Part shown: positions 1 to 64,000 of the stretch, piece by piece
Position numbering within the stretch: the first letter of the stretch is position 1
Layout: every line of letters starts with the position of its first letter
From: Actinomycetota bacterium
GTDB lineage: Bacteria; Actinomycetota; Thermoleophilia; Solirubrobacterales; 70-9
Assembly (NCBI GenBank): GCA_018268675.1
Contig: JAFDWB010000082.1
Span: forward strand, 1 to 64,000
Reading direction: 5' to 3'
DNA: 64,000 nucleotides
Position numbers and translations under genes: made by a program
Notes under the pieces: generated by a model
Database searches by the model: none
Told to the model about the DNA's origin: nothing
What the model saw: only the letters and a program-made list of their open reading frames with translations

Positions 1-65
1 AGTCTGGTTACACCACAACTCGCGACTTGACTCCGCCTTACTCGGGCCGACCCCCTCCGACGCGG

Positions 66-193
66 GCGAGGTCCCACTTCGGTGACGAAGCCATGACGCT
101 TCCGTCACCGCCTCGCGACCCTTCCTCCTCTCCCCGCACCCTCGGCCGTCTCGGCCACGGCCACAGCCCGCCCGGGTCGTGGCCGAGACGGCC
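66..193. repeat. Two adjacent inverted repeats in the 5' gap
   Basis: No convincing gene lies in positions 1-453. Two palindromes are visible. The first is nested: GCGAGG at 66-71 pairs with CCTCGC at 111-116, and inside it CGGTGACG at 80-87 pairs with CGTCACCG at 103-110. The second is a perfect 15-bp stem, 144-158 against 179-193, with a 20-nt loop. Read on the minus strand, the segment around 190-205 contains GCCAAGGGACGG, the core of the repeat at 10133 and 30868. A small hairpin (GATTGCG/CGCAATC) follows at about 253-274. Function unknown; terminators or relics of mobile palindromes are possible. Confidence 0.6.
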
Positions 194-308
194 CGTCCCT
201 TGGCGCCTCGGGCGCCAGCCGGCAAGCCTCCCATCCCAGCCCAAAACTGGGGATTGCGCGATTTGACGCAATCGAATAGGTTTTCCCCTGTCTCTTCGGT
301 GAAAGGAA

Positions 309-384
309 AGAAGCGCCGCACGGGAGCTTCTGGGGGAATCACCACAGGGAGAAGGGATGCGTATCTCTATATGTGTGGGTCCGT
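309..384 (+). repeat. Two-hairpin repeat element, copy A
   Basis: This segment resembles 22097-22181. A first stem AGAAGC/GCTTCT (309-314 with 326-331) is followed by TGGGG, a CACAGGGAG stretch, a second small stem (GGGAT at 354-358 with ATCTC at 363-367, one G.T pair), and then a TATATGTG and TCCGT tail. In the other copy the second stem is AGAGAT/ATCTCT, so pairing is kept while bases differ. The shared order of motifs over about 75 nt is clear by eye. It could be a small RNA, a terminator-like repeat or part of a transcript end. The strand is assigned only by reading direction. Confidence 0.6.
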
Positions 385-453
385 TTGGGGAAGCGGACTT
401 CTCGCCACCCGGGAGCCCTAAGCGGCCCGGGTGGCGAGGCGCGTCCGGGGCGC

Positions 454-1014
454 CTACTTCTGGTCGGACTCCTCGGCGAGGATCGCGTAGACCTTGCGGC
501 GCGTCTCGTCGAGCAGCTCCGTGACTTGCTTGCGCTGGTCCTCGTCGCCTGCCTGGCCGACCTGGCGGACGGCGGCGAAGAGCTTGCCGACCGACTCGCG
601 CAAGGCAAGATGGCCGGACGGCGCACCGGCGCGGACGGCGTCCCAGGGGGCGACCTCCTCGGCCTTCTCCTGGCGCTCGGCGCGGCCCGCATCGGTGAGA
701 CTGAAGCGGCGTTTGCCGTCCGAATCCTCGCCGCGGATCAGGCCCTCGTCCTCGAGCATCTGCAGGGTCGGGTAGATCGAGCCGGCGCTCGGGGTCCAGG
801 CGCCCTCGCTGCGCTCCTCGACCTCCTTGATGATCTCGTAGCCGTGCATGGGGCGCTCGGCGAGCAGGGCGAGGACGGCGGCGCGGACGTCACCGCGGCG
901 CGCCCGTGGCCCACCGCGACCGCGACCGTAGCCGAAGCCGCGACTGCGCGCGAACTCCTCGCGGCCACCGTGGCCGCCATGGCGCGGGTGGCAATGTGAA
1001 TGCTTGCTGTACAT
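454..1014 (-). CDS. PadR family transcriptional regulator with Gly/His-rich N-terminus
   Basis: A 186-residue DNA-binding regulator. Residues about 1-45 form an unusual extension rich in His, Gly and Arg (HSHCHPRHGGHGG, then GYGRGRGG). The PadR winged helix follows: DVRAAVLALLAERPMHGYEI, then a recognition region with GSIYPTLQMLEDEGL, and a C-terminal dimerisation helix. The start is the ATG at 1014, preceded by GGAAGGAC. Upstream on this strand are TTGACA (1081-1086) and TACGAT (1059-1064), 16 nt apart, overlaid by palindromes that look like its own operator. PadR proteins usually repress themselves and a transporter or stress gene. The target here is unknown; the adjacent divergent DUF4235 gene is one candidate. 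Confidence 0.9.
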   Translation of the reverse strand: MYSKHSHCHPRHGGHGGREEFARSRGFGYGRGRGGPRARRGDVRAAVLALLAERPMHGYEIIKEVEERSEGAWTPSAGSIYPTLQMLEDEGLIRGEDSDGKRRFSLTDAGRAERQEKAEEVAPWDAVRAGAPSGHLALRESVGKLFAAVRQVGQAGDEDQRKQVTELLDETRRKVYAILAEESDQK

Positions 1015-1037
1015 AACAATGTCCTTCCAATAACTCA

Positions 1038-1086
1038 TATCGATAAGTAACGCGATATATCGTAACAGCGCGCAACGATATGTCAA
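1038..1086 (-). promoter_or_regulatory. padR promoter with palindromic operator sites
   Basis: Reading the minus strand, TTGACA (1081-1086) and TACGAT (1059-1064) are separated by 16 nt, a strong sigma-70-type promoter for this GC-rich DNA. Palindromes TATCGATA (1038-1045) and CGATATATCG (1053-1062, covering the -10) and a half-site ATATCG next to the -35 give spaced copies of an ATATCG-like site. PadR proteins bind AT-rich dyads of this kind, so autorepression is likely. This is inference from position and symmetry. Confidence 0.7.
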
Positions 1087-1137
1087 CCAGCATCGGCCGG
1101 CTGGTGTGGCGGACACCAGGTGGGGTAGGTTCCGCGC

Positions 1138-1416
1138 ATGAAGATCCTCTTCGCGCCGGTGGGCATCGCGGCGGGCCTGGTCGCCGGCCTCGTCGCCAGA
1201 AAGACCTTCGAAAAAGCCTGGTCGGTGATCGACGAAGACGGTCCCCCGGAGCCCGACACGCGCGGCGCGCCGACCGCGAAGCTGCTCGTCGCGCTGGCGG
1301 TCGAGGGCGCGATCTTCCGCCTCACCAAAGGCTTCTTCGACCACCAGGCGCGCGTCGCCTTCGCCGGTGCCACGGGCCGCTGGCCCGGCAAGGACCCGGC
1401 CAAGGAAGACGATTGA
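1138..1416 (+). CDS. Small DUF4235 membrane protein
   Basis: A 92-residue protein with an N-terminal membrane segment (MKILFAPVGIAAGLVAGLVARK) and a second hydrophobic helix around residues 48-60, matching the actinobacterial DUF4235 family (KTFEKAWSVIDEDGPPEPD, then a helix ending in FDHQARVAFAGATGRWPG). The family has no known function. It is divergent from padR, with about 120 bp between the two starts, so PadR might control both. The ATG at 1138 begins the hydrophobic segment directly. A hairpin terminator lies just downstream. Confidence 0.8.
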   Translation: MKILFAPVGIAAGLVAGLVARKTFEKAWSVIDEDGPPEPDTRGAPTAKLLVALAVEGAIFRLTKGFFDHQARVAFAGATGRWPGKDPAKEDD

Positions 1417-1455
1417 GCCGAGCGCTCGGGAGGGTGCGCGGCGCCCAGAAGGGAA

Positions 1456-1487
1456 AAGGCGCCCCTCCGGGGCCGGAGGGACGCCTT
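1456..1487 (+). terminator. Hairpin terminator after the DUF4235 gene
   Basis: AAGGCG and CCCTCC on the left pair with GGAGGG and CGCCTT on the right, a 13-position stem with one C/A mismatch and a short GC loop. The stem is followed by CTGGGAACTGCAGGGGAG and GTCTCT rather than a clean T run. That tail resembles the tails of the two-hairpin elements at 309 and 22097, so this may be a degenerate third member. Confidence 0.65.
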
Positions 1488-1584
1488 CTGGGAACTGCAG
1501 GGGAGTTCGTCTCTTTACCCGGCGTCAGCCTCCCTAAAACCGGGTAGGCGAGATTGGTTATCGCGGGCAGATGAGGAGGGGCCG

Positions 1585-2544
1585 ATGACGACCATCGCCG
1601 TGACCGCCGCGCTGCCCGGCCGCGCCCCCGCGATGCTGGCCGAGGCGGGCGCGATCCGCGCCGCCCCGGGCGCCGGGCGATTGTCACGGGAGGAGCTGCT
1701 GGCGCTGGTCGAGGGCGTCGATGTCGCGGTGACGATGCTCTCCGACCGGGTCGACGACGAGCTCCTCGACGCGGCGGGCCCGGCGCTGCGCGGCGTGTGC
1801 AACGTGGCGGTCGGCTTCGACAACGTCGACCTCGCCGCCTGCGCCGGGCGCGGGGTTCTCGTCACCAACACCCCAGGGGTCCTCGACGACGCCACCGCCG
1901 ACCTTGCCTTCGCCCTGATCCTCGCCGCGCGCCGGCGGCTCGGCGAGGGGGAGAGGCTCATCCGCTCCGGGCGCCCGTGGGAGTGGAGCATGGGCTTCAT
2001 GGTCGGCCACGACCTGCGCGGCGGCCGGCTCGGGATCGTCGGCCTCGGCGGCATCGGCGCCCGGGTCGCCGCCCGGGGGCGCGCCTTCGGCATGGAGATC
2101 GCCTACCACGGCCGGCGCGAGTCCCCGCACGCGGCCGATCTCGACGCGACCCGGCTTGACCTCGAGGACCTGCTCGCGACCAGCGACGTGGTCAGCCTCC
2201 ACACCCCGTTGACGCCGGAGACCCGCCACCTGATCGGCACCCGCGAGCTCGCCCTGATGAAGCCGACCGCGACCCTGGTCAACACCTCCCGCGGGGCCGT
2301 GGTCGACGAAGCGGCCCTCGTCGCCGCCCTCCGCGACGGGGAGATCGGGACCGCCGGCCTCGATGTCTTCGAACACGAGCCCGACATCCACCCGGGCCTC
2401 CTCGCGCTCGAGAACGCCGTCCTGGTCCCGCACATCGGCTCGGCGACGGTCGAGACCCGCGCCGCGATGGCCGAGCTCGCCGCCGCCAACGCGGTCGCCA
2501 TCGCCCGCGGCGAGACTCCGCCGACCCCGGTGCCGCTGCCCTAG
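1585..2544 (+). CDS. D-isomer-specific 2-hydroxyacid dehydrogenase (glyoxylate/hydroxypyruvate reductase-like)
   Basis: A 319-residue NAD(P)-dependent dehydrogenase that should interconvert a 2-keto acid and a D-2-hydroxy acid. The Rossmann motif is GLGGIGARVAARGRAFGM. The three catalytic residues of the family are visible: Arg in NTSRGAVVDE, Glu in FEHEPDIHP and His in VPHIGSAT. An AGGAGG ribosome site precedes the ATG at 1585. Length and motifs fit glyoxylate or hydroxypyruvate reductases better than phosphoglycerate dehydrogenase, because the long regulatory C-terminal domain is absent. The exact substrate cannot be read from sequence. It is followed by two hairpins. Confidence 0.88.
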   Translation: MTTIAVTAALPGRAPAMLAEAGAIRAAPGAGRLSREELLALVEGVDVAVTMLSDRVDDELLDAAGPALRGVCNVAVGFDNVDLAACAGRGVLVTNTPGVLDDATADLAFALILAARRRLGEGERLIRSGRPWEWSMGFMVGHDLRGGRLGIVGLGGIGARVAARGRAFGMEIAYHGRRESPHAADLDATRLDLEDLLATSDVVSLHTPLTPETRHLIGTRELALMKPTATLVNTSRGAVVDEAALVAALRDGEIGTAGLDVFEHEPDIHPGLLALENAVLVPHIGSATVETRAAMAELAAANAVAIARGETPPTPVPLP

Positions 2545-2566
2545 TCGCCGGCCGCAGGCGACCCCT

Positions 2567-2623
2567 CGACGCTTGTCCTCGATACGAAGACAAGCGTCGG
2601 GCGCCGGCCTGGAATCAGGCCGG
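2567..2623 (+). terminator. Tandem hairpins after the hydroxyacid dehydrogenase gene
   Basis: A perfect 11-bp stem, CGACGCTTGTC with GACAAGCGTCG (2567-2577 and 2589-2599), is followed directly by a perfect 8-bp stem with a GAAT loop (CCGGCCTG/CAGGCCGG, 2604-2623). There is no T run. The core CGACGCTTGT recurs in the hairpin at 6647-6685. Confidence 0.7.
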
Positions 2624-2684
2624 TTCAGGCGCGCTTGAGCGCGGCGCGGTAGAACTCGGCGACCAACGCGACGAGAGGAGACCG

Positions 2685-3131
2685 ATGACGACGCACGCAG
2701 ACTTCACCAAGGAGGAGTGGGAAAAGGTCCTCGAGGGGCCGACCAGCGCCGGGATGATCGTCACCACCGCCGAACACGGCGGCACCTTCCGCGAGGTCTT
2801 CGCGATGGCGAAGGCCTACACCGAGGCCCGCAAGGAGCACGGCTCCTCGGAGCTGCTCGACGAGATCGTCGCCCACAAGCCGGAGACCGACCGCACCCGC
2901 GCCCACTCGCCCGAGGAGATGCGCGAACACGGCCTGCAGGACATCCGCGACGCCGTCGCCCTGGTCGAGGCCAAGGCGACCCCGGCCGAGCTCGGCGACT
3001 ATCGCCTCTTCGTCATCTCGCTGGCCAAGCGGGTCGCCGCGGCGAAGAAGGAGAAGGGCTCCGAGGACGGCATCAGCCCGGCCGAGGCGAGCGCGATCGC
3101 CGAGATCGAAACGGCCCTCGGCACCTCCTGA
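2685..3131 (+). CDS. Conserved hypothetical protein
   Basis: A 148-residue, acidic, largely helical protein that I cannot assign to a characterised family. The C-terminal half (DIRDAVALVEAKATPAELGDY, then RLFVISLAKRVAAAKKEKG) has the look of a TerB-like or other small helical-bundle protein, but that is only an impression. No signal peptide or membrane segment is visible. An AGGAGA site precedes the ATG at 2685. The stop is 4 nt before the PPK2 start, so the two are almost certainly co-transcribed, hinting at a link to polyphosphate or nucleotide metabolism. Confidence 0.75.
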   Translation: MTTHADFTKEEWEKVLEGPTSAGMIVTTAEHGGTFREVFAMAKAYTEARKEHGSSELLDEIVAHKPETDRTRAHSPEEMREHGLQDIRDAVALVEAKATPAELGDYRLFVISLAKRVAAAKKEKGSEDGISPAEASAIAEIETALGTS

Positions 3132-3135
3132 CCCG

Positions 3136-3939
3136 ATGGCAGCCGGCGCCGGGCCCGAGGTCCTCGGCAAGAAGGGGTACAAGCGGGAGCTCCGGCGCCT
3201 GCAGCTGGAGCTCGTCCGGATGCAGGAATGGATCGTCCACGACGGCCTCAAGGTCGTCGTCCTCTTCGAGGGCCGCGACACCGCGGGCAAGGGCGGCACG
3301 ATCCGCCGGATCACCGAACGGACCAACCCGCGGGTGATCCACAACGTCGCCCTCGGCAAGCCGAGCGACCGCGAGCGCACCCAGTGGTACTTCCAGCGCT
3401 ACGTCGCCCGGCTGCCCGCGGCCGGCGAGATGGTCCTCTTCGACCGCTCCTGGTACAACCGCGCCGGGGTGGAGCGGGTGATGGGCTTCTGCACCGACGC
3501 CGAGTACGAGGAGTTCATGCACTCCTGCCCGCGCTTCGAGCGGATCATCCAGCGCTCCGGCATCCACCTGATCAAGTACTGGCTCTCGGTCTCCGACGAG
3601 GAGCAGGAGCGCCGCTTCCAGGCCCGCCTCGACAACCCGCTGAAGCGCTGGAAGCTCTCGCCGACCGACCTCGAGGCGCGCGCCCGCTGGGTCGACTACG
3701 CCGAGGCCAAGGACGAGATGTTCGCCCGCACCGACACCGACCACGCGCCGTGGTTCGTGGTCGAGTCAGACGACAAGCGCTCGACCCGCCTCAACCTGAT
3801 CAGCCATCTGCTTGAACAGATCCCCTACCGCCGGCTCGACCAGGAGCGGGTCACGCTGCCGCCACGCCAGCAGCGCCACTACGACCGCCCGCCTAAGTCG
3901 ACCGAGCGGGAGGTGCCGGAACGCTTTCGCGTCGAGTAG
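3136..3939 (+). CDS. Polyphosphate kinase 2 (PPK2 family)
   Basis: A 267-residue cytosolic kinase that transfers phosphate between polyphosphate and nucleotides. The Walker A loop FEGRDTAGKGG is at residues 44-54, the Walker B region LFDRSWYNRAG at about 101-111, and the basic lid RRFQARLDNPLKRWKLSP lies further on. The single kinase domain of about 265 residues fits one-domain PPK2 enzymes. Whether it phosphorylates NDPs or NMPs cannot be decided here. It is coupled to the upstream hypothetical gene by a 4-nt gap. Its 3' end overlaps the stop of the convergent small membrane-protein gene. Confidence 0.93.
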   Translation: MAAGAGPEVLGKKGYKRELRRLQLELVRMQEWIVHDGLKVVVLFEGRDTAGKGGTIRRITERTNPRVIHNVALGKPSDRERTQWYFQRYVARLPAAGEMVLFDRSWYNRAGVERVMGFCTDAEYEEFMHSCPRFERIIQRSGIHLIKYWLSVSDEEQERRFQARLDNPLKRWKLSPTDLEARARWVDYAEAKDEMFARTDTDHAPWFVVESDDKRSTRLNLISHLLEQIPYRRLDQERVTLPPRQQRHYDRPPKSTEREVPERFRVE

Positions 3940-4177
3940 CGGGGTGCTGGTCCCGGCGCGGGCTCGGCTGCGGCCACGCCTCGCCGCCGTGCGGGCCACG
4001 CCGGCGGGGGCCGCGGCGAGGGTCGCCGGGCTCGGGCTCGGGCGGCACCGCGCGCACCGTCTCCTCCGGCGGCGCCTCGGCCTCGGGTTCCTTCGCCGCC
4101 CAGTGGACGAACCAGATCAGGCCGAGGATCGGGATCTTCAACGCCAAGACGAGCAGGATGAGCAGCACGGCCCCCAC
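3893..4177 (-). CDS. Small membrane protein with Pro/Arg-rich tail
   Basis: A 94-residue predicted protein starting GTG at 4177. Residues 1-28 are a strong hydrophobic helix (MGAVLLILLVLALKIPILGL, then IWFVHWAAKEP) and the rest is a low-complexity cytoplasmic or external tail rich in Pro, Glu and Arg. No known domain. It overlaps the 3' end of ppk2 by 47 nt in convergent orientation. The hydrophobic start followed by an acidic Pro-rich stretch argues that it is real, but the tail could be poorly constrained sequence. Confidence 0.5.
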   Translation of the reverse strand: MGAVLLILLVLALKIPILGLIWFVHWAAKEPEAEAPPEETVRAVPPEPEPGDPRRGPRRRGPHGGEAWPQPSPRRDQHPATRRESVPAPPARST

Positions 4178-4225
4178 GCCGACAGTGTAGGCGCGCGCCG
4201 GCGCCCCGCGGGTATGAAATGCGCC

Positions 4226-6619
4226 TCAGCCGGCGGCGACCGCCGCCGGGACGGCGCCCGCGCGCCGGTCGAGCACCGCGACCACCCGCAGCGCCAGCCC
4301 GAGCAGCGCCACCGCCACCGCCGAACCGCACAGCCAGGCGCCGACCATCGCCCCGGTCGGGCTGGCGATTTCGAAGAATTCGCGGGCGAGCGGGATCGCG
4401 CAGGCGCCGAAGAAGAGCAGCGCCATCGTCGCGCAGAGCGCCCCGACGACGACCCGCCGCGTCCCCGGCTGATCCTCCAGCGCGAAGACGATCGCCAGTC
4501 CCGACACCACCACCGTGGCCGCGGTGGCGCTGCGCGCCTGGGTCAGGTCGCAGCCGAACGCGTGGCGGGCGAGCAGGTAGGTGGTGAGGATGCCGAGACC
4601 GGTGGCGAGCCCGGCCGGGATCGAGAACCGCGCGATCGCCCGCAGGAACCCCTCCGGCCGCCACGGCCCGCTCGACGGCGCCAGCGCCAGCAGGAAGGCG
4701 GGGATGCCGATCGTGAAGGTCGAGGTCAGCGTGAACTGGCGCGGCAGCATCGGGAAGACGCCGCTCGGGATCGCGATCACCAGCACGAGGAAGGAGGTGA
4801 AGATCGCCTTCGAGACGAAGAGGCGGGCGACGCGCTGGATGTTGCGCAGGATCTGGCGCCCTTCGCCGACCATCGGCGGCACCTCGCCGAACTCGCCCGA
4901 GACCAGCACCAGGTCCGAGACCGAGCGCGCCATCTGGGTGCCGCTGCCCTGGGCGATCGCGAGCCGCGCCTGCTTCAGGGCCGGCACGTCGTTGACCCCG
5001 TCGCCGAGCATGCCGACGTACTCGCCGCCCTCGCTGAGGACGCGCACCACGCGCGCCTTGTCCTCCGGGGAGATGCGCCCGATCGCGGGCGCCGCGCGCA
5101 CGGCGGCGAGCAGCTCGGCGTCGTCCTGGGGCAGATGGCGGCCGTCGAGCGCCGCGCCGCTCGCCTCGATCCCGAGGTCGCGGGCGATCGCCCCGACCGT
5201 CGCCGGGTTGTCGCCGGAGAGGATCTTCAGGGCGACGTCCTCGCGGGCGAAGAAGGCGATCGTCTGGTCGGCGTCGGCGCGCAGTTCCTCGGCCAGGACG
5301 ACGACGCCGAGTGGCTCGAGCGACGCGGTGAGCTCGACCTCGGGCCCGGGCTCGGGCAGCGGCGCGTCGTAGGAGGCCAGCGCCAGCACACGCCGCCCGG
5401 CCTCTGCCTCGCTCGCGGCACGGTCGCGCAGGGCCGCGTCGCCCGCGCTCTCCAGCAGCGCCTCCGGCGCGCCCAGCACCAGCCGCCGCCCGTCGAGCTC
5501 GAGCGCGCTCCAGCGCCGCCGCGAGGAGAACGGGATCGTCGCCGTCGGCTCCGTCGCCGCGACCCCGTCTCCGAGCCCGGCCGCGTGGATCGCCTCGAGC
5601 GTCGTGTTGCGGGTCGGCGCGCTCGCCGCGTAGGAGCCGAAGGCGCGCGCCAGGTCGGCGTCCGCGACCCCCGCCGCCGGGATCAGCTCGACCACCCGCA
5701 GCGTCGCCTCGGTCAGCGTCCCGGTCTTGTCGGTGCACATCACCGAGACCGAGGCGAGCGACTCGATCGCGTTCAGCTGCTGGGCGAGGATGCCGTGGCG
5801 CGCCATCTTCGCCGCGGTCACCGCGGCGGTCAGCGAGACCAGCAGGATCAGCCCCTCGGGCACGATGTTGACGATCCCTGCGGTGAGGGTCTGGACCGCT
5901 TCGGACTGGCTCACGCCGCGGAGCGCCAGCGAGACGCCGAGCCCGACCCCGAGCGGGACCATCGCCCCGACCATGATGATCAGCAGGCGGTCCATCGCCT
6001 TCTCCAGCGGCGAGCGCGGGTGGCGGAAGGCGCGCGCGGTCGCGGTCAGCTGCGCGGCGCGGCTCGCACTCCCGACCGCGGTCGCCTCGAAGTCGCCCTC
6101 GCCCTCGACCGCGAAGGAGCCGGAGAAGACCCCGTCGCCGACCCGCCGCAGGACCGGCTCGGACTCGCCGGTGAGGTCGGACTCGTCGAGCGCCAGGCCC
6201 TCGGCCCGCACCAGCTCGCCGTCGGCGGGGACCTGGTCGCCGCTCGCGATCCGCACCAGGTCGCCGACCACGACCTCACCGACCGGCACCTGGCGGGGCG
6301 CCCCGTCGCGGACCACGGTCGCTTTCGCGACGACCAGCGCGGCGAGCTTGTCGAGCGCCCGCTTGGCCCGCACCTCCTGGAACGTCCCGATCGCGACGTT
6401 GGCGACGAGGATGCCGAGGAAGAGCGCGTCCTTGGGGTTGCCGAAGACGATCGTCGCGATCCCGAACCCGGCCAGGATCAGGTTGAAGACCGTGAACGTG
6501 TTCGCGATCGCGATCGAGAGATAGGAGCGGCTGGTCGGCGGCGCGGGCGCCGGCCCCGCCTCCCGCAGGCGCCGCGCCGCCTCGGTCTCGCTCAGTCCGG
6601 TGACGGTCGCGGCCTCCAA
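4226..6619 (-). CDS. Cation-transporting P-type ATPase (CtpE-like)
   Basis: A 797-residue inner-membrane ATPase. Visible landmarks are the actuator motif TGES (150-153), the transmembrane PEGL motif (254-257), the phosphorylated Asp in DKTGTLT (Asp297), and the hinge GDGVNDVPALKQA with TM helices before and after. There is no heavy-metal CXXC motif and no N-terminal metal-binding domain, so it is not a copper or zinc pump. PEGL and total length resemble the calcium-related CtpE group of mycobacteria. The start appears to be TTG at 6619; no in-frame ATG or GTG lies nearby. The ion specificity is inferred. It sits downstream of the htrA-like gene on the same strand, separated by a hairpin. Confidence 0.9.
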   Translation of the reverse strand: MEAATVTGLSETEAARRLREAGPAPAPPTSRSYLSIAIANTFTVFNLILAGFGIATIVFGNPKDALFLGILVANVAIGTFQEVRAKRALDKLAALVVAKATVVRDGAPRQVPVGEVVVGDLVRIASGDQVPADGELVRAEGLALDESDLTGESEPVLRRVGDGVFSGSFAVEGEGDFEATAVGSASRAAQLTATARAFRHPRSPLEKAMDRLLIIMVGAMVPLGVGLGVSLALRGVSQSEAVQTLTAGIVNIVPEGLILLVSLTAAVTAAKMARHGILAQQLNAIESLASVSVMCTDKTGTLTEATLRVVELIPAAGVADADLARAFGSYAASAPTRNTTLEAIHAAGLGDGVAATEPTATIPFSSRRRWSALELDGRRLVLGAPEALLESAGDAALRDRAASEAEAGRRVLALASYDAPLPEPGPEVELTASLEPLGVVVLAEELRADADQTIAFFAREDVALKILSGDNPATVGAIARDLGIEASGAALDGRHLPQDDAELLAAVRAAPAIGRISPEDKARVVRVLSEGGEYVGMLGDGVNDVPALKQARLAIAQGSGTQMARSVSDLVLVSGEFGEVPPMVGEGRQILRNIQRVARLFVSKAIFTSFLVLVIAIPSGVFPMLPRQFTLTSTFTIGIPAFLLALAPSSGPWRPEGFLRAIARFSIPAGLATGLGILTTYLLARHAFGCDLTQARSATAATVVVSGLAIVFALEDQPGTRRVVVGALCATMALLFFGACAIPLAREFFEIASPTGAMVGAWLCGSAVAVALLGLALRVVAVLDRRAGAVPAAVAAG

Positions 6620-6646
6620 GTCCCGAACCCTAGACGCACCGAAGCA

Positions 6647-6685
6647 CCCCGACGCTTGTTACCCATAGGGCGACAAGCGTCGGGG
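6647..6685 (-). terminator. Perfect 13-bp hairpin between the htrA-like gene and the P-type ATPase
   Basis: CCCCGACGCTTGT (6647-6659) pairs exactly with ACAAGCGTCGGGG (6673-6685) across a 13-nt loop. It lies after the stop of the minus-strand protease gene and before the ATPase start, so it probably ends the protease transcript. There is no T run on either side. It shares the CGACGCTTGT core with the hairpin at 2567. Confidence 0.7.
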
Positions 6686-6735
6686 CGTCGTGGGTGGCTT
6701 CGGAGGTGGGCGCGTGGATCAGGCGCGCCCCCGTC

Positions 6736-7899
6736 TTATCCCGCCGAGGTGGCGGGGCGTTCGGCGAGCTTCACGCTCACCGTCGCGGTCTGTTCACCCC
6801 GGATCACGGTCACTTCGACCGTTTCCCCGGCGTGGGAGTTCTCGATCGTCCTCACCAGGTCTTCGGTCGACGCGATCTTTTCGCCGTCGACGGCGGTGAT
6901 GATGTCGCCGCCGAGGCCGAATTCCTGGCCGCCGACCTGCGCCGCGGTGGTCGCTCCCCGGATCCCGGCGGCCGCCGCGGGACCGCCTTCCTGGACCTGC
7001 TGCACGAGCACGCCTTCTTCGACCGGCAGGTTCAGCGCCTGCGCCAGTTCGGGGGTGATCGTCGCCCCGCTGATCCCGAGATACCCGTGTTCGGAGGCGG
7101 TCCCGGACTCGAGCCGCGCGATCTCTTCCTTGGCCGTGTCGATCGGGATCGCGAAGCCGATGCCGACGTTGCCGTTGGAGCCTTCGCCGCCGGTGAGGAT
7201 CTGCGAGTTGATGCCGATCACTTCGCCGGCCGAGTTGATCAGCGGCCCGCCCGAGTTGCCCGGGTTGATCGCCGCGTCGGTCTGGATCACGTTCTTGATC
7301 GTCACCCCGTCGGGGGCGGTGATTTCACGCTGGAGCGCCGAGACGATCCCGCTGGTGACGGTCCGCTGGAGGTCGAACGGGTTGCCGATCGCGACCACCG
7401 GGTCGCCGACTTCCATCTTCGCGGAGTCGCCGAGCTTCAGCGGGTGGAGCTTCGAGGCGGGCGCTTCGACCTGCAGCAGCGCCAGGTCGGAGTTCGGTTC
7501 GGTCCCGACGACCGTCGCCGGGTACATCTGACCTTCCGATTCGAAGGACACCTTGATTTCTTCGCCGCCTTCGACCACGTGGTTGTTGGTCAGGACGTGG
7601 CCTTCCTGGTCGAGCACGATGCCGGAGCCCGAGGCGACGCCTTCGGCGACTTTCGATTCGATGAAGGCGACGCCGTTCGCGTCGGCCTTGTAGATCGCGT
7701 TGACGGTGTTGCCGCCTGATTCGGAGGTGACGGCGGCGGCGGGGGTGGCGCCGGACGCCCGGACGACTTCCTTGGTGGTGGTTGAACCGCCGCCCGTCGA
7801 CACGAGCCCGGTCGCGATCGCGAACAGGCCGAGGACGGCGACGGCTGCCCCGCCCAGGAGGGCAGAGCCGAACGGGTGACTTCTCTTTTGCTTGGGCAT
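6736..7899 (-). CDS. HtrA/DegP-like membrane-anchored serine protease with PDZ domain
   Basis: A 387-residue protein with a short cytoplasmic basic start, one hydrophobic segment (about residues 11-34), a trypsin-like domain and a C-terminal PDZ domain. The catalytic triad is His107 (TNNHVV), Asp138 (NSDLALLQ) and Ser216 (GNSGGPL). It should act outside the membrane in protein quality control. The PDZ region contains YLGISGATITPELAQ and GDIITAVDGEKI. Glutamate is encoded mostly by GAA here, unlike many neighbours. The gene is divergent from the MFS transporter gene, with 151 bp between starts. Confidence 0.93.
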   Translation of the reverse strand: MPKQKRSHPFGSALLGGAAVAVLGLFAIATGLVSTGGGSTTTKEVVRASGATPAAAVTSESGGNTVNAIYKADANGVAFIESKVAEGVASGSGIVLDQEGHVLTNNHVVEGGEEIKVSFESEGQMYPATVVGTEPNSDLALLQVEAPASKLHPLKLGDSAKMEVGDPVVAIGNPFDLQRTVTSGIVSALQREITAPDGVTIKNVIQTDAAINPGNSGGPLINSAGEVIGINSQILTGGEGSNGNVGIGFAIPIDTAKEEIARLESGTASEHGYLGISGATITPELAQALNLPVEEGVLVQQVQEGGPAAAAGIRGATTAAQVGGQEFGLGGDIITAVDGEKIASTEDLVRTIENSHAGETVEVTVIRGEQTATVSVKLAERPATSAG

Positions 7900-8004
7900 G
7901 GCGGACAGGTTTGCGCCCGCTGCTCGGCGCGCCCTAAACGCGCGTGAACGTGTTCCTAAAGAGTTGGGAAGAGCTTTCTAAAGACGGCAGATCGGTTCGG
8001 TCCC

Positions 8005-8022
8005 TAAACTTTCGGTACCGAA
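8005..8022 (+). promoter_or_regulatory. Palindromic operator at the MFS-marR promoter
   Basis: TTCGGTACCGAA at 8011-8022 is a perfect 12-bp palindrome. It directly follows a TAAACT -10-like hexamer at 8005-8010 and lies 28 bp before the transporter start. MarR proteins bind short palindromes, and a marR gene is the second gene of this operon, so autoregulation is the simplest reading. Not tested. Confidence 0.6.
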
Positions 8023-8050
8023 TGTTCCCGCGACGCGCGCCGAGGACCGC

Positions 8051-9496
8051 ATGACCGACCGCATCGAGCCATACGTCTGGAAGATCGCCGGCGTCGTGAT
8101 CCTCGGCATGACGATGTCGATCCTCGACACGACGATCGTCAACGTCGCGCTCGACACCCTGAGCCGGGACCTGAACAGCACGATCGCCCAGATCCAGTGG
8201 GTGGCGACCGGCTACCTGCTGGCGCTCGCCGCGGTGATCCCGCTGACCGGCTGGGCGGCGCGGCGCTTCGGCGCCAAGCACGTGTACCTCGCCTCGATCG
8301 GCCTCTTCACGCTCGGCTCGGCCCTCTGCGGGCTCGCCGGCTCGACCACCTCGCTGATCCTCTTCCGCGTCCTCCAGGGCGTCGGCGGCGGGATGATCAT
8401 GCCGGTCGCGCAGATGATCATGGCCGAGGTCGCGGGGCCGAAACGGATGGGCCGGGTGATGGGTGTGGTGGTGATGCCGGCGATGCTGGCGCCGATCCTC
8501 GGGCCGGTGGTCGGCGGCCTGATCCTGCAGAACCTGCACTGGTCCTGGATCTTCTTCGTCAACGTGCCGATCGGCGTGGTCGCCGCCTTCCTCGGCTGGC
8601 GCATGCTGCCGGAATCGGACCTCGGCGAGGCGGGCAAGCTCGACTGGCTCGGCCTGGTGCTGCTCGCCACCAGCATGCCGCTGATCGTCTACGGCCTCTC
8701 GGAAATCGCGACCAAGGAAAGCTTCACCGCGCCGACCGTGATCTGGCCGATCCTCGGCGGCCTGCTGCTCACGATCGTGTTCGGTTGGCACGCGCTGCGC
8801 ACCGAGCGGCCGCTGCTCGACGTGCGCCTATATGCCAACAAGATCTTCGCCGCCGCGTCCCTCACCACCTTCGGCCTCGGCGCCGCCCTCTTCGGCGCGA
8901 TGATCCTGGTGCCGCTGTACTACCAGCAGGTCCGCGGCGAGAGCGTCATCGTCACCGGCCTCCTGGTCGGGCCGCAGGGCCTCGGGATGCTCCTGGTGGC
9001 GCCGTGGATCGCGCGGATGACCGACCGCTTCGGCGGCGGCCGAGTCGCCTTCGTCGGCGTCTCGGTGCTGACCCTCAGCTCGCTGCCGCTGGCCTTCATC
9101 GGCGCCCAGACCTCGATCGTCTTCATCTCGCTGGTCCTGCTCGTCCGCGGCGTCGGCATCGGCCTCTCCTTCATCCCGACCACGACCGTCGCCTTCGCGG
9201 CGCTGCGCACCGACCAGCTCTCCGACGCGACCCCGCAGATGAACGTGCTGCAACGGGTCGGCGGCGCGATCGGCACCGCGGTGCTGGCGGTGGTCCTGCA
9301 GCAGGCGAGCGCCGGCGCCCACACCACCGCCGAGCTGGCGGGCGCCTTCGGCACCGCGTACTGGTGGGCGCTGGGGATCTGCGCGGCGTCGCTGATCCCG
9401 GTCCTCGTCCTCCTGCGGGCCGAGGGACCGAAGGCGAAAAAGCCGACTCCCGAGGTCGAAGAGGCGGAGGAGTTCGTGGAGCCGCTCGGTGCCTGA
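8051..9496 (+). CDS. MFS multidrug exporter, DHA2 (EmrB/QacA) family
   Basis: A 481-residue, 14-helix-type proton antiporter. Family signatures are visible: LDTTIVNVALDTLSRDL in helix 1, WVATGYLLALAAVIPLTGW in helix 2, the GAKHVYLASIGLF loop, and motif C-like GPVVGGLILQ in helix 5. It probably exports drugs or toxic metabolites. The C-terminus is acidic (EVEEAEEFVEPLGA). The ATG at 8051 fits the first helix. The stop overlaps the GTG of the marR gene by 8 nt, so the two are translationally coupled. Confidence 0.93.
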   Translation: MTDRIEPYVWKIAGVVILGMTMSILDTTIVNVALDTLSRDLNSTIAQIQWVATGYLLALAAVIPLTGWAARRFGAKHVYLASIGLFTLGSALCGLAGSTTSLILFRVLQGVGGGMIMPVAQMIMAEVAGPKRMGRVMGVVVMPAMLAPILGPVVGGLILQNLHWSWIFFVNVPIGVVAAFLGWRMLPESDLGEAGKLDWLGLVLLATSMPLIVYGLSEIATKESFTAPTVIWPILGGLLLTIVFGWHALRTERPLLDVRLYANKIFAAASLTTFGLGAALFGAMILVPLYYQQVRGESVIVTGLLVGPQGLGMLLVAPWIARMTDRFGGGRVAFVGVSVLTLSSLPLAFIGAQTSIVFISLVLLVRGVGIGLSFIPTTTVAFAALRTDQLSDATPQMNVLQRVGGAIGTAVLAVVLQQASAGAHTTAELAGAFGTAYWWALGICAASLIPVLVLLRAEGPKAKKPTPEVEEAEEFVEPLGA

Positions 9497-9998
9497 GCAG
9501 GTACGGGTCGCGGCGGCACGCGGCGCCGGTGAGGCGCCCGCGGTGAGCCCGGAGCGCGCCGCGGTCGTCACCGACCTGGGACGCGCGTTCCGGCGCGCCT
9601 TCCGCAGCCTGCGCAGCATGCGCGGCCGCGACACCCATCGCGGCGACGAAATCGGCCACGCCCAGTTCGAGCTGCTGGTCGAGCTCTACGCCGACGGTCC
9701 GCTCCAGGCGGGCGCCCTGGCCGAGGCGGTGGAGGCGAGCCCGGCGACCGTCTCCGGCATGCTCGACCACCTCGCCGCCGCCGAACTGGTCGAGCGCACC
9801 CGCTCCGACGCCGACCGCCGCATCGTCGTCGTCAAGCTCACCCGCCGCGGTCGCCGCAAGGTCGAAGCCCGCAAGGCCCTCTGGCAGCGCCGTTGGCAGG
9901 AGGCGCTCGAGGGCATCGACGACGACGAACTGCGCGTCGCCGCAGCGGTGCTCGAGCGCATCAGCGGCATCTTCGGCGAGGAGCGGCGCGGGGGGTAG
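9489..9998 (+). CDS. MarR family transcriptional regulator
   Basis: A 169-residue winged-helix regulator. Core elements: QFELLVELYADGPLQAGALAEAVE (helices before the HTH), the recognition helix SPATVSGMLDHLAAAELVERT, and the wing SDADRRIVVVKLTRRGRRKV. The first 30 residues are a low-complexity extension. It begins at GTG 9489 inside the end of the MFS gene and very likely represses that exporter until a ligand binds. The palindrome at 8011 is its probable operator. Confidence 0.9.
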   Translation: MPEQVRVAAARGAGEAPAVSPERAAVVTDLGRAFRRAFRSLRSMRGRDTHRGDEIGHAQFELLVELYADGPLQAGALAEAVEASPATVSGMLDHLAAAELVERTRSDADRRIVVVKLTRRGRRKVEARKALWQRRWQEALEGIDDDELRVAAAVLERISGIFGEERRGG

Positions 9999-10042
9999 GG
10001 GCGGGGGCGGCGGCTGGCGCCCCGTGCCGGCCGGCGCCCGAC

Positions 10043-10095
10043 GGCGCGGCCATCCCCCTCATGGTCCGGCTGGTTATGAGGGGGATGGCCGCGCC
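10043..10095. terminator. Perfect 20-bp inverted repeat after the marR gene
   Basis: The arm at 10043-10062 (starts GGCGCGGCC) is the exact reverse complement of 10076-10095, with a 13-nt loop. No T run follows. Its position 45 nt after the marR stop suggests a terminator. Positions 9999-10335 hold no gene: they contain this stem, the repeat at 10133, and the hairpin at 10227. Confidence 0.75.
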
Positions 10096-10132
10096 TTGGC
10101 CCGCGCCGGCCCGGCCGTCCCGTCAAAGAGAC

Positions 10133-10209
10133 GCCAAGGGACGGTGCGTGTCCCGCCGACAACCGCGCGCACCCCGTGAACATTCTCCGGGCCCCCGAGG
10201 TTGATGGGC
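10133..10209 (+). repeat. GCCAAGGGACGG element, copy 1
   Basis: This stretch aligns with 30868-30943 almost without gaps (one nucleotide difference in length). They share a 16-nt start GCCAAGGGACGGTGCG, then CCG.CG.CAAC, GCGCG and the end TTGATGGGC. Most differences are C/T or A/G transitions. In both copies CCGTC just upstream can pair with the GACGG of the core. Here the element sits between two hairpins (10043 and 10227). An old repeat or a structured RNA are both possible. Confidence 0.65.
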
Positions 10210-10226
10210 GTACCACCAGGGCCACG

Positions 10227-10267
10227 GCTGAAGCATTTTGGTCGTCAGGGAACCAAGATGCTTCAGC
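10227..10267. terminator. 16-bp hairpin
   Basis: GCTGAAGCATTTTGGT pairs with ACCAAGATGCTTCAGC (one G.T pair), leaving a 9-nt loop. The arm is similar to that of the hairpin at 22021 (TGAAG.ATT.TGGT in both), so the two belong to one family. It lies about 70 nt before the small hypothetical gene at 10336. Confidence 0.65.
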
Positions 10268-10335
10268 GGGTGATCGGTGCGCCGGGGGTGTTAGCTGGCC
10301 GGGACTTCAGGGAATCACTCGTTAGCCTCCCCGCA

Positions 10336-10614
10336 ATGGCGCTGAGCGAGGCTGACGAGCGGCGGGTCGAAGGGGAGGTGGCGGGGCTTGTGGCGGAGCT
10401 GCGGTTCAGGCCCTCGCAGGAAAAGGAGGACCGGGTCGGGCTGGCGATCGCGGTGATGCCGGAGGAGGAGAGGGACTTTGTGCCGGTGGCGTTGCTGCGG
10501 TTCGTGGACGCCGAACGGCACGGCGAGGCGCTGCCGGAGGCGGCGCCGATCGGGGAGCTGCCGCGGCGCTCCGGCAACCGGTTCGGCTGGACCCTGCGGC
10601 GCCCGCGCGACTGA
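10336..10614 (+). CDS. Small hypothetical protein
   Basis: A 92-residue acidic protein starting MALSEADERRVEGEV at ATG 10336. I do not recognise a family. The middle (RFRPSQEKEDRVGLAIAVMP, then FVPVALLRFVDAE) alternates charged and hydrophobic residues like a small alpha/beta domain, and the end is basic (RFGWTLRRPRD). The longer reading frame from 10201 would run through the hairpin at 10227 and is unlikely. Isolated between hairpins, it may be a single-gene transcript. It could also be a fortuitous frame. Confidence 0.5.
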   Translation: MALSEADERRVEGEVAGLVAELRFRPSQEKEDRVGLAIAVMPEEERDFVPVALLRFVDAERHGEALPEAAPIGELPRRSGNRFGWTLRRPRD

Positions 10615-10727
10615 GGCGCCGGGCCGGACTGGGGGGCGGTCGGCGGCGATGGCGCAGCGCGCCAGCACCGGGCGGCTCGGCGACGAGGTGGCGCCCGGCC
10701 CCGTCGCACCGCGGACCCCCAGAACGA

Positions 10728-10756
10728 CGACGCCCCGCGCGGGGGGCGGGGCGTCG
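10728..10756 (+). terminator. 11-bp GC-rich terminator hairpin
   Basis: CGACGCCCCGC at 10728-10738 pairs perfectly with GCGGGGCGTCG at 10746-10756 across a 7-nt loop. A second, smaller stem (CGGACGG/CCGTCCG, 10764-10786) follows. Together they insulate the small gene at 10336 from the GntR promoter. There is no T run. Confidence 0.7.
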
Positions 10757-10790
10757 AGAGAGCCGGACGGGACTCGAAACCGTCCGACCG

Positions 10791-10810
10791 CTTGTATACT
10801 AGTATTTCTC
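10791..10810 (+). promoter_or_regulatory. GntR-type operator overlapping the -10 box of the pdh cluster
   Basis: TTGTATACTAGTATTT contains the perfect palindrome ATACTAGTAT (10796-10805), overlapped by a TGTATACT extended -10 box. It lies only 7 nt before the ATG of the GntR gene. FadR/FCD-type GntR proteins bind AT-rich dyads with TTGTATAC half-sites, so this is a good candidate for the operator controlling the gntR-pdh genes. The AT-rich block stands out in this GC-rich DNA. Confidence 0.7.
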
Positions 10811-10812
10811 CG

Positions 10813-11532
10813 ATGGCCGAGCCGATTCCCATCAGGGGGGGACAGACTCCCGACCCCGGGCAGAGGTCCGGCCGGGCACCCGCGGGCCCCTATCTGTACG
10901 CCGCGCTGCGCGACCAGATCGTGCGCGCCGAGCTCACGCCCGGCGAACGCCTCTCGGAGACCGAGCTGGGCGAGCGCCTCGGCGTCAGCCGGACGCCGAT
11001 CCGCGAGGCGCTGGGACGGCTGCGCGACGACCGGCTGGTCGAAGTGCGCCCCCAGATCGGCACCTTCGTCGCCCGGATCAGCCCCGCCGCGGTCTCCGAC
11101 GCACAGTTCATCCGCGAGGCGCTCGAGTGCACCGCGGTCCGGGTCGCCGCCGAACTCGCCGACCAAGAGTCGATGGCCCAACTGGAGGAAAACCTGCGCG
11201 CCCAGGAACGCGCCACCGAGCGCATCGACATCGACTCCTGGCAGCTCCTCGACGACACCTTCCACCGCCACCTCTGCGACCTCAGCGGCCACCCGGCGGT
11301 GTGGCCGGTCAACGAGCGCGCCAAGTCGCACCTGATCCGGGTGCGCCGCCTCAGCCTCTCGATGCCCGACTACCTGCCGACGATGGTGGAAGCCCACCGC
11401 GCGATCGCCGAAGCGGTCGAGCGCCATGACCCCGACGGGGCCGTCGAGGCCCTGCGCGAGCACCTGCGCGACGTCCTGCGCGAGGTCCCCCGAATCCGCG
11501 AACAACACCCCGACTACTTCGAGGAGCCCTGA
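10813..11532 (+). CDS. GntR family regulator, FCD (FadR-like) subfamily
   Basis: A 239-residue regulator. The N-terminal winged helix has YLYAALRDQIVRAELTPGER, LSETELGERLGVSRTPIREAL and a wing VEVRPQIGTFVARI. The C-terminal FCD ligand-binding domain has metal-binding-type residues in DDTFHRHLCDLSGHP and the late histidine in VEAHRAIAEAVERHDPDGA. The ATG at 10813 follows the palindromic operator; an upstream TTG at 10792 would lie inside the operator. The stop overlaps the start of pdhA (TGATG), so the regulator is the first gene of the pyruvate dehydrogenase operon and probably senses a carboxylic acid. Confidence 0.92.
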   Translation: MAEPIPIRGGQTPDPGQRSGRAPAGPYLYAALRDQIVRAELTPGERLSETELGERLGVSRTPIREALGRLRDDRLVEVRPQIGTFVARISPAAVSDAQFIREALECTAVRVAAELADQESMAQLEENLRAQERATERIDIDSWQLLDDTFHRHLCDLSGHPAVWPVNERAKSHLIRVRRLSLSMPDYLPTMVEAHRAIAEAVERHDPDGAVEALREHLRDVLREVPRIREQHPDYFEEP

Positions 11533-12608
11533 TGGCCGTAATCGACCGCACCGACTCCCCCGTCGACCTCGACGTCGGCGACCTCTACGACCAGTACCGG
11601 ATGATGTTCCTGATCCGGCGCTTCGAGGAAGCGGCGGAGCGCCAGTACAAGGCGGCGCGGATCGGCGGCTACTGCCACCTGTCCTCAGGGCAGGAGGCGG
11701 CGACGGTCGGCGCGGTCTCGGCGCTGCAGCCGGACGACCTGCTCGTCACCGGGTACCGCAGCCACGGCTTCGCGCTCGCCCGCGGCGTCCCCGCCGACGC
11801 GGTGATGGCGGAGCTCTTCGGCCGCGCCCACGGCTGCGCCCACGGGCGGGGCGGCTCGATGCACCTGCTGGACGTCTCGCGCGGCTACTACGGCGGCTGG
11901 GGGATCGTCGCCGGCCAGCTGCCGATCGCGACCGGGATGGCGCTCTCGCTGGTCCGGCGCGGCGCCGAGCAGGCGGTCCTCTGCGAGCTCGGCGACGGCG
12001 CCGTCAACATGGGCGCCTGGCACGAGTCGCTGAACCTGGCGGGCGTCTGGGACCTGCCGATCGTCTTCTTCGTCGTCAACAACCTCTACGGGATGGGGAC
12101 GAGCGTCGAGCGCGCCTCCGCCGAGCCCGACATCTTCAAGCGCGCCGGCGCCTACCGGATGGAGGGCGAGCGGGTCGACGGCGACGACCTCGAGGAGGTC
12201 GAGGCGGCGACGGCGCGGCTCCTGCGCGCGGCGCGCGAGGACCGGCGCCCGGCCGTGCTCGAGGCGGTCACCTACCGCTACCGCGGCCACTCGGTCGCCG
12301 ACGCCGGGCTCGCCTACCGCACCCGCGAGGAGATCGAGGAGCACCGCAGCGCCGACCCGCTGGCGCGCACCCGGGAGATCCTCGAGTCGCGCGGCGTGCC
12401 GCCGGAGGGGATCGACGCGATCGAGGCCGAGGTCGAGGCCGAGGTCGAGGCGGCCGTCGCCTTCGCCGAGCGCGACGAGGCGCCCGCCGTCGACCGCCTC
12501 GCCGCCGGCATGTACGCGCCCGGCTCCGAGGGCCAGTTCGAGCGCATGCGCCCGGGCAGCCCGTTCGGCGAGGCCGAGCTGGTGTTCGCCGGGGGACTGG
12601 GAGCGTGA
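11532..12608 (+). CDS. Pyruvate (or acetoin/2-oxo acid) dehydrogenase E1 component, alpha subunit
   Basis: A 358-residue thiamine-diphosphate enzyme subunit. The TPP motif is GDGAVNMGAWHESLNLAG...VVNN, preceded by HGRGGSMHLLD and followed by the phosphorylation-loop region YRYRGHSVADAG. With E1 beta and E2 it decarboxylates pyruvate and passes the acetyl group to lipoate. The length is normal. It overlaps the gntR stop and the pdhB start (GTGA). AcoA-type acetoin dehydrogenases look very similar, and no lipoamide dehydrogenase gene follows, so the exact substrate is inferred. Confidence 0.9.
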   Translation: MAVIDRTDSPVDLDVGDLYDQYRMMFLIRRFEEAAERQYKAARIGGYCHLSSGQEAATVGAVSALQPDDLLVTGYRSHGFALARGVPADAVMAELFGRAHGCAHGRGGSMHLLDVSRGYYGGWGIVAGQLPIATGMALSLVRRGAEQAVLCELGDGAVNMGAWHESLNLAGVWDLPIVFFVVNNLYGMGTSVERASAEPDIFKRAGAYRMEGERVDGDDLEEVEAATARLLRAAREDRRPAVLEAVTYRYRGHSVADAGLAYRTREEIEEHRSADPLARTREILESRGVPPEGIDAIEAEVEAEVEAAVAFAERDEAPAVDRLAAGMYAPGSEGQFERMRPGSPFGEAELVFAGGLGA

Positions 12609-13645
12609 GCGGCTCCGGCGTCGCCGCGCCCGCGCCGGCGCGCGCGGGCCTCGAGACGATGACCTACCGCGAGGCCCTCCGCCTCGCGATGCGCCAGGAG
12701 ATGGAACGCGACGAGCGCGTCTTCGTCATGGGCGAGGAGGTCGGCCTCTTCGACGGCTCCTACAAGGTGACCGCCGGGCTGCTCGAGGAATTCGGCCCCG
12801 ACCGGGTGCGCGACACGCCGATCTCCGAGGAGGGCTTCGTAGGTGCCGGGGTCGGCGCGGCGATGCTGGGTGAGCGGCCGATCGTCGAGGTGATGACGCT
12901 GAACTTCCTCCTCGTGGCGATGGACCAGGTGGTGAACCACGCGGCGAAGATCGGCGCGATGTTCGGCGGCGAGGTCCGCTGCCCGCTGGTGATCCGCACC
13001 CCGAACGGGGCCGGGAACCAGCTGACCGCCCAGCACTCGCAGAGCTTCGACGGCTGGTTCGCCGGGACGCCGGGGCTGAAGGTGGTCGCCCCCGCCAACC
13101 CGGCCGACGCCAAGGGCCTGCTGAAGGCGGCGATCCGCGACGACGACCCGGTGCTGGTGATCGAGAACCTGCCGATCTACAAAGAGAAGGGCGAGGTCGA
13201 CCTCGACCCGGAGCTGCTGACGCCGATCGGCCGCGCCGCGGTGGCGCGCGAGGGCTCCGACCTGACCGTCGTCTCGCACTCCTTCGCCACCGTGCGGGCG
13301 CTGCGCGTCGCCGAGAAGCTCGCCGCCGAGCATGGGGTGTCGGCGGAGGTGATCGACCTGCGCAGCCTGCGACCGCTCGACGTGGAGACCGTCGCCGCCT
13401 CGGTGGCGAAGACCAACCGGGTCCTCTGCGTCGAGGAGGGCTGGCCGAGCTACGGCGTCACCGCCGAGCTGGCGGCGCGGATCCAGCGAGCCTGCTTCGA
13501 CGACCTCGACGCGCCGGTCGAGCGGGTGGGGATGGCGGAAGTGCCGCTCCCCTACGCGAAGGAGCTCGAGCTGGCGGCGATGCCGAACGAAGACCGCATC
13601 GAACGGGCGGCCCTCGCCGTCCTCGACCTTGCCCCGGCCCTCTGA
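12605..13645 (+). CDS. 2-oxo acid dehydrogenase E1 component, beta subunit
   Basis: A 346-residue transketolase-like beta subunit, partner of the preceding alpha chain. Typical segments are TYREALRLAMRQEMERDERV, FVMGEEVGLFDGSYKVT, RVRDTPISEEGFVGAGVGAA, and the C-terminal transketolase domain VIDLRSLRPLDVETV and RVLCVEEGW. The likely start is GTG 12605, overlapping the alpha stop by 4 nt; about 19 residues precede the conserved core. The same reading frame is open far upstream, but that part is antisense-like noise. The stop overlaps the E2 start (TGATG). Confidence 0.92.
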   Translation: MSGSGVAAPAPARAGLETMTYREALRLAMRQEMERDERVFVMGEEVGLFDGSYKVTAGLLEEFGPDRVRDTPISEEGFVGAGVGAAMLGERPIVEVMTLNFLLVAMDQVVNHAAKIGAMFGGEVRCPLVIRTPNGAGNQLTAQHSQSFDGWFAGTPGLKVVAPANPADAKGLLKAAIRDDDPVLVIENLPIYKEKGEVDLDPELLTPIGRAAVAREGSDLTVVSHSFATVRALRVAEKLAAEHGVSAEVIDLRSLRPLDVETVAASVAKTNRVLCVEEGWPSYGVTAELAARIQRACFDDLDAPVERVGMAEVPLPYAKELELAAMPNEDRIERAALAVLDLAPAL

Positions 13646-14886
13646 TGCCCGAGATCGTGATGCCGCGCCTCTCCGACTCGATGGAGGAGGGGACGATCCT
13701 GAGTTGGATGAAGCGGGTGGGGGACGAGGTCGCGGTCGGGGATGAGCTGGTGGAGATCGAGACCGACAAGGCGAACATGGCCTATGAGAGCGATGTCGCG
13801 GGGACGCTGACGGAGATCCTGGCGCAGGAGGGTGAGACGCTGCCGATCGGGGCGACGATCGCGGTCGTGGGCGAGCGGGACGAGGTGTCGGCGAGGGACG
13901 CCGAGGGATCGGCCTCGCCGGCCGCGGGTCCTGTCGCCGCAGGGGACCCACCCCCCCTTCCGGTAGCTAAAGCTTCCTCAGGGGGGGTCCCCCCTACGGC
14001 GCCACCCGCGGATCGAGGGGGAAGGGTCAAGGCTTCTCCGCTGGCTCGCCGGGTTGCCTCGGAGCGTGGGATCGACCTGGATTCGTTGGAGGGCAGCGGG
14101 CCGGGGGGGCGGATCGTCAAGGCTGATGTGGAGGGCGTGCCGGCGCGCGCCGAGGTTGCTGCGGGCGCGGCCGCGGAGCCTGCGGAGACCGCCAAGGGTC
14201 AGACCACCTACGTGGAGCTGACGAAGCTCCAACAGGTGGTCTCGCGGCGGATGGCGGAGTCCAAGGCGACGGCGCCTCACTTCTACCTTCAGAGCGAGAT
14301 CGACATGAGCGCCGCGGTGGAGGCCCGTGGGCGGCTGAAGGGGCTGACGCCCGAGGGCGAGGTCGTGCCCTCCTTCAACGACATGGTGGTGAAGGCATGC
14401 GCGCTGGCGCTGCGGGAGCATCCGCTCGCCAACGGTGCTTATAAGGACGGGCGCTTCGAGCTCCACTCGCGGGTCAACGTGGGGGTCGCGGTGGCCGCCC
14501 AGGACGCGCTCGTGGTGCCGACGGTCTTCGACGCCGACCGCAAGGGGCTGCGGGAGATCGCGGCGGACACGAGGGCGCTCGCGGCCAAGGTCCGCGACGG
14601 GTCGATCACCCCGCCCGAGCTCTCCGGGGGGACCTTCACGGTCTCGAACCTGGGGATGTACGGGGTGTCGAACTTCTCCGCCGTGATCAACTCGCCGCAG
14701 GCGGCGATCCTCGCGGTCGGGGCGATCGGCGAGCGGCCTGTTGTCCGTGACGGTCAGATCACCACCGCCCACCTCCTCGGCGTCACCCTGGCCTGCGACC
14801 ACCGGATCCTCTACGGCGCCCCGGCGGCGGAGTTCCTGGCAAGGGTGCGGGCGCTGCTGGAAGAGCCGCTGGGCCTGGCGCTGTAA
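13645..14886 (+). CDS. Dihydrolipoamide acyltransferase (E2)
   Basis: A 413-residue E2 core. Domains: an N-terminal lipoyl domain with the lipoylated Lys in EIETDKANMAYE (about residue 43), an Ala/Pro-rich linker, a peripheral-subunit-binding domain (ASPLARRVASERGIDL, then GSGPGGRIVKADV), and a catalytic domain. The active-site segment reads CDHRILYGAPAAEFL: the usual HxxxDG Asp is Tyr here. The linker (about residues 98-118) is encoded by a G/C-rich inverted repeat. It transfers the acetyl group from lipoate to CoA. It is coupled to E1 beta by TGATG; no E3 gene is in the window. Confidence 0.92.
   Translation: MPEIVMPRLSDSMEEGTILSWMKRVGDEVAVGDELVEIETDKANMAYESDVAGTLTEILAQEGETLPIGATIAVVGERDEVSARDAEGSASPAAGPVAAGDPPPLPVAKASSGGVPPTAPPADRGGRVKASPLARRVASERGIDLDSLEGSGPGGRIVKADVEGVPARAEVAAGAAAEPAETAKGQTTYVELTKLQQVVSRRMAESKATAPHFYLQSEIDMSAAVEARGRLKGLTPEGEVVPSFNDMVVKACALALREHPLANGAYKDGRFELHSRVNVGVAVAAQDALVVPTVFDADRKGLREIAADTRALAAKVRDGSITPPELSGGTFTVSNLGMYGVSNFSAVINSPQAAILAVGAIGERPVVRDGQITTAHLLGVTLACDHRILYGAPAAEFLARVRALLEEPLGLAL
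13942..13994. repeat. Inverted repeat inside the E2 linker
   Basis: Within the reading frame, GGGGACC plus CCCCCCCT (13942-13948 and 13951-13958) pairs with AGGGGGGG plus TCCCC (13980-13992). The intervening 20 or so bases (GGTAGCTAAAGC...) are much more AT-rich than the gene. The repeat keeps the frame and encodes only Pro, Val, Ala, Lys and Ser. It looks like a palindromic element that inserted into a tolerant linker. Confidence 0.6.
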
Positions 14887-14893
14887 TAGCCCG

Positions 14894-17509
<2,616 letters not shown>

Positions 17510-17558
17510 CCTCGCTTCAGGTCTCTAGTCTGGGGGCCGTACGCGACGAGGAGGATTG

Positions 17559-19550
17559 ATGAGCGACACCCGAAGCGACGACGCCGCCCTGGAGCACCGC
17601 CTCGAGCAGATGCTCGAGATCGACTCCTTCCCGCCGCCCGAGGCCTTCCGCGAACGGGCCCTCTGGTCGGACCCGGCGATCTATGAGGAGGCCGCCGCCG
17701 ACCCGGTCGCCTGGTGGACCGCCCGCGCCAAGGAGCTCCTCGACTGGGACGTCGAGCCGAGCGAGGGCCTCGACGACTCCGACCCGCCCTTCTACAGGTG
17801 GTTCGCCGACGGCCGCGTCAACGCCTCCGCCCAGTGCCTCGACCGCCACGTCGCCGCCGGGCTCGGCGACCGCGTCGCCTACCACTGGCGCGGCGAGGAG
17901 GGCGAGCGCCGCGACGTCACCTACGCCGAGCTCCTCGACTCGACCCAGCGCTTCGCCAACGCCCTGCGGGCCCTCGGCGTGGGCAAGGGCGACGTGGTCG
18001 GCATCTACCTGCCGATGATCCCCGAGGTCGCCGTGGCGATGCTCGCCTGCGCCCGGATCGGGGCGATCCACAACGTCGTCTTCGGCGGCTTCTCGGCCGA
18101 GTCGGTGCGCGAGCGGATGGAGTTCTCGCAGGCCAGGGCCCTGGTCACCGTCGACGGCGCCCGCCGCAAGGGGAGGACCGCCCCGGTCAAGCGCCAGGTC
18201 GACGAGCACCTCGGTGACCTCCCGGCCCTGGAGACGATCGTCGTCGTCCGCGCCACCGGGGTGGAGTGCCCGATGACCGCCGGCCGCGACGTCTTCTACG
18301 AGGAGGTCTGCGCCGCCGCCGACCCCGACTGCCCGGCCGAGCCGATGGAGGCCGAGCACCCGCTCTTCATCCTCTACACGAGCGGCTCGACGGCGAAGCC
18401 GAAGGGCATCCTCCACACCACCGGCGGCTACCTCACCGGGGTGACGACGACGCACCGCTACGTCTTCGACCTGCGGCCCGAGACCGACGTCTGGTGGTGC
18501 GCCGCCGACGTCGGCTGGATCACCGGCCACTCCTACATCGTCTACGGCCCGCTCTCCAACGGCGCCACCTCGGTGATGTGGGAGGGCGCCCCCGACCACC
18601 CCCACCAGGGCATCTGGTGGGAGATCGTCCAGGACCACGGGGTCAGCATCCTCTACGCCGCCCCGACCGCGATCCGCACCTTCATCCGCTGGGGCGCCGA
18701 GATCCCGGGCCGCTACGACCTCACGAGCCTCCGCCTCCTCGGCTCGGTCGGCGAGCCGATCAACCCGAAGGCCTGGCTCTGGTACCACGAGGTGATCGGC
18801 GGCGGGCGCTGCCCGATCCTCGACACCTGGTGGCAGACCGAGACCGGGGCGATCATGATCACGCCGCTGCCGGGGATCACCGCCACCAAGCCCGGCTCGG
18901 CGACGACGCCCTTCCCGGGGATCGCCGCCGACGTGGTCGAGGAGCGCTCCGGGGAGCCCGTCGCCGAGGGCCAGGGCCTGCTGGTCCTGGAGCGCCCCTG
19001 GCCCTCGATGCTGCGCACCCTCTACAAGGAGGACGAGCGCTTCCTCGAGACCTACTTCTCGCGCTTCGGCAGGGGGCGCTACCTGGTCGGCGACGCGGCC
19101 CGCCGCGACGCCGACGGCCACCTCTGGGTGATCGGCCGGATCGACGACGTCGTCAACGTCTCCGGCCACCGGCTCTCGACCGCCGAGGTGGAGTCGGCGA
19201 TCGTCGCCCACGAGAAGGTCGCTGAGGCGGCCGTGATCGGCCAGTCGGACCCCGACACCGGCCAGGCGATCTGCGCCTTCGTCACCCTGACCGGGGACAC
19301 CGAGCCCTCCGAGGAGCTCGAGGCCGCGGTCCGCGAGGAGGTGGCGACGCGGATCGGCAAGTTCGCCCGGCCCAAACGGATCGTCTGGGCCGAGGACCTG
19401 CCGAAGACCCGCTCGGGCAAGATCATGCGCCGTCTCCTGCGCGACATCGCCGAGGGGCGGGCGCTCGGCGACGTGACGACCCTGCGCGACCCCGGCGTGA
19501 TGGCCGAGCTCGAGGCGCAGATCGCGGCGGAGGGGGAGGGGGAGGACTGA
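17559..19550 (+). CDS. Acetyl-CoA synthetase
   Basis: A 663-residue AMP-forming ligase converting acetate, ATP and CoA into acetyl-CoA. Motifs: LYTSGSTAKPKGILHTTGGY (P-loop), ILDTWWQTETGAIMITPLPG (substrate and adenylate binding), VGDAARRDADGHLWVIGRID, and the C-terminal acetylation-site motif KTRSGKIMRRLLR. Length and N-terminal extension match Acs rather than medium-chain ligases. A GAGGAGG site precedes the ATG at 17559; a TTG just before it is ignored. It follows ppdK by 49 nt. The end forms a convergent hairpin with the SHOCT gene. Confidence 0.96.
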   Translation: MSDTRSDDAALEHRLEQMLEIDSFPPPEAFRERALWSDPAIYEEAAADPVAWWTARAKELLDWDVEPSEGLDDSDPPFYRWFADGRVNASAQCLDRHVAAGLGDRVAYHWRGEEGERRDVTYAELLDSTQRFANALRALGVGKGDVVGIYLPMIPEVAVAMLACARIGAIHNVVFGGFSAESVRERMEFSQARALVTVDGARRKGRTAPVKRQVDEHLGDLPALETIVVVRATGVECPMTAGRDVFYEEVCAAADPDCPAEPMEAEHPLFILYTSGSTAKPKGILHTTGGYLTGVTTTHRYVFDLRPETDVWWCAADVGWITGHSYIVYGPLSNGATSVMWEGAPDHPHQGIWWEIVQDHGVSILYAAPTAIRTFIRWGAEIPGRYDLTSLRLLGSVGEPINPKAWLWYHEVIGGGRCPILDTWWQTETGAIMITPLPGITATKPGSATTPFPGIAADVVEERSGEPVAEGQGLLVLERPWPSMLRTLYKEDERFLETYFSRFGRGRYLVGDAARRDADGHLWVIGRIDDVVNVSGHRLSTAEVESAIVAHEKVAEAAVIGQSDPDTGQAICAFVTLTGDTEPSEELEAAVREEVATRIGKFARPKRIVWAEDLPKTRSGKIMRRLLRDIAEGRALGDVTTLRDPGVMAELEAQIAAEGEGED

Positions 19551-19565
19551 GCGCGGGCCTCAGTC
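19545..19565. terminator. Convergent hairpin carrying both stop codons
   Basis: GACTGAG (19545-19551) pairs with CTCAGTC (19559-19565) over a 7-nt loop. The left arm contains the acs stop and the right arm contains the stop of the opposing SHOCT gene. A bidirectional terminator is likely, although the stem is short and lacks T runs. Confidence 0.5.
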
Positions 19566-20102
19566 GCTCCCGAGGAGGCGCGATTTCGCCGCCGCGAACT
19601 CCGCGTCGGTGAGGGCGCCCTCGTCGCGGAGGGCCCTGAGGCGTTCGAGCTTCTCGACCAGGTCGTCGTCGGCCGTCGCGGTCGCCGTCGCGCCGGCGAG
19701 CGGGGCGCCCCTCGTGGCTGCGGCGGCGCCGGTGAAGCTCCGCTCCGGGTGCCGGCGGTCGAGACGTTCCAGGTCGGCCTCGCTCAGGTTCGGCGCCTTG
19801 TTGCCGAGCAGCCGTCTCTTCGTCATGTCGGACAGGTCTGCCCGCATCTCCAGCGATTCCGCCATCCACGCCCTGCAGCCCGGGTCGGGGTCGCCGCCGC
19901 CTTCGCGGTGGAGCGAGTAGAGCAGCTGGTCGTAGCACTCGACCCCGCGCGCGATCAGCCCTTCCCGTCCCTCGGGCCCCGGCCCTGGGAGCGCCCGGTT
20001 CTTGTCCCAGGCGAGCAGCTCGAGCGCGACTGTCGCGGCGGCGAAGTTCCGCTCCAGCAGATCCTTGGGGATGTTCCTGCCGCAGCCGCAGACGCAATCC
20101 AT
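19560..20102 (-). CDS. SHOCT-domain protein with N-terminal cysteine motif
   Basis: A 180-residue protein. The start MDCVCGCGRNIPKDLLERNF carries a CXCXC cluster that could bind a metal. The middle is helical without a recognised domain. The last 30 or so residues (LVEKLERLRALRDEGALTDA, then EFAAAKSRLLG) form a SHOCT domain, a short C-terminal oligomerisation motif common in bacterial proteins of unknown role. No membrane segment is visible. It converges on acs and diverges from the gene at 20270. Confidence 0.8.
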   Translation of the reverse strand: MDCVCGCGRNIPKDLLERNFAAATVALELLAWDKNRALPGPGPEGREGLIARGVECYDQLLYSLHREGGGDPDPGCRAWMAESLEMRADLSDMTKRRLLGNKAPNLSEADLERLDRRHPERSFTGAAAATRGAPLAGATATATADDDLVEKLERLRALRDEGALTDAEFAAAKSRLLGSD

Positions 20103-20269
20103 GCCGGGAGCTTCGCAGGTCGCCTCAGCGGCCCGGTAACAAGATTTTCACCGCAGGCCTGCCGCCTCCGCACAAGATTTACTTCCCTTTCATCGACCGG
20201 TCCGCCGATCCCGGCTGTCGGCGCCGGCTCCTCACGAAGTTTTCATCCGACACCGACAGATTCAGCCGC

Positions 20270-21031
20270 ATGCAAGACACCGGTTACGGCAGCGATCTCT
20301 TCCTGCGCGCGTGTACCGTCGCGCCGGCCTGCCTGAAGATCGAGGGCCGCGGCCCGGCGGCGACCTGGGGACGGTTCCGCGCCGGGTCCCTGTTGCTGAT
20401 CCGCTACGGGCGCAGCCTGCCCTCCGTCGACGTCCGGCTCTCGGCGTCCCCGGCGGGGCGGATGATCGGCCAGCACCTGTCGATCCGCGAACGCGGTCGC
20501 TGGCGGTACCGCAGCGCCCAGGGGGTCCTACCCCTGCCCGACGACTTCGCCGACTACATGCGCGGGCGCCACCGCCAGGCGGTGCGCACCAACCTCACCC
20601 ACGCCCGCGCCGCCGGCCTCACGGTCGAGTCGTGCACCCTCGACTCCTGGGGCCCGGGCCCCGAAGACTCGCGAGCACCCCACATCGCGCCGGGCCCGAT
20701 CGAGCGCTGGACAGTCCTCGACCAGGGTGGCGCCATCGTCGCCGACTCGATCCTCTCCGTCGACACCGAGGTGGCCCTCCTCCACGGCCTCACCTCCCAT
20801 GTCACCTACGCTCGCTGGCTCCTCCACGCCGCCATCGTCGAGCGCCTCTGCGGCAGCTGCCAGGTCCTGCTGGTGAACAGCGACGACGCCTACCTGATGA
20901 GCCCCGGCACCCGCCACTTCCAACGCCTCCTCGGCTACCAGATCGCCCGCCTGCGCCTCAAGCCAGGCAACGTCGAACCCCACTCAGCCCCGCTCCTCGT
21001 CCCCGAGGAGCTCCCCGCGGCGCTCCCATAG
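20270..21031 (+). CDS. Hypothetical protein, possibly acyltransferase-like
   Basis: A 253-residue protein that I cannot assign with confidence. The segment YMRGRHRQAVRTNLTHARAA, then a strand-rich region with WTVLDQGGAIVADSILSVDT and HVTYARWLLHAAIVERLCGS, recalls a GNAT-fold or FemAB-like acyltransferase, but no diagnostic acetyl-CoA loop is clear. No signal peptide. The ATG at 20270 fits the start of conserved-looking sequence. Its 3' end overlaps the convergent epimerase gene by 48 nt. Confidence 0.65.
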   Translation: MQDTGYGSDLFLRACTVAPACLKIEGRGPAATWGRFRAGSLLLIRYGRSLPSVDVRLSASPAGRMIGQHLSIRERGRWRYRSAQGVLPLPDDFADYMRGRHRQAVRTNLTHARAAGLTVESCTLDSWGPGPEDSRAPHIAPGPIERWTVLDQGGAIVADSILSVDTEVALLHGLTSHVTYARWLLHAAIVERLCGSCQVLLVNSDDAYLMSPGTRHFQRLLGYQIARLRLKPGNVEPHSAPLLVPEELPAALP

Positions 21032-21943
21032 CCACTCGAGCGTCTCCCTGAGCGCGGTGTCGGGGACAGGTTCGTCGGCGCCGACGCCGAGCGTCTCGCG
21101 CAGGCGGCGATCGGAGCCGAGCACTGGATGGCCGGTCTGCCAGGGGTGATCGGCCGCGTCGAATGGGACCTTCTGCGGGTCCCACTCCCAGTCGAGGAAC
21201 TCGCCGATGCGGCGGGCGAGGCCAGAGTAGTCGTAGTCAGTGGGATCGACCACGTTGCAGGCCCAGGGCTCGTCCACCTCCTGCGCGCAGCCGGCGACGA
21301 TCGCCCGCGCGACTCGATCGACGGCGACCCGGTGGAACACTTGCACGCCCCCGTCGGGCAGCGGCAGCCCGCGTTCGCCCCGGGCGATCCGGCGCACCAC
21401 CGTCCACTCCCGGGTCGAGCGGTGCGGCCCGTAGATCGCCCCCGGCCGCAGCACCACCGCCGCGCATCCGCCCCCCGCGAGCGCGTCTTCCATCGCCACG
21501 TTGTCGTGCGCCGCACTCCCTCCCGGATAAGGCCCGACCCGTCGCCGAGCATCCTCACCCAGGGGGATCGAATCGACCGACATCGCCACCATCCCGGCGC
21601 CATCGCCCATCCCGGAATCGACCCCATGTTGGTAGACGTCCATCGAGCTGATCGCCACCACCCGCGCCCCGGTCCGCGCCGCGCACCCCGCGAGGTCCCT
21701 GCCCTTCCCATCCGTCGCCCCGCCCGGGAACGTGTCGACCAACACCTCGGGCCGCCACTGCTGGATAACGCCATCGGCCCCGAGCAGCTCGCCCCGATCC
21801 CCGTGCAGGTGCTCGACCGCCGCCACCGCCGCGTGCTCGTGCACCCCCGAATGCGCGACCGCGACCTCGTGCCCCGCCTCGACCAGTCGACCCACCGCAG
21901 CCGGACCGACGAATCTCGTCCCCCCGATCACGACAACCCGCAT
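20984..21943 (-). CDS. NAD-dependent epimerase/dehydratase family protein
   Basis: A 319-residue short-chain-type Rossmann protein. The nucleotide motif MRVVVIGGTRFVGPAAVGRL is at the N-terminus, followed by the AISSMDVYQ segment, in which the Ser and Tyr positions of an extended SDR active site can be seen, and VLRPGAIYGP, typical of nucleotide-sugar epimerases. The canonical YxxxK is not clear (SAAHDNVAMEDAL occupies the place), so activity may be altered. The substrate is unknown. The start is ATG 21943. It overlaps the convergent gene at 20270. Confidence 0.8.
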   Translation of the reverse strand: MRVVVIGGTRFVGPAAVGRLVEAGHEVAVAHSGVHEHAAVAAVEHLHGDRGELLGADGVIQQWRPEVLVDTFPGGATDGKGRDLAGCAARTGARVVAISSMDVYQHGVDSGMGDGAGMVAMSVDSIPLGEDARRRVGPYPGGSAAHDNVAMEDALAGGGCAAVVLRPGAIYGPHRSTREWTVVRRIARGERGLPLPDGGVQVFHRVAVDRVARAIVAGCAQEVDEPWACNVVDPTDYDYSGLARRIGEFLDWEWDPQKVPFDAADHPWQTGHPVLGSDRRLRETLGVGADEPVPDTALRETLEWLWERRGELLGDEERG

Positions 21944-22020
21944 CTCCGCTCCTCCCGCTGACCTGCAACCACCCGGTTGCGTCTAATCTACCAGCACACT
22001 TGAGCCGTCAGAGCCACGAG

Positions 22021-22057
22021 TGAAGGATTGTGGTCCTGGGACGACCACAATCCTTCA
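22021..22057. terminator. Perfect 15-bp hairpin
   Basis: TGAAGGATTGTGGTC pairs exactly with GACCACAATCCTTCA across a 7-nt loop (CTGGGAC). The arm is 12/14 identical to that of the hairpin at 10227. It lies upstream of the minus-strand epimerase start and before the low-GC gap. Confidence 0.7.
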
Positions 22058-22096
22058 GCGAGATGACTGACTGACCGGTCCTGCGCGCCCTACAAC

Positions 22097-22181
22097 AGAA
22101 AACGCCCCGCCTGGGAGGGCGGGGCGCTTCTGGGGTTACTACAGGGAGGAGAGATATGTATCTCTATATATGTGGATCCGT
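22097..22181 (+). repeat. Two-hairpin repeat element, copy B
   Basis: A 9-bp stem CGCCCCGCC/GGCGGGGCG (22103-22111, 22118-22126), extended outward by AGAA/TTCT, is followed by TGGGG, TACAGGGAG, a perfect 6-bp stem AGAGAT/ATCTCT (22150-22155, 22160-22165) and a TATATGTGGATCCGT tail. The same order occurs at 309-384. The rest of the gap, 22182-22542, has no supported gene; it is noticeably AT-richer than its surroundings up to about 22450. Confidence 0.65.
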
Positions 22182-22542
22182 GGGAGGTAGGTGAGCCCAG
22201 TTGAGTCGCGGGCGCCGATTGTGGGAAGCAATCAGGGCCATATTTACGACGCGGGACTCGACCAAAAAGTTCTCTGTGTTTCTTTCCTATCGGTTGCTCC
22301 GACTGAATCCTTGAACAGCGTACGAACGTACGTGCGATTTGTGTGTGAGTGGGGTCACAGAGGCCAAGATTTTGGGCTGTTTTCCCCTGCTCTGGGGCCA
22401 AATTTGGCTCGACAGGCCGAAAAGGTGACCCTCCTTGTATACCAGGCTTGCAGACCCGGCCCGCGAGGGGCGTTAAAAGGCCGTGAACGGGTCGCGGGAT
22501 CGGGCGCCGGAGCCGGCTCGGCGCCGCTGTAGCTTTCCGGCA

Positions 22543-23385
22543 ATGAAGAAGGCCCGGATCGACGCTGTCTTGGCCGAGCGCGGGCTCTTCCCGTCGCGCT
22601 CTGCCGCCGCGGGAGCGGTGCGGGCGGGCGAAGTGCGGGTCGGGACCGACGGTCCGGTCGCCCTGCGGCCGAGCCAGCTGGTCGAGCCGGAGGCCGAATT
22701 CGTGCTCGAGGCGCGGCCCCGGTTCGTCTCGCGCGGCGGGATCAAGCTGGAGAACGCACTGGAGGCGCTGGCGATCGATCCCTCCGGGCGCGACTGCCTC
22801 GACGTCGGCGCCTCGACCGGCGGCTTCACCGACTGCCTGCTGCAGGGGGGCGCGGCGCGGGTGGCGGCGGTCGACGTCGCCTACGGCCAGATCGACGCGC
22901 GCCTGCGCAAGGACCCGCGGGTGACCGTGATCGAGCGCCTCAACGCGCGCGCCCTCGGGCCCGCCGACCTGCCCTTCCTCGCCTCGCTGGCGACGCTCGA
23001 CGTCTCCTTCATCTCCCTGACCAAGGTCCTGCCCGCGGTCGCCACCTGCCTGGCGCCGGGGGGCGAGGTCCTGGCGATGGTGAAGCCGCAGTTCGAGCTC
23101 GGCCGCGAGCGGGTGGGGCGCGGCGTCGTCCACGATCCCGCCGCCCGCCAGGAGGCGGTGCTGAAGGTGGCGCGCGCCGCCGGCGGGCTCGGCCTGTCGG
23201 TCCGCGGCATCGCCCCCTCGGGACTGCCGGGGCCGAAGGGAAACCGCGAGACCTTCGTCTGGTGCGGCGGCGACGGCGCGGCGCTCGCGGACCTCGAGGG
23301 CGCGATCGCGGCGGCGGACGCGGCGAGTGTCGCGACCGACGAGACCGCCGCGGCCGGGGTCGACGCCGAGGAGCACGCCGAGTGA
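22543..23385 (+). CDS. TlyA family rRNA (cytidine-2'-O)-methyltransferase
   Basis: A 280-residue protein. The N-terminal S4 RNA-binding domain (RIDAVLAERGLFPSRSAAAG, then AVRAGEVRV) is followed by an FtsJ-like SAM methyltransferase domain: CLDVGASTGGFTDCLLQ is the SAM loop, with ATLDVSFISLTKVLP and VLAMVKPQFELGRERVG later. TlyA proteins methylate 16S and 23S rRNA and affect capreomycin sensitivity. The ATG at 22543 follows TAGCTT by 7 nt, suggesting a leaderless mRNA; the frame upstream is less conserved. The stop overlaps the nadK GTG. Confidence 0.94.
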   Translation: MKKARIDAVLAERGLFPSRSAAAGAVRAGEVRVGTDGPVALRPSQLVEPEAEFVLEARPRFVSRGGIKLENALEALAIDPSGRDCLDVGASTGGFTDCLLQGGAARVAAVDVAYGQIDARLRKDPRVTVIERLNARALGPADLPFLASLATLDVSFISLTKVLPAVATCLAPGGEVLAMVKPQFELGRERVGRGVVHDPAARQEAVLKVARAAGGLGLSVRGIAPSGLPGPKGNRETFVWCGGDGAALADLEGAIAAADAASVATDETAAAGVDAEEHAE

Positions 23386-24224
23386 AGACCGCGGCGCTGA
23401 TCACCCACTCGCACCCGCCGGCCGCGACCGAGGCGGTGCCGATCGCCGCGGCGGCCGCGCACGCGGCGGGCTGGCGGCTGGTCGCCGACCAGGCCGAGCT
23501 CGACAAGCACGGCGCCGACGCGGCCGGGGTCGAGCTCGAGCGCCCCGGCGAGGCGCCCGACCTCTGCCTCGTCCTCGGCGGTGACGGCACGATCTTGCAC
23601 GCGCTTCGTCGCTTTTCCGGCACACGCGTGCCTGTCTTCGGTGTCAACTTCGGGACGGTCGGCTTCCTCGCCGCGGTCGAGCGCGGCGAGGCCAAGGACG
23701 GGATCAACCGCGCGTTCGCAGGCGAGGTCGAGACGATCGAGCTGCCCGCCCTGCGGGTCGAAGTGGGGGAGAAGAGCGGCATCGGCTTCAACGACGTGAC
23801 GCTCTCGCGCCGCCCATATGACCGGGTGGCCGAGCTGAGCTACCGGATCGCCTCCGAAGAGGTCGGCAACGTGCGCTGCGACGGCCTCGTCGCCGCGACC
23901 CCGGTCGGCTCGACCGGCTACAACCTCGCCAACCACGGGCCGATCCTGGCCTGGGGTGTCGAGGGCTACGCGGTCAGCTACATCGCGCCGCACTCGCTCA
24001 CCGCGCGCGCCCTCGTCGTCGCTCCCGCCGACGTCCTCACCGTCGCCAACGCGCCCAATCGCGAGGCGGTCGAAATCGCCCTCGACGGGGTCGAGTTCGG
24101 CTGCCTCCCACCGGGGGATGAGCTCCAAGTGAGCTTCGTCGAGACCGCCGGAACCCTGGCCCAACTTCCGGGGACCAGCTTCTACGGCCGCATCCGCGAC
24201 AAGTTCGGGCACCTGGCGGTCTGA
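23382..24224 (+). CDS. NAD kinase
   Basis: A 280-residue enzyme phosphorylating NAD to NADP. The GGDG motif is in CLVLGGDGTILHALRRF, and the second signature is TPVGSTGYNLANHGPI, with NFGTVGFLAAVE between them. Start GTG 23382 overlaps the tlyA stop by 4 nt. In this phylum tlyA-nadK-recN is a conserved order. A 22-bp hairpin separates it from recN. Confidence 0.95.
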   Translation: MKTAALITHSHPPAATEAVPIAAAAAHAAGWRLVADQAELDKHGADAAGVELERPGEAPDLCLVLGGDGTILHALRRFSGTRVPVFGVNFGTVGFLAAVERGEAKDGINRAFAGEVETIELPALRVEVGEKSGIGFNDVTLSRRPYDRVAELSYRIASEEVGNVRCDGLVAATPVGSTGYNLANHGPILAWGVEGYAVSYIAPHSLTARALVVAPADVLTVANAPNREAVEIALDGVEFGCLPPGDELQVSFVETAGTLAQLPGTSFYGRIRDKFGHLAV

Positions 24225-24246
24225 TCGTTCCTATCCCGTGGGCCCC

Positions 24247-24319
24247 GCAGGACGAGCCGATGGACCCCTCGCTCACGAACAGCGTGGAGGTTCGTTCGGG
24301 GTCCATCGGCTCGTCCTGC
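24247..24319. terminator. Perfect 22-bp inverted repeat with an inner stem
   Basis: Positions 24247-24268 (starts GCAGGACGAG) are the exact reverse complement of 24298-24319. The 29-nt loop contains a further ACGAAC/GTTCGT stem, so the DNA could form a branched hairpin or cruciform. It lies between nadK and recN on the same strand. The recN -10 box TAAACC starts at 24320, immediately after the stem. Confidence 0.75.
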
Positions 24320-24331
24320 TAAACCGAGCAC

Positions 24332-26014
24332 GTGCTTCGCGAGTTGAGGATCGAGAACCTGTTGCTGATCGAGCGAGCTGAGCTTCGGTTCGACGCCGGG
24401 TTGAACGTGATCACCGGCGAGACCGGGGCCGGGAAGACCGTGCTCGCTCACGCGCTCGACTTGTTGATGGGAGGCAAGGCGCGTTCGGGGATCGTGCGGC
24501 CGGGGGCAGCGGAGGCCTGGGTCGAGGGGGTCTTCGACCTGCCCGCCGGGCTGCTGGAGGAGTCCGAGCTGGCGGAGCTCGCCGAGCGGCTGCCTGAGGG
24601 CGCCGAGGAGGTCGTCCTGGGGCGGCGGGTCTCGGCGGGTGGGCGGACCAGTGCCTTCGTCGCCGGGCGCGCGGCGACCACCGCCGACCTGAAGGCCTTG
24701 GGCGGCCGGCTGCTCGCCTTCTACGGCCAGCACGAGCATCGCAAGCTGACGATCTCCTCCGCCCAGATGGAGGTGCTGGACGGGTTCGCCGGGCCCGCCC
24801 ACCTGGCGCTGCGCGACGACTATCGCGAGGCGCACCGCGAGGTCGGCCGGCTCGCCGCCGAGCTCGCCAAGCTGCGCGAGCGCGAAGGCTCGCGGGAGCG
24901 CGACCTCGACCTCTACCGGTACGAGCTCGCCGAGATCGAGGAGGTCGAACCCGACCCCGAGGAGCGCGCCGCGTTGGCCGCCGATCGCGAGCGCCTGCGG
25001 CACGCCGAGGGCCTCCACGCGGCCGCGGCAGGCGCGCACGCCGGGCTGGCCGGGGCCGACCTCGACGGCGGCGGCGCGGCGGCGGCGCTGGCCGAGGCCG
25101 AGGCGCGGCTCGGGGCGGCGGGCGGGGTGGACCCGGCGCTCGACGCGATCTGCGCGCGCGTCGCGGCGCTGAACGTCGAGGTCGGGGACGTCGCCGCGGA
25201 GCTGCGCGACTACGCCGAGGGGATCGCCGCCGACCCGGGCGGGCTGGCCGCGGTCGAGGAACGGCTCGAAGCGCTCGACCGGCTCGAACGGAAGCACGGC
25301 GGCAGCGTCGAGTCCGTCCTCGCGCACGCGGAGCGCTGCCGCGAGGAGATCGCCCGCCTCGAGGGCGCCGAGCAGCGCGGCGCGGAGGCGACCGCGGCGC
25401 TGGCCGAGGCCGAGGCGCGCCGGGCGAAGCTGGGGAAGAAGCTGAGCGCCGGCCGGACGCAGGCGGCGGGTCCACTCGAGCAGCGGGTCGCCGAGGAGCT
25501 GGCGCGCCTCTCGATGGAGGGCGCGCGCCTCGAGGTCGTCCTCGACCCCCACCCCGACGAGTACGGCGCCTCCGGCCGCGAGACGGTCGAGCTCCGCGTC
25601 GCCCCCAATCCCGGCATCGAGCCCGCGCCGCTCCGCGACGCCGCCTCCGGGGGCGAGCTCTCGCGGGTGATGCTGGCGCTCAGCGGCCTCGGCCCGGCGG
25701 CCGGCGCCGCGACCCTCGTCTTCGACGAGATCGACGCCGGGATCGGCGGCAACACCGCCCGCGTCGTCGGCGAGCGCCTCCGCGCCCTCGGCACCGACCA
25801 CCAGGTCCTCTGCATCACCCACCTGCCCCAGGTCGCCTCGCTCGCCGACGTCCACTTCCGCCTCGAGAAGGACACCGCCACGGAGCGTGCCGTGGCGACC
25901 GTCGAGCGCCTCGCAGGCGAGGCCGTCGTCGCCGAGATCCGTCGCATGCTCGGCGGCGAGAGCGACGACGAGGCGGCCACCCGCCACGCCCAAGAGCTCC
26001 TCAAGGCCGCCTGA
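24332..26014 (+). CDS. DNA repair protein RecN
   Basis: A 560-residue SMC-like ATPase for double-strand-break repair. Walker A is ITGETGAGKTVLAHALDLLM near residue 35. A long charged helical middle (about residues 150-370) forms the coiled coil, and the C-terminal head has the signature ASGGELSRVMLALSGL and Walker B VFDEIDAGIGG. Start GTG 24332 lies 6 nt after TAAACC, consistent with a leaderless transcript beginning right after the large hairpin. The coiled coil is Ala/Glu-rich and of usual length. Confidence 0.95.
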   Translation: MLRELRIENLLLIERAELRFDAGLNVITGETGAGKTVLAHALDLLMGGKARSGIVRPGAAEAWVEGVFDLPAGLLEESELAELAERLPEGAEEVVLGRRVSAGGRTSAFVAGRAATTADLKALGGRLLAFYGQHEHRKLTISSAQMEVLDGFAGPAHLALRDDYREAHREVGRLAAELAKLREREGSRERDLDLYRYELAEIEEVEPDPEERAALAADRERLRHAEGLHAAAAGAHAGLAGADLDGGGAAAALAEAEARLGAAGGVDPALDAICARVAALNVEVGDVAAELRDYAEGIAADPGGLAAVEERLEALDRLERKHGGSVESVLAHAERCREEIARLEGAEQRGAEATAALAEAEARRAKLGKKLSAGRTQAAGPLEQRVAEELARLSMEGARLEVVLDPHPDEYGASGRETVELRVAPNPGIEPAPLRDAASGGELSRVMLALSGLGPAAGAATLVFDEIDAGIGGNTARVVGERLRALGTDHQVLCITHLPQVASLADVHFRLEKDTATERAVATVERLAGEAVVAEIRRMLGGESDDEAATRHAQELLKAA

Positions 26015-26173
26015 CCCGGCGCCTTGAGTGGGTGGGGCTCGCTGGGCGGTTGGAAATGGTCGCCATGCGCCCCAAACCAACCACGGAAGCCGGCGCTCCC
26101 TGACCCCGGCCGCCCCAGATCCTTCCCACGTCCGCCATTGCCTTCCTTAAGCCACGTCACATAACCTGAGCGC

Positions 26174-27370
26174 GTGGCCACCACCAGTCGCCGTCGTCTG
26201 CCCGGCCTGCTCGGGCGCCGGGGCGCAACCACCAGGGACATACCGGCCCCGATCGAGGGCACGGCGCGGCTCGGCGCGCGCACCAAGCACCTCGTGAAGC
26301 GGCTGCGCCCGGGGGACGTGGCGGTGATCGACCACGTGAACGTCGACCGGATCGCGGCCGAGGAGCTGGTCGCCTGCGGGGTCGCCGGGGTGCTCAACGC
26401 CTCGCCGTCCAGTGACGGCAAATACCCCAACGCCGGGCCGCTGATGCTGGCGCGGGCGGGCATCCGCCTGGTCGACGCTCCCGCGGTGCCGGTCTTCGAC
26501 CTGCTGCGCGACGGCCAGCGCGTGCGGATCGACGGCGACGGGGCGGTGTTCGTCGGCGGCGCGGAGGTCCTGCGCGGCACCGTGCTCACCGTCCCCGACC
26601 TCGAACGCGAGCTCGCCGCCCAGCGCGCGCGGATCGACGAGGTGCTCGCCGAGTTCGCCGAAAACACGGTCGAGCACGTCCGCCAGGAGACTGACATCCT
26701 CACCGGCTCGATCGACTTCCCGCCGACCCGGGTGTCGTTCCGCGACCGCCACGTGCTGATCGTCGTCCGCGGCGAGCGCCACCGCCGCGACCTGAAAGCG
26801 CTGCGCACCTACATTCGCGACGTGCGGCCGCTGATCGTCGCCGTCGACGGCGGCGCCGACGGGCTGCTGGAGGCGGGCCTCAAGCCAGACGTCATCCTCG
26901 GCGACATGGACTCGGCGTCGGACTCGGCGCTCTCCTGCGGGGCCGAGCTGATCGTCCACGCCTACCCGGACGGCCGCGCCCCCGGCCGGCAGCGTCTGGT
27001 CGAGATGGGCCTCGACCACCGGGTCGTCCCCGCCGCCGGCACCAGCGAGGACGTGGCGATGCTGATGGCCTTCGAGAAGGGAGCGGACCTGATCGTCAGC
27101 GTCGGCGCCCACTTCAACCTGATCGAGTTCCTCGATCGCAAGCGCGGTGGCATGGCCTCCACCTTCCTCACGCGCCTGCGGATCGGCGAGAAACTGGTCG
27201 ACGCCAAGGGCGTGAGCCGCCTCTACCGGCCGAGCTCCACGCTGATGCCGCTGGCCTTCTTCGCGATCGTCTTCCTGATCCTGGTGACGATCTTGATCAT
27301 CACCTCGCCCGCCCTGAACAACGTCTTCGAGCTCTTCTGGCTGAAGGTGCGGATCTGGCTCGGCATCTGA
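26174..27370 (+). CDS. SteA-like cytokinetic ring protein (thiamin pyrophosphokinase-like fold)
   Basis: A 398-residue protein. The N-terminal part (IEGTARLGARTKHLVKRLRP, then GDVAVIDHVNVDRIAAEELV) and a middle thiamin-pyrophosphokinase-like domain (PLIVAVDGGADGLLEAGLKP and DVILGDMDSASD) are followed by a C-terminal transmembrane helix (LMPLAFFAIVFLILVTILII). In corynebacteria and mycobacteria the homologue (Rv1697 type) works with SteB in septation and cell-envelope integrity. The start is GTG 26174, 6 nt after TAACCT. The position between recN and the steB-like gene matches other actinobacteria. Confidence 0.88.
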   Translation: MATTSRRRLPGLLGRRGATTRDIPAPIEGTARLGARTKHLVKRLRPGDVAVIDHVNVDRIAAEELVACGVAGVLNASPSSDGKYPNAGPLMLARAGIRLVDAPAVPVFDLLRDGQRVRIDGDGAVFVGGAEVLRGTVLTVPDLERELAAQRARIDEVLAEFAENTVEHVRQETDILTGSIDFPPTRVSFRDRHVLIVVRGERHRRDLKALRTYIRDVRPLIVAVDGGADGLLEAGLKPDVILGDMDSASDSALSCGAELIVHAYPDGRAPGRQRLVEMGLDHRVVPAAGTSEDVAMLMAFEKGADLIVSVGAHFNLIEFLDRKRGGMASTFLTRLRIGEKLVDAKGVSRLYRPSSTLMPLAFFAIVFLILVTILIITSPALNNVFELFWLKVRIWLGI

Positions 27371-27415
27371 TCCGGCCCGCCGCCCGGCCCGCCGATCTCT
27401 AGCCTTTCCAGCCCG

Positions 27416-28282
27416 ATGGGCTACAGCGCTCGCTACCACGCAACCTCCCTGATCGCGGTCTTCCTCGCCCTCGCGGTGGGGATCCTGATCGGCGCCGAGT
27501 TCGGCGGCGCCGCGCTGAGCGAAACGCGGAAGAACCTCGAGGAAAGCCTGGTCGGCAACCTCCAGGAGGCGCGCGCGCGGGCCGACGCGATCTCCGGCGA
27601 ACTGGGCCGCGCCAACGAATTCGACGAAAAGGTCTACCCGGTGCTGACCCGCGACCGCCTGCTGGGCAAACGGGTCGCGATCGTCGCGCTCGGCGAGCTA
27701 TCGAGCGAAATCACCTCGGCGGTCGAGAGCGCGCTCGGGCCGACCGGGGCGAAGCTGGTCGGCGTCGGCGTGGTGCGCGAGCCGGTCGACACCAACGGGC
27801 TCGCGGGCGAACTCTCCAACACGCGCTTCGCCGAACTGCGGACCGTGCCCGAACAGCTGACCCAGCTCGGCGTCGGGGTCGGGAGGCAGATCGTGATCGG
27901 CGGCACCCTGCCCGAACTGGTCCGCGGCCAGCTCTTCTCCCGGGCGAGCGGGGAATTCGGCGCGCTTGACGCGGTGATCGTCGTGCGCGGCCAGCCGGAA
28001 GGCATGGGCCCGGTGCAGCGCAGCACCGCGAACCAGCTGGAGACGGCGCTGCTGAAGGGGATGACCGCGCCGCGCGTCCCGGTGGTCGGGGTCGAGGCGA
28101 CCGGCACCGAACCGTCCTCGATCGGCTTCTTCCAGTCGAACAACCTTTCGAGCGTGGACGACATCAACACCACGGCGGGCGCCGTGGCGATGGTCGCCGC
28201 GCTGGGCGGCGCCGAGGGCAGCTTCGGGGTGAAGAGCTCGGCCGACCGGCTGCTGCCCGACCTGCTCGGGCCGGGGGGCTGA
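27416..28282 (+). CDS. SteB/MctB-like membrane protein (copper transporter family)
   Basis: A 288-residue protein with one N-terminal transmembrane helix (SARYHATSLIAVFLALAVGI), a short coiled coil (about residues 35-70) and an extracytoplasmic alpha/beta domain. It matches the actinobacterial family that includes MctB (Rv1698) and SteB. The family was first linked to copper homeostasis and later to the SteA partner and the septum. The ATG at 27416 follows TAGCCT by 10 nt. Glutamate is almost always GAA, in contrast to recN upstream. The next gene begins 2 nt after the stop. Confidence 0.85.
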   Translation: MGYSARYHATSLIAVFLALAVGILIGAEFGGAALSETRKNLEESLVGNLQEARARADAISGELGRANEFDEKVYPVLTRDRLLGKRVAIVALGELSSEITSAVESALGPTGAKLVGVGVVREPVDTNGLAGELSNTRFAELRTVPEQLTQLGVGVGRQIVIGGTLPELVRGQLFSRASGEFGALDAVIVVRGQPEGMGPVQRSTANQLETALLKGMTAPRVPVVGVEATGTEPSSIGFFQSNNLSSVDDINTTAGAVAMVAALGGAEGSFGVKSSADRLLPDLLGPGG

Positions 28283-30814
<2,532 letters not shown>

Positions 30815-30867
30815 GGACGGGGCCGGGGCCGCGCCTTTGTGGCCCCGGCGCCCGCCGTCACGGAGAG

Positions 30868-30943
30868 GCCAAGGGACGGTGCGCGCTCCGTCGGCAACTG
30901 CGCGTATCTCGTGCGTCTTCCCCATGCCCAAATGTTGATGGGC
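30868..30943 (+). repeat. GCCAAGGGACGG element, copy 2
   Basis: Partner of 10133-10209, beginning with the same 16 nt and ending in TTGATGGGC. A GGGGCC/GGCCCC stem lies just upstream (about 30821-30846) after the pyrG stop. The end of this copy is taken into the left arm of the hairpin at 30934. The gap 30815-31171 contains no supported gene; it is filled by this element, that hairpin, and the palindrome at 31012. Confidence 0.65.
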
Positions 30944-30982
30944 CGAAAACCGCTGATATGGAGCGGTTTTCGGCCCATCAAC
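30934..30982. terminator. Perfect 21-bp hairpin downstream of pyrG
   Basis: Positions 30934-30954 (starts GTTGATGGGCC) are the exact reverse complement of 30962-30982, with the 7-nt loop GATATGG. The run of A's on the left and T's on the right lies inside the stem, so there is no U tail. Probably the terminator of the tlyA-to-pyrG region. Confidence 0.75.
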
Positions 30983-31011
30983 CCGGTGGGCGCCCGGTGA
31001 GTGGCGCCCGG

Positions 31012-31056
31012 TGAGTTCGCATTTTGCCGCGCTATCCGCGGGTTTCTGCGAACTCA
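31012..31056. repeat. 45-nt palindromic repeat, copy 1
   Basis: TGAGTTCGCA at 31012-31021 pairs with TGCGAACTCA at 31047-31056; inside, CCGCG pairs with CGCGG around a CTATC loop. The whole 45 nt is repeated at 44398-44442 with one change (T for C). Such near-identity 13 kb apart points to a mobile or selectively kept REP-like element. Confidence 0.85.
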
Positions 31057-31171
31057 CCGCGGGGGGTCTCTCGGGAGGTCGGGGCTCGCCGGTCCCGGAG
31101 CGTGGCCGAGGCGTGCCGACGAGCGGCAGCCGGCGAGGTGCCGCGCCGGGCGGGCGTCTAGCCTGTCGGCG

Positions 31172-32272
31172 GTGGGGAACGAGAGGCTCTATGACACCTT
31201 CGTGCGGCTCTGCGAGATCCGCAGCCCGACCGGGGAGGAGCGGGAGGTGACCGACACGCTGGCGGCCGAACTGCGGTCGCTGGGGCTGGCGGTCGAGGAG
31301 GACGACGCCGCCGGAGCCGCGGCCGCGGGGGCCGGGAACCTGCTCGCGCGGGTGCCGGGGGAGCGTGACGAGTACGTGATGTTCTGCGCACATGTCGACA
31401 CGGTCCCGCTGAATGGGATGGTCGAGGTCGTCAACGACGAAGGGGTTTTCCGCAGCGCCGGCGACACGATCCTTGGAGCCGACAACAAGGCAGCGGTCGC
31501 GGTCTTCATGGAGCTGGTGCGGCGCGGGGTGGAGCGGACGCCGCCGGTCGGGATCGAGCTCCTCCTCACGGTCGCCGAGGAGCAGGGACTGTGCGGGGCC
31601 AAGGCCTTCGACCTCGACAAGCTGCGCGCCGAGGTCGGCTTCGTCCTCGACCACGCCGGACCCGTCGGCGAGGTGATCACGGCGACGCCGACGCAGATGA
31701 AGATCCTCGCCGACTTCGTCGGGGTCGAGGCGCACGCCGGGGTGCGGCCCGAGGACGGGTCGAGCGCGATCGAGGCCGCCGCGGCGGCGATCAGCCGGAT
31801 GGACCTCGGGCGCCTCGACGAGGGGACGACGGCGAACGTCGGGATCATCCGCGGCGGTACCTCGGGCAACGTCGTCCCCGGGCACTGCCTGATCCACGCC
31901 GAGGCGCGCGGCCTCGACTCCGGACGCGCGGCCGAGGTCGCCGGCCAGATCGCCGACGCCTGCGCCTGGGGCGCGAGCGAGTTCGGTTGCGACGTCGATG
32001 TGCGGGTCGAGGAGCTCTTCCGCGGCTACAAGGTCCCGGCGAGCTCGCCCGGCCTGGGGCTCGCCGAGGAGAGCCTGCGCGGGATCGGCGTCGAGCCGCG
32101 GCGCACCGCGATCGGCGGCGGCAGCGACGCCAACGTCTTCCGCCTCGGCGGCTTCGACAGCGTGCTCCTCGCCAACGGCCCCGACGCCGTCCACACGGCC
32201 GACGAGCACGTCGCCGCCGCCGACCTCGACCGGATGCTCGCCGTCTGCGAGGGCATCCTGGCCCGGGCCTGA
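31172..32272 (+). CDS. M20 family metallopeptidase (peptidase T-like)
   Basis: A 366-residue zinc aminopeptidase/deacylase. Metal and catalytic positions: CAHVDTVPLNG (His and catalytic Asp), GADNKAAVAVFMELV (bridging Asp), VAEEQGLCGAKAFD (general base Glu-Glu), LDHAGPVGEV (Asp) and a late His in DAVHTADEHV. The dimerisation domain contains FVGVEAHAGVRPEDG. Start GTG 31172 lies exactly 7 nt after TAGCCT, a clear leaderless-type promoter; the frame upstream runs through the palindromic repeat and is not coding. It probably cleaves small peptides. Confidence 0.9.
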   Translation: MGNERLYDTFVRLCEIRSPTGEEREVTDTLAAELRSLGLAVEEDDAAGAAAAGAGNLLARVPGERDEYVMFCAHVDTVPLNGMVEVVNDEGVFRSAGDTILGADNKAAVAVFMELVRRGVERTPPVGIELLLTVAEEQGLCGAKAFDLDKLRAEVGFVLDHAGPVGEVITATPTQMKILADFVGVEAHAGVRPEDGSSAIEAAAAAISRMDLGRLDEGTTANVGIIRGGTSGNVVPGHCLIHAEARGLDSGRAAEVAGQIADACAWGASEFGCDVDVRVEELFRGYKVPASSPGLGLAEESLRGIGVEPRRTAIGGGSDANVFRLGGFDSVLLANGPDAVHTADEHVAAADLDRMLAVCEGILARA

Positions 32273-32285
32273 GCGTGGGGCGGAG

Positions 32286-33338
32286 GTGAGCGGCCGCCTC
32301 GATCTGCGGCGCGGCGTCGTCGTGTCGGCGGACCCGCTCGTGGTGGAGGTCGGCGGCGAGCGGCGCCCCGCCTGGGCCGACGAGATGCTGCTCGGCGAGA
32401 TGCGGGAGGGAGACGAGGTGGTCGTCAACGGCGCGGCGCTCGACCTCGGCCTCGGGTCAGGCGGCTTCGACGTCGTCCACGTGAACCTCACCCGCGGCCT
32501 CGGCGGCGGGGTTGAGGGCGACGCCCACGTGATGAAGCTGAACTACACCTCGCTGCAGCACCCGGTGGAGCCGGTGGAGGGACTGGCACGCCGGGCCGCC
32601 GACGCTGGCGAGGGCCCTCGGCTCCCGGCCGCGATCCTCCCCCTCCACGGCCACCTCGCGCCCGCTGCCTGGGCGGCGTCCCGGGCCCGCCCGGGGATCC
32701 GCCTCGGCTACGTCCAGACCGCCGGCGGCGCGCTGCCGGGCTCGCTGTCCCGTGACGTGGGCGCGCTGCGCGACCGGGGCCTCCTCCATGGTCACGTCAC
32801 CGCCGCGCCCGCCTATGGCGGCGAACACGAGGCGCTGAGCACGCTCGGTGCCCTCGACGCGGCCGCGGCCCTCGGCTGGGACGCGATCCTGGTCGGCCCC
32901 GGCCCGGGTATCATCGGGTCCGAGACCGACCTCGGCCACGGCGGCATGGAGGCCCTGGCGAGCGCCCATGCCGCCCTGTCGCTGGGAATCCCGACCATCC
33001 TCAGCCCGCGCCTGTCCTCCGGCGACTCCCGCGAGCGCCACCGCGGACTGAGCCACCACACCGCCACCGTCCTCCGCCTCCTCCTGGCCCCGGTCACGGT
33101 CCCGCTTCCCGACAGCGCCCCGGAACTCTCGTCCCAAATCACCGCTGCGAGCGCCAACCCCCACCGCCTGCGGCAAATCCAAGTCGACCTCGACGGCTAC
33201 GAAGCCTCCGGCCTCCCCACGACCACCATGGGGCGCCGGCTCGAGGACGACCCGCTCTTCTTCGAATCCGCCCTGGCGGCCGGAACCCTCCTCGCGTCGG
33301 CGGCGACGCATGGTCCCTTGCGCCCAGAGGTTTCCTGA
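32286..33338 (+). CDS. DUF3866 family protein
   Basis: A 350-residue cytosolic protein of unknown function, conserved in actinobacteria near recN, pyrG and xerD. Recognisable stretches are VMKLNYTSLQHPVEPVEGL, AILPLHGHLAPAAWAASRA, RLGYVQTAGGALPGSLSRDV, the glycine-rich ILVGPGPGIIGSETDLGHGG and RERHRGLSHHTATVLRLLL. The GPGPG and HHT segments look like ligand- or metal-binding sites. Start GTG 32286 lies 13 nt after the peptidase stop; a much longer open frame upstream is a shadow of the peptidase gene. Confidence 0.82.
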   Translation: MSGRLDLRRGVVVSADPLVVEVGGERRPAWADEMLLGEMREGDEVVVNGAALDLGLGSGGFDVVHVNLTRGLGGGVEGDAHVMKLNYTSLQHPVEPVEGLARRAADAGEGPRLPAAILPLHGHLAPAAWAASRARPGIRLGYVQTAGGALPGSLSRDVGALRDRGLLHGHVTAAPAYGGEHEALSTLGALDAAAALGWDAILVGPGPGIIGSETDLGHGGMEALASAHAALSLGIPTILSPRLSSGDSRERHRGLSHHTATVLRLLLAPVTVPLPDSAPELSSQITAASANPHRLRQIQVDLDGYEASGLPTTTMGRRLEDDPLFFESALAAGTLLASAATHGPLRPEVS

Positions 33339-33360
33339 CAAATAACCCGAACACCGGCCC

Positions 33361-34338
33361 ATGGCCATCGCCGTCCGACACGACGCCCCGCCCGTCCCCG
33401 CCGACGAGGGCGCCGACGCCCGCTTCAAGTCCCTGACCCTCGACTTCCTGTCCTACCTGGAGCTCGAGCGCGGCCTCTCCCGCAACACCCTGAACGCGTA
33501 CCGCACCGACCTCCAGCAGTACGGCGAGTACCTCTCCGCCCACCGGATCGACGCCCTGAAGGCGCGCCCCGCCGAGGTTGGTGAGTTCCTCGCCGAGCTG
33601 GCGACGGGGAGCGAGGAGCGCCCGCCCTGCTCCTCGGCGACGATCCACCGCAAGGCCGCCTGCCTGCGCTCCTTCTACAAGCACCTGCGCCGGGACGAGC
33701 TGATCGGCGACGACCCGACCGCCAGCCTGGCGGCGCCGCGGCGCTCGAAAAAGCTGCCGCACGTCCTCAACTACCCGGAGGTTCAGAAGCTGCTGGCGGC
33801 GCCGCAGGGGTCGGAGCCGACCGCGCTGCGCGACCGGGCGCTGCTCGAGGTGATGTACGCCTGCGGGCTGCGCGCCTCGGAGGTGATCGGCCTCGAGATG
33901 GCCGACATCGACCTGCACGAGGGCTTCCTGCGGGCGCGGGGGAAGGGCTCCAAGGAACGGCTCGTGCCGCTCGGCCGCCAGGCGATCGCGGCGATCCGCG
34001 GCTACCTCCGCGGCGGCCGCCCCGAGCTCCTCCACGGCCGCGAAGAGCCGCGCCTCTTCCTCAACTTCCGTGGCGGCCCGCTGACCAGGCAGGGCCTCTA
34101 CAAGATCGTCCAGCGCCACGCGCGGGCGGTCGGGCTCGACGGCAAGATGAGCCCCCACACCCTCCGCCACAGCTTCGCCACCCACCTGCTCTCCAACGGC
34201 TGCGACCTGCGCGCGGTCCAGGAGATGCTCGGCCACGCCGACATCGCCACCACCCAGATGTACACCCACCTCTCGGGCGAGCGGCTGAAGGAGGTCTACT
34301 TCGAGGCCCACCCGCGGGCGAAGGAGGAACTCGGGTAG
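33361..34338 (+). CDS. Site-specific tyrosine recombinase XerD
   Basis: A 325-residue chromosome-dimer resolvase. The N-terminal SAM-like domain has FLSYLELERGLSRNTLNAYR. The catalytic domain shows Arg in YACGLRASEVIGLEM, Lys in GKGSKERLVPL, His-x-x-Arg in HTLRHSFATHLL, His in LGHADIATTQMY and the nucleophile Tyr in QMYTHLSGERL. It is a host housekeeping enzyme here, not an integrase, as the position after pyrG/DUF3866 is conserved. The start is ATG 33361 with a short N-terminal extension of about 20 residues. Confidence 0.94.
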   Translation: MAIAVRHDAPPVPADEGADARFKSLTLDFLSYLELERGLSRNTLNAYRTDLQQYGEYLSAHRIDALKARPAEVGEFLAELATGSEERPPCSSATIHRKAACLRSFYKHLRRDELIGDDPTASLAAPRRSKKLPHVLNYPEVQKLLAAPQGSEPTALRDRALLEVMYACGLRASEVIGLEMADIDLHEGFLRARGKGSKERLVPLGRQAIAAIRGYLRGGRPELLHGREEPRLFLNFRGGPLTRQGLYKIVQRHARAVGLDGKMSPHTLRHSFATHLLSNGCDLRAVQEMLGHADIATTQMYTHLSGERLKEVYFEAHPRAKEELG

Positions 34339-34348
34339 AACTCCGGGC

Positions 34349-35272
34349 GTGCCGGAGCTCCCCGAGGTCGAGACCGTCGCCCGCCAGCTCGAGCCGGAGC
34401 TCGAAGGGCACGCGATCGAGCGGCTCGAAGTGCGGGACGCGCGCTGGTCGCGGCCGGTGCGGCCGCAGACGCTCGGCAAGCGGGTGGCGGGGCGCACGAT
34501 CCTCGGGCTCGGGCGCCGCGGCAAGTACCTGCTGCTGGCGCTGGACGGCGACCAGACCCTGGTCATGCACCTGCGGATGACCGGCAACCTGGTGCTGATC
34601 GAGGAGGAGGGCGAGATCATCGACCCCTCCGAGGGGCGCGTCCTCTATCAGGGGGAGCGCACGACCGAGGAGCGGCACCTGCGCGCCCGCTTCGTGCTCG
34701 ACGACGGCCGCGAGGTGTGGTTCACCGACCCGCGGCGCTTCGGCGAGGCCTTCCTGATCGACGACGACAAGTTGCCGGAGCGGTTCGCGCGGCTGGGGGT
34801 CGAGCCGCTCTCGCCCGAGTTCACGCCGGAGCGACTGGGGGAGATCGCGGCCGGGAAGAAGGCGCCGCTGAAGTCCTTCCTGCTCGACCAGTCGGGGATC
34901 GCGGGGGTGGGGAACATCTACGCCGACGAGGCGCTCTTCCGCGCCGGCCTGCACCCGCTGTCCCCGGCCGGGTCGATGAAGCCCGAACACTGGGCGGCGC
35001 TCCGCGACGGGGTCGTCGCCGCCCTCGAAGCCGGAATCGACGCCGGCGGCTCCTCGATCGACGATTACCGCGACGGGCGCGGCGAGAAGGGGCGCATGCA
35101 GGAGCGCTTCCTCGTCCACACCCGCGAGGGCGAGCCCTGCCCGGGCGACTGCGACGGCGTGATCGAGCGGATCGTCGTCTCCGGCCGCTCCACCTATTTC
35201 TGCCCGAGCTGCCAGGTGAAGCTGCGCCGCCGCCCCAAACGCCGCAAAGCGAAAGCGAAAGCGAAGCGCTGA
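34349..35272 (+). CDS. Formamidopyrimidine-DNA glycosylase (Fpg/MutM)
   Basis: A 307-residue base-excision enzyme that removes oxidised purines. It starts with the catalytic PELPEVETV (Pro1, Glu2). LVMHLRMTGNL, FTDPRRFGEA and QSGIAGVGNIYADEALFRAG follow, then the DNA-binding zinc finger. The finger reads CPGDC...FCPSCQ: its first pair is spaced C-x3-C rather than the usual C-x2-C. A basic tail (RRRPKRRKAKAKAKR) ends the protein. Start GTG 34349 is 7 nt after TAGAAC, which overlaps the xerD stop. Confidence 0.95.
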   Translation: MPELPEVETVARQLEPELEGHAIERLEVRDARWSRPVRPQTLGKRVAGRTILGLGRRGKYLLLALDGDQTLVMHLRMTGNLVLIEEEGEIIDPSEGRVLYQGERTTEERHLRARFVLDDGREVWFTDPRRFGEAFLIDDDKLPERFARLGVEPLSPEFTPERLGEIAAGKKAPLKSFLLDQSGIAGVGNIYADEALFRAGLHPLSPAGSMKPEHWAALRDGVVAALEAGIDAGGSSIDDYRDGRGEKGRMQERFLVHTREGEPCPGDCDGVIERIVVSGRSTYFCPSCQVKLRRRPKRRKAKAKAKR

Positions 35273-35306
35273 GGTTCCGTCCGATCCGTCCCGCAGACTT
35301 CTCTGA

Positions 35307-36029
35307 ATGGCGGGATCTACGGTCAAGACCGAAGCGGTTGTCTTGCGCAGCATCCGATACGCGGAGGCTGACCGGATCCTGCACATGTACTCGCCGACGC
35401 TGGGGCGCTTCGGGGCGATCGCGAAGGGCGCCCGCAAGCCGAAATCGCGCTTCGGCGGCCGGCTCGAGCCGTTCTTCCGCCTCGACCTCGTCCTCCACCA
35501 GGGCCGCAGCGAGCTGATGACCGTCACCAGCGCCACCACGCTTGACGGCTACCCGCGCCTGCGCTCCGAGGGCGCCGCGATCGGCTGCGGCGCCCGCGCC
35601 TGCGACGCCGTGCTGCGCCTGCTCGACGCCGCCGAACCGAACCTCCCCGCCTACAACCTGCTCTGCCGCTACCTGGCGCTGCTCGACCAGCCCGGGCAGC
35701 CGCGGGCGATCGGCCTCGAGGTGGCGCTCTCGTTCCGGCTCAAGCTGGCGCTGGTCGCGGGCTTCGCCCCCGAGCTCGCCTCCTGCGCCGACTGTGGCGA
35801 GGCCGAGCACCTGGCGGGCTTCTCGGGCGCCGCCGGGGGCGTCGTCTGCGCCAGCTGCGAGGCCGGGTCGTTCCCCCTCTCCGAGGAAGCCCACCGCTTC
35901 ATGGTCGACGCCCTGGCGAAGCCGCTGGCCGAGGCGCCGGCCGCCGAGACGCCCGCCCTGCGCCAGGTCGAGCGCGCCGTCGGCGAGACCCTCGAGCACC
36001 ATGCCCACGTCCAACTTCGCGCCGCCTGA
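35307..36029 (+). CDS. DNA repair protein RecO
   Basis: A 240-residue recombination mediator that helps load RecA. The N-terminal OB domain has KTEAVVLRSIRYAEADRILH and RFGAIAKGARKPKSRFGGRL. The C-terminal helical domain contains a zinc site CADCGEAEH...CASCEAGSF. The start is ATG 35307. The stop codon lies inside the left arm of the 122-nt palindromic element. Confidence 0.92.
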   Translation: MAGSTVKTEAVVLRSIRYAEADRILHMYSPTLGRFGAIAKGARKPKSRFGGRLEPFFRLDLVLHQGRSELMTVTSATTLDGYPRLRSEGAAIGCGARACDAVLRLLDAAEPNLPAYNLLCRYLALLDQPGQPRAIGLEVALSFRLKLALVAGFAPELASCADCGEAEHLAGFSGAAGGVVCASCEAGSFPLSEEAHRFMVDALAKPLAEAPAAETPALRQVERAVGETLEHHAHVQLRAA

Positions 36030-36146
36030 GCCCGAAAACCGGCGCATCTCGCGGTCTTCGGTCGGGCTCCTCGGGTCACGCACTGGAGTGCGCTCCCCTC
36101 GTCGCCCTCCCTGCATCCCACGACCTGCTTGGTTTTCGGGCTCAGG
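36025..36146. repeat. 122-nt palindromic element, copy A (recO end)
   Basis: CCTGAGCCCGAAAACC (36025-36040) is the exact reverse complement of 36131-36146. The 90-nt loop contains GGGTCACGCACTG (from 36073) and an inner stem CGCAC/GTGCG. The element at 53426-53547 has the same total length and the same loop length, with a similar loop but different arm sequences that are again complementary to each other. The recO stop lies in the left arm. Confidence 0.85.
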
Positions 36147-36170
36147 TCGCCTGTTTCTATGATCAGAGGG

Positions 36171-37193
36171 ATGCCCGCCACCGTCGCATTCGAGGACCGC
36201 ATCCGCGCCTGGGAGGTCGAGTTCCTCGCCGCCGAGGCGACCCGCTCCTACCCGGCCGAGCGCGCCGTCGCCGAGCCCGACAGCCCACTGCGCACGCCGT
36301 TCCAGCGCGACCGCGACCGGATCGTCCACTCGAAGTCCTTCCGCCGGCTGAAGCACAAGACCCAGGTCTTCGTCGCGCCCGAGGGCGACCACTACCGCAC
36401 CCGGCTCAGCCACACGCTGGAGGCCTGCGGGATCGCCCGCACCGTCGCCCGCGCGCTCGGCCTGAACGAGGACCTGACCGAGGCGATCGGGCTCGGCCAC
36501 GACCTCGGCCACCCGCCGTTCGGGCATGCCGGGGAGGAGACCCTCGACCGCTGTCTGCGGCGCGTCCGGCCCGACGGCGGCGGCTTCCGGCACAACGAGC
36601 ACTCGCTGCGGGTGGTCGAGGTGCTGGAGCGCGAAGGCCACGGCCTGAACCTCACCGCCCAGGTTCGCGACGGCATCCTCAACCACACCGGGCCGACCAA
36701 GCCGGCGACGCTGGAGGGGCGGATCGTCCGCCTCGTCGACCGCGTCGCCTACATCAACCACGACATCGACGACGCGCTCCGCGCCGGGATCCTCCGCCCC
36801 GAGGACCTGCCCGCCGCCGAGATCGAGCTGCTCGGCCCGACCGGCTCGATCCGGATCGACACCCTGGTCGCCGACATCGTCGCCAACTCGCGCGGCGCCG
36901 GCGACATCCTCCAGTCCGAGGCGGTCGGGATGGCAATGCTGCGACTGCGCAAGTTCATGTTCGACCGCGTCTACCTCGGCCCGACCGCGCGCAGCGAGCA
37001 CGCCCGGGTCGAGCGGACGATGACCGGCCTCTTCGACCACTACCTCGCCAACCCGGAGATCATCCCCGCGCTCGACCCGACCGCCGACGCCACCCAGCGC
37101 GTCACCGACTACATCGCCGGGATGACCGACCGCTACTGCATCGCCCGCTTCACCGACCTGGCGATCCCCGAGGCGGCGCGCTTCACCGGCTGA
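36171..37193 (+). CDS. Deoxyguanosine triphosphate triphosphohydrolase-like protein
   Basis: A 340-residue HD-domain dNTPase that hydrolyses dNTPs to the nucleoside and triphosphate. Metal-binding residues: TRLSHTLEACGIARTVARAL (His), IGLGHDLGHPPFGHAGEE (His-Asp) and RLVDRVAYINHDIDDALRAG (late Asp). The N-terminal RTPFQRDRDRIVHSKSFRRL is typical. Start ATG 36171 is 7 nt after TATGAT; the frame upstream crosses the palindromic element. The stop overlaps dnaG (TGATG), a common pairing. Confidence 0.94.
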   Translation: MPATVAFEDRIRAWEVEFLAAEATRSYPAERAVAEPDSPLRTPFQRDRDRIVHSKSFRRLKHKTQVFVAPEGDHYRTRLSHTLEACGIARTVARALGLNEDLTEAIGLGHDLGHPPFGHAGEETLDRCLRRVRPDGGGFRHNEHSLRVVEVLEREGHGLNLTAQVRDGILNHTGPTKPATLEGRIVRLVDRVAYINHDIDDALRAGILRPEDLPAAEIELLGPTGSIRIDTLVADIVANSRGAGDILQSEAVGMAMLRLRKFMFDRVYLGPTARSEHARVERTMTGLFDHYLANPEIIPALDPTADATQRVTDYIAGMTDRYCIARFTDLAIPEAARFTG

Positions 37194-39016
37194 TGGCGCG
37201 GATCTCCTCCGACAGCATCAACGCGGTCCGCGACGCCGCCGACATGGCGGCGGAGGTCGGCCGTTATACCGACCTCAAACGCAACGGCGCCCAGATGATG
37301 GGCCTCTGCCCGTTCCACGACGAGCGCTCGCCCTCCTTTTCGGTCGACCCCCAGGACAAGCTCTACCACTGCTTCGGCTGCGGGGTGGCGGGGGACGTCT
37401 TCGGCTTCGTGATGGAGAAGGAGGGGCTCGGGTTCTCCGAGGCGGTGGAGGCGCTCGCCGACCGCTACGGGGTGGAGCTCCAGCGGGAGCAGGAGGACCC
37501 GCGGGCGGAGGCGCGCCGCCAGGCCCGGCAGCGCCTCCAACAGCTGCTCGAGCGCGCCGCCGCCTACTACTCGAACTACCTCTGGGAGTCGAAGGAGGCG
37601 GCGAAAGCGCGCGAATACCTCGCCGGGCGCGGGCTCGCCGAGCAGACGCTGCGGGACTTCGGCGTCGGCTTCGCGCCGAGCGCCTGGGACAAGATCCTCG
37701 TCGCCGGCCAGCGGGCGGGCTTCACCGTGCCCGAGATGCACAGCGTCGGGCTCGTGCAGCGGAGCCGTCAGGGGGGCGAGTACGACCGCTTCCGGGCGCG
37801 CATCATGTTCCCGATCCGCGACGCCCGTGGTCGCGTGCTCGGCTTCGGCGGCCGGGCCACGCGCGAGGACCAGAAGCCGAAGTACGTCAACACCGCGGAG
37901 ACCGACTTCTTCCATAAGAGCGAGATCCTTTACGGCCTCGACCGCGCCCGCGCCGCGATGGCGAAGGAGAACCGGGCGCTGGTGGTGGAGGGCTACACCG
38001 ACGTGCTGGCGCTCCACCAGGCGGGGCTCGAGGGGGCGGTCGGGGTGATGGGGACGGCGATCACGCCGGACCAGGTGAAGACCCTCTCCGGCGTGGTCGA
38101 CGAGGTGGTCCTGGCGCTCGACGCCGACGAGGCCGGGCAGGAGGCGATGCTGCGCGCGCAGCGGGTAGCCGGCGGGCGCAAGATGCGGCTGCGGGTCGCC
38201 TCGATGCCGAAAGGCGTCGACCCGGCCGAGCTGATGGCCGAGGCCGACGGCGCCGAGCGCTTCCGCGGCTTCGCGGCGCGCGCCGCCGAGCTGACCGACT
38301 TCCAGGTGATGCGGATCCTCGGCCGCACCGACACCTCCTCGCCGGTCGAGCGCGACCGGGCGCTCGGCGAGGTCGCCCCGATCCTCGCCGCGATGGACGA
38401 AGGCGCGAGCCAGTCCGAGCTGGTGCGGCGGGTGGCCGACCGGCTCGACCTCGAGCCCGCGATGGTGATGGGGCGGGTGGTCGCCGCGACCCCGGCGACG
38501 GGCGGGCCCGGAGCGGGAGGGGCCGAGCGCCCGGCTGCCCCGGCGCGCGACCGCGGGCAGAGCCCCGACGGTGCGGCCCCCCGTGGCGCCGCCCCGCCGC
38601 GCGCCGCCGAGCTGACCTCCCGCGAACGCCGCGAGCGCGCCCTCCTGGCGATGTGCATCGCGCTCCCCGAGCCGGGCGCCGAATATCTGCAGCGCCTGGG
38701 GGAGAAGCACCTCTCGCGCTCCGGCCGGCAGGCCGCCGAGTTCATCCGCGACCACCCCGAGGACCCGGCCGAGCACCTGCCGCGCGGAGACGGCGCCCTC
38801 GCCGCCCTGATCACCGAACTCGTGATGATCGCCCGCGAGCAACCGGCCTCGAAGGAAGCGATGGAGCTGAACTTCCTCCTCCTCGAGCAGCGCCGCCTCG
38901 AGGACGAGATCGCCGCCGCCGGCGAGCGCGGCGACTACGAGCGGCGCGCCCGCCTCAGCCGCGAGCGCGCCGCCCTGGTCGAACGAATCGCCCACGCGCA
39001 GCGAGACGGCACCTGA
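37193..39016 (+). CDS. DNA primase DnaG
   Basis: A 607-residue primase. Zinc finger: CPFHDERSPSFSV...HCFGCG (residues about 40-65). TOPRIM catalytic core: RALVVEGYTDVLALHQAGLE (Glu) and VVLALDADEAGQEA (Asp-x-Asp). RIMFPIRDARGRVLGFGGRA precedes it. A Pro/Ala-rich linker (about residues 430-475) leads to the C-terminal helicase-binding domain. It overlaps the dgt stop. tRNA-Asn follows 40 nt downstream. Confidence 0.96.
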   Translation: MARISSDSINAVRDAADMAAEVGRYTDLKRNGAQMMGLCPFHDERSPSFSVDPQDKLYHCFGCGVAGDVFGFVMEKEGLGFSEAVEALADRYGVELQREQEDPRAEARRQARQRLQQLLERAAAYYSNYLWESKEAAKAREYLAGRGLAEQTLRDFGVGFAPSAWDKILVAGQRAGFTVPEMHSVGLVQRSRQGGEYDRFRARIMFPIRDARGRVLGFGGRATREDQKPKYVNTAETDFFHKSEILYGLDRARAAMAKENRALVVEGYTDVLALHQAGLEGAVGVMGTAITPDQVKTLSGVVDEVVLALDADEAGQEAMLRAQRVAGGRKMRLRVASMPKGVDPAELMAEADGAERFRGFAARAAELTDFQVMRILGRTDTSSPVERDRALGEVAPILAAMDEGASQSELVRRVADRLDLEPAMVMGRVVAATPATGGPGAGGAERPAAPARDRGQSPDGAAPRGAAPPRAAELTSRERRERALLAMCIALPEPGAEYLQRLGEKHLSRSGRQAAEFIRDHPEDPAEHLPRGDGALAALITELVMIAREQPASKEAMELNFLLLEQRRLEDEIAAAGERGDYERRARLSRERAALVERIAHAQRDGT

Positions 39017-39021
39017 CCCGC

Positions 39022-39027
39022 TAAATT
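39022..39027 (+). promoter_or_regulatory. -10 box for tRNA-Asn
   Basis: TAAATT lies 30 nt before the tRNA, just after the dnaG stop, and is AT-rich against a GC-rich background. A short GGCCC/GGGCC stem lies between it and the tRNA. No clear -35 is visible. The assignment is by position only. Confidence 0.4.
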
Positions 39028-39056
39028 GGCCTCCCGGCCCACCGGGCCGTCGCCGT

Positions 39057-39129
<73 letters not shown>

Positions 39130-39176
39130 CCTTCGAGCGCCTCTGGGCTCGCGAAATCCGGCGACGGTGATTGTCT

Positions 39177-39206
39177 AGACGCGACGGCCCGAAGACCGTC
39201 GCGTCT
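39177..39206. terminator. Perfect 11-bp hairpin after tRNA-Asn
   Basis: AGACGCGACGG (39177-39187) pairs with CCGTCGCGTCT (39196-39206) around an 8-nt loop. It separates tRNA-Asn from the convergent gene that ends at 39230 and could serve both directions. Confidence 0.65.
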
Positions 39207-39229
39207 GCCGGGCGGTGCCCTATGCCCGC

Positions 39230-39529
39230 CTACTCGGGTGTGTGGTACGCGGCCAGGTCGATCCACTCCATGCGGTTCGGGGGATCGGTCACACCACCAT
39301 CTTTCAGTGCCGGGCCGAGGCGGTCGGACATGAACCGACCTTGATCCTCGCGCGAGTCCCACACCTCGAAGACGACCCAGCCACCGTCCTTGGCACCCCC
39401 TGAGTGGAACAACAACCCGGATGGCCAGTCACCGGCCCCGGTCTCCATGTCGATGCCCAGCAACCGGTTCACCGCCTCATACGTCTCGAGTCCGAACCCG
39501 TCGAACTCGAGAATCAGACCTTCAGCCAT
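39230..39529 (-). CDS. Small hypothetical protein, possible dimeric alpha/beta-barrel (ABM-like)
   Basis: A 99-residue protein, MAEGLILEFDGFGLETYEAV to the end MEWIDLAAYHTPE. The pattern GGWVVFEVWDSREDQGRFMSDRL resembles the antibiotic-biosynthesis-monooxygenase/dimeric ferredoxin-like fold, in which a strand carrying WVVFEVWDS is followed by a helix. Base composition is less GC-biased than neighbouring genes (codons such as ATG, GAA, GTT are more frequent), which may mark recent acquisition. Function unknown. Confidence 0.7.
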   Translation of the reverse strand: MAEGLILEFDGFGLETYEAVNRLLGIDMETGAGDWPSGLLFHSGGAKDGGWVVFEVWDSREDQGRFMSDRLGPALKDGGVTDPPNRMEWIDLAAYHTPE

Positions 39530-39565
39530 GATCTACCGTTCCTTCCTGGTCAAGCTCGCGATCGG

Positions 39566-40084
39566 TCATTCGCCGAGCAGGGTGATCGTCGTGTCGGTGC
39601 CGCCTTTCACTTCCTTGGAGAAGATCGTGCCGCGGGCGCCGACGTACTTGCCCGTGCCGCCGGTCACCACGCCTTCGGTGCCCGACTTGAGGATGCTGGC
39701 GCTCGCGTAGAGCGACCCGCCGGGGAGCGTGAAGACGCCCTCGCAGATGAAGTGCGCCTGCGGGAACGCCGCGTTGGTGGTCTTGGCGACCGCCACGGTG
39801 GCGGTGCAGCTGGCCCTCAGCTTGCCGATCGTCTTGCCGCCTTCGCTCAGCGGGTTGGTGATGACGATCTCGTCGCCGGGGCTGATCGAGGTCGGGAACC
39901 CGTGCTTCTTCGGGGCCACCGGCGGGAGGTCGACATAAGCGAAGGTCGACCCCTTTTTGAGTTCCTTGAAGGTGATCGTGGTCGTCGTGGCCGCCGACGC
40001 GACGGCGGTGCCGACGAGGGCGGCGACCAGCAGACACACCGCGGCGAGTAGAAGGCCGCGGGCGCGGCGTGGCAAGGAGTTCAA
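39566..40084 (-). CDS. Secreted allene-oxide-cyclase/dirigent-like beta-barrel protein
   Basis: A 172-residue protein with a signal peptide (RRARGLLLAAVCLLVAALVG, then TAVASAA). The mature part is strand-rich and ends with TGGTGKYVGARGTIFSKEVK, then TDTTITLLGE, a pattern seen in bacterial allene-oxide-cyclase-barrel-like proteins. It is probably exported. There is no evidence that it has cyclase activity. Glutamate and lysine codons are mixed. The gap 40085-40226 upstream holds only its promoter region. Confidence 0.72.
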   Translation of the reverse strand: MNSLPRRARGLLLAAVCLLVAALVGTAVASAATTTTITFKELKKGSTFAYVDLPPVAPKKHGFPTSISPGDEIVITNPLSEGGKTIGKLRASCTATVAVAKTTNAAFPQAHFICEGVFTLPGGSLYASASILKSGTEGVVTGGTGKYVGARGTIFSKEVKGGTDTTITLLGE

Positions 40085-40226
40085 GACGGGTCCTCCGTTC
40101 AGGTGGATGGCTCAGACGAGGACGAGAGGCCCCGAACCTCTCAGTTGCCCGCCGATCTGCATATGCCGAAAAGTGGGGTTTCAGCACTCCCGCGAACGAT
40201 CCTGAACGCTCGAGGAATGTGAAGTG

Positions 40227-41423
40227 TCAGGAGGCGCGCCTCGCCGCAAGCTCCTCGACCAGTTCGGCGCCGCGCGCCGAGCCGTCGTGGGTGGCGGCCC
40301 AGGTGGCGATCTGGCGGGAGCGGGCGGCGAAGCGGGGGTCGGCGAGGATGCGGCGGGCGGCCCATCGCAGGGGGCCGGGACGACAGAGGCGCCAGGGGAG
40401 CGAGAGGCCCGCGCCGGTCCAGGCGACGCGCATCGCGGTCTCGCCCATGTCGCCGGTGATCGGCGAGACCAGGAGGGGGGCGCCGGCTGCGAGGGCGCGG
40501 GCGACGGTGCCGTGGCCGCCGTGGGAGATGACCAAGGCGGCGATCGGCATCAGCTGCGAGTAGCTCAGCCAGTCGACCAGGACGGCGTTGGCGGGAACCG
40601 GGATCGCGCTCTGGGGGTGTACGCGGTTGGTGGTGGCGACGACGCGGACCGGCTCGTCGGCGAGCGCCGCCAGGGCCGTGCGCACGAGGTGGTTGCCCGA
40701 GTCGTGGGCGGTGCTCGGGGCGACGAGGACGAGCGGTGCGTCGCCGGGCGGGAGCTCGATGTCGGGGTGGGGGACCTCGAAGGCCATCGGCCCCGTCACC
40801 TTCACCGCGGCCGGCCAGGCGCGTGGATACTCGAGCTGCGGGTAGGTCGCGACGAGGGCGAGGTCGGGGCTGATGCCCCCATGGAAGCGATCGAGCGGCG
40901 GCAGGCCGAGGCGCTCGCGTTGGGAGTTGAGATCGCGGCGGCCGCGCTCGAGGCCGACGTCGAGGGCGCGGTGCCCGGCTCGCCAGACCGCGCGCCCGAG
41001 GCTGGTGCGTGGCCCCCGTAGTCCCACGGCGAAGAACGGGAGGCCGGGCTCCACCACCGGGTAGAGGTGGGGGATCAGGGTGGCGAGGGGCACCCCGGCC
41101 GCCTCGGCTGCGAGGGTCGGCGCGACGGTGAGGATGTCGGAGACGACGACCGCCGGGTCGAGGCGCTCGATCAGCGGCAACAGCGCGCGCGCCGCCTCGG
41201 CGGCGTCGCGGCCGTCGTCGGTACCGGGCTCAGGCGGCGGGAAGGTGCGGTATTCCTCCGCCGCGGCGAAGTCGAGACCGGCGCCCTCGACCGCGCCGCG
41301 GCGCTCCTCCCAGGTCTCGACCGTGACCGCGTGGCCCCGCCGCGCCAGCGCCCGCCCGAGGGCGATCGCGGGGAAGGCGTGACCGGGGTCGCCGAAAGCG
41401 GCAACCAGGAAGCGCGACGGCAC
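40227..41423 (-). CDS. Glycosyltransferase, UGT/MGT family (GT1, GT-B fold)
   Basis: A 398-residue enzyme that should transfer a sugar from a nucleotide donor to a small molecule or lipid. The N-terminal acceptor domain starts FLVAAFGDPGHAFPAIALGR. The C-terminal donor domain contains VLVDWLSYSQLMPIAALVIS, then HGGHGTVARALAAGAPLLVS and GDMGETAMRVAWTGAGL. Start GTG 41423 lies 1 nt after the stop of the SDR gene, so the two are co-transcribed. Acceptor and sugar are unknown. Confidence 0.9.
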   Translation of the reverse strand: MPSRFLVAAFGDPGHAFPAIALGRALARRGHAVTVETWEERRGAVEGAGLDFAAAEEYRTFPPPEPGTDDGRDAAEAARALLPLIERLDPAVVVSDILTVAPTLAAEAAGVPLATLIPHLYPVVEPGLPFFAVGLRGPRTSLGRAVWRAGHRALDVGLERGRRDLNSQRERLGLPPLDRFHGGISPDLALVATYPQLEYPRAWPAAVKVTGPMAFEVPHPDIELPPGDAPLVLVAPSTAHDSGNHLVRTALAALADEPVRVVATTNRVHPQSAIPVPANAVLVDWLSYSQLMPIAALVISHGGHGTVARALAAGAPLLVSPITGDMGETAMRVAWTGAGLSLPWRLCRPGPLRWAARRILADPRFAARSRQIATWAATHDGSARGAELVEELAARRAS

Positions 41424-41424
41424 C

Positions 41425-42156
41425 TCAGCCGGCGCCGACGTAGTCCTCTCCGGGCCTGACGAAGACGATCTCCGGCACGTTGCAGCTGGGCGAGGTCCGC
41501 AACAGGAACCGGACCCCCTCGGCGATGTCGGTGGGCTGGATCAGCGGCTCGCCGATCTCGTCGCGGATGAAGGCGGCCATGTCGGTGTCGACGAAGCCTG
41601 GAGCCAGCGCCGTGCACTGGATCCCTTCCTTGGCGACCTCGCGCCGGGTCGCTTCGGTGAAGTTGATCATCGCCGCCTTGGTCGCCCCGTAGATCGAGAG
41701 CCATGCCGGGCCGCTTTTGCCGGCCAGGGAGGCGGTGTTGACGATCAGCGCCTTGCCGTGCTCGGCGCCCGCCTTGCGCAGCAGCGGCAGGCCTTCGCGC
41801 GTCCCCAGGATCTGGGAGCGCAGGTTGACCGCCAGCTGCAGGTCGAGCAGCTTGGTGTCGGTCTCGGCGATCGGGGCGCCCGCCCCGACCCCGGCGTTGT
41901 TGACGAGCACGTCGAGACGGCCGAAGCGCTCCTCGTGGGCGACGAAGACGGCCTTCAGCTGCTCCTCCTCGGCGACGTTGGCGGCGACGGTCTGGACCTC
42001 GTGGCCCGCCTCACGAAGGCCCGCGACCGCGTCCTCGAGCTTTTCCGGGCGCCGCGCCGAGAGCGTCAGGCCGTAGCCCTCCCCGGCCAGCATCGCCGCG
42101 ATCGCCAGTCCGATCCCGCCCGAGGCCCCAGTGATCAACGCCGCTCGCTCCGCCAT
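41425..42156 (-). CDS. Short-chain dehydrogenase/reductase
   Basis: A 243-residue classical SDR. NAD(P) motif ITGASGGIGLAIA is at the N-terminus, NNAG is in VLVNNAGVGAGAP, the catalytic Ser in VNTASLAGKSG and the Tyr-x-x-x-Lys in SIYGATKAAMINF. A GGGAGGAG site precedes the ATG at 42156; the longer frame upstream is antisense to the lipoprotein gene. It is the first gene of an operon with the UGT-type glycosyltransferase. Confidence 0.92.
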   Translation of the reverse strand: MAERAALITGASGGIGLAIAAMLAGEGYGLTLSARRPEKLEDAVAGLREAGHEVQTVAANVAEEEQLKAVFVAHEERFGRLDVLVNNAGVGAGAPIAETDTKLLDLQLAVNLRSQILGTREGLPLLRKAGAEHGKALIVNTASLAGKSGPAWLSIYGATKAAMINFTEATRREVAKEGIQCTALAPGFVDTDMAAFIRDEIGEPLIQPTDIAEGVRFLLRTSPSCNVPEIVFVRPGEDYVGAG

Positions 42157-42222
42157 CCGTTTCTCCTCCCGTTCGCTCCGACGCGGCCACCCTACCGGCG
42201 GGGCGGCCGGGACTCTGAAAAC

Positions 42223-43344
42223 ATGCCGCCGATGCGCGCCCCCCGTACCGTGACAGGGCTCGGCTGCCTGCTCGCCTGCGGGGTCACCCTCCTCGCCGGC
42301 TGCGGCGGCCCTGGCACCTCCTCCCAGGTCAACCGCGAAGTGGAGGCCGGCGTCAGCAAGCCCGCGCCGCCGAAAAGCGCCTTCCCGGCCACCGAAGGAA
42401 GAACGCTCGAAGAATTCGTCCTCGACGTCGCCAAAGTCCACCCCCAGGTGAAGGTCAGCCCCGGGGCCGAAGCCTTCTACACGGGCGTCAATCGCTACCC
42501 GTTCCTGGTCGCCGAGAAAAACAGCGCGGCAGGTCGGGCGGGGAAGGAGATCCCGAACGCCGAAGTCGCGATCTACTACGCCAGGGTGCGGAAACCGAAA
42601 CCGGCGGCGAAATCGAAGCCTAAGGCGAAGGGCAGGCCCGGGACGAAGCCGGCGAAGGCCCCCGGTGAAGCTTCCGAACAGCCCCTGATCGGCCCCTTCC
42701 CGGCGCAGATCGAAACGCTGGCGACGAAGCCCGCCTTCCAGGGCAAGACCACCACCGAAAATCCGGAAGCGGCGAGCGTCGTCTACTCGGTAGAACTGAA
42801 CTTCCCCGCCGACGGCGAATACAAGCCGGTCGCGCTGATCAAGGAAAAAGGGGGGATCGCGGTGAAAGCCCTGCCGGTCATCCAAGTCGGCGAATTCACC
42901 AGGATTCCGCGGCCCGGCGAGAAAGCTCCAGTGATCCAGACGCCGACCGCACAGAGTGTCGGCGGGGACCTCACGAAACTGTCCACGAGAGTGCCGCCGG
43001 ACACGCAGAACAAGGTCAATTACGCGGACGTCCTCGGAAAGGAGCCGATACTTCTCTTGTTTACGACCCCCAAGTTCTGCCAGAGTCGGGTCTGCGGGCC
43101 TGTCGTCGACGTCGCCCAGCAGCTCCAGCACGAATTCGAAGGCAAGGCGAACTTCATCCACATGGAGATGTACAAGAACAACGATCCGGCGAACGGGGTG
43201 AGTCCCCAGGTCCGCCGCTTCCACCTGCCGACCGAACCGTGGTTGTTCGCGATCAACCGCGAAGGGGTGGTGGGCGCGACGATCCAGGGTGGCTTCGGGA
43301 CCGACCTGATGAAAAAGACCGTCGAAAAGGTGATCGCAGAATGA
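42223..43344 (+). CDS. Lipoprotein with a thioredoxin-like domain
   Basis: A 373-residue exported lipoprotein. Lipobox LLAGC puts the lipidated Cys at residue 27. A Lys/Pro/Ala-rich segment (about residues 120-150) may span the wall. The C-terminal region (PILLLFTTPKFCQSRVCGPV, then LQHEFEGKANFIHMEMYKN) looks like a thioredoxin-like fold with a C-x4-C pair rather than the usual C-x2-C. It uses mainly GAA for Glu. Its stop overlaps the HPt gene start (ATGA). It may be an envelope redox or periplasmic sensor component; this is inference. Confidence 0.8.
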   Translation: MPPMRAPRTVTGLGCLLACGVTLLAGCGGPGTSSQVNREVEAGVSKPAPPKSAFPATEGRTLEEFVLDVAKVHPQVKVSPGAEAFYTGVNRYPFLVAEKNSAAGRAGKEIPNAEVAIYYARVRKPKPAAKSKPKAKGRPGTKPAKAPGEASEQPLIGPFPAQIETLATKPAFQGKTTTENPEAASVVYSVELNFPADGEYKPVALIKEKGGIAVKALPVIQVGEFTRIPRPGEKAPVIQTPTAQSVGGDLTKLSTRVPPDTQNKVNYADVLGKEPILLLFTTPKFCQSRVCGPVVDVAQQLQHEFEGKANFIHMEMYKNNDPANGVSPQVRRFHLPTEPWLFAINREGVVGATIQGGFGTDLMKKTVEKVIAE

Positions 43345-43706
43345 GTGACAAAGCCGCATCCGAGGAGGAGCTTCTCTCCTCCTTCGCCGCGGAGGCGCGG
43401 CGCCGCTGCGACGTGATCTCGGCCGGCCTCGCCACCGCGACGACGGACTTCGAGACGATGCGCGCCGAAGCGCACGCGCTGCGCGGGACGGCCGGGGTGG
43501 TGGGGTTGCGCAGGCTGGCGGAGCTCGCCGGCCTGATGGAGTCCGACCTCGCCGAAGCGAAGAAGACCGGCACGATCCGCGGCGGGCGCGACCACCAGAT
43601 CGCCGACGCCGCCAAGGCGCTGGCCGACGGGGCCGCGGCGGCGGCCAAGGGCGAGGAAGAGCCGCCCGACGTCGGGCGGAGTCTCGCCCAGCTGTTCAGT
43701 GCCTGA
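43341..43706 (+). CDS. HPt-domain phosphotransfer protein
   Basis: A 121-residue helical protein. The segment FETMRAEAHALRGTAGVVGL, then RRLAELAGLMESDLAEAK, carries the HPt signature; His45 is the likely phosphorylated residue. Such proteins pass phosphate between response regulators. No histidine kinase or response regulator gene is in the window, so its partners are elsewhere. The ATG overlaps the stop of the lipoprotein gene by 4 nt and a second lipoprotein gene follows 15 nt after its stop. Confidence 0.82.
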   Translation: MSDKAASEEELLSSFAAEARRRCDVISAGLATATTDFETMRAEAHALRGTAGVVGLRRLAELAGLMESDLAEAKKTGTIRGGRDHQIADAAKALADGAAAAAKGEEEPPDVGRSLAQLFSA

Positions 43707-43721
43707 CCCGCGCTTTTACCT

Positions 43722-44288
43722 GTGCGCGCCGCCCTCCCCCTGATCGCCATCCTCGTCGCCGTCGCCGCGGCGGGATGCGGCGGGTCCTCGGGAGGCCAGA
43801 CCACGAGCGTCGGTGGGCAGACGATCACCGTGCCCGAAGATGTGCACGGGGTCTACGGAGAACTGGAAGCGATCCTCGACCAGTTCCCCTACCAGCACTG
43901 GTACACCCGCTGCGTGGTCGCGCGGGTGAGGAAGGAACTCGACCCGGCCGAAGCGGCGGCGCTCCCCGGCCTCTCGGGATCCGAAGGTGAGTCGAAAGCC
44001 GTGCAGATCATCGCCAAAGCCGGGCCGGCCTGCGCCAAGGCGACCGGCCGACCGATCGTCGACCCCAACGCCTCGGGCGAAAAGATCGCCGTCCTCCGCG
44101 CCGATTACCTCCCCTCGATGGTCTCCCTCGCCAAATCCCAAGGCCTCGATACCGCCCAGGTGGAATGCGTCAGGGAAGCCTTCGAAAACCTGCCCGACAA
44201 CCAGGTGGTCGCGATGGCGAACGGCTCCCACAAGGAACGCGAAGGCATACTCCTCTCAGTCTTCAAACCCTGTGCCAAGGCGAAGTAG
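43722..44288 (+). CDS. Small lipoprotein of unknown function
   Basis: A 188-residue exported protein. Signal peptide MRAALPLIAILVAVAAAGC, with lipidated Cys at residue 19, followed by a Gly/Ser/Thr linker. The mature domain has several Cys residues (YTRCVVARVRKE, AGPACAKATG, VECVREAFENLP and KPCAKAK) that could form two disulfides. Start GTG 43722. It follows the HPt gene closely and precedes the CAT-anticodon tRNA. Confidence 0.78.
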   Translation: MRAALPLIAILVAVAAAGCGGSSGGQTTSVGGQTITVPEDVHGVYGELEAILDQFPYQHWYTRCVVARVRKELDPAEAAALPGLSGSEGESKAVQIIAKAGPACAKATGRPIVDPNASGEKIAVLRADYLPSMVSLAKSQGLDTAQVECVREAFENLPDNQVVAMANGSHKEREGILLSVFKPCAKAK

Positions 44289-44312
44289 CTGAGGACGGGG
44301 CGCGAGGCCCGC

Positions 44313-44386
44313 GCGGCGGTAGCTCAGTTGGTCAGAGCACGGGACTCATAATCCCTTGGTCGCTGGTTCGAGTCCAGCCCGCCGCA
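44313..44386 (+). tRNA. tRNA with CAT anticodon, probably tRNA-Ile2
   Basis: Acceptor GCGGCGG (44313-44319) pairs with CCGCCGC (44379-44385), discriminator A44386. D arm GCTCAGTTGGTCAGAGC, anticodon loop CTCATAA, T arm GCTGG/TTCGAGT/CCAGC. The variable-to-T region TTGGTCGCTGGTTC and the ACTCATAATC anticodon arm resemble bacterial tRNA-Ile2, whose C34 is changed to lysidine, more than elongator Met. CCA is not encoded; a TTTTT run starts 4 nt after the end. Confidence 0.9.
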
Positions 44387-44397
44387 TCGCTTTTTGG

Positions 44398-44442
44398 TGA
44401 GTTCGCACTTTGCCGCGCTATCCGCGGGTTTCTGCGAACTCA
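44398..44442. repeat. 45-nt palindromic repeat, copy 2
   Basis: Same sequence as 31012-31056 with a single difference. Arms TGAGTTCGCA and TGCGAACTCA flank an inner CCGCG/CGCGG stem. It begins 12 nt after the tRNA and ends 5 nt before the stop of the convergent gene at 44448, so it could act as a terminator here. Confidence 0.85.
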
Positions 44443-44447
44443 TCGCG

Positions 44448-44867
44448 TCAGTGGAGGACGAGGAAGGCGACGAGTGCCAGCCCGAGCAAGGCGAGGGAGA
44501 CGATCCAGGCGCGGGCCCAGGCGCCGGCAAGGCTGTAGTTGCGGGGCCGGCGGCCGGCCGCGTCGGCCAGGTAGGCGGCGTTGGCCGGTTCGGGGATCTC
44601 GCTCTCGCGGGGGTCCTCGACCATGGTCTCGGCGAGGAGGGTGCGGGCGGCGGGGGCATCGTCGGTGCGGACGTAGATGCGCCGGCTGCTGTGGGTGCGG
44701 AGGCCCGCGCCGACGGCGGGGCCGTCGAGGGATCCCTGGTGGGCGAGGCTACGGATGCCTCCTTCGCGCAGCAGGCCGCGGATCAGCGCCGCCTCCTCGC
44801 GCGTGTCGGCGAAGGCGATCTGGACGAGACCATCGCCGCGGTGTCGCGCCCCCTCGATGATCTCCAC
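44448..44867 (-). CDS. DUF2007-like protein with C-terminal membrane anchor
   Basis: A 139-residue protein. The N-terminal domain (LVQIAFADTREEAALIRGLL, REGGIRSLAHQG, then RRIYVRTDDAPAARTLLAE) matches the small ferredoxin-like DUF2007 type, in which a strand-helix unit and a late YVRxxDxxxAxxLL segment are typical. A single transmembrane helix (IVSLALLGLALVAFLVLH) ends the chain. Likely start GTG 44867; the frame continues upstream through the next gene in a different frame. Function unknown. Confidence 0.7.
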   Translation of the reverse strand: MEIIEGARHRGDGLVQIAFADTREEAALIRGLLREGGIRSLAHQGSLDGPAVGAGLRTHSSRRIYVRTDDAPAARTLLAETMVEDPRESEIPEPANAAYLADAAGRRPRNYSLAGAWARAWIVSLALLGLALVAFLVLH

Positions 44868-44899
44868 GCCGACAGCGTAGGTCGCGCGGGGGCGGGGCG

Positions 44900-45133
44900 C
44901 TACTCGGTCTCGGGCCGGAGGCGCAGGCGGCGCTTCGGGGCCGCGTAGGTGATGCGGAGGTTCAGCTCGGGCTGCTCGGCGGGCCAGGCTTCGTAGACGC
45001 CGGGCTGCTCCTCGAGCGGGCGGGAGGAGGCGACCGCGACGATCGCGTGTTCCGCGGTTTCGGCCGTCACCTTGTGCAGTTCGCGTTCCCGGTGGCGCCG
45101 CCGCTCCCACGCGGCTACGACAAAGCTCCGCAT
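44900..45133 (-). CDS. Small hypothetical protein
   Basis: A 77-residue, very basic protein (MRSFVVAAWERRRHRERELH, ending RITYAAPKRRLRLRPETE). No known domain. It lies 32 nt upstream of the DUF2007-like gene on the same strand, so the two could share a transcript. Moderate support: good length and start, but low complexity. Confidence 0.5.
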   Translation of the reverse strand: MRSFVVAAWERRRHRERELHKVTAETAEHAIVAVASSRPLEEQPGVYEAWPAEQPELNLRITYAAPKRRLRLRPETE

Positions 45134-45204
45134 GGACGGGCACTCTACCCGTTATCGAGGACTGTCAGACGGACGCTTGGTCGGCAGTTTTTGGATGGTC
45201 GGGC

Positions 45205-45369
45205 TTAATTCTCCTCTTCGCCCCCGCCGAGCCCGAGCATCACCGCGAGCAGGAGGCAGGAGAGGACGAGGATCACGCTTCCGATCGCGACGAAGGCGCC
45301 GGTGGCGAACCCGAGGAGGCCGACGATCGCGAGGACGAGCGCCACAGCCATGGTGACCTTGCGACGCAT
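45205..45369 (-). CDS. 54-residue two-helix membrane peptide
   Basis: ATG at 45369 to TAA at 45205 gives MRRKVTMAVALVLAIVGLLG, then a second hydrophobic helix and an acidic end GGGEEEN. The positive N-terminus and two apolar helices of about 18 residues make a plausible small membrane protein. The frame is clean, and the stop is followed by a gap before the gene at 45133. Unknown function. Confidence 0.55.
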   Translation of the reverse strand: MRRKVTMAVALVLAIVGLLGFATGAFVAIGSVILVLSCLLLAVMLGLGGGEEEN

Positions 45370-45469
45370 CGGCCGATCCTACGGGTCGGCGATCTCGCGC
45401 CGGCGGCTCGCCCTGCCCCCAGGCGCGCCGTTTCGCGGTGCCGTCCTGCGGCGATGCGATACCTCCCGG

Positions 45470-46537
45470 ATGAGCCGCGCCGCCGCCATCGCGATCGCCG
45501 GCCTCCTGGGCCTGCTCACCGCCGGGGCGAGCCCCGCGGCCCCGTCGCCGAAGCCCGGGCACCACGAGGCGCGACCCGGGGTCACCTTCGCCGCGGTCGG
45601 CGACACCATGCTCGGCAACACGCCCGTCCTTCCCCCCGATCCCGGCTCCTACCTCGACCGGGTGAAGGGGCAGCTGCGAGCCGACGCCGTCTTCGGCAAC
45701 CTCGAGGGCACCCTCACCGACGTCGCCACCTCGTCCAAGTGCGGCGGCGCGCCCTCCGGTAACTGCTTCGCCTTCCGCACCCCGCCGAGCTACGCACGCT
45801 TCCTCGCCGCCGCCGGCTTCACGGTGATGAACGACGCCAACAACCACTCCTCCGACTTCGGCCCGACGGGCCTCGAACAGACGGTCGCCGCCCTGCACAA
45901 GGCCGGAATCGCGCAGACCGGGCTGCCAGGCCAGATCACCGTGGTGGACGCGGGTGGGGAGAAGGTCGCTTACGTCGGCTTCGCCCCCTACTCGACGACG
46001 GCGTCGCTGCTCGACCTGTCCGCGGCCCACGAGCTCATCCGCCGCGCCGCCCGCCGCGCCCCGATCGTCGTCGTCGCGATGCACGCCGGGGCGGAGGGGC
46101 TCGGCGCCCAGCACCTGACCGGGCGCGAGGAGCACTACCTCGGCGAGGACCGCGGCAACCCGGAGAGGTTCGCGCGGATGGCCGTGCGCTCGGGCGCCGA
46201 CCTGGTGCTCGGCTCCGGCCCTCACGTCCTTCGCGCGATGGAGATCTACCGGGGCCGGCTGATCGCCTACAGCCTCGGCAACTTCTGCGGCTTCCACAAC
46301 TTCGACACCTCGGGTGCCCTCGGCGCCTCCGCGATCCTCCACGTCACGCTCGCCCCGAACGGGGCCTTCCGCTCCGGCCGGATCGCCTCGGTGCGCCTGG
46401 TCGAAGCGGGGCGCCCGGTCCCCGACCCGAGCCGCGAAGGGGCCCGCCTCCTCCGCCGCCTCTCCCGTGAGGACCTGGGTGCGAGCGCGGTGCAGGTCGG
46501 TGGGAAGGGACGGATCCTGGGAACTGTCGGCGATTAG
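45470..46537 (+). CDS. CapA family (poly-gamma-glutamate synthesis-like) exported protein
   Basis: A 355-residue protein with a signal peptide (SRAAAIAIAGLLGLLTAGAS). The metallophosphatase-like CapA domain shows TFAAVGDTMLGN, VFGNLEGTLTD, VMNDANNHSSDFGPTGLEQT, VVVAMHAGAEGLG and VLGSGPHVLRAMEIYRGRLI, then SLGNFCGFHNFD. These Asp, Asn and His residues fit the family's metal site. There is no capBC partner nearby, so a polyglutamate role is unproven. The start ATG 45470 gives a good signal peptide; the frame upstream is antisense to the small membrane gene. Confidence 0.85.
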   Translation: MSRAAAIAIAGLLGLLTAGASPAAPSPKPGHHEARPGVTFAAVGDTMLGNTPVLPPDPGSYLDRVKGQLRADAVFGNLEGTLTDVATSSKCGGAPSGNCFAFRTPPSYARFLAAAGFTVMNDANNHSSDFGPTGLEQTVAALHKAGIAQTGLPGQITVVDAGGEKVAYVGFAPYSTTASLLDLSAAHELIRRAARRAPIVVVAMHAGAEGLGAQHLTGREEHYLGEDRGNPERFARMAVRSGADLVLGSGPHVLRAMEIYRGRLIAYSLGNFCGFHNFDTSGALGASAILHVTLAPNGAFRSGRIASVRLVEAGRPVPDPSREGARLLRRLSREDLGASAVQVGGKGRILGTVGD

Positions 46538-46577
46538 GTTCTCAGGACCTATCTCGGTAGCGGCGCCCCGGGCCCGG

Positions 46578-47000
46578 CTACGGCAGCAGTTCTTCGGCCT
46601 TCTTCTTCGCTTCTTCGACTGCTTCTTCGGCCTTCTTACGGGCTTCTTCGAGCTTCTTGGTGCCCGTCCCCTTGCTGTTTTCGAGCTTTTCCTTGGCTTC
46701 TTCGAGCCCTTCTTCAGCAGCCTTCTTGCCTTCTTCAAGCCCTTCCTGGGCTTTGGTCTTGCCTTCTTCGGCCTTTTCCTTGCCTTCTTCCAGACCCTTC
46801 TGCGCCTTTTCCTTGCCTTCTTCGATCCCCTTCTGGGCCGCTTCGACGCCTCCTTCGGCTTCCTTGCGGGCGCTGGTTTCGGTGCTGCTGGTGCCACCGC
46901 CGCCACAGCCGCTGAGGAGCGCGCCGCCCCCAATCGCCCCGACGACGGCGAGGAGCGCCCCCGCCCGACGAAGCTTGAGGTTGATCTGCTGCTCGTTCAA
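46578..47000 (-). CDS. Lys/Glu-repeat coiled-coil lipoprotein
   Basis: A 140-residue exported protein. A basic start and hydrophobic stretch (AGALLAVVGAIGGGALLSGC) give a lipobox with Cys at residue 32, followed by a Gly/Ser/Thr linker and about 85 residues of imperfect 11-mer repeats built on GLEEGKEKAEEG and EEAKKKAEE. This should be a long amphipathic helix. Codons are almost only GAA and AAG, giving a marked CTTC pattern on the plus strand. The start is TTG 47000 with GGGGAG upstream. The repeat resembles LEA/apolipophorin-like surfaces. Function unknown. Confidence 0.72.
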   Translation of the reverse strand: MNEQQINLKLRRAGALLAVVGAIGGGALLSGCGGGGTSSTETSARKEAEGGVEAAQKGIEEGKEKAQKGLEEGKEKAEEGKTKAQEGLEEGKKAAEEGLEEAKEKLENSKGTGTKKLEEARKKAEEAVEEAKKKAEELLP

Positions 47001-47083
47001 TTCGACTCCCCTTCGGTTGCGTTTCCTCTGCCGGTTGCCGGCCGACCGTAATGCATGCGGCCGACCCCCGCCTCTCATCTTCC

Positions 47084-47866
47084 TCACCCCGCCCTGACCG
47101 TGCAGCTGCGGGTGAGGACGCTGTGCACGGTCCGTCCCCCGGCGAAGCTGAAGGTCCCGCGCGCGAACGGGAAGACCGCGCCGGGGAAGCCGGCGGGCGC
47201 CGCGCAGGCGGCGCTCAGGTAGCTGCGCCGTTCGCCCCCGGCGGTGTAGCGCCGGGCGATCCGCAGCCGCAGCTTGGTGATCGAGGCCGAGCCGCCCGCG
47301 AGCTCCGGCACGCGCGCCGTCAGCACCGTCCCGAAGCCCCCTTCGCCCGGGCCGATCCGGATCGGGACCACGAGCGTCAACCGTACCGGCCGCGAAAGGT
47401 AGATGTGGACGAGCATCCCCGGCCGGCCGCCGACCGTGCCGTTGAAGACGAGCGCCTGGCCGGGGACCAGAATTTGGCCCGCCGCGGCCAGCTGGGCGAC
47501 GAAGGTGCCCCTGCCGACCAGTGCCCCGCGGCAGCGCGCGAGCGCCGCCGCCGAGCTGGTCGACTGGATCAACGCCGCGCGGCAGCGGGGCAGGCCGCGG
47601 GCGTCGATCCGTCCGGCGCTGCTCAGTTCGATCCGCAGCGCGTCGAGCGGCGGCGGGTGGCTGCCGTCGGTGGTGGAGATCCGCCCTTCGACCTCGACCG
47701 CGATCGGCGCCGGGCGTTCGCGTGGCAGCGCCTGCGGCGAAAAGCCGGCGTGGAAGGCGACCCGCAGATCGCCGGATTGGACAACCTCCGCCCGCGCCAG
47801 GCCGGTGAGCGCGCCGACGGCGGCGAGCAGCAACGCGAGCGTGAAGAGTCGGCGGCGCATCCCCAT
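47084..47866 (-). CDS. Secreted hypothetical protein
   Basis: A 260-residue protein with a signal peptide (RRRLFTLALLLAAVGALTGL, then ARA). The mature chain is strand-rich, with Cys pairs (PRCRAALIQ, ARCRGALVG, AACAAPAG and RSCTVRAG) that could form disulfides. I do not recognise a family. Start near ATG 47866. It lies downstream of the membrane operon that ends at 47906, on the same strand. Confidence 0.72.
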   Translation of the reverse strand: MGMRRRLFTLALLLAAVGALTGLARAEVVQSGDLRVAFHAGFSPQALPRERPAPIAVEVEGRISTTDGSHPPPLDALRIELSSAGRIDARGLPRCRAALIQSTSSAAALARCRGALVGRGTFVAQLAAAGQILVPGQALVFNGTVGGRPGMLVHIYLSRPVRLTLVVPIRIGPGEGGFGTVLTARVPELAGGSASITKLRLRIARRYTAGGERRSYLSAACAAPAGFPGAVFPFARGTFSFAGGRTVHSVLTRSCTVRAG

Positions 47867-47905
47867 ACCCGAGCACGAGTCTAGGCCTCGCCGGAGCGCG
47901 GCGGA

Positions 47906-48787
47906 TCAGTGACGCTTGTCGCGCTGGTCCGTGTCCTCTGGGTGGACGACGCGTTCGGCCGCGGCACGCACCTCCTGACCCGCCTCGCGGGTCGCCGCGA
48001 CCGCCTCGACGGCGACCTTCTCGACGCCGACGCTCGGCTTGCCGCCGACGATGTCACGGAAGGCTTCCTTGAAGCGGTCGGTCCGGCGGCCGGGATGGAA
48101 CCGGCGTTCGGCCTTCGCCTGCTTCTTCGGCCGCCGGTCTCCGTAGCGCCGCCGCGCCCAGCCGGAATCGGGCTTGCCGATCCGGCAGGCGCCGTAGATC
48201 GCCAGCGGCGGGACGAAGATCCCGAGCATGCCGTGCAGCCGCCGACCCTTCAGGAAGCAGACGGCGACGAAGGAGATCTCCAGCAGCGACGCGGCGATCG
48301 CGGGCACGATGCCTTCGCCTTCCCGGTCGAATTCGAATGGGTTGACGCCGACCACGATCAGGCCGATCAAGGCCGCCGCGATCACGGTGGCGTCGATCGA
48401 GCTGCGCCCCTCCTCGGCCCAATACACGTCTTCGAGGTAGAACCAGAGCGCGAACTCGTCGATCGTCAACCCCGCGCCGACGCCGAAGAGGAAGGCGCAG
48501 ATCTCGGTGTAGGGGCTGCGGCCGAAGGCGGCGAAGCCGAGCGTCCCCGCCACCATCATGGTGATGATCCCGAACACCAGGTGGTGGATGTGGACGCCGC
48601 CCTCGCTTTCGATGTTGCCCGGCCACCAACTGACTTCGGCGCGGATCATCCGCGTGCTCATGCGGATGAAGACGAAGGAGCCGACGAAGCCGACCAGCAC
48701 CAGGAAGACCCCCTGGCGATGGTGGGCGACCAGGTTGTGCTCCCAGAAGTCGGTGACGAAGCTGCCGAGGGGGAGCGCGCCGGTCAT
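47906..48787 (-). CDS. Polytopic membrane protein
   Basis: A 293-residue protein with about six hydrophobic helices (GVFLVLVGFVGSFVFIRMST, HHLVFGIITMMVAGTLGFA, ICAFLFGVGAGLTIDEFALW, VIAAALIGLIVVGVNPF, and others) and a charged helical C-terminus of about 90 residues (RRPKKQAKAERRFHPGRRTD, then KVAVEAVAATREAGQEVRAA). EVSWWPGNIESEGGVHIHH and FYLEDVYWAEEGR are distinctive loops with His and acidic residues. Actinobacterial homologues exist in my memory as integral membrane proteins of unknown role. The start overlaps the stop of the upstream gene by 4 nt. Confidence 0.8.
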   Translation of the reverse strand: MTGALPLGSFVTDFWEHNLVAHHRQGVFLVLVGFVGSFVFIRMSTRMIRAEVSWWPGNIESEGGVHIHHLVFGIITMMVAGTLGFAAFGRSPYTEICAFLFGVGAGLTIDEFALWFYLEDVYWAEEGRSSIDATVIAAALIGLIVVGVNPFEFDREGEGIVPAIAASLLEISFVAVCFLKGRRLHGMLGIFVPPLAIYGACRIGKPDSGWARRRYGDRRPKKQAKAERRFHPGRRTDRFKEAFRDIVGGKPSVGVEKVAVEAVAATREAGQEVRAAAERVVHPEDTDQRDKRH

Positions 48788-49539
48788 GCCGGGGCCGCCG
48801 CCGGCCGCCGCTTCAGCTCCGGCGCGACGCCGTCTCGGTGGCGGATCAGGTCGAGCGTGAGGAGCACGATCGCCACCGCGGCGACCGGCGCGGTGACGAT
48901 GTTCCCGACCGTCTCGCCGACCCAGGCGGCGAGCAGGCCGTGGCCGAGCAGGTGATGCGCGGCGCCGACCGCGGCGTCGTTGATCGCGGTGCCGATGACC
49001 TCGACCGGGGCCAGCACCCCGGCGACCATCCAGAAGTTTCCGCGGACGAGCCGGAAGCTGCGCGCGAACCCGTCCCAGACCCCGCGCTTCTCCAACTCCA
49101 CGACCGGCCCGGCCAAGGACAGATAGACGAACAGCAGGAGCCCGGGCACGATCAGGGCGACGAGGCCGACCACCACGATCGCCACATAGATGATGTCGAC
49201 CGCGATCAGGGTCCCGTAGGAGATGTGGCGGGCGAGGTCGAGGAAGCTCGGCTGCTCCTCGTCCTCGGGGTGGGTGAGCGAGGCCGCGATCGCGCCGCTG
49301 AAGAACACCTCGCCGAAGAGGCTCGAGGCCGTGACCGCGACCATCGCGCCGATCAGCGCCGCCGCCTTGAACCCTTCGGTCACGTTGAGCGAGCTCGTGT
49401 CGACCCCGTGGAGGAGGGCGTCGATCAGCCCGAGCGGGATGAAGACGATCGTCGCCAAGGCGAGCAGGGTCGGCGCCCAGGCCCGATAGGTGCGGCCGAG
49501 GCTCGCGTAGACGCCGAGCAGCCGCCGCGTCCGGCTCAT
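48784..49539 (-). CDS. Polytopic membrane protein (glycerophosphoryl-diester-like TM domain type)
   Basis: A 251-residue protein with six hydrophobic segments, among them LLALATIVFIPLGLIDALLH, VVVGLVALIVPGLLLFVYLS and TAPVAAVAIVLLTLDLI. GFARSFRLVRGNFWMVAGVL is the kind of amphipathic segment seen in the DUF975/YciC-like membrane families. The start ATG 49539 overlaps the upstream gene by 4 nt and the stop overlaps the next gene by 4 nt. Role unknown; the operon suggests the three act together. Confidence 0.78.
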   Translation of the reverse strand: MSRTRRLLGVYASLGRTYRAWAPTLLALATIVFIPLGLIDALLHGVDTSSLNVTEGFKAAALIGAMVAVTASSLFGEVFFSGAIAASLTHPEDEEQPSFLDLARHISYGTLIAVDIIYVAIVVVGLVALIVPGLLLFVYLSLAGPVVELEKRGVWDGFARSFRLVRGNFWMVAGVLAPVEVIGTAINDAAVGAAHHLLGHGLLAAWVGETVGNIVTAPVAAVAIVLLTLDLIRHRDGVAPELKRRPAAAPA

Positions 49540-49877
49540 CGCCCGCGCGTCCGCCTGCGCCGACCCGCCGGGACGCGCCCGCGCCGCTCGAGCTGTGCCT
49601 GGCTCGAATCCGAGGCGGGCACCTTGCGCAGACTGCCGAGCTCGGGGACGAGGATCTCTTCCGCGCACTGCCGGTGCCAGTGGTGGTGGTCGGTGCCACC
49701 GAGCCGGTGGACGTACTGGACGATCGTGTGCTCGGCGCCGACCTCGATCTCACCGTGGCAACCGGGGCAGCGGTAGAGCTTGCGCGCGATGCCGCGGATC
49801 AGCCACGCCTCGTCGCCCTCTTCGGTGATCCCCTGGAGGCTCCACCGCACGCTCGGCAGCCCGTCGAACCGACCCAT
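49536..49877 (-). CDS. Actinobacterial zinc-binding protein
   Basis: A 113-residue soluble protein. RGIARKLYRCPGCHGEIEVG followed by DHHHWHRQCAEEI supplies a C-x2-C...H-x-H...C set that looks like a treble-clef zinc site. Similar small proteins are widespread in actinobacteria, often labelled ATP/GTP-binding without proof. The start is ATG 49877 with a GGAGGTGC ribosome site. It is the first gene of the operon with the two membrane proteins (4-nt overlaps) and is divergent from the RpiR gene. Confidence 0.75.
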   Translation of the reverse strand: MGRFDGLPSVRWSLQGITEEGDEAWLIRGIARKLYRCPGCHGEIEVGAEHTIVQYVHRLGGTDHHHWHRQCAEEILVPELGSLRKVPASDSSQAQLERRGRVPAGRRRRTRGR

Positions 49878-49950
49878 CAGAGAAGCACCTCCATAGTGAC
49901 TTGGAATCCAACCAGAAGGGAAAGCGACGGGCTCGGCGAAATCCTGGCCC

Positions 49951-50799
49951 GTGACCAAGACCGCGACGAAATCACCTCAACTCAAAAGCCTTTCCGACTA
50001 CATCCAGGAGCGTTTCGACGAGTTTTCGCGTTCCCAGAAGGATGTGGCCCGCTACATCGTCGACCACCTCGACGAGGCGGCCTTTCTCACCGCGGAGGAG
50101 CTCGCCCGCCGCGCCAGCACCTCTTCCTCGACCGTCGTCCGCTTCTCCCAGGCCCTCGGCTTCGAGGGCTACCCGGAGCTGCAGCAGGCGGCGATCGAGG
50201 AGTATCGGACGACGATCGCCGCGGTCGGCTCGGCCACCGGCCCGCTCTTCTCCTTCGATCACTCCGAGTTGGAGGGGTCACTCGGCGCCGACCACGCGAA
50301 TCTCGAGGAAACCGCGCGCAAGCTGACCACGCAGCAGGTCAACGACTCGGTCGCCGCGCTCGCCACCGCGCAGCGGATCGTGATCGTCGGGGTCGACCAG
50401 ATGGCCTTCTTCGCCAGCTACCTGCGCCACACGCTGAGCCTGCTCGACATCCGCGCCGAGATCGTCGCGTCGACCGGCGGCGAGAGCCTCCAGCGGCTCG
50501 GCCGCATCGACGAGAACACGCTCGTGATAACCCTTTCGGCGGGTCGCGCGCACCCGCTGCTGCTGCGGGCGATGAAACTGGCCCTGCACCGCGGCGCGCG
50601 CACGCTGGCGATCTCCGACGCGACCATGTCGGAGGTCGGCGAGCATGCCGAGATGACGCTCTACTTCTCGTCCAACAGCCCCTCCTTCACCCGTTCCAAC
50701 ACGGCGCTGATGGCACTGGTGCAGGCACTCGCGTACGGGTTGTACGCGCGGGACGAAGACCTCCACCGCGACCGCATCAAGGCGTACAAACTGAAGTGA
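49951..50799 (+). CDS. MurR/RpiR family transcriptional regulator
   Basis: A 282-residue regulator. The N-terminal HTH has SQKDVARYIVDHLDEAAFLT, AEELARRASTSSSTVVRFSQ and ALGFEGYPELQ. The C-terminal SIS domain (sugar-phosphate binding) has AQRIVIVGVDQMAFFASYLR, TLVITLSAGRAHPLLLRAMK and TLAISDATMSEVGEHAEMTL. It probably senses a sugar phosphate. No sugar gene is adjacent; pdxS follows in the same direction. Start GTG 49951. Confidence 0.92.
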   Translation: MTKTATKSPQLKSLSDYIQERFDEFSRSQKDVARYIVDHLDEAAFLTAEELARRASTSSSTVVRFSQALGFEGYPELQQAAIEEYRTTIAAVGSATGPLFSFDHSELEGSLGADHANLEETARKLTTQQVNDSVAALATAQRIVIVGVDQMAFFASYLRHTLSLLDIRAEIVASTGGESLQRLGRIDENTLVITLSAGRAHPLLLRAMKLALHRGARTLAISDATMSEVGEHAEMTLYFSSNSPSFTRSNTALMALVQALAYGLYARDEDLHRDRIKAYKLK

Positions 50800-50840
50800 G
50801 CTGGGGGCAGGGTGAGGCCCTCGCTCCCTAATATGGGCGT

Positions 50841-51728
50841 ATGCCCGACCGCGCGACGTTCCGACTGAAGACCGGCCTTGCCGAGATGTTGAAAGGCGGG
50901 GTGATCATGGATGTGGTCACCCCCGAGGAGGCGAAGATCGCCGAGGAAGCCGGGGCCGTCGCCGTGATGGCGCTGGAGCGCGTCCCCGCCGACATCCGCC
51001 GCGACGGCGGCGTGGCCCGGATGTCGGACCCGGCGATGATCAAAGGCATCCAGGAGGCGGTGACCATCCCGGTGATGGCGAAGGCCCGGATCGGTCACTT
51101 CGCCGAGGCTCAGGTCCTGCAGGCGCTGGAGGTCGACTACATCGACGAGTCCGAGGTGCTGACCCCCGCCGACGAGGTCAACCACATCGACAAGCTCGCC
51201 TTCGACGTGCCGTTCGTCTGCGGCGCGACCAACCTCGGCGAGGCGCTGCGCCGGATCGGCGAGGGCGCGGCGATGATCCGCTCCAAGGGCGAGGCCGGGA
51301 CCGGCAACGTGGTCGAGGCGGTGCGCCACATGCGCGAGATCACCTCCGGCATCCGGCGGCTCTCCCAGCTGCGGCCGGAGGAGCTCGCCGCGGCCGCGAA
51401 AGAGCTGCCGGCGCCGCTGGAAGTGGTCCAGGAGGTCGCCGCGGCCGGACGCCTGCCGGTGCCGCTCTTCTGCGCGGGTGGGATCGCGACGCCCGCCGAC
51501 GCGGCGCTGATGATGCAGCTCGGCGCCGAAGGCAACTTCGTCGGCTCGGGGATCTTCAAGTCGAGCGACCCGGCGCGGCGCGCACGGGCGATCGTCGAGG
51601 CGACCACCCATTACGAGGACCCGGAGCGGGTCGCCGCGGCCTCGATCGGCCTGGGCGAGGCGATGAGCGGCCTCGAGATCGCGCCGCTCGCCGAGCAGGG
51701 CGCGCTGCTCCAGCACCGCGGGGGCTGA
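50841..51728 (+). CDS. Pyridoxal 5'-phosphate synthase subunit PdxS
   Basis: A 295-residue (beta/alpha)8 synthase that builds PLP from ribose 5-phosphate, glyceraldehyde 3-phosphate and ammonia. Conserved pieces are [37 protein letters not shown], the catalytic Lys in [34 protein letters not shown] and [14 protein letters not shown]. The ATG at 50841 is 6 nt after TAATAT. It forms the PLP synthase with PdxT, whose start lies 2 nt after the pdxS stop. Confidence 0.97.
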
Positions 51729-51729
51729 C

Positions 51730-52326
51730 CTGAAGGTCGGTGTCCTAGCCCTCCAGGGCGACTTCGAGGCGCACGCGGAGACGTTGCGCCGGCTCGGCGC
51801 GGACGCGGTCGAGGTGCGCACGCCGGAGCGGCTCGCCGGACTCGACGGGCTGGTGATCCCGGGAGGCGAGTCGACGACGATGACCCGCCTGATCGACTCG
51901 GCGGGCCTGGAACCCGCGCTGCGCGCGCACCACGAGGCGGGGCGGCCGATCCTCGGCACCTGCGCCGGGCTGATCGTCTGCGACGCCGAGCACCTGGGCT
52001 TCATCGACGCGACCGCGCGCCGCAACGCGTTCGGCCGCCAGCTGCAGAGCTTCGAGGCCGACCTCGAGGTGATCGGGGCAGGGGAGGAGCCGCTGCGCGC
52101 CGTGTTCATCCGAGCGCCGTGGGTCGAGCGGACCGGGGAGGGGGTGGAGGTCCTCGCGACCTGGGATGGGCACCCGGTGGCGATCCGCGAGGGCAGCGTG
52201 CTCGCCTCCGCCTTCCATCCCGAGCTGACCGACGATCCACGCTTCCACGCGATATTCATGGCGATGATCACGAAAGCCGCGGAACAGAGCCGAGCGAACC
52301 GAGAGAAAGAGGGGGCACCACGATGA
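51730..52326 (+). CDS. Pyridoxal 5'-phosphate synthase glutaminase subunit PdxT, with CTG start
   Basis: A 198-residue glutaminase delivering ammonia to PdxS. The conserved first strand KVGVLALQGDFEAHAETL is preceded in frame by no ATG, GTG or TTG; the codon before Lys is CTG at 51730, 2 nt after the pdxS stop (TGACCTG). Starting at the next TTG (51784) would delete that strand. Other motifs: VIPGGESTTM, the nucleophile Cys in LGTCAGLIVCDAEHLG and the His/Glu in ASAFHPELTDD. The stop overlaps the aminopeptidase start. Confidence 0.9.
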   Translation: MKVGVLALQGDFEAHAETLRRLGADAVEVRTPERLAGLDGLVIPGGESTTMTRLIDSAGLEPALRAHHEAGRPILGTCAGLIVCDAEHLGFIDATARRNAFGRQLQSFEADLEVIGAGEEPLRAVFIRAPWVERTGEGVEVLATWDGHPVAIREGSVLASAFHPELTDDPRFHAIFMAMITKAAEQSRANREKEGAPR

Positions 52327-53429
52327 GCGGCGACCCGAAGGTGCAGAACCTGGCGAAGATCCTGGTCGGCTACTCGACCAAGGTGAAGGAGGGCGAGGTC
52401 GTCTCGATCGACGGCGAGAGCGCCGCCGCGCCGCTGCTGCTCGCGGTCTACGAGGAGGTCCTGAAGGCGGGCGGCAACCCGGTGCTGAACGTCGCCCTCG
52501 ACGGCCAGATCGCCGCCTACTTCAAGCACGCCAGCGACAAGCAGCTGGAATGGATCTCGCCGTTCGCCGAGTGGATGGTCGACAACGCCGACGTGCGGAT
52601 CGCGATCGGCGCGACGACCAACACGCGCGAGCTCTCGGCGGTGCCGCCGGAGCGCCAGACCCTGCGCCAGTCGGTCACCGGGGACCTGATGCAGCGGGCG
52701 ATGAAGCGGAGCGCCGAGGGCGACTTCCGCTGGGTGTACACGATCTTCCCGACCAGCGCCTACGCCTCCGAGGCGGAGATGAGCCTTGCCGACTACGAAG
52801 ACTTCTACTACGCGGCGTGCCTGGCCGACGACGGCGACCCGCTGTCGACCTGGAAGCGCGCCTCGGAGGAGACCGAACGCCTCGCCGCCTGGATCGAGGG
52901 GCACGAGGAGGTGCGGATCACCGCCCCCGGCACCGACATCAAACTCGGCATCGCCGGGCGGCACTTCATCCCCTGCGTCGGCGACCACAACATGCCCGAC
53001 GGCGAGTTCTTCACCGGCCCGATCGAGGACGCCACCGAAGGCGAGGTGAGCTTCCACCTGCCGGCGGTGATCGGCGGCCGCGAGGTCTCCCGCGTCCGCC
53101 TCAGATTCGAGGCGGGCAAGGTGGTCGACGCGAGCGCCGAACGTGGCGAGGAGTTCCTGGTCGCCCAGCTCGACACCGACGCCGGCGCCCGCACCCTCGG
53201 GGAGCTCGGCATCGGCACCAACTACGGGATCGATCGCGGCACCCGCGAGGTCCTCCTCGACGAGAAGATCGGCGGCACGATCCACATGGCCTTCGGCCAG
53301 GCCTACCCCGAGTCCGGCGGCACCAACGAGTCCGCCGTCCACACCGATCTCGTCTGCGACCTCCGCCTCGGGGGCAAGCTGGAAGTCGACGGCGTCGTCA
53401 TGCAGGAAGACGGCCGCTTCATCGTCTGA
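52323..53429 (+). CDS. M29 family aminopeptidase (AmpS/AmpT-like)
   Basis: A 368-residue thermophilic-type metalloaminopeptidase. The N-terminal domain begins VQNLAKILVGYSTKVKEGEV. The C-terminal catalytic part has NMPDGEFFTGPIEDATEGEV (a Glu ligand), SAERGEEFL, ELGIGTNYGI, the His in GGTIHMAFGQAYPESGG and the Asp in VHTDLVCDLR, matching the M29 metal ligands. The ATG overlaps the pdxT stop (ATGA). The insertion of this gene between pdxT and yebC departs from the commonest actinobacterial order. The stop codon is inside a 122-nt palindromic element. Confidence 0.92.
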   Translation: MSGDPKVQNLAKILVGYSTKVKEGEVVSIDGESAAAPLLLAVYEEVLKAGGNPVLNVALDGQIAAYFKHASDKQLEWISPFAEWMVDNADVRIAIGATTNTRELSAVPPERQTLRQSVTGDLMQRAMKRSAEGDFRWVYTIFPTSAYASEAEMSLADYEDFYYAACLADDGDPLSTWKRASEETERLAAWIEGHEEVRITAPGTDIKLGIAGRHFIPCVGDHNMPDGEFFTGPIEDATEGEVSFHLPAVIGGREVSRVRLRFEAGKVVDASAERGEEFLVAQLDTDAGARTLGELGIGTNYGIDRGTREVLLDEKIGGTIHMAFGQAYPESGGTNESAVHTDLVCDLRLGGKLEVDGVVMQEDGRFIV

Positions 53430-53547
53430 CGCCCCTGGACCGGCGCGCTTCGGCGTCCTCGGGGCGCTCGGCTGCGGGTCACGCACTGAGGTGCGCTCCC
53501 TTGCCTCGCTACCTGCGTCCTTGAATCGCTTGGTCCAGGCGCGTCAG
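53426..53547. repeat. 122-nt palindromic element, copy B (aminopeptidase end)
   Basis: CTGACGCCCCTGGACC (53426-53441) is complementary to 53532-53547 at 15 of 16 positions. The 90-nt loop carries GGGTCACGCACTG from 53476 and the inner stem CGCAC/GTGCG. It resembles the loop at 36041-36130. The left arm contains the aminopeptidase stop and the right arm contains the stop of the convergent gene at 53544. Confidence 0.85.
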
Positions 53548-53816
53548 AGGTGGGCCGCGAGGACGCCGATCACGGCGAGCACCGTGGCGGCCCACATCGC
53601 GAAGACCACTCCGATGAGCGTGCGGAAATCGGCGCGGGCGTCGCTGCGGGCTCCGACGATCTCGCCGCGGAGCGCCCGTTCGCTCGACAGGATCTGCGCT
53701 CGCATCGCCTGCGCTTCCGTCCGCATGGCGGCGAATCCGTCGTCGACTTTCTTCTCCAGCTTGTCCACTTTCGCCTCGATTGCCGCGATGTGTTGTCCGT
53801 CGGACAGCGCCTGCAT
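53544..53816 (-). CDS. Small coiled-coil protein with C-terminal membrane anchor
   Basis: A 90-residue protein from ATG 53816 (MQALSDGQHIAAIEAKVDKL, then EKKVDDGFAAMRTEAQAM), a helical heptad region, then one transmembrane helix (FAMWAATVLAVIGVLAAHL). A TTG at 53876 would add 20 residues including two Cys, which I think less likely. This layout resembles small phage-type or cell-division coiled-coil proteins, but no family is clear. It converges on the aminopeptidase gene. Confidence 0.65.
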   Translation of the reverse strand: MQALSDGQHIAAIEAKVDKLEKKVDDGFAAMRTEAQAMRAQILSSERALRGEIVGARSDARADFRTLIGVVFAMWAATVLAVIGVLAAHL

Positions 53817-53921
53817 GGCGGGATCGAAGCACCCCGCTCGACCCTCTTCAAGGCATGTCGCAAAGAATTTGCACAATCGATTCCGAGCTGGCGCGAAGCG
53901 CCGGCAAGTGGGCGCAAAGGG

Positions 53922-54341
53922 CTACTGATTCGGGAGGGGTGAGCCCGCCAGGAGGAAGAACCAAAGCAGCAGGGCGAGGGCGGCGAGGAGAACAGAGCTC
54001 ATCATCACCGCCTCGACCACGGTGACCGAGTCGCGCACCGGCGCGGTGTCGCGGAGGCTCTTCAGCCAGCCGGGGCGGTTGTGGACCAGGCGGTTTGAGC
54101 CGGTGACGCGGACGTAGAGGCCGTTGAGGCGGCCGATCAGCCAGGCGTCGATGAGCACGGTGACGATGATCCCGACGATCACGATCATGTATGGGCCCAT
54201 GCTCGGGAACTGGCTGTGGGAGAGCTTCGAGGCGATGTAGACCCAACCCAGCGGGATCAGCGTCCAGAGCGCGAAGGCGGCGAGGAGCATGGCGAAGAAG
54301 ACCGCCGTCGCGGCCACGTTCCGCCCCCAAGTCCTCGCCAT
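53922..54341 (-). CDS. Three-helix membrane protein
   Basis: A 139-residue protein with three hydrophobic helices (ATAVFFAMLLAAFALWTLIP, GPYMIVIVGIIVTVLIDAWL and VLLAALALLLWFFLLAG) and a basic loop (RLNGLYVRVTGSNRLVHNRP). It starts ATG 54341, divergent from yebC 40 nt away, so the two promoters share a short interval. I know similar actinobacterial proteins only as hypothetical. Function unknown. Confidence 0.75.
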   Translation of the reverse strand: MARTWGRNVAATAVFFAMLLAAFALWTLIPLGWVYIASKLSHSQFPSMGPYMIVIVGIIVTVLIDAWLIGRLNGLYVRVTGSNRLVHNRPGWLKSLRDTAPVRDSVTVVEAVMMSSVLLAALALLLWFFLLAGSPLPNQ

Positions 54342-54381
54342 GGCTTCCAAGCCTTTCCCCCTCTCATAGAATGACACCTGT

Positions 54382-55131
54382 ATGTCAGGACATTCCAAGT
54401 GGTCATCGATCAAACACAAGAAGGGCGCGGCCGACGCGAAACGCGGCAAGCTCTTCTCCAAGCTCGCCCGCGCGATCACGGTCGCCGCGCGTGACGGCGG
54501 CGGCGACACCGACGGCAACCCGGCCCTCGCCACCGCCGTGCAGAAGGCGCGCGAAGCGTCGATGCCCAAAGACAAAATCCAGAAAGCGATCGACACCGGC
54601 ACCGGGGCCGGGGCCGACGGCGCCAACATCGAACGCGTCGTCTACGAGGGCTACGGCCCGGCGGGGGTCGCCGTCCTGGTCGATGCGCTGACCGACAACC
54701 GCAACCGCGCCAGCGCCGAGATCCGCCACGCGTTCTCGACCCACGGCGGCAGCCTCGGCGAGCCCGGCTCGGTGGCGTGGAACTTCGAGAAAAAGGGCGT
54801 CGTGGTGGTCGACGGCGACCGCTACAGCGAGGACGACCTGATGCCCGCGATCGACGCGGGCGCCGAAGACGTCCAGGACGAAGGCGACAAACTGCGCGTC
54901 CTCAGCGAGCCCACCGACCTCACGGCGGTCAAGGCCGCTCTCGAAGAGGCCGGGATCGAGATCGAGTCCGCGGCCCTGGCGACCGAACCGAAAAGCACGG
55001 TCGAGCTGAAGGGCCACGACGCCCAACGGATGATCGACCTGCTCGAGACCCTCGACGACCAAGACGACGTCGACCAGGTCTACGCGAACTTCGACATCCC
55101 CGAGGCGGTCCTCGAGCAGCTCGCGGCGTAG
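54382..55131 (+). CDS. YebC/PmpR family regulatory protein
   Basis: A 249-residue protein, MSGHSKWSSIKHKKGAADAK, with the KLFSKLARAITVAARDGGGD and ALATAVQKAREASMPKDKIQ stretches of the YebC/TACO1 family. The family was named as DNA-binding regulators; recent work shows YebC-type proteins helping ribosomes on proline-rich stretches. Its place before ruvCAB is widely conserved. The ATG at 54382 is 9 nt after TAGAAT. Confidence 0.95.
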   Translation: MSGHSKWSSIKHKKGAADAKRGKLFSKLARAITVAARDGGGDTDGNPALATAVQKAREASMPKDKIQKAIDTGTGAGADGANIERVVYEGYGPAGVAVLVDALTDNRNRASAEIRHAFSTHGGSLGEPGSVAWNFEKKGVVVVDGDRYSEDDLMPAIDAGAEDVQDEGDKLRVLSEPTDLTAVKAALEEAGIEIESAALATEPKSTVELKGHDAQRMIDLLETLDDQDDVDQVYANFDIPEAVLEQLAA

Positions 55132-55219
55132 GCCGGCTGCCGCCTCGGCGGCGCGGCCGTCCCACTCCCGGAGCCACTTCGCGGCAGGCATCCGACTCCG
55201 CGCCCAGAATCAGTGCCTT

Positions 55220-55768
55220 ATGCAGGTGGTGATGGGAATCGACCCGGGCGCGGCGAATCTCGGCTTCGGCATCGTCCGGGTCGAGGGGAATCGGATGGTC
55301 GCGCTCGACGGGGGAGTGGTGGAGACCGGGCCGGAGATGCCGATGGAGCGGCGGCTGCAGCGGATCCACGAGGCGCTCGGGGAGCTGATGGCCTGGCACG
55401 AGCCCGGCGCGCTGGCGATCGAGCAGGTGTACTTCGGCCGCAACGTCGTCTCGGCGATGGCCGTCGGCCAGGCGAGCGGGGTGGCGATGCTGGCGGCGGC
55501 GCAACGCGGGATCGCCTGCTTCGCCTACACGCCGCAGGCGATCAAGATGGCGGTCTGCGGCTCCGGCGCCGCGGGCAAGTCCCAGGTCCAGCGGATGGTC
55601 GGCACGCTGCTCGGGCTGGCCGAGCCGCCGCGCCCCGACCACGCCGCCGACGCGCTCGCCGTCGCGATCTGCCACGGCGGCGGCGAAGGGCGCCGCCAGG
55701 CCGTGGCGCTCTCCGGCGCCCCCACCCCCGCCGGCAAGCCCCGCTTCGCCCCCAGGGTGGCCGGATGA
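55220..55768 (+). CDS. Holliday junction resolvase RuvC
   Basis: A 182-residue endonuclease. Catalytic acids: Asp in [15 protein letters not shown], Glu in [12 protein letters not shown], and the Asp pair in [36 protein letters not shown] is typical. A Gly/Pro-rich tail of about 25 residues is longer than in E. coli. It overlaps ruvA by 4 nt (ATGA). Confidence 0.96.
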
Positions 55769-56352
55769 TCGCCGCCGTCCGCGGCGAGGTCCTCGTCCGC
55801 CGCCCCGATCACGTGGTGATCGACGCCCACGGCGTCGGCTACAAGCTCACGGTCTCGACCGAGACCCTGAAGGCGGTCCCGGCCGCCGGCTCGGAGACCT
55901 TCCTGCACGCCGAGCTGATCGCCCGCGAGGACTCGCTCGCCCTCTACGGCTTCGCCACCGAAGACGAGCGGGAGCTCTTCCGGATGCTGATCTCGGTCAG
56001 CGGCGTCGGCCCCAAAGTCGGCATCGCGGCGCTCTCCGGCGGCAGCTCACGCGAGCTCCTGCGGGCGATCGCCGCAGGGGACACCAAACGCTTCCAGGCG
56101 GTGCCCGGGATCGGCAAGCGGACCGCCGAGCGGATCGTGGTCGAGCTGCGCGACAAGGTCGCGGGCGCGCTCGAGGTCGAGTCGGCGATCGTCGCCGCCG
56201 AGGAAGGCGACGCCCGCGCCCTCGCCCGCGACGGCCTCGTCAACCTCGGCTACCAGCCGCTCGAGGCCGAGCAGCTGCTCGAGGGCCTCGAGGGCGACGA
56301 CGCCGAGGCGCTGCTCGCCGGGGCGCTGCGCAAGGCCGGCGCGAACCGATGA
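55765..56352 (+). CDS. Holliday junction DNA helicase subunit RuvA
   Basis: A 195-residue tetrameric junction-binding protein. OB fold: [20 protein letters not shown], then GVGYKLTVS. Helix-hairpin-helix motifs: [18 protein letters not shown] and [19 protein letters not shown]. The C-terminal RuvB-binding domain is [20 protein letters not shown]. The start is ATG 55765; a longer frame through ruvC is a shadow. It overlaps ruvC and ruvB by 4 nt each. Confidence 0.96.
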
Positions 56353-57449
56353 GGGACTTCGACCCGACCGGCGACGACGCGATCGGCGCCGACCGCATCC
56401 GCACGCCCGGGCTCGACGGTGATCCGGTCCCCGTGGACGCCGAGGTGAAGGTGCACGACGCGCGCGCCGATGCCGAGGACCTCGACCGCAGCCTCCGCCC
56501 GCCGACCCTCGCCGACTTCGTCAACCAGGTCCAGGTGACCGAGCAGCTCGGGATCTTCATCGAGGCCGCGCGCCGCCGCGGCGAGCCGCTCGACCACGTC
56601 CTCCTCGCCGGCCCGCCCGGGCTCGGCAAGACCTCGCTCGCCAACATCGTCGCCGCCGAGCTCGGCGTGCCGCTGGTCCAGACCGCGGGGCCGGCGCTCG
56701 AGCGCAAGGCCGACGTCGCCTCCTTCCTCACCGCGCTGGAGCCCGGCAGCGTCTTCTTCATCGACGAGATCCACCGGCTCGGCCGCGCGGTCGAGGAGAC
56801 GCTCTACCCGGCGATGGAGGACGGTGAGCTCCCGGTCGTGCTCGGCCAGGGCGCGGGCGCCCGCACCGTCACCCTGCCGCTGCCGCCGTTCACGCTGATC
56901 GGCGCGACCACTCGCGCCGGCCTCCTGACCACGCCCCTGCGCGACCGCTTCGGCGTCAGCCACCGGCTCGAGCACTACAGCCCCGAGCACCTGGCGCTGA
57001 TCGTCGAGCGCTCCGCCGGGATCCTCGAGGTCGAGATCGACGCCGCCGGCGCCCACACCATCGCGTCCCGCTCGCGCGGCACCCCGCGCGTCGCCAACCG
57101 GCTCCTGAAGCGGGTCCGCGACTACGCCGAGGTGAAGGGGACGGGGGACATCGGCGCCGCCGTGGCGGCCGACGCGCTGGCGATGCTCGAGGTCGACGAG
57201 GCCGGCCTCGACCGCGCCGACCGCGCCCTCCTCGACACCGTGGCGACGAAATTCGCCGGCGGCCCGGTCGGCCTTTCCACTCTGGCGATCGCGATCGGCG
57301 AGGAGCAGGACACGATCGAGGACGTGCTCGAGCCCTATCTCCTCCAGCAGGGCCTGCTCAAAAGGACGCCGCGCGGACGCGTCCTCACCCAGCGCGCCTA
57401 CGACCATCTCGGCCTCCCGGCGCCCGAAGGCGCGGCCAGCCTCTTCTAG
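56349..57449 (+). CDS. Holliday junction DNA helicase RuvB
   Basis: A 366-residue AAA+ motor for branch migration. Walker [18 protein letters not shown], Walker [18 protein letters not shown], sensor 1 [20 protein letters not shown] and the C-terminal winged helix [20 protein letters not shown]. An N-terminal extension of about 35 acidic residues precedes [15 protein letters not shown]. It overlaps ruvA by 4 nt. Confidence 0.97.
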
Positions 57450-57521
57450 GAGTTTCTGGTCCCCAGGCCGCCGCGAGCGCTTAACCCTTCCGCCAACCCG
57501 ATCATCTAGCCTGTCCCGACC

Positions 57522-58010
57522 ATGCCGTTTTTCATCTGCCCAAACTGCGGACACCGCGAGGTGAGCGGCTCCCGGACCGAAGGGTTCAGCCGCCGGCCGA
57601 AGGGCTGCTCGAAATGTGGCTTCGGGTTCGTGTTCGAACTACTCGATGATTATTATCCGGCTCCGAACGCAGCGTTCTTCGTCTGCGATCAGCAGGAACG
57701 GGTCATCGATGCGGGCAAGGGGAGCTACGAGTTGACGGGTTTGACCGACGAGGACGTGATCGGGCGTCCGGTGCGCGAGGTGCTCGGCCTCGACTGGATC
57801 GACCCCGGCGACGGCGGTCCGGAGGCCGACACCGACGGCGACGGCAAGACGGACCCGATCGAGACCTCGCTCGAGTGGGGTGTGCGCTCGCTCGGCAAGC
57901 GCGTGTCGGTCAACGCCGAGGGCGATCTCCCGGCCAAGGCCGTCGCCGACGTTTTCCCCGCCTATGACGACGACGGCGGGCTCTTGCTTGTCCTGACCCC
58001 GGAGGGATAG
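57522..58010 (+). CDS. Zinc-ribbon plus PAS-domain protein
   Basis: A 162-residue protein. The N-terminal zinc ribbon is FICPNCGH...CSKCGFGF (two C-x2-C pairs, residues about 6-36). A PAS-like domain follows: NAAFFVCDQQERVIDAGKGS, then YELTGLTDEDVIGRPVREVL. A Gly/Asp-rich insert (DPGDGGPEADTDGDGKTDP) interrupts it. The ATG at 57522 is 9 nt after TAGCCT. It occupies the slot between ruvB and secD where yajC usually lies, and is followed 5 nt later by secDF. It has no output domain, so it may act through a partner. Confidence 0.82.
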   Translation: MPFFICPNCGHREVSGSRTEGFSRRPKGCSKCGFGFVFELLDDYYPAPNAAFFVCDQQERVIDAGKGSYELTGLTDEDVIGRPVREVLGLDWIDPGDGGPEADTDGDGKTDPIETSLEWGVRSLGKRVSVNAEGDLPAKAVADVFPAYDDDGGLLLVLTPEG

Positions 58011-58015
58011 GCGCC

Positions 58016-61000
58016 GTGGGCTCGAGGCGGCAGCACGTCTTCGTCCTGCTCTTCGTGATCGCCCTGGTGGCGGTCTCGGGGATCGTCATCGCGACCAAGG
58101 AAACGAAGCTCGGCCTCGACCTCCAGGGCGGCCTCCAGTTGGTCTACGAAGGCCAGCCGACCGGGACGGCGACCTCGGTGTCCGGGGAAGACATCGAAGA
58201 CTCGATCAACATCATCGAAAAGCGGATCAACAACCTCGGCGTGTCCGAGGCGGAAGTCGCGCGGCTCGGTGAAAAGAACATCACCGTCGCCCTCCCCGGC
58301 GTCACCGACACCAACCGCGCCTCCGAACAGGTCGGCACCACGGCGCAGCTCTTCTTCTACGACTGGGAGCCGAACCTGCTCGGCCCCGAGCGGGCGATCG
58401 GCGGCCACCCCGGCCAGACGCCGCCCTCCGAAGCGGTCAAGAAGCTTGAAGACGAATGGAAAGAAGCCGGGCGCAACCCGAAAAGCTTCGAGAGCCGGCA
58501 GCTGATCGCCGCGGGAGCCTTCCCGAACGCCTACCAGGCGGCCCTGCTGGCCGCCGAGCAGAAGCCGAAGTCGAAAGAAGAATGCGAAAAATGCTCGGTC
58601 GCGAAACCGCGCTACTACCTCTTCGAAAAAAACGCGCCGCACAAGCTGCTCGCCGGACCCGAGCTCTCGAAGAAAACGCTCTACGAAACGCCGACCGGGG
58701 AAAAGCTCCCCGAAAACGGGATCGTCGTCGAAATCCCCGCCGGGACCGTCCTCGTCTCCGAACTGCCCAGCGACGAAACCGGCAAGGTCGACGAAACCGC
58801 ACAGCCCGGCTGGTTCGCGCTGAACGACCACTACTCGCTCTCGGGCAGCGAAATCACCGAACCGCGACAGGAATACCAGCAGGGCACGAACGAACCGAAC
58901 GTCAGCTTCAAGTTCACCGAAGCAGGGCGGGAAAACTTCCAGAACGTCACCCGCGCGATCGCCCAGCGCGGTCAGTCGCAGTCGATCGGCCCGCCCGGCA
59001 GCCCCGAAGAAGCGGCGGCCCTCTCCGGCCACTTCGCGGTCGTCCTCGACAACGAAGTGAAGAGCCGGCCGATCATCAACTTCGCCGAAAACCCGACCGG
59101 CATCGATGGCCGCCAGGGCGCCCAGATCTCCGGCGGTTTCTCCGGCGAACACGGGCTCGAACAGGCGCAGGAACTGGCAACGACGCTGCAGATCGGCGCG
59201 CTGCCGATCGAACTGCGGCTGATCTCCGAGACCCAGGTCTCGGCGACGCTCGGCTCGCAGGCGCTCCACGACGGGATCAAGGCCGGGATCGTCGGCCTCG
59301 CCCTCGTCGTCATCTTCCTGCTCGTCTATTACCGCTTCCTCGGCCTGATCGCGGTGATCGCGCTGGGCGCCTACGGGGTCATCTTCTTCGCCCTGATCAA
59401 ACTGATCCCGATCACCCTGACCCTGCCCGGGATCGCGGGCCTGGTGCTGACGATAGGCGTGGCGGCCGACTCGAACATCGTCATCTTCGAGCGAATAAAG
59501 GAGGAGGTACGCGCCGGCAGATCGATGCAGAGCGCGATCGCCGCCGGCTACAAACGCGGGATCTCGACGATCGTCGACGCCAACGTCGTCACCCTGCTCA
59601 CCGCCTTCATCCTCTTCGTCCTGGCGACGGCCGGGGTCAAGGGATTCGCCTTCACGCTCGGCGTCGGCACGATCACCTCGCTGCTGACCGCGGTCGTCTT
59701 CACCCAGGCGCTGCTCGGCACGATGAGCAATTCGAAGCTGCTGCGCTCGCGGAGCGCGCTCGGCGCGGGCGGCGAGGGGCGTCGCTGGCACTTCGACTTC
59801 ATGGGCGCCAGCCGCTGGTTCTTCACCTTCTCCGGGATCATCCTGATCATCGGCGCGGTCGCGCTGTCGACCAAGGAGCTGAACTTCGGCATCGACTTCA
59901 AGTCGGGCACGCGGATCACCGCGGCGCTGGAAAAGCCGACGAACACCAGCGGCGTGCGCGAAAGCCTCGAAGAAGCCGGCGTCGCCAACGCCGAGGTGCA
60001 GCAGGTCACGGTGCCGAACTTTGGCAGCAACGTCTTCCAGATCGAGTCGGCGCAGCTGCGGCCCGGCGAGGTGCGGGTGGTGGAGCGCCAACTGGTCAAG
60101 GACTACGGGATCGTCAACCAAGGCTTCGAAAGCACCAGCGTCGGCCCGACCTTCGGCAACCAGGTGGCGGAAGCCGCGATCAAGGCGCTGATCTTCTCGA
60201 TGCTGGTGATCCTGATCTACGTGGCGCTGCGTTTCGAGCCGAAATTCGCGGTGCCGGTGATGATCGCCCTGCTGCACGACATCCTGATCACGGGCGGCGT
60301 CTACGCGCTGACCGGCCAGGAAGTGTCGAGCGGCACGGTGGCGGCGTTCCTGACTATCTTGGGGTACTCGCTGTACGACACGATCATCGTCTTCGACCGA
60401 ATACGCGAGAACGTGCCGCGGATGCCGCGGGCGGCGTTCTCCCAGATCGTCAATCGCTCGATGAGCGAGGTGCTGACCCGGTCGCTGGCGACCAGCTTCA
60501 CGACCCTCCTGGCAGTGGTCTCGCTGCTGATCTTCGGCTCGGCGACGCTGCAGGACTTCGCCTTCGCGATGCTGATCGGGATCGCCTCCGGTACCTACTC
60601 CTCGATCTTCATCGCCTCGCCGGTACTGACCGCGTGGAAGGAACGCGAGCCGCAGTTCATCCGCCGCCGGCAGCGGATCGCCGAGGTCGCGGACGGCGTC
60701 GTCCCGGCGTTCGCCGACGACGTCCAGGTTGCGAAGCTGGCCGACGACGACGAGACCGAAGCGGAGATCGCCGCCGACATCGAGGCCGAAGCGCCGCTGG
60801 GCGAGGCGACGGGAGCGGAGCGTCGGCGCCGCCTCGGCAGGGGTCGGGTCGCGGCCGCCGAGGAGGTCGAGGCGCCCGCCGAACCGGTCGAGTCGGCCGA
60901 GGAGTCCGAGAAGGCGCCGGCGGCCGGCGAGGCCGATGCGAAGGCGCCCGCCCGGTCGAGCCGCAGCAACGGCGACAGCGCCAACCCGGAGTCGGCGGAG

Positions 61001-61066
61001 CGGCGCAAACGGAACGAGGAGCGGCGCGCCCGGCGCGCCCAGCGGCGCAAAGGGCGGCGGCGATGA
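58016..61066 (+). CDS. Fused protein translocase SecD-SecF
   Basis: A 1016-residue membrane protein aiding protein export through SecYEG with the proton gradient. The SecD half starts with one helix and KLGLDLQGGLQLVYE, a large external P1 region (about residues 40-400, including ECEKCS), then five helices with LTIGVAADSNIVIFERIKEE. The SecF half begins FDFMGASRWFFTFSGII, has LNFGIDFKSGTRI and its own core LGYSLYDTIIVFDRIRENVP. A 140-residue charged Ala/Glu/Arg tail ends it. Fusion of secD and secF is uncommon in this phylum. Start GTG 58016. Confidence 0.93.
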   Translation: MGSRRQHVFVLLFVIALVAVSGIVIATKETKLGLDLQGGLQLVYEGQPTGTATSVSGEDIEDSINIIEKRINNLGVSEAEVARLGEKNITVALPGVTDTNRASEQVGTTAQLFFYDWEPNLLGPERAIGGHPGQTPPSEAVKKLEDEWKEAGRNPKSFESRQLIAAGAFPNAYQAALLAAEQKPKSKEECEKCSVAKPRYYLFEKNAPHKLLAGPELSKKTLYETPTGEKLPENGIVVEIPAGTVLVSELPSDETGKVDETAQPGWFALNDHYSLSGSEITEPRQEYQQGTNEPNVSFKFTEAGRENFQNVTRAIAQRGQSQSIGPPGSPEEAAALSGHFAVVLDNEVKSRPIINFAENPTGIDGRQGAQISGGFSGEHGLEQAQELATTLQIGALPIELRLISETQVSATLGSQALHDGIKAGIVGLALVVIFLLVYYRFLGLIAVIALGAYGVIFFALIKLIPITLTLPGIAGLVLTIGVAADSNIVIFERIKEEVRAGRSMQSAIAAGYKRGISTIVDANVVTLLTAFILFVLATAGVKGFAFTLGVGTITSLLTAVVFTQALLGTMSNSKLLRSRSALGAGGEGRRWHFDFMGASRWFFTFSGIILIIGAVALSTKELNFGIDFKSGTRITAALEKPTNTSGVRESLEEAGVANAEVQQVTVPNFGSNVFQIESAQLRPGEVRVVERQLVKDYGIVNQGFESTSVGPTFGNQVAEAAIKALIFSMLVILIYVALRFEPKFAVPVMIALLHDILITGGVYALTGQEVSSGTVAAFLTILGYSLYDTIIVFDRIRENVPRMPRAAFSQIVNRSMSEVLTRSLATSFTTLLAVVSLLIFGSATLQDFAFAMLIGIASGTYSSIFIASPVLTAWKEREPQFIRRRQRIAEVADGVVPAFADDVQVAKLADDDETEAEIAADIEAEAPLGEATGAERRRRLGRGRVAAAEEVEAPAEPVESAEESEKAPAAGEADAKAPARSSRSNGDSANPESAERRKRNEERRARRAQRRKGRRR

Positions 61067-61082
61067 GGGAGGGGCGGAGCTG

Positions 61083-61346
61083 ATGGCGGTTCTGGTCTGG
61101 CTGACGATGGGCATCGCCCTCTGGCACTTCACGGTCTTCCTGCCCGACCGTTTCTGGGCCGGGATCGTCGGCGCCTTCGTCGGCTCGGTGCTCGGCGCGA
61201 TGGCCTTCGGCGCGATCGTGCTCGTGATCGACGGCCAGTCGCTCGGCAACACGACGATCGGCACGGCGCTCTCGGCGATCCCCGGCGTCGCCCTCGGGCT
61301 CGGCGTCGTCTGGTTGATCGGGATGCGCGAACCGCACTACGACTAG
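61083..61346 (+). CDS. Small membrane protein downstream of secDF
   Basis: An 87-residue protein with three apolar segments (VLVWLTMGIALWHFTVFLPD, IVGAFVGSVLGAMAFGAIVL and ALSAIPGVALGLGVVWLIG). It has no signature I know. The ATG at 61083 is preceded by GGGAGGGG, and the gene lies 16 nt after secDF, so it is part of that transcript. A role near SecDF is only a guess. Confidence 0.72.
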   Translation: MAVLVWLTMGIALWHFTVFLPDRFWAGIVGAFVGSVLGAMAFGAIVLVIDGQSLGNTTIGTALSAIPGVALGLGVVWLIGMREPHYD

Positions 61347-61399
61347 CTCGGGCGCTGGCGTCGCCGATTTCCCGCCGGACGCCTTCCTAGCCTGGGAGG

Positions 61400-64000
61400 G
61401 TGCCGGAAGCTGCCAAGGCGTTCGCCGCCGATCCATATGACTACGCCGAGGCCCGGACCCTCGCCGACGAGCTGGGGCTGAGCCAGCCGGTCGCGGTCAC
61501 GCTCGTGCGCCGCGGCTACCGCACGCCGGCGGAGGCGCGGGCCTTCCTCGCCGCCGACGAGTCGCACCCGCCGGAGGCGTTCCGGGGGATGGACGAGGCC
61601 GTCGCCCTGGTCTGGGGGGCGATCGAAGCGGGCGAGCGGATCACCGTCCACGGGGATTTCGACGTCGACGGGGTGAGCGCGACCGCGCTGATGATCTCGA
61701 CCCTGCGCGGGCTCGGTGCCGACTGCGACTGGCTGATCCCGGATCGGATCGCGGACGGGTACGGCCTGAGCGGCGAGAACGTGGAGCGCCTGGCGGAGCG
61801 CGGGACCGGGTTGCTGATCACGGTGGACTGCGGGATCACCGCGGCCGAGCAGGTGGCGCGGGCGCAGGAGCTGGGGATGGAAGTGCTCGTCACCGACCAC
61901 CACCAGCGCGGCGAGGACCTGCCGGCGTGCCTGATCCTCCACCCGGAGGTCTCCGATTACCCGTTCACCTCGCTGTGCGGGACGGCGGTCGCCTGGAAGC
62001 TCGCCTGCGCGCTGCGGGGCGGGGAGGGCGCCGAGGCGGACCTCGACCTGGTCGCGCTGGCGACGGTCGCCGACGTCGTGCCGCTGGTGGGGGAGAACCG
62101 CTCGCTGGTGAAGCGGGGGCTGGCGCAGATGCGCAGGACCGGCAGGGTCGGGCTCCGGGCCCTGATGGAGGCCTCTCGGTGCGACCCGGGCCGGCTCGAC
62201 GAGGGGGACCTGGGGTTCCGCCTGGCGCCGCGGATCAACGCCGCCGGGCGCCTCTACCGGGCCGACGCGGGGGTGGAGCTGCTGCTGACCGAGGACGAGA
62301 CGCGAGCGCAGCAGATCGCCGAGGAGCTGGGGCGGGCAAACTCGGAGCGGCGGGCGACCGAGCGCGAGGTGGACGCTTCCGCGGAGGCGGCGCGGCGCGA
62401 GTTGCCGGAGGAGCTGAAGGAGGGCAAGGGCCTGGTCTTGGCGGGGGAGGGTTGGCACCCGGGCGTGGTCGGGATCGTCGCTTCGCGGCTGGTGGAGCGC
62501 CACCACCGGCCGGTGGTCGTCATCTCGCTCGACGGGGAGGGGGGAGGGCGCGGCAGCGGTCGCGGCATCCCCGGCTTCGATCTGCTCGCCGCGCTCGAGG
62601 CGTGCTCCGCGCACCTGGAGAGCTTCGGCGGGCACCGCGCCGCCGCCGGGCTGTCGCTCAGGGCGGAGAACCTGGAGGCCTTCCAGGTGGCATTTGCGGC
62701 GCACGCGGGCGCAGTCCTCACCGACGAGGATCTGAAACGGACCGAGCGGATCGACGCGATGGTCGGCGGGGTGGGGCTCGGCCTCGACCTCGCCGAAGAG
62801 CTGGGCCGGCTGGCACCGTTCGGGATGGGGAATCCCGGCGTGCGGCTGATGGTGCCCTCGGCCCGGGTGACCGACGTGCGGACGATGGGCGAGGAGGGCA
62901 AGCACACGCGCTTCAGCCTGCACAGCGGCTCGCACCGGGCGCTCGGCGTCGCCTTCGGCCGCTCCAGCCTCGGCGTCGAGGACGACGAGATGCTCGACGC
63001 CGCGGTCCGCCTCGAGGTGAATCACTGGAACGGCGCGGTCGAGCCCCGCGTCGTGCTCCGCGAGGTCTATCCGCTGGCGGTCGACGCCGACGCGCTCTCT
63101 CCGCACCCATGCGCCTGCGACGACACCGAGTGGTGGGCGCGCTTCGAGGCCGAGCTCGCCCGCGACCTCACCGGTCAGGGAGATGGTGTGGAGAGAGGCC
63201 ATCTCATAGCGACGGAAAGTCTCCACGCCGGCGCCGATCTGGCGGAGCGGCACGTGGTCTCGGCGGCGACCTCTTCGCCGACCGCGACGATCGCCGAGCT
63301 CGTCTCGAGCGGCGCCGGCGTGCTGGCAGTCGCCGCCGACGCCTCGCGGCGGGCGGCGCTCGCCAACGGGGCGACGGGGCTCGCGCGCTTCAACGGCGGC
63401 GCCGCGCTGATCGCCTGCCACCGCTGCGGCGCCGAGGCGGTCGGCGCCCTCGCCTCGCGGGCGCAGGGCGGGCTCGCGCTCGTGGACTACGCGGCGCTCG
63501 CGATGGCGCCTGATCTCGCCGCGTCCTTCGGACACGTCGTCCTCGTCGACGCGCCGCGCTCGTCGCTCGACGTCGAGCGGGTCGTCGTGCCGGTGGCGGG
63601 CCCGCCGTCCTCCGGAGACCGGCGCGTCGCCGCAGCCGCAGCCGCGAACGACAAGGCCGCGCTCCTCGCCGTCGCCCGCGCCGCGATGGAAGGCGAGCTG
63701 CCCGGCGCGCCGACCGACGAGGGCACGGAACGGACGCCCGGCTTCCTCCACCCGCTCTTCTCCGCTGCCGAGAGCGAGTTCGGGCTCGGGGTCCTCGCCC
63801 GCCAGGCGCCGTCGCGGGAGACGATCGCGGGTGTCTTCCGGGGCCTCCGCGGCGGCGGCAAGATGTCGGGCGCGGGGCTGCGGACGGCGCTTGCCGGGCC
63901 CGGGCCGCACCCGCTCGACCCCGAGACGGCGGCGCGCGCCTTCCGCGTGTTGCGGGAGCTGGGCCTCGTGGCGGGTGACACGAGTGCAGGCGACGGGTTG
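61400..64000 (+). CDS. Single-stranded-DNA exonuclease RecJ (cut by the window end)
   Basis: At least 867 codons without a stop up to the window end. GTG 61400 is 6 nt after TAGCCT. DHH-family motifs: ITVHGDFDVDGVSATALM, LLITVDCGITAAEQ, LVTDHHQRGEDLP and LVALATVADVVPLVGENRSL. DHHA1: VGIVASRLVERHHRPVVVIS and ESFGGHRAAAGLSL. The OB domain ends near residue 560. Beyond it comes at least 300 residues, with TATIAELVSSGAGVLAVAAD and RCGAEAVGALASRA, recalling a helicase-like C-terminal extension. RecJ degrades ssDNA 5'-3' in repair. Confidence 0.92.
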   Translation, partial: MPEAAKAFAADPYDYAEARTLADELGLSQPVAVTLVRRGYRTPAEARAFLAADESHPPEAFRGMDEAVALVWGAIEAGERITVHGDFDVDGVSATALMISTLRGLGADCDWLIPDRIADGYGLSGENVERLAERGTGLLITVDCGITAAEQVARAQELGMEVLVTDHHQRGEDLPACLILHPEVSDYPFTSLCGTAVAWKLACALRGGEGAEADLDLVALATVADVVPLVGENRSLVKRGLAQMRRTGRVGLRALMEASRCDPGRLDEGDLGFRLAPRINAAGRLYRADAGVELLLTEDETRAQQIAEELGRANSERRATEREVDASAEAARRELPEELKEGKGLVLAGEGWHPGVVGIVASRLVERHHRPVVVISLDGEGGGRGSGRGIPGFDLLAALEACSAHLESFGGHRAAAGLSLRAENLEAFQVAFAAHAGAVLTDEDLKRTERIDAMVGGVGLGLDLAEELGRLAPFGMGNPGVRLMVPSARVTDVRTMGEEGKHTRFSLHSGSHRALGVAFGRSSLGVEDDEMLDAAVRLEVNHWNGAVEPRVVLREVYPLAVDADALSPHPCACDDTEWWARFEAELARDLTGQGDGVERGHLIATESLHAGADLAERHVVSAATSSPTATIAELVSSGAGVLAVAADASRRAALANGATGLARFNGGAALIACHRCGAEAVGALASRAQGGLALVDYAALAMAPDLAASFGHVVLVDAPRSSLDVERVVVPVAGPPSSGDRRVAAAAAANDKAALLAVARAAMEGELPGAPTDEGTERTPGFLHPLFSAAESEFGLGVLARQAPSRETIAGVFRGLRGGGKMSGAGLRTALAGPGPHPLDPETAARAFRVLRELGLVAGDTSAGDGL

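What the first reader, a model, noticed from the sequence alone, without database searches (positions are those of the whole stretch)
36025..36146. 122-nt palindromic elements with equal 90-nt loops and covarying arms (with 53426-53547)
Two elements, 17 kb apart, have the same total length (122 nt) and the same loop length (90 nt). Their loops share GGGTCACGCACTG and the inner stem CGCAC/GTGCG. The 16-nt outer arms differ between copies yet each is complementary to its partner (16/16 and 15/16). Different arms with kept pairing suggests selection for structure, or a copying process that rewrites both arms. In both cases the left arm holds the upstream gene's stop codon, and in the second the right arm holds the stop of the convergent gene. 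I know no named element that fits.
Basis: seen in the sequence. Interest (0 to 1): 0.85.

Follow-up and report, generated by a model that had tools for sequence, protein, structure and literature searches.

The report
Mobile hairpin repeats at gene ends
The two elements belong to a previously unnamed family of roughly 120-170-base hairpin repeats that have spread through one class of soil bacteria, sit right at the ends of genes, and keep a fixed set of unpaired bases while almost everything around them changes in matched pairs.

Summary
Both elements are 122 nt, with arms pairing 16/16 and 15/16 and loops of 90. The "loop" itself folds, so each copy is one continuous rod.

The window's genome holds 7 strict copies and 14-18 by covariance model. 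All 12 genomes of the genus carry the family. A broader model hits 122 of 249 genomes of the class Thermoleophilia. An exact module pattern was found in none of about 358 Actinomycetota genomes outside the class. Rfam, phage, plasmid and viral collections gave nothing.

The fixed part is a set of unpaired purine-rich internal loops (AAGGACGCAGGGAGC / GCGACCGAGGAC). The stems between them, the tip and the outer arms covary strongly. At orthologous sites most changed arm pairs changed on both sides.

Near-identical copies at unrelated loci, sharp ends (CTGAGGCG...CGCCTCAG) and empty sites in sister species show that the unit moves. Copies begin at stop codons, and some lie inside S10-L3, S18-L9, atp and PDH operons, which argues against a simple terminator.

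Best reading: a non-autonomous palindromic mobile element, analogous to YPAL or REPIN, recognised as a folded single strand and mobilised by an unknown enzyme. RAYT and attC readings fail their tests. The mechanism, and any benefit to the host, remain inferred.

The parts
36025..36146 (-). Copy 1 of the palindromic element, between recO and the dGTPase-like HD gene; the better-folding (GA) strand is the minus strand
   Evidence: (E 3.4e-22)
36025..36040 (.). Left outer arm of copy 1; contains the recO stop codon TGA (36027-36029)
36131..36146 (.). Right outer arm of copy 1, 16/16 complementary to the left arm
36054..36061 (-). 3' half of the invariant module in copy 1 (CCGAAGAC; class consensus CCGAGGAC)
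36108..36119 (-). 5' half of the invariant module in copy 1 (GGGATGCAGGGA; class consensus AAGGACGCAGGGA)
36073..36097 (-). Apical stem-loop of copy 1 (sense strand GGGTCACGCACTGGAGTGCGCTCCC), diagnostic of the genus subfamily
53426..53547 (-). Copy 2, between an M29 peptidase gene and a convergent gene
   Evidence: (E 2.3e-20)
53426..53441 (.). Left outer arm of copy 2; contains the stop codon TGA (53427-53429) of the M29 gene
53532..53547 (.). Right outer arm of copy 2; contains the stop codon (TCA, 53544-53546) of the convergent gene
53456..53463 (-). 3' half of the invariant module in copy 2 (CCGAGGAC)
53510..53521 (-). 5' half of the invariant module in copy 2 (AGGACGCAGGTA)
53476..53500 (-). 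Apical stem-loop of copy 2 (sense strand GGGTCACGCACTGAGGTGCGCTCCC)

Best explanation
The elements are two members of a class-wide family of non-autonomous, palindromic mobile repeats. Shown: each copy can fold into one long rod of about 122 nt in this genus and up to about 170 nt elsewhere; unpaired internal-loop bases are fixed while the stems between them and the outer arms vary in matched pairs; copies occupy new sites and are absent from orthologous sites; they lie directly at the 3' ends of genes. Inferred: a trans-acting enzyme recognises the folded single strand (ssDNA or RNA) by the tandem-GA internal loops and moves it; insertion or survival is limited to gene ends, where the arms can supply the stop codon (CC-TGA-GG); afterwards template switching between the arms plus selection keeps the arms paired while their sequence drifts. 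The enzyme is unknown.
For: Multi-copy and class-wide. Covariation: 96.4% of cells paired, score 0.583 against 0.141 shuffled and at most 0.073 slid, in 95 class-wide copies; genus set 0.350 against 0.108. Arms outside the model pair with their own partner (mean score 14.1) and not with another copy's (7.1). Invariant positions are mostly the unpaired ones. Mobility: copies 116/122 identical at unrelated loci with identity ending at CTGAGGCG...CGCCTCAG; empty orthologous sites for own-genome copies L006 and L007 and for L049 and L096 in sister species; recO-dgt site filled in 3 species and empty in most others. Rewriting of arms at orthologous sites. Gene-end placement.
Against: No target-site duplication. 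No transposase neighbour recurs. Y1 transposases are absent from all 19 searched genomes of the family, and reverse transcriptases are in only 4 of those 19; those recognised by Rfam are group II introns, and no strong element hit lies beside them. The element is retained for long times at the same places, sometimes within essential operons, which suggests some host benefit. The folded strand is not settled: the G.T over A.C excess is clear for copies between tandem genes but vanishes in convergent contexts.
Confidence: 0.55

Rival explanations
1. Host-serving structured element: the folded RNA or ssDNA at gene ends is bound by a Thermoleophilia-specific protein and controls mRNA 3' ends, intercistronic processing or antisense transcription. 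Spread between loci is secondary.
For: Class-wide invariant internal loops; pairing kept at orthologous loci; same gene junctions occupied in different families or genera (S18-L9 in L318 and L334; PDH in L295, L297, L357); orientation bias 43:6 among tandem genes in the class set and 36:12 in the genus.
Against: Half of the class's sampled genomes have no hit; sister species lack it at many sites without loss of the genes; copy number varies from 8 to 91 model hits within one genus; no single gene function is marked.
Confidence: 0.27
2. Intrinsic (bidirectional) transcription terminators that happen to share sequence.
For: Hairpins directly after stop codons, often between convergent genes; other long perfect hairpins at gene ends in the window.
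Against: Copies lie between co-directional genes of essential operons: S10-L3, S18-L9, atp beta-epsilon, PDH E1 alpha-beta. In tandem contexts mismatches fall as A.C on the mRNA strand, weakening the transcript's hairpin (18:2 in the genus, 32:2 class-wide). A terminator needs no invariant internal loops.
Confidence: 0.07
3. Known single-strand mobility systems: REP/REPIN moved by RAYT, or integron-type attC sites.
For: Palindrome near stop codons with strand-biased orientation, as for attC; compensatory changes reported for REPIN (PMC3116915).
Against: No Y1_Tnp hit in 19 of 19 family genomes. attC boxes RYYYAAC and GTTRRRY on both ends in 0 of 190 copies. Conserved parts are inside and variable parts outside, the reverse of REPIN.
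Confidence: 0.04
4. No element-level function: palindromes generated and maintained only by replication template switching at gene ends.
For: Block-wise double changes; template switching can create and maintain hairpins (PMC8794818); unrelated perfect hairpins occur at the same sites (G009 at recO; window 24247-24319 and 30934-30982).
Against: Sequence of the core is shared by copies across the class, and internal mismatches are kept instead of being repaired.
Confidence: 0.05

Closest known systems
YPAL / RU-2 (Yersinia palindromic sequences)
   Same: Short palindromic intergenic repeat of about 168 bp, RNA-foldable, inverted repeats internal, empty and filled sites known, no A+T-rich TA termini (PMC2229807); insertion close behind stop codons is recalled from the YPAL literature, not read here.
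   Different: YPAL has target-site duplications of 3-26 bp (PMC2229807), none found here. Here the internal loops are invariant and the arms differ from copy to copy with pairing kept; the taxa are unrelated and Rfam has no match.
REPIN / REP (GTAG- and CGTC-tagged)
   Same: Multi-copy palindromes at gene ends, able to fold as ssDNA, with compensatory changes (PMC3116915, PMC3733652).
   Different: REPINs have conserved outer REPs and a variable spacer, and depend on a RAYT; here the inside is conserved, the outside varies and no Y1 transposase is found. CGTC occurs inside the module, not as a terminal tag.
ERIC / IRU / RU-1
   Same: 127-bp imperfect palindrome, intergenic, dispersed, mobile, co-transcribed (PMC2229807).
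   Different: ERIC inserts at TA with target-site duplication and short 7-bp TIRs; no such signature here and no match in Rfam.
Integron attC sites
   Same: Imperfect palindrome at the stop codon of a gene, orientation bias relative to that gene (own knowledge).
   Different: No R boxes, no cassette arrays, housekeeping operons as neighbours.

Membership tests
Miniature inverted-repeat mobile element (MITE in the broad sense) | Non-coding, short, multi-copy, with inverted ends | tested here: met
Miniature inverted-repeat mobile element (MITE in the broad sense) | Presence/absence at orthologous sites | tested here: met
Miniature inverted-repeat mobile element (MITE in the broad sense) | Target-site duplication | tested here: not met
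   longest flanking direct repeat mean 1.39 against 1.31 for swapped flanks, 28 copies
Miniature inverted-repeat mobile element (MITE in the broad sense) | Autonomous partner with the same ends | tested here: inconclusive
   No recurrent neighbour protein; whole genomes could not be scanned for long versions
REP / REPIN | RAYT (Y1 transposase) in the genome | tested here: not met
   0 of 19 genomes of the family, including high-copy ones
REP / REPIN | Terminal GTAG or CGTC tag with conserved outer stem | tested here: not met
   outer arms variable; CGTC lies inside the module on the other strand
Integron attC | RYYYAAC and GTTRRRY boxes at the two ends | tested here: not met
   both present in 0 of 190 copies
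YPAL / RU-2 | Sequence membership | not tested
   No YPAL sequence was aligned; Rfam had no match
Rfam family | Match above gathering score | tested here: not met
Intrinsic terminator | Ends transcription at the hairpin | not testable with these tools
   No RNA data; in-operon positions argue against it

The most novel reading that the evidence does not exclude
A mobile element class defined by a structure rather than by its ends: a folded single strand read through a ladder of invariant tandem-GA internal loops by an unknown Thermoleophilia-specific enzyme, with outer arms that are free to change sequence because they are copied from each other.
Probability: 0.35. Interest if true: 0.82.

Novelty: new variant of a known kind. 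Interest (0 to 1): 0.64.

Why it matters
It adds a widespread, apparently unnamed repeat family to a whole bacterial class, and gives a clean natural data set (hundreds of copies, orthologous sites, empty sites) for two open questions: how palindromic repeats without a known transposase spread, and how much of RNA-like covariation comes from template switching instead of selection. It also explains unannotated intercistronic palindromes inside essential operons.

Tried and rejected
Rfam at gathering and relaxed thresholds: nothing relevant. Viral, phage and plasmid collections: no match. Literature search for repeats in Solirubrobacterales: none held. A first loose regular-expression count of arm mismatches was noisy and was replaced by model-based sets. 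The idea that the GA strand is functional because of G.T over A.C excess was weakened when split by gene context: the excess is confined to tandem genes, so selection against mRNA hairpins explains it as well. Group II intron RTs occur in the two highest-copy genomes of the genus, but no element lies beside them.

Full report
What was checked. Both elements are exactly as described: 122 nt, arms pairing 16/16 and 15/16, 90 nt between, arms not complementary across copies. The core motif is absent from 100 shuffles of the window, and both strands fold far better than shuffled sequence; the minus strand does so best, z -10.6 for copy 1 and -5.5 for copy 2. The genes are recO (ends 36029) and an HD-domain dGTPase-like gene for copy 1, and an M29 peptidase and an unnamed convergent gene for copy 2.

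It is a family. With up to 3 mismatches the core occurs 7 times in the genome; a covariance model finds 18 places at E <= 1, including shorter ones with a different tip. All 12 genomes of the genus carry it, 8 to 91 model hits each, as do 38 of 50 genomes of the family. Named records are Solirubrobacterales and Thermoleophilia metagenome assemblies.

The deeper unit. Copies with different tips share a module, AAGGACGCAGGGAGC ... GCGACCGAGGAC. An exact pattern for it occurs in 28 of 121 genomes of the order, with none for the reversed control. A second model built on this hits 122 of 249 genomes of the class. An exact pattern search of 396 genomes across the phylum found it in 7, all in this class; the more sensitive model was not run outside the class, so absence there is at pattern level only. 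Counts are capped at 15 scored places per genome and are lower bounds.

Structure. In 95 class-wide copies 96.4% of paired cells are standard pairs, 20 of 22 pairs change on both sides, and the covariation score is 0.583 against 0.141 (shuffled) and at most 0.073 (slid partners). The alignment was fitted to the model, so the fairest test is the outer arms, which the model leaves unpaired: they pair with their own partner (mean score 14.1) and not with another copy's (7.1). The positions fixed in at least 97% of copies are mostly the unpaired internal-loop bases (A, GA, GCA, GA / GA, GA). Bases fixed where unpaired, with stems free to vary between them, mean that something reads the folded single strand, whether RNA or ssDNA.

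Arms are rewritten. At orthologous gene ends in different species of the genus the element is kept while the arms differ, stop codon included (TGA against TAG, with the other arm changed to match). Over orthologous pairs of copies, 171 of 259 changed arm pairs changed on both sides and stayed Watson-Crick, 60 changed on one side and 28 otherwise; cores were mostly 87-99% identical where measurable. L042 and L083 differ by 7 double changes and no single change. At recO-dgt, the left arm of copy 1 reads as an exact copy of the right arm, where the sister species G011 has an imperfect one. Template switching is known to do this (PMC8794818). Because the internal loops are not repaired, selection must also act.

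It moves. Copies identical at up to 116 of 122 positions lie at unrelated loci, and identity stops at CTGAGGCG...CGCCTCAG. Joined flanks of own-genome copies L006 and L007, and of L049 and L096, match uninterrupted empty sites in sister species. The recO-dgt site is filled in three species of the genus and empty in most others; G004 has a short hairpin that looks like a remnant. There is no target-site duplication, no recurrent neighbour gene, no Y1 transposase in the family's genomes searched, and few reverse transcriptases.

Where it sits. In the genus 80 of 95 copies follow a gene on the GGGTCAC strand, mostly with the stop codon within about 8 nt of the arm end; tandem contexts are 36 to 12 in that orientation. 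Class-wide the same orientation holds 43 to 6, and in one family the hairpin fills the whole space from stop codon to next start codon. Examples lie between S10 and L3, S18 and L9, ATP synthase beta and epsilon, and the two PDH E1 genes. Two copies follow a tRNA-like 3' end. Gene calls for this statistic used a simple codon model, and orthologous copies are not independent. These in-operon positions speak against a plain terminator.

Which strand. Class-wide, wobble-type mismatches in the arms outside the model are G.T on the GA strand 159 times against A.C 31 times. In the genus, after removing one fixed G.U pair (one per copy, subtracted by hand), the ratio is about 18:2 for copies between tandem genes, 10:10 between convergent genes and 1:2 in the rare opposite orientation. 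So the bias marks weakening of the mRNA hairpin inside operons at least as well as it marks the GA strand as the working strand; the strand is left open.

Mechanism, with steps marked. Shown: fold, invariant loops, paired rewriting of arms, mobility, gene-end placement. Inferred: recognition of the folded strand by an enzyme supplied in trans; target choice at gene ends or survival only there; template switching as the rewriting process. Unknown: the enzyme, and whether hosts benefit.

Comparison. It works most like YPAL and REPIN (PMC2229807, PMC3116915, PMC3733652), but fails the tests for REPIN (no RAYT; conserved inside, variable outside) and for attC (no boxes), and lacks the duplications reported for YPAL. 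It is best called a new variant of the known kind "palindromic mobile repeat".

Noticed in passing
window 30934-30982: A second palindrome family: TTGATGGGCCGAAAA...TTTTCGGCCCATCAA around a short stem that differs between copies but stays paired; further copies in L058, L059 (two) and L377. At the L007 site G011 carries this hairpin while G000 carries the element followed by its leftover right half (GGCCCATCAACC).
   Followed up: partly
window 24247-24319 and 10034-10104: Other long inverted repeats in gaps between genes (22/22 with a 29-nt loop; 29 nt at 86%), not members of this family.
   Followed up: no
L134 (G009, recO-dgt site): An unrelated, perfect inverted repeat of about 25 bp begins directly at the recO stop codon where relatives carry the element or nothing.
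   Followed up: no
L046, L054, L066, L069: Variant copies in which the right half is replaced by an extra hairpin plus GCGAGCGCG...GAATTCCTT-like sequence; a composite form.
   Followed up: no
L045: A full copy next to a half copy, 57 nt apart, consistent with recombination between copies.
   Followed up: no
L318 (G050), L332 (G055), L311 (G037): Tandem or closely spaced copies (about 75 to 480 nt apart) in other families of the class.
   Followed up: no
L412, L413 (G010, G008): Group II introns with reverse transcriptase in the two genomes of the genus with most element copies; no element hit beside them.
   Followed up: partly
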